Shown piece by piece: positions 1-10,039 of a stretch of DNA of 10,039 nt. Made by a program: the position numbers and the translations under genes. Source of the stretch: Sulfurovum sp. GTDB taxonomy: Bacteria; Campylobacterota; Campylobacteria; Campylobacterales; Sulfurovaceae. Position 1 is the first letter of the stretch; each line of letters begins with the position of its first letter. The notes beneath the pieces were generated by a model. The model was not told the origin of the DNA. It saw only the letters and a list, made by a program, of their open reading frames with translations, and did not search any database. The stretch spans positions 1 to 10,039 of the forward strand of contig JAUXGC010000037.1 of the NCBI GenBank assembly GCA_030622375.1, read 5' to 3'.

Positions 1-82
1 AGGTTTACCTTGTCGTGGACAAAAAACAAAGACAAACGCGCGTACTCGTAAGGGTAAACGTAAAACTGTCGGCGCAGCATAA
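1..82 (+). CDS. rpsM: 30S ribosomal protein S13, C-terminal end (partial)
   Basis: Only the last 26 codons and the TAA stop are inside the window; the gene enters from the left edge. The tail reads GLPCRGQKTKTNARTRKGKR and ends KTVGAA, the conserved basic C-terminal extension of S13 that reaches into the ribosomal decoding region near the A and P site tRNAs. It is the first gene seen of the alpha operon and lies 13 nt upstream of rpsK, whose ribosome binding site (AAGGAG) begins just after this stop. All four arginines that use CGN codons here are CGT, unlike the AGA-dominated genes that follow. Confidence 0.93.
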   Translation, partial: GLPCRGQKTKTNARTRKGKRKTVGAA

Positions 83-95
83 GGAGTAGTTGAAT

Positions 96-470
96 ATGGC
101 TAAGAAAAAAGCAAAAAAAAGTATTGCTAAGGCTGTAGTGTATGTTGCTGCAACTTTCAATAATACTGTCATTACTGTGACAGACGAAATGGGAAATGTT
201 ATCGCTTGGAGTTCTTCAGGATCACTAGGTTTTAAAGGTTCTAAAAAGTCAACACCATTTGCTGCAACTGAAGCAGTTCAGGATGCAATGACTAAAGCGA
301 TGGAAAATGGTGTTAAAGAGGTAGGAATTAAGGTTCAAGGTCCTGGTTCCGGTAGAGACACCGCGGTTAAGGCAATTGGAGCAACGGAAGGTATTCGTGT
401 AACATCTTTAAAAGATATTACACCACTTCCTCATAATGGCTGTAGACCACCTAAGAAGAGAAGGGTATAG
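96..470 (+). CDS. rpsK: 30S ribosomal protein S11
   Basis: S11 forms part of the small-subunit platform and contacts 16S rRNA near the mRNA exit side. The 124-residue product has the family length, the internal [13 protein letters not shown] stretch and the very conserved C-terminus [18 protein letters not shown]. The HNG in that tail corresponds to the site that is an isoaspartate in E. coli S11 (family knowledge, not visible here). I chose ATG at 96 because AAGGAG at 81-86 lies 9 nt upstream; an in-frame TTG at 90 sits too close to that site and would only add two residues. It is followed after 2 nt by rpsD, so the two are almost certainly cotranscribed and probably translationally coupled. 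Confidence 0.97.
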
Positions 471-472
471 AG

Positions 473-1099
473 ATGGCAAGATATAGAGGTCCAGTTGAAA
501 AACTAGAAAGAAGACTTGGTGTTGACCTTGGATTAAAAGGCGAGAGAAAACTTGCTGGTAAAAGTGCATTGGAGAAAAGACCATATGCACCAGGACAACA
601 CGGACAAAGAAGAATAAAAATTTCTGAGTATGGTCTCCAACTTAGAGAGAAGCAGAAAGCTAAATTTATGTATGGTGTAAGTGAAAAGCAGTTTAGAGCA
701 CTATATAAAGCAGCAAATTCAAGAGATGGAAATACAGGAGCAATCCTTATACAACTTCTTGAACAGAGACTTGACAATGTTGTTTACAGAATGGGTTTTG
801 CAACAACTAGAGCATCTGCTAGACAATTTGTAAACCACGGACATATACTTGTTGACGGAAAAAGAGTAGATATTCCTTCATTTAGAGTAAAAGCAGGTCA
901 AAAAATAGAGATTAGAGAAAAGAGCAAAACAAATACTCAAATTCTTAGAGCAATCGAACTTACTAACCAAACCGGTATGGTAGAATGGGTTGATACGGAC
1001 AAAGAGAAACTTTTTGGACTTTTTACTAGAATCCCAGAGAGAGAAGAAATTTCAATCCCAGTTGAAGAGCGTCTAATCGTCGAACTTTATTCTAAATAA
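473..1099 (+). CDS. rpsD: 30S ribosomal protein S4
   Basis: S4 is a primary 16S rRNA-binding protein that nucleates assembly of the 5' domain and, in other bacteria, represses its own operon. The 208-residue length is typical. Visible features are the N-terminal [16 protein letters not shown], the [11 protein letters not shown] block (about residues 37-47), the [10 protein letters not shown] block, and an S4 RNA-binding domain at about 98-160 ([11 protein letters not shown] through the [11 protein letters not shown] segment). There are no cysteines in the N-terminal region, so it is the zinc-free type. It starts 2 nt after the rpsK stop and stops 20 nt before rpoA. Arginine is coded almost only by AGA. 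Whether S4 autoregulates here cannot be seen, since the operon leader is outside the window. Confidence 0.97.
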
Positions 1100-1119
1100 T
1101 TGTTAGTAAAGGCCAGTTA

Positions 1120-2121
1120 ATGAGAAAAATTAGAGTTGCACCATTTATGCCAACAGAAGTAGATGTAAATGAGATTAGCGAAAACAGAGCTGAAATCATT
1201 GCTTATCCTTTTGAAAGTGGTTATGCGGTTACACTTGCACACCCACTTAGAAGACTCATTTTAGGTTCTTCTATCGGGTATGCACCTATATCTGTGAAGA
1301 TTGAAGGTGCTGCACACGAGTTTGATAATATTAGAGGTATGCATGAAGATGTTGCCGTATTTATTATTAATCTTAAAAATATTCGTTTTAAAATTAAAGA
1401 TGAGAGTGACAAGGTAGAGCTTAAATATAGCTTCTCTGGGCACAAGGAAGTGACAGCACAAGATCTTAATAGTGATCAAATAGAGATATTAAATGGTGAT
1501 TTACCACTTGCAACACTCAATGAAGATGCTGAGCTTAACTTTACGGTTGTTATATCAAAAGGGATTGGCTATGTGCCAAGTGAAGACCTTAGAGATGATG
1601 TTGCTCCAGATAGTATTGCATTGGATGCTTTTTTTACACCAGTAAGAAAGGCAAACTACAAGATAGAGCCTGTACTTGTAGAAGATAATCCAAATTTTGA
1701 AAAGATTACATTTGATATAGAGACAGATGCTCAAATTGGTCCAGTTGAAGCATTTACAAATGCACTGGAAGTGATGAACAAGCAACTCTCTGTCTTTAAT
1801 GGTGTACTTGATGTAGATATTAGTGCTACGCCAGTAAAAAGAAATGGAAATGAGGCAGAACTCAAACCTTTTATGCAGACAGTTGATACTCTTGGACTTA
1901 GTGCAAGATCATTTAATTCTCTAGATAGAGCAGGGATAAAATTTCTTGGTGAATTGGTTTTAATGAGTGAAAATGAGATTAAAAATATTAAAAATCTTGG
2001 TAAAAAATCTTTTGATGAGATAAATGAATGTATTTCAGAACATGGATTTGGCTCTGACTATGAACTTTTAGAGACTACAAGAAGTGGTCTTATGAAAAAA
2101 ATAGAACAACTCCAAGCATAA
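1120..2121 (+). CDS. rpoA: DNA-directed RNA polymerase subunit alpha
   Basis: The alpha subunit dimerises to start RNA polymerase assembly, and its C-terminal domain contacts UP-element DNA and activators. At 333 residues it has the normal length. The N-terminal domain (about 1-235) shows ESGYAVTLAHPLRRLILGS and the AHEFDNIRGMHEDV segment. A linker at about 236-250 leads to the C-terminal domain, where LSARSFNSLDRAGI and NLGKKSFDEI align with the E. coli helix carrying R265 and N268 and with the loop carrying K298, S299 and E302; the DNA-contacting residues therefore look intact. ATG at 1120 is preceded by AAAGG 7 nt upstream. An intact alpha C-terminal domain matters for the class II FNR-type promoter proposed at the other end of the window. 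Confidence 0.97.
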   Translation: MRKIRVAPFMPTEVDVNEISENRAEIIAYPFESGYAVTLAHPLRRLILGSSIGYAPISVKIEGAAHEFDNIRGMHEDVAVFIINLKNIRFKIKDESDKVELKYSFSGHKEVTAQDLNSDQIEILNGDLPLATLNEDAELNFTVVISKGIGYVPSEDLRDDVAPDSIALDAFFTPVRKANYKIEPVLVEDNPNFEKITFDIETDAQIGPVEAFTNALEVMNKQLSVFNGVLDVDISATPVKRNGNEAELKPFMQTVDTLGLSARSFNSLDRAGIKFLGELVLMSENEIKNIKNLGKKSFDEINECISEHGFGSDYELLETTRSGLMKKIEQLQA

Positions 2122-2237
2122 TTAGGTAATTAAAAGAGTTAAATGGAGCACACCAAAACAAAGGTGAAGCTTCAGTAAAAATTATTTATGAGTTTTACTT
2201 ATGAATAAGAAGATTTAATGATAAAAAAAGGAAAGAC
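2122..2237 (+). other. Structured rpoA-rplQ spacer
   Basis: This 116-nt gap is unusually long for an operon whose other visible gaps are 2 to 20 nt. It contains a 10-bp perfect palindrome, TGAAGCTTCA (2165-2174), directly followed by a 7-bp inverted repeat, AGTAAAA (2174-2180) with TTTTACT (2193-2199), around a 12-nt loop. A possible 11-codon reading frame runs from ATG at 2143 to TAA at 2178, but its ribosome binding site is weak and I do not call it a gene. The structure could be a processing site, a partial terminator or a leader controlling rplQ; the sequence alone does not decide. Confidence 0.45.
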
Positions 2238-2588
2238 ATGAGACATAAGCATGGTTATCGCAAATTAAACAGAACATCTGCTCATAGAGCAGCACTTCTT
2301 AAGAACCTCTCTATTGCCTTGACAAAAGAGGGCAGAATTGAAACTACATTGCCAAAAGCTAAAGAGCTTAGAAGTTACTATGAGAAACTTATTACAAAAG
2401 CATCTAGTGGAGACTTAAATGCACACAGAGCAATCTTTGCAATGTTACAGCATAAAGAGATTACAAACACAATTGTAAATGAAATTGCACCAAAGTATAA
2501 CGATAGAAACGGTGGATATACAAGAATTATTAAAACACGTATGAGAAAAGGTGATTCAGCACCTATGGCAATTATAGAACTCGTATAA
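2238..2588 (+). CDS. rplQ: 50S ribosomal protein L17
   Basis: L17 is a large-subunit protein close to the polypeptide exit tunnel. The 116-residue protein has the signature start [17 protein letters not shown] and the signature end, [17 protein letters not shown] followed by [13 protein letters not shown] at 2238 has AGGA at 2229-2232, 5 nt upstream, inside a purine-rich run. It closes the alpha operon, as in most bacteria. An imperfect 13-bp direct repeat, TGAAGCTTCAGTA upstream (2165-2177) and TGAACTTCAGTA downstream (2597-2608), flanks it. Confidence 0.97.
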
Positions 2589-2611
2589 TTATCATCTGAA
2601 CTTCAGTATTA

Positions 2612-2626
2612 CAAGGCTTTGCCTTG
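2612..2626 (+). terminator. Hairpin downstream of rplQ, possible terminator
   Basis: CAAGGC and GCCTTG form a perfect 6-bp stem with a TTT loop, 23 nt after the rplQ stop and between two operons on the same strand. The position suits transcription termination or 3'-end protection, but the stem is followed by AATACCC rather than a T-run, so it is not a canonical intrinsic terminator. Confidence 0.4.
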
Positions 2627-2664
2627 AATACCCTACTTAATTTTAAAACACACACACAAATATA

Positions 2665-2693
2665 TTGACAAAGAGATACTTTTAGTGTATAAC
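2665..2693 (+). promoter_or_regulatory. Upstream sigma-70 promoter candidate before the nifU-like gene
   Basis: A perfect TTGACA (2665-2670) is separated by exactly 17 nt from TATAAC (2688-2693). Predicted start is near 2700, giving a leader of about 90 nt to the TTG at 2794. A full -35 hexamer is unusual for Campylobacterota, whose housekeeping promoters rely on the -10 element, so this is either a strong promoter or chance. Confidence 0.5.
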
Positions 2694-2735
2694 ATCCAAT
2701 AAAGCCATAACATACCAAAAGTTTCACTATGATTT

Positions 2736-2744
2736 TGTTATAAT
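2736..2744 (+). promoter_or_regulatory. Extended -10 promoter for the nifU-TPR-murE operon
   Basis: TGTTATAAT is an exact TGnTATAAT extended -10, the form favoured by Campylobacterota housekeeping sigma. Predicted start is near 2751, about 43 nt before the TTG at 2794. ATAATGG (2740-2746) and CCATTAT (2763-2769) form a 7-bp inverted repeat that overlaps the -10 and start region and could be an operator, although it may be chance in AT-rich DNA. Confidence 0.6.
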
Positions 2745-2793
2745 GGTTTTACAAAAAATCATCCATTATTTATATGAGATGTAAGGAGAAAAG

Positions 2794-3072
2794 TTGATTC
2801 CATTTACAGATGAAGAGCTAGAACCAGCAGTTAAAGATGTTATAGAAAAAGTAAGACCTTCTATTAAATTAGACGGTGGGGATATAGAGCTAATAGCCAT
2901 TAAAGATGGAGTAGTCTATGTGCAGCTTCAGGGTGCTTGTGTAGGTTGTGGAAGTAGCGGCACTACATTGAAGTTTGGAGTTGAAAGACAGCTTAAAACT
3001 TTAATACATCCAGAATTGACTGTTATGAATGTTCCCAAAGGATGGGAAGACAAATTGGATCAATTGGGATAA
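2794..3072 (+). CDS. NifU C-terminal-domain Fe-S scaffold/carrier protein
   Basis: The 92-residue protein consists only of the NifU C-terminal (Nfu-type) domain, which holds an Fe-S cluster at a CxxC motif for delivery to cytosolic apoproteins. The motif is visible as GACVGCGSS (C49 and C52), preceded by the typical SIKLDGGDIELI segment; there is no IscU-like or central domain. The start is TTG at 2794, with a strong AAGGAG at 2783-2788 and a 5-nt spacing; there is no ATG nearby. It is the first gene of an operon: the next coding sequence starts 1 nt after its stop. Fe-S supply fits an organism with many Fe-S redox enzymes, but a link to the ferredoxin gene at the window end is only a guess. 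Confidence 0.9.
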   Translation: MIPFTDEELEPAVKDVIEKVRPSIKLDGGDIELIAIKDGVVYVQLQGACVGCGSSGTTLKFGVERQLKTLIHPELTVMNVPKGWEDKLDQLG

Positions 3073-3073
3073 A

Positions 3074-3655
3074 ATGAATAAAACTAATCAAGACTTATTA
3101 TTGCAAAGAGCAGAGAGCAAATTCCTTAATGGAGATTATAAAGGTGCACTAAGGTCTTATGGACTTATCCTTAAGGACTATCCTTTATTGGATGAAGCAA
3201 AGATAGGGGTATATTTAAGTGATTTGGCTGTAGAGAGTGCAGGGGAAGCACAAGCGTTATTTGACTACTATCAAATTATAAAAAATGAAAAAGATAATGC
3301 GGTAGATATTATAGATGGTATTATAAATTCACTAGATGGCTCAAAGAATAGACTGCAAGAGCTCTTAATCAATCCTATAGAAGAGCAGATAGAGTATGGA
3401 GACGGCATACGATATAGCGATTTTCTAATACTAGTAAAGAGCCGTGGAAGTTTTAAGAAAACATTTGAAGATATTATGTTTTCAACCAAGGTCGTTATAA
3501 CCAATAAAGATGAGTTTATAGATTTTGTAACGCAACTGGCAAATGAAGGTTTTGATGAGATGGCGCTAGGGTATCTTGATGCTACAACAAACCTTTTTGG
3601 CAATGACCAAGATGTTTTAACTCTTTATAATGTTGTTAGAGGTGTAGAAGATTGA
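3074..3655 (+). CDS. Small TPR-like protein of unknown function
   Basis: I do not recognise a named family. The 193-residue product has no signal peptide or membrane segment, so it is probably cytoplasmic. Residues 5-38 look like one tetratricopeptide unit (helix LLQRAESKFLNG, then DYKGALRSYGLILKDYP), and 158-191 may form a second degenerate one; the middle is acidic and helical. I chose ATG at 3074, which begins 1 nt after the nifU-like stop, over an in-frame ATG at 3029 that would overlap nifU by 44 nt. Its stop overlaps the murE start (TTGA), so it is translationally coupled to murE. That tight linkage suggests a role near cell-wall synthesis or merely shared expression. Confidence 0.8.
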   Translation: MNKTNQDLLLQRAESKFLNGDYKGALRSYGLILKDYPLLDEAKIGVYLSDLAVESAGEAQALFDYYQIIKNEKDNAVDIIDGIINSLDGSKNRLQELLINPIEEQIEYGDGIRYSDFLILVKSRGSFKKTFEDIMFSTKVVITNKDEFIDFVTQLANEGFDEMALGYLDATTNLFGNDQDVLTLYNVVRGVED

Positions 3656-4941
3656 AACTAGGTTTCCAAAAAGATACTTATACTTTTTTAAGTGATGACA
3701 CAAATGCATTGGACGAAAAAACTCTTTTTTTAAAAACATCACAAAATAGCCATTATTATGAAAAGTTACATTTAAAACCAAATATTATTACACCAAAAGA
3801 GTTGATTTCTTTTTGGGGGCTAGATAAAATGAAGGTGGTTGGGGTAACTGGAACTAATGGCAAAACAACAGTAACAGCGGCAATTTACTCGTTTTTACTT
3901 GACTTAGAGGAAAAGCCAGCGCTTCAAGGCACAAGAGGTCTGTTTGCTAAAGAGAAGCGTATAGAAGAGAAGAGTATGACAACACCTTCCATTTTGGAGA
4001 CACTCTATAATATGAAGCAGACTATGGATTTGGGATGTAACTATTTTATTATGGAAGTGAGTTCTCATGCGATAGACCAAAAACGCATAGAGGGATTGAA
4101 GTTTGCACTTAAAGTGCATACAAATGTTACTAGCGACCATTTGGATTACCATGGTACCGTAGAGGAGTATAGGCGAGTAAAGAGTCTATTTTTTGCAGAT
4201 AAAACACCCAAACTTTTAAATAAAGATGATATTAAAAATATTACTTATAATCCTATAGGAGCTCAAAGTTATGGGGTAGATGAGCCAGCAACCTTTAAAG
4301 TACAAGCATTTTCTCTTCTTCATGGGATTACTGCTGGCATAAAGCACATGCAAGCAGAGGCTACTTCTCACTCTCCCATGGTAGGACTTTTTAACCTTTT
4401 TAACCTTATGGCAGCAGTTGGTTCAGTGGTGATGCTGACGGGCAGAAAAATTGAAGAGGTTTGTGGAGTGGTTGAAAACTTTGCAGGTGTTGCAGGACGT
4501 ATGGAAGTAGTAAGTCGTGACCCTCTTGTGATTGTAGATTTTGCCCATACAGATGATGGTATACATGCAGTATTGGAGTCTATGAAAGATAGAGATATCT
4601 CTGTAGTTTTCGGTGCAGGTGGAAATCGTGACAGAGAGAAGCGTCCTCGCATGGGAGCTGCTGCAGGAAGGTATGCAAATAAGATTTATGTTACCTCTGA
4701 TAATCCACGAGATGAAGTACCAGAGATGATACTTGAAAATATTCTTTTAGGATTGCATGGCAAAGAGCATGTTACGGCTACTCCAGACAGAAAGCTTGCT
4801 ATAAAAATGGCACTCGATGCCTTAGAAGAGAATGAAGTACTTCTTATACTTGGTAAAGGCGATGAAGATTATCAGGAAATAAAGGGTATAAAATATCCTT
4901 TTAGTGATAGAGAAGTAGTAAGAGAGCTTTTGAAACAATAG
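3652..4941 (+). CDS. murE: UDP-N-acetylmuramoyl-L-alanyl-D-glutamate--2,6-diaminopimelate ligase
   Basis: MurE adds meso-diaminopimelate to UDP-MurNAc-L-Ala-D-Glu using ATP in the cytoplasm. The 429-residue protein shows the P-loop GTNGKTT (67-73), TTPSILETL (about 110-118), EVSSHA (135-140), SDHLDYHGTVEEYRRVK with K177 at the position of the carbamylated lysine, FAHTDDG (about 298-304), GNRDREKRP (about 324-332), DNPR (350-353) and GKGDEDYQ (401-408). DNPR is the diaminopimelate-selecting motif, so the wall is of the mDAP type. The N-terminal domain is only about 60 residues, shorter than in E. coli MurE (about 495 aa in all), as in other Campylobacterota. GKGDE replaces the more usual GKGHE. 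The start is TTG at 3652, overlapping the previous stop by 4 nt. Confidence 0.95.
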   Translation: MKLGFQKDTYTFLSDDTNALDEKTLFLKTSQNSHYYEKLHLKPNIITPKELISFWGLDKMKVVGVTGTNGKTTVTAAIYSFLLDLEEKPALQGTRGLFAKEKRIEEKSMTTPSILETLYNMKQTMDLGCNYFIMEVSSHAIDQKRIEGLKFALKVHTNVTSDHLDYHGTVEEYRRVKSLFFADKTPKLLNKDDIKNITYNPIGAQSYGVDEPATFKVQAFSLLHGITAGIKHMQAEATSHSPMVGLFNLFNLMAAVGSVVMLTGRKIEEVCGVVENFAGVAGRMEVVSRDPLVIVDFAHTDDGIHAVLESMKDRDISVVFGAGGNRDREKRPRMGAAAGRYANKIYVTSDNPRDEVPEMILENILLGLHGKEHVTATPDRKLAIKMALDALEENEVLLILGKGDEDYQEIKGIKYPFSDREVVRELLKQ

Positions 4942-5262
4942 CTTAGAAGTCAAGTATTGAGATACTCGAGACTGTAAAATAAACTGTATAAACCCACCTC
5001 TTATCCATTAATCACTTAGTATATTTTGACATAATTTCACTGAAAAATATACTAAGTTGAGGATAAATCTAAAACTAATTTCTGATACTAGACATATTCC
5101 ATTTGTTCTGATGAGCTTTTAAAATGCTAATAGAATATATAATAAAAGTGAACTAAATATGAATTTTTATCTATTTGTTAAATCTAATGTCAAGTCATGA
5201 TTGATTGTATTGTGATTTTATTTGGTTACGTTGGACCCTAATTTTATTTTGGTACTTTTTGT
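4942..5262. other. Non-coding stretch between murE and the Met-rich gene
   Basis: This AT-rich region has no credible gene; the best frames are about a dozen codons with no ribosome binding site. It holds a small hairpin just after murE (AGTAT 4953-4957 with ATACT 4962-4966, 4-nt loop) and the large inverted repeat listed separately. TATAAT at 5138-5143 resembles a -10, but no gene follows it closely. A small RNA starting near 5150 cannot be excluded. I see no IS ends, CRISPR repeats or tRNA. Confidence 0.6.
5001..5066. repeat. Long inverted repeat / hairpin
   Basis: ACTTAGTATATTTT (5014-5027) and AAAATATACTAAGT (5044-5057) form a 14-bp perfect inverted repeat around a 16-nt loop. A second outer pair, TTATCC (5001-5006) with GGATAA (5061-5066), extends the structure through an asymmetric 7/3-nt internal loop. 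No T-run follows on either strand, so it is not a standard intrinsic terminator. It could be an RNA 3' structure for the murE transcript, a protein-binding palindrome, or a remnant or miniature mobile element; no target-site duplication is apparent. Confidence 0.7.
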
Positions 5263-5270
5263 TATATACT
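5260..5270 (+). promoter_or_regulatory. Extended -10 promoter of the Met-rich gene
   Basis: TGTTATATACT contains TG-T-TATATA (hexamer 5263-5268), with an alternative hexamer TATACT (5265-5270), preceded by a T-rich run. No good -35 is present, as expected for Campylobacterota. Predicted start is near 5276, so the transcript would begin almost exactly at the leader hairpin. Confidence 0.5.
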
Positions 5271-5277
5271 ATTACTG

Positions 5278-5300
5278 TACCTAGATATGTTTACTAGGTA
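5278..5300 (+). promoter_or_regulatory. Leader hairpin directly before the ribosome binding site
   Basis: TACCTAG (5278-5284) and CTAGGTA (5294-5300) make a perfect 7-bp stem with a 9-nt loop. It lies immediately before AAAGGGAG, the ribosome binding site of the gene at 5314. At the predicted 5' end of the mRNA it could stabilise the transcript or tune translation; as DNA it could be an operator. Confidence 0.5.
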
Positions 5301-5313
5301 AAAGGGAGAAGAG

Positions 5314-6477
5314 ATGACAAAAATAGCAAAAGTAAGTTTAGTAGTATTAGTGAGTAGCAGTATGCTACTTGCAAGCCAGATGAGAAAGTATGATGTAAAG
5401 AGTGCTAAGATAGAGTATGAACTCAAGGGTTCTGGTGACATTATGGGTATGGTCAAGATAGAGTCTATGGGTAAAAAAAGATTGATATTTGATGACTATG
5501 GTATCAAAAACTTCGAAGAAAAGAGTGAAGTCAAAAAAGAGACAACGATGGGGGAAACGAAAGTCAAAAAAAACCATACTATGACCTATGTAAACAGTGC
5601 TATCATGTATCAAGTTGACTTTAAAAAAAAGATTATCAATAGACTGAAAAATCAAGGAGCTGGGATGGCTGCATTTTTTGGTGGGAGAGACAACATAAAA
5701 GAGTCTGGTGAGAATACGATGAAAAGTATAGGTGGTAAAAAACTAGGTACTGACAAAGTACTTGGATTTACTTGTGACGTTTGGGATCTCATGGGTGTCA
5801 AGCAATGTATATATAAAGGGATACCTCTCAAAGTGGAGTCAGATATGATGGGTATGAAGTCTGTGGAGATAGCCACCAAAGCTGAATTTGATATCATGCT
5901 CACCAAGGATGACTTCAAACTTCCTGACTATCCAGTTTATGATTATGATATGGATAGAATGATGGAGGGTAAAAAGCTAAAAGAGCTAGACAAAAATAAA
6001 CTAGAAGCGATGGATGCCAAAGCCAATGCAACAGCGAAGGTGCAGTCTAAAGAGATGGCAGAAGCGGGGAAAGGCATGGCAGCAGGCATGGTAGCACTCG
6101 CTGAGTCAGGTTTTGATATGAGTTCAGGTAAAGAGATGGCTCCAGAACAAGTGCAGATTATGCAAAAAGCTATGATGAATGCTATGGGTGGCGAGGGTAA
6201 AATGGTAGCCAAGATGAAGAGAGAGATACTTGATGGAACAAAAAGCTTAGAGTTTGCACAGGAGTGTTTTGGGGATGCAGATACACTGAAAGAGGCAAAT
6301 ACCTGTGTAGATAAAGGCAATCAAATGTTCAATGAAGATGAAGAACATTTAAGAAGCTGGACAAAAGCAGATAAAAATGAAATGCTCAAAGAGATGAAAG
6401 AGTTCAAAAAAAGCATTCCTTGTTTTGAAGATGCTCAAACTATGCAGGCTATACAGCAGTGTATGCCGAGAGAGTAG
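5314..6477 (+). CDS. Methionine-rich exported protein of unknown function
   Basis: I do not recognise the family. The 387-residue product begins with a Sec-type signal (MTKIAKVSLVVLVSSSMLLA, then SQMRK), so it is probably periplasmic or surface-associated; no cysteine sits at the cleavage site, so it is not a lipoprotein. Residues 22-205 look like a beta-rich domain; 215-305 is helical, Ala/Lys/Glu/Met-rich and possibly coiled; 308-387 is a cysteine-containing helical tail. I count 36 methionines (about 9%). Six cysteines fall in three pairs: C154/C165, C318/C331 and C370/C383. The last two share a C-F-x-D-A-x-T-x6-C pattern, which looks like an internal duplication. ATG at 5314 follows GGGAG by about 6 nt. 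It forms an operon with the SH3 gene 12 nt downstream. Metal binding is possible but unproven. Confidence 0.85.
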   Translation: MTKIAKVSLVVLVSSSMLLASQMRKYDVKSAKIEYELKGSGDIMGMVKIESMGKKRLIFDDYGIKNFEEKSEVKKETTMGETKVKKNHTMTYVNSAIMYQVDFKKKIINRLKNQGAGMAAFFGGRDNIKESGENTMKSIGGKKLGTDKVLGFTCDVWDLMGVKQCIYKGIPLKVESDMMGMKSVEIATKAEFDIMLTKDDFKLPDYPVYDYDMDRMMEGKKLKELDKNKLEAMDAKANATAKVQSKEMAEAGKGMAAGMVALAESGFDMSSGKEMAPEQVQIMQKAMMNAMGGEGKMVAKMKREILDGTKSLEFAQECFGDADTLKEANTCVDKGNQMFNEDEEHLRSWTKADKNEMLKEMKEFKKSIPCFEDAQTMQAIQQCMPRE

Positions 6478-6489
6478 AAGGAAAATAAA

Positions 6490-7062
6490 ATGAAAACACT
6501 ACTGTTGTTGACCATTATGACACTATCTCTAAGTAGTGAAAATATACAAAAAGAGTACCTAGGGCTATTTGCTTCTGTAGTGAATGTAACTTCAAACGAT
6601 GTATTAAATGTCAGAGAAAAGCCAAATAGCAAAGCTAAAAAAGTGGGCGAGATAAGTCCAATATTGTCAGTTGGTATCGAGAAGTGCAAGAGTATTAAAG
6701 ATTTAACTTGGTGCCGTGTTTATCCTTTAGTCCAAAACTGGTCTGAAAATTTTTGGGAAGACAAGAATATAGGCTGGGCGAATGCACGATATCTTAAATT
6801 TTCTAACCGTGGATATGTAATTGTAAAAGGAAAAAGAAACTGTGCGTATGCGCTTGATTGTCATAATGGAAAGTGTGAAGTTGTAGATGGTTATGTAACA
6901 GACAAAGAACATAATATAAAAGAGTTGAAAACCCAATGGCTAGAAAGAAAATATTTAAAAGGTGAAAGTAATTTTGGAGTAACACCAGATAGTGTGGATG
7001 GATATTGCAATATTGCAATACTTATAGAAGATTATCTTGCTTCCGAAAATATGAAAAGATAA
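6490..7062 (+). CDS. Exported bacterial SH3-domain protein
   Basis: The 190-residue protein starts with a signal peptide (MKTLLLLTIMTLSLSS). Residues about 29-104 resemble a bacterial SH3 (SH3b) domain: VNVTSNDVLNVREKPNSKAK, the GEI turn, and a closing GWANARYLKF. Such domains often bind cell-wall peptides, so a periplasmic role at the peptidoglycan is plausible. The C-terminal half is not recognised; six cysteines (C66, C75, C118, C124, C129, C173) suggest disulfides. The start ATG at 6490 has AAGGA at 6478-6482, 7 nt upstream, and lies 12 nt after the previous stop, so the two exported proteins are cotranscribed. The gene ends 54 nt before the convergent operon. Confidence 0.82.
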   Translation: MKTLLLLTIMTLSLSSENIQKEYLGLFASVVNVTSNDVLNVREKPNSKAKKVGEISPILSVGIEKCKSIKDLTWCRVYPLVQNWSENFWEDKNIGWANARYLKFSNRGYVIVKGKRNCAYALDCHNGKCEVVDGYVTDKEHNIKELKTQWLERKYLKGESNFGVTPDSVDGYCNIAILIEDYLASENMKR

Positions 7063-7089
7063 GAGTTAAGGAATATTTATAAATAGGTC

Positions 7090-7119
7090 AAAAAAATTAA
7101 AATTCTTTATATAATTTTA
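7090..7119 (-). terminator. AT-only intrinsic terminator of the minus-strand operon
   Basis: Read on the minus strand, TAAAATT (7119-7113) pairs with AATTTTA (7104-7098) across an 8-nt loop and is followed by a run of seven T (7096-7090). The 7-bp stem overlaps the stop codon of the membrane-protein gene. The stem is weak (all A/T), but the T-run and the position between convergent operons support termination. Confidence 0.45.
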
Positions 7120-8403
7120 TATATTTGTTGGGTTCATGTCAAATTTTTCACCACTCTTTTGTATTTTTTTGTAGATCAGATGTGCATGTATGATTTGGTA
7201 TGTCATCCATCCAAATGAGAGTATGGTCAATAAACCAGCTAATATTATGAATTTGGGTATAAATATTGACAATATAAAAGCGATGATAGTGGCAAGGTGG
7301 ATATATAGGTGTTTTTTGGCTGTTTTTGGGTGTATGACTTCATGCATCATAGGTGCGGTGAAGTAACCCTGAGAGCTGAGATGAAACCATGTTAAAAATG
7401 GAACAATCTTGTAAAACATAGCAAAGACAATACTAAGTGCAAAAGAGGCAAAGAAAATGTAGCTTAGTGTTTTAACAATAGCCATATCTGTAAAGAGTGA
7501 TATAAGCATTGACAACATACTCAAAAGCAATGAGTTAAGACCTATGCGCCAAAACCAAACTGTTGCATCAGTAAGAGGACGCTTTTTTTCTGTCAATCTT
7601 TTAAGTGTCAATAGAGCATACCCACTGAGCAGTAAAGCAATTAGAATATCAGAGATAAACCAAATACTGTCATTAAAACTTGTCGCTACTGTAGAAAAAA
7701 GAAGTAACATAAAAATTGTCAATGGTAAATAACGACTGACAAGTGTCGGATAAGGTGGCGTTACATAAAACATTTCAATAACTTGAAAAGAGATAGAAAT
7801 GATAAGCAGGGCAATCCAACCAAAAAGACCAAAAGAGTAATGGGCAACTTTAATTTTTGTATAGTAAGTTCCATCTATCACTCCTGAGAGTGTTGCAGTA
7901 AGATAGAGAGCCGAAAGAACGACTATTCCCAGTGAGAGTAGTGCTATTAGTATGCCCTTTGAAGAGCTACTGTGATTTGGAAGACTTAGCAGGTTTTTAA
8001 GCATAGCAAATACAATAAAAAGGATACTTGTTCCTAAAAGCAGTGATGCAAGTCCAAAAAGCCAAGGCTTAGATAAGCCAAAAGCCAAAAGCAACGCAAC
8101 AGTACCCAATATAAAAGGATACTGCACTAAGTTTGCTTTTCGTATGGGAGAGGTAAGTGTTACTCCTGCTATGACTGGCAGCATTTGAAAAAGTGCAGCA
8201 AACATGAATGAAAGCATAACCCCTAGTGTTAGTGTATGAGTTAGTATGATAGCTTCTATGCTATGAGAGTTGAAAATAGTGTCCTGAAAAAAGATAATAA
8301 ATATGCCAGATAGAACACCAAAGAGAGCTCCTGAAAAAAAGAAACGAAATACTACCGATACAGGAGGTGCTTGGTCCAAAGAGAGACCATTTTGGCTAAA
8401 CAC
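7117..8403 (-). CDS. 12-helix membrane protein, heme-copper oxidase subunit I-like / NnrS-like
   Basis: The 428-residue product is strongly hydrophobic with about 12 predicted membrane helices (roughly 17-40, 52-78, 93-111, 114-137, 150-174, 187-214, 225-243, 247-265, 284-304, 309-338, 367-384, 386-409). The helix count and layout resemble heme-copper oxidase subunit I or NnrS-type heme proteins. A histidine lies in helix 2 (H56 in THTLTLGVM) and one at the start of helix 6 (H188 in KVAHYSFGLFGW); H341, H354, H358, H365 and H369 cluster between helices 10 and 11. The paired histidines for CuB and the high-spin heme are not visible, so it is unlikely to be a working oxidase. The start is GTG at 8403, overlapping the DUF2249 gene by 8 nt and so translationally coupled. 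It is the last gene of the operon. A heme-binding or NO-related role is inferred from neighbours. Confidence 0.75.
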   Translation of the reverse strand: MFSQNGLSLDQAPPVSVVFRFFFSGALFGVLSGIFIIFFQDTIFNSHSIEAIILTHTLTLGVMLSFMFAALFQMLPVIAGVTLTSPIRKANLVQYPFILGTVALLLAFGLSKPWLFGLASLLLGTSILFIVFAMLKNLLSLPNHSSSSKGILIALLSLGIVVLSALYLTATLSGVIDGTYYTKIKVAHYSFGLFGWIALLIISISFQVIEMFYVTPPYPTLVSRYLPLTIFMLLLFSTVATSFNDSIWFISDILIALLLSGYALLTLKRLTEKKRPLTDATVWFWRIGLNSLLLSMLSMLISLFTDMAIVKTLSYIFFASFALSIVFAMFYKIVPFLTWFHLSSQGYFTAPMMHEVIHPKTAKKHLYIHLATIIAFILSIFIPKFIILAGLLTILSFGWMTYQIIHAHLIYKKIQKSGEKFDMNPTNI

Positions 8404-8656
8404 TAAATAACTCGCCTAATTGGATATTTTGGTTTTTACAAATGAGTATATGCCAATCTCCTTGCTCATCTTTTTTGCTTGAAACTTGAAAATGTTGTTC
8501 TATGGCAAGATCAAGAAGAGGGATTGGATTTTTGCGATGAATCATATAGAAATAATTCTCCTCATCCAACTCTCTTAGTGCTTTTATAGCAAGCTCAAGA
8601 GGCTTAGGGTGTTCCAGTTCTCTTGCATCAAGTGTTATTTTATGAAGATTTGACAT
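8396..8656 (-). CDS. DUF2249 protein (TusA/SirA-like fold)
   Basis: The 86-residue protein matches my memory of the DUF2249 family: LDARELEHPKPLELAIKALR early on, then an HRKNPIPLL segment (40-48) and a short beta C-terminus (GDWHILICK). DUF2249 shares the small alpha/beta fold of TusA sulfur carriers, but the active-site CPxP is replaced here by HPKP (16-19); the only cysteine is C73. Sulfur transfer through the usual cysteine is therefore not expected, and the histidine might bind metal or heme. In many bacteria DUF2249 proteins occur beside or fused to hemerythrin domains and near nitric-oxide genes, as here. ATG at 8656 is 6 nt after the hemerythrin stop with a poor ribosome binding site, so coupling is likely. 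Confidence 0.82.
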   Translation of the reverse strand: MSNLHKITLDARELEHPKPLELAIKALRELDEENYFYMIHRKNPIPLLDLAIEQHFQVSSKKDEQGDWHILICKNQNIQLGELFSV

Positions 8657-8662
8657 TATTTG

Positions 8663-9103
8663 TTATAGCTCTACTTTTTTCATATTTTCTAAAGTACTCT
8701 CTTTTATTTCAGGAGAAAGGACTCTGTCACACATAGCATAAAGCATCTGCTCTTCTTTCATATTGTGTTGTTGCAGTAAAATCATCATAGATTCACAAAG
8801 AGAAAGATATGAATCTTTGTCTTCAGCTTCAAGCGAATGAGCAAGCTTCCCTATGAGACCTCTTACTTGATCATGCTCAAAACGCATCACTTTAGTTGGG
8901 CCGTCGGTGCTTCCTGTTTGTGTTTCAAATGCTGGAAAAAGCTCCTCTTCCTCTTTTTTAAAGTGTCTTAGAATGTCATTTGAGAATTTTAAAAAGCTCT
9001 CTTCAGCCTTGCTCCAATCAGCATTTGCAGCAGCTTGTTCAGCCTCAGCAAAGCCACTGTCGCAATCTCTGTGTTCTTGCTTCATATATCGTGAAATTAT
9101 CAT
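8663..9103 (-). CDS. Hemerythrin-like (HHE) di-iron protein
   Basis: The 146-residue protein is a single hemerythrin HHE cation-binding domain. The expected di-iron ligand set is complete: H11 in EHRDCD, H47 and E51 in LRHFKKEEEE, H77 in RFEHDQVR, and H113 and E117 in QQHNMKEEQMLY. There is no signal peptide, so it acts in the cytoplasm. Related proteins carry O2, sense oxygen or NO, or (YtfE/RIC) repair Fe-S clusters damaged by NO; RIC has an extra N-terminal domain with a cysteine motif that is absent here. ATG at 9103 has AAGGAG (9115-9110) 6 nt upstream, which overlaps the stop codon of the FmdE-like gene. The second gene of an apparently FNR-type-controlled operon, it is the best functional clue for the set. 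Confidence 0.92.
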   Translation of the reverse strand: MIISRYMKQEHRDCDSGFAEAEQAAANADWSKAEESFLKFSNDILRHFKKEEEELFPAFETQTGSTDGPTKVMRFEHDQVRGLIGKLAHSLEAEDKDSYLSLCESMMILLQQHNMKEEQMLYAMCDRVLSPEIKESTLENMKKVEL

Positions 9104-9113
9104 CTGTCTCTCC

Positions 9114-9722
9114 TTAATTGTTTTTTATTGTTATTATGTTATCCCATTGTTCCGTAGAGAGTAAAATCTTTTCTACCCGCTCTTGCCATAAATTTCCAAA
9201 CTTTTTTTGCTCTTCAGAGGTTGCTATGCCTTTCATGCATTTACCCATCAGAGGTTGCATTGTTGCATCTGCTGGAACCATAGATGAGTCATAACTTAGT
9301 GTAATGCTTTTGTCTATATCTATTCGTGTTAGCTTCACTTCTCCGTCCATAGGGACATCATAGTTTACAAGGTTGTTTCTCGCCATATTTCCGTTTAGAC
9401 CTTTAAATCCGCCAGCGCTACCTGCACCAACTATAAATGAGATAACATTACAGATAACGCCTGTTACTCCATTAGTCTCACTATCTCTCATCGATACTTT
9501 TAGGGACCCTCTTTTAGGGACCTCTTTTCCATAAAGCTCATCAAGACCTTTGCGTGTCATCAGGTATGCCCCTGCAACAGTAGGGCAAGAGTGCCCTGCC
9601 AATTTTACGCAGTCAAGGTAAGTTATCTCTAAATCTCCATCTTCTATGGCTCCTAAAAAGTTACTCAATGAATCATGAAGTTTGATGGGTTGTATTTTGT
9701 CATAAAAAGCAGGATAGTGCAT
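9114..9722 (-). CDS. FmdE-family protein
   Basis: The 202-residue product resembles the FmdE domain family, named after a subunit of molybdenum formylmethanofuran dehydrogenase operons but widespread in bacteria without methanogenesis. The hallmark is C38-x5-H44-S-C46-P in LDCVKLAGHSCPTVAGAYLM, a likely metal site; further cysteines are C91 (GVICNVISF) and C162. A Gly-rich GAGSAGGFKGLNGNMAR follows. No signal peptide is seen. I start it at ATG 9722, which has AAAGGA 8 nt upstream. An in-frame ATG at 9755 would add 11 residues, but it lies inside the -10 element and lacks a ribosome binding site. It is the first gene of the operon, 10 nt before hemerythrin. The reaction is unknown; a zinc or redox-metal role is inferred. 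Confidence 0.82.
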   Translation of the reverse strand: MHYPAFYDKIQPIKLHDSLSNFLGAIEDGDLEITYLDCVKLAGHSCPTVAGAYLMTRKGLDELYGKEVPKRGSLKVSMRDSETNGVTGVICNVISFIVGAGSAGGFKGLNGNMARNNLVNYDVPMDGEVKLTRIDIDKSITLSYDSSMVPADATMQPLMGKCMKGIATSEEQKKFGNLWQERVEKILLSTEQWDNIITIKNN

Positions 9723-9753
9723 AAAATAAGTCCTTTTAGATAATATTAGAATC

Positions 9754-9759
9754 ATTATA
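9754..9759 (-). promoter_or_regulatory. -10 element of the FmdE-hemerythrin-DUF2249-membrane protein operon
   Basis: A perfect TATAAT reads on the minus strand from 9759 to 9754. Predicted start is near 9747, leaving a leader of about 25 nt with the ribosome binding site AAAGGA. The -35 position (9782-9777) reads ATCTAA, far from consensus, as expected of a promoter that needs an activator. Confidence 0.65.
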
Positions 9760-9781
9760 ATGCAAAAAAGTAAATTTTAGA

Positions 9782-9795
9782 TTGATAGCTATCAA
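9782..9795. promoter_or_regulatory. FNR/CRP-family box TTGAT-N4-ATCAA
   Basis: TTGATAGCTATCAA is a perfect 14-bp palindrome and an exact match to the FNR-type half-sites TTGAT and ATCAA with a 4-bp spacer. Its centre (9788.5) lies about 41.5 bp upstream of the predicted start of the minus-strand operon, the standard class II activator position. On the plus strand it overlaps the -35 region of the ferredoxin promoter. The regulator could be FNR, a DNR/NnrR-like NO sensor or another CRP-family member. Confidence 0.75.
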
Positions 9796-9802
9796 GATAA
9801 TC

Positions 9803-9808
9803 TATAAT
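9803..9808 (+). promoter_or_regulatory. -10 element of the ferredoxin gene
   Basis: TATAAT lies 53 nt before the ATG at 9861, with a TTGATA (9782-9787) 15 nt upstream as a possible -35 inside the palindrome. Predicted start is near 9815. An alternative TAAAAT lies at 9823-9828 within a hairpin. With the first choice, a regulator bound at the palindrome would sit at about -26.5 and would block this promoter. Confidence 0.5.
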
Positions 9809-9818
9809 TAAGGAAATA

Positions 9819-9833
9819 GGAGTAAAATACTCC
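9819..9833 (+). promoter_or_regulatory. Leader hairpin of the ferredoxin gene
   Basis: GGAGTA and TACTCC form a perfect 6-bp stem with an AAA loop, about 28 nt before the start codon. If transcription starts near 9815 the hairpin lies at the very 5' end of the mRNA and could protect it; as DNA it could be a second operator. Confidence 0.45.
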
Positions 9834-9860
9834 CAATTAAAACTTTAAAAGGAATTTATA

Positions 9861-10039
9861 ATGATACAAGGCGTACCACAACCAGCGTTTTATATATTTA
9901 AATGTCAACAATCAGCACCTCCAGGGATGCCAAAACCAAGCTGTGTTAGTCAAAATGACCCAGAGTCAGCACAACTTTTTCAACACTTAGCACAATCATT
10001 GATGATGAAAGGTATCATAGCAACGGTTTCACCTATCCA
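9861..10039 (+). CDS. Thioredoxin-like [2Fe-2S] ferredoxin (partial)
   Basis: The gene runs off the right edge; 59 complete codons are visible. The N-terminus MIQGVPQPAFYIFKCQQSAP continues PGMPKPSCVSQ, the pattern of thioredoxin-fold [2Fe-2S] ferredoxins: a beta strand leading to the first cysteine (C15), a P-G-x-P stretch, then the second cysteine (C28) 13 residues on. The other two ligands would lie beyond the window. Such proteins are cytoplasmic electron carriers. ATG at 9861 has AAAAGGA at 9847-9853, 7 nt upstream. It is divergent from the hemerythrin operon and shares its regulatory region with the FNR-type palindrome, which suggests opposite or joint redox control. Confidence 0.8.
   Translation, partial: MIQGVPQPAFYIFKCQQSAPPGMPKPSCVSQNDPESAQLFQHLAQSLMMKGIIATVSPI

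Follow-up and report, generated by a model that had tools for sequence, protein, structure and literature searches.

According to the accessible text of a 2019 review, the Campylobacterota have no orthologs of ArcA, FNR, or NarP, and metabolic regulation in the phylum is an 'enigma' (PMC6682613). The same text links NssA, NssB, and NssC of Wolinella succinogenes, which are CRP/FNR proteins, to nitrate, NO, and N2O. In Nitrosophilus labii, as far as the available part of a second report goes, exact TTGA-N6-TCAA sites start 48-49 bases before predicted starts, and two Nss-like genes lie upstream of nap and nor (PMC11539149). The work of Rodionov and co-workers connects DNA bases with residues 180 and 181 of the recognition helix; in the excerpt of their paper, NssR of Campylobacter jejuni has the box TTAACnnnnGTTAA and the helix residues A180/Q181, and the boxes of DNR, which controls nir, nor, and accessory NO genes in denitrifying Pseudomonas and beta-proteobacteria, resemble TTGATnnnnATCAA (PMC1274295). 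The first-pass annotation of the DNA described here had recognized no precedent in the phylum but NssR, a view that the published NssA/B/C proteins and N. labii sites contradict. Because these are in print, the kind of regulator and site that we describe is already known, and it is new at the level of the family.

We analyzed a window of 10,039 nucleotides, which makes up one entire contig of a draft genome of Sulfurovum sp. (1.43 Mb, 76% complete). At a probability of roughly 0.8, we read a palindrome in this window as a class II operator for a CRP/FNR activator of the DNR/Nss type, which is encoded in a heme d1/denitrification cluster and would switch on the adjoining operon together with nor-type and heme d1 genes. 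The box, the E-x-x-S-R helix, and the class II geometry are those of Escherichia coli FNR, but the Sulfurovaceae regulator lacks an N-terminal cysteine cluster, its first cysteine being residue 82, and an E. coli-type FNR identity is ruled out by the missing N-terminal cysteines. DNR is similar in its TTGATnnnnATCAA box and its regulon, as given in the excerpt (PMC1274295), whereas the Sulfurovaceae protein differs in an invariant Cys92, a C-terminal C-x2-C motif, a Campylobacterota cluster, and an FmdE-hemerythrin-DUF2249 target. NssA/B/C and the Nss-like proteins of N. labii, compared here by their partial descriptions only, share the phylum, the CRP/FNR family, TTGA-N6-TCAA, and class II spacing (PMC6682613, PMC11539149); they differ in that the Sulfurovaceae regulator lies in a heme d1 cluster. 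NssR has in common the CRP/FNR family, an NO regulon, and the phylum. Its TTAACnnnnGTTAA box and A180/Q181 helix, as given in the excerpt, stand against TTGAT and PE..SR in Sulfurovaceae, by which NssR-type regulation is ruled out (PMC1274295).

The palindrome and the leftward promoter

The palindrome, TTGATAGCTATCAA at positions 9782..9795 (assigned to neither strand), can be read directly from the window as a perfect, fully palindromic FNR box. It equals the FNR consensus, as had been claimed for it, and a pattern search returned it as the sole exact match to TTGATN4ATCAA in the window. When up to two mismatches were allowed, nine matches were obtained against 12.4 expected, so that only the exact box is notable. 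First-order Markov copies of the window contained on average 0.054 exact boxes and 0.004 fully palindromic ones, and the whole draft genome holds 11 exact matches, compared with none for the reversed-pattern control. In a single window, the box is only modestly unlikely to occur by chance, and it is the comparison within the family that decides.

On the leftward side, a TATAAT hexamer at 9754..9759 (minus strand) lies 22 nt beyond the box, a spacing that is common in relatives. With an offset of 7 nt, this -10 hexamer predicts a transcription start at position 9747 (minus strand), which places the center of the box, 9788.5, at -41.5. Judged from sequence, the leftward promoter has the class II arrangement, with the box centered at -41.5 and 22 nt to the -10, and the distance of about 41.5 bp given in the first-pass annotation is borne out for a start predicted from TATAAT. 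That annotation had also read dependence on an activator into the absence of a -35, and this has to be given up; C. jejuni sigma70 promoters have no -35 and carry a periodic signal, as stated in the available part of the report on them (PMC3847290), so a missing -35 is not diagnostic. The spacer between the box and the -10 is variable among relatives except at T-rich positions such as -17, which fit the periodic signal in that partial description.

The leftward transcription unit had been called a hemerythrin operon; the operon and its class II spacing stand, but hemerythrin is the second gene, and an FmdE-like protein is encoded first (9114..9722, minus strand, ATG at 9722). The FmdE-like protein matches PF02663 at E 1.2e-4, just under the Pfam cut-off, and all 12 FmdE-like alignment members, the window protein included, match this family at E <= 0.01. 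On the same strand follow the genes for the hemerythrin (8663..9103; PF01814, E 1.8e-22), a DUF2249 protein (8396..8656; PF10006, E 8.5e-11), and a 428-aa membrane protein (7117..8403). The last of these is NnrS-like by eye only and found no counterpart in Pfam (threshold E 0.001) or NCBIfam (threshold 0.01); among the best 120 of its 1043 homologs, the organisms named are Sulfurovum, Epsilonproteobacteria/Campylobacterota, or vent metagenomes, and homologs from the cultured Sulfurovum sp. NBC37-1 and S. riftiae are included. This gene order was found in most of the 30 closest loci, with hemerythrin in 30, the DUF2249 protein in 29, and the membrane protein in 28. A search of titles and abstract openings that covered few subscription journals found, among the papers listed, no report on this operon or on the regulator described below in Sulfurovaceae.

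Conservation in the family and the divergent ferredoxin gene

The FmdE-like protein was matched in 112 of the 150 genomes in the family sample. Two genomes with C-terminal fragments only (G063 and G095) were left out, which gave 110 upstream regions; where FmdE-like copies stand in tandem (G129, G091, G115, and G057), we used the sequence that precedes the first of them, and G065 and G132, which at 40-41% identity may be paralogs, were kept in the set. The full TTGA-N6-TCAA core was present in 74 of the 110 regions, as against 0.9% of shuffled regions, and 62 of the 74 have a -10 at 22 nt. A further 20 regions have seven of the eight core bases as their best match, which alone proves little because 18% of the shuffled regions reach it. 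We also scored a composite feature, defined as a core of at least 7/8 and, 20-23 nt away, a -10 scoring 5/6 or better, and found it in 90 of the 110 regions; in shuffled regions its frequency is 1.5%, and in Markov copies 1.3%. Where the core is complete, 64 instances of a -10 that scores 5/6 or better fall at exactly 22 nt, and no other spacing accounts for more than six. These counts uphold the conservation of the palindrome upstream of orthologous operons in the family.

The full core occurs in 10 of the 11 genera, including 35 of the 41 genomes of the window's own genus, one of 11 in genus g2, and none of 12 in genus g10. The composite feature likewise occurs in 10 of the 11 genera and is absent from the single g3 genome. 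In g2 and g10, most genomes have a 7/8 core, mostly TTGA-N6-TCAT, one half-site having drifted lineage-wide. Among the 20 of 110 regions from which the composite feature is absent, and in the window's own genus, five genomes (G122, G124, G126, G134, and G143) lack the box; in each of them another gene of the CRP/FNR family lies 1.0-1.4 kb upstream of the FmdE gene, and G122 also carries an ortholog of the heme d1-cluster regulator. An exchange of regulators is possible in these five. Outside the family, the full core was found in 10 of 32 genomes (5/6 in family f8, 4/6 in f6, and 1/9 in f7) and in none of the 11 genomes of f4, f9, f10, and f11; in six f7 genomes the core is a 7/8 variant, either TTGC..TCAA or TTGT..TCAA, and a 5/6 match to the -10 stands 22 nt from it.

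A chance palindrome in AT-rich DNA would be the simplest account of the box, and the 0.054 exact boxes expected per window and the nine sites outside promoters among the 17 TTGAY-N4-RTCAA sites of the genome (see below) speak for it. It is rejected here, its likelihood being negligible, because both the site and its 22-nt spacing are conserved in the family; as far as such sequence comparison goes, the palindrome is not a product of chance.

A [2Fe-2S] ferredoxin-like gene (9861..10037, plus strand), cut by the contig end, lies on the other side of the box. A full-length relative (L015:2227-2601) matches 2Fe-2S ferredoxin families with scores below their cut-offs, and the ferredoxin gene is divergent from the operon in 24 of the 30 closest loci. 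The box might mainly repress or tune this gene, since it is situated between both genes and a ferredoxin-side TATAAT starts only 7 nt from it in the window. Across the 24 divergent loci, however, the ferredoxin side has no -10 of at least 5/6 at 22 nt; its spacings vary (nine at 18 nt, seven at 33-34 nt, and others), whereas the leftward 22 nt is kept, and the ferredoxin side has a conserved palindrome of its own. We consider control of the ferredoxin gene through the box very unlikely and assign the box to the leftward operon; the idea of a divergent promoter sharing one operator, as put forward in the first-pass annotation, is accordingly disfavored.

The second near-palindrome, with the core GAGTAAAATACTC, spans 9808..9840 (plus strand). 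Its exact form, GAGTA-N3-TACTC, precedes the ferredoxin gene in 16 of the 24 loci and a relaxed form in 20 of them, and the genome contains seven exact matches compared with one for the reversed control. Five of the matches other than the window's own were opened: three are within open reading frames, one lies some 115 bp ahead of a gene that resembles those for cysteine desulfurase (L369), and another is near a small ribosomal protein-like gene, both genes being named by eye. These data suggest that the near-palindrome is a candidate IscR-like Fe-S operator of the ferredoxin gene.

The regulator gene and its candidate regulon

Searches of the draft genome with PF13545 and PF00027 each found one and the same gene, both over the cut-off, so the genome does encode a CRP/FNR-family regulator, as the first-pass annotation had supposed, although a second may have been missed because the draft is 76% complete. 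The gene (C154:2356-3057, equivalent to L013:1420-2124) codes for a 234-aa protein with a cNMP-binding-type sensor domain (PF00027) and a Crp helix-turn-helix (PF13545), and its nearest named relatives are in Sulfurovum records. It adjoins genes like nirJ, cobA, nirDL (siroheme decarboxylase), and cysG (N-terminal domain), that is, a heme d1 cluster. In relatives, NirJ was found beside the regulator in 25, CobA in 28, and NirDL in 26 of 30 loci, and in one Sulfurovum record (L294) the stretch around the regulator also encodes a COX1-family protein, a NirJ-type radical SAM protein, and NapA.

The recognition helix reads PETFSR in all 30 regulator sequences. In the larger alignment, the E-x-x-S-R pattern is kept, with E176 present in all 81 rows and R180 in 80 of them, a count that includes one mis-extracted row (L355). 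A regulator different from NssR had been predicted from the TTGAT half-site, and the PETFSR helix agrees with this when set against the TTAACnnnnGTTAA box and A180/Q181 that the excerpt gives for NssR (PMC1274295).

We then considered where else in the genome such sites occur. The pattern TTGAY-N4-RTCAA has 17 matches in the genome, compared with four for the reversed control; eight precede a gene and have, 21-23 nt away, a hexamer that resembles a -10 (4/6 or better), and the other nine are in coding sequence or without such promoter context. The eight sites in promoter context belong to the FmdE-hemerythrin-DUF2249-membrane protein operon, to nirDL/cysG (one site serving both directions), to a 113-aa protein followed by an NnrS-like membrane protein, to a nor-type gene group (two sites), to a multiheme cytochrome, to a small membrane protein, where the site overlaps the end of the upstream gene, and to Rieske/petABC (G000:C11:16197-16210).

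Three of these sets were followed into relatives. The nor-type group was matched in 30 of 61 genomes, and 30 loci were opened, with two second copies left out; in all 30, the pattern TTGAY-N4-RTCAA occurs twice, and a -10 that scores 4/6 or better and is oriented towards the genes lies 22-23 nt from each site. We infer the name 'nor' from the domains of its third gene (cytochrome c) and the next one (COX1). For nirDL, 25 opened loci have the gene read towards the regulator gene, and 22 of these have at least 100 nt upstream of it; the site between nirDL and cysG was found in 20 of the 22 (in L062 at about 250 nt) and was absent in L051 and L065. The Rieske/cytochrome bc genes were matched in 56 of 60 genomes searched, and the petABC site was present in only four of 30 loci opened, the window's own included, so that it looks lineage-specific. 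At the level of nucleotide pattern, then, TTGA-N6-TCAA sites at class II spacing stand before denitrification-type genes, and the further FNR-type sites near respiration or NO genes for which the first-pass annotation proposed a search occur at nirDL/cysG and the nor-type group.

Presence of the regulator was compared with presence of the site, an ortholog being scored absent, by hand, when the best E was above 1e-48 or no match was found. The composite site was present in 79 of 89 genomes with the ortholog and in 11 of 21 without it (Fisher p 5e-4, shared descent ignored), whereas the full core alone gave 62 of 89 and 10 of 21 (p 0.07, not significant). The 11 genomes that carry the site without a detected ortholog favor a different ligand, namely another CRP/FNR protein that was missed in the draft or has since been lost, with the co-located regulator serving only nir and nor. 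Six genomes (G007, G047, G209, G218, G222, and G304) fit this account as well, having other CRP/FNR genes beside or divergent to the FmdE gene. Against it, only one CRP/FNR gene was found in the window's genome, and the nir and nor-type promoters share the site architecture; we regard such a second protein as improbable and favor the co-located regulator as the activator at the box.

Invariant cysteines and the likely signal

In alignment rows L287-L366, which include one mis-extracted sequence (L355) and two truncated ones (L341 and L366), three cysteines of the regulator are invariant in the resolvable sequences: Cys92 (80/80) and, in a C-terminal C-x2-C motif, Cys218 (79/79) and Cys221 (78/78). 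The C-terminal tail looks special to the family, since most matches outside the family stop at or before about residue 215 of the 234. AlphaFold modeled the regulator with mediocre confidence: the mean pLDDT is 69.8, and values for residues 216-234 are under 50. The fold matches of this model (TM 0.31-0.45 among the matches listed) support a predicted CRP/FNR fold and, given the quality of the model, are silent on where the cysteines meet. DNR appears among the PDB matches by sequence, where other CRP/FNR chains rank ahead of it, and among those by fold, where FNR and CRP-like chains do.

The three invariant cysteines possibly form an Fe-S sensor. Were this cluster to sense oxygen as in FNR, through Cys92 and the C-terminal C-x2-C motif, the operon would be part of an oxygen or anaerobic response and not an NO response. 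Hemerythrins can bind oxygen, which would suit such a role. A precedent exists in Bacillus subtilis Fnr, whose 4Fe-4S cluster is held by C-terminal cysteines and an aspartate, according to the available text (PMC3520743). The two proteins are alike in having cysteines in a tail beyond the DNA-binding domain; however, the Bacillus protein, in that partial account, uses three tail cysteines plus the aspartate as ligands, whereas the Sulfurovaceae regulator has two tail cysteines plus Cys92 for its putative cluster. In addition, the location of the regulator in a heme d1 cluster and the shared sites before denitrification-type genes are those of a DNR-type regulon. Oxygen sensing is therefore the less likely alternative in our judgment, though the one that we would take most seriously.

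We prefer the reading in which the box is a class II operator of a nitrogen oxide-responsive activator. The signal would most likely be NO or another nitrogen oxide under low oxygen. A regulator dimer would bind TTGAT-N4-ATCAA centered at -41.5 and, from there, contact RNA polymerase beside a -10-only sigma70 promoter, leading to activation. The FmdE-hemerythrin-DUF2249-membrane protein operon, the nor-type genes, the heme d1 genes (nirDL and cysG), and the pair of the 113-aa protein and the NnrS-like membrane protein would be activated together, so that the NO-handling operon would be made together with the machinery for nitrite and NO reduction.

A broader scheme, which we offer tentatively, is that Sulfurovaceae use one CRP/FNR activator for denitrification and NO-defense genes, in which an independently evolved cysteine sensor (Cys92 plus C-x2-C, perhaps with an Fe-S cluster as in Bacillus Fnr) was combined with a retained FNR/DNR box and class II promoters, and that the FmdE-hemerythrin-DUF2249-membrane protein operon forms a core unit for the NO response within this regulon. 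The site, the regulator gene, and the partner sites outline a concrete candidate regulon for nitrogen-oxide respiration that appears conserved in much of the family. The little-studied FmdE-hemerythrin-DUF2249-membrane protein operon would be tied to denitrification, and a cysteine-based sensor is suggested. For a group in which respiratory control is poorly known, the predicted site provides a testable regulator.
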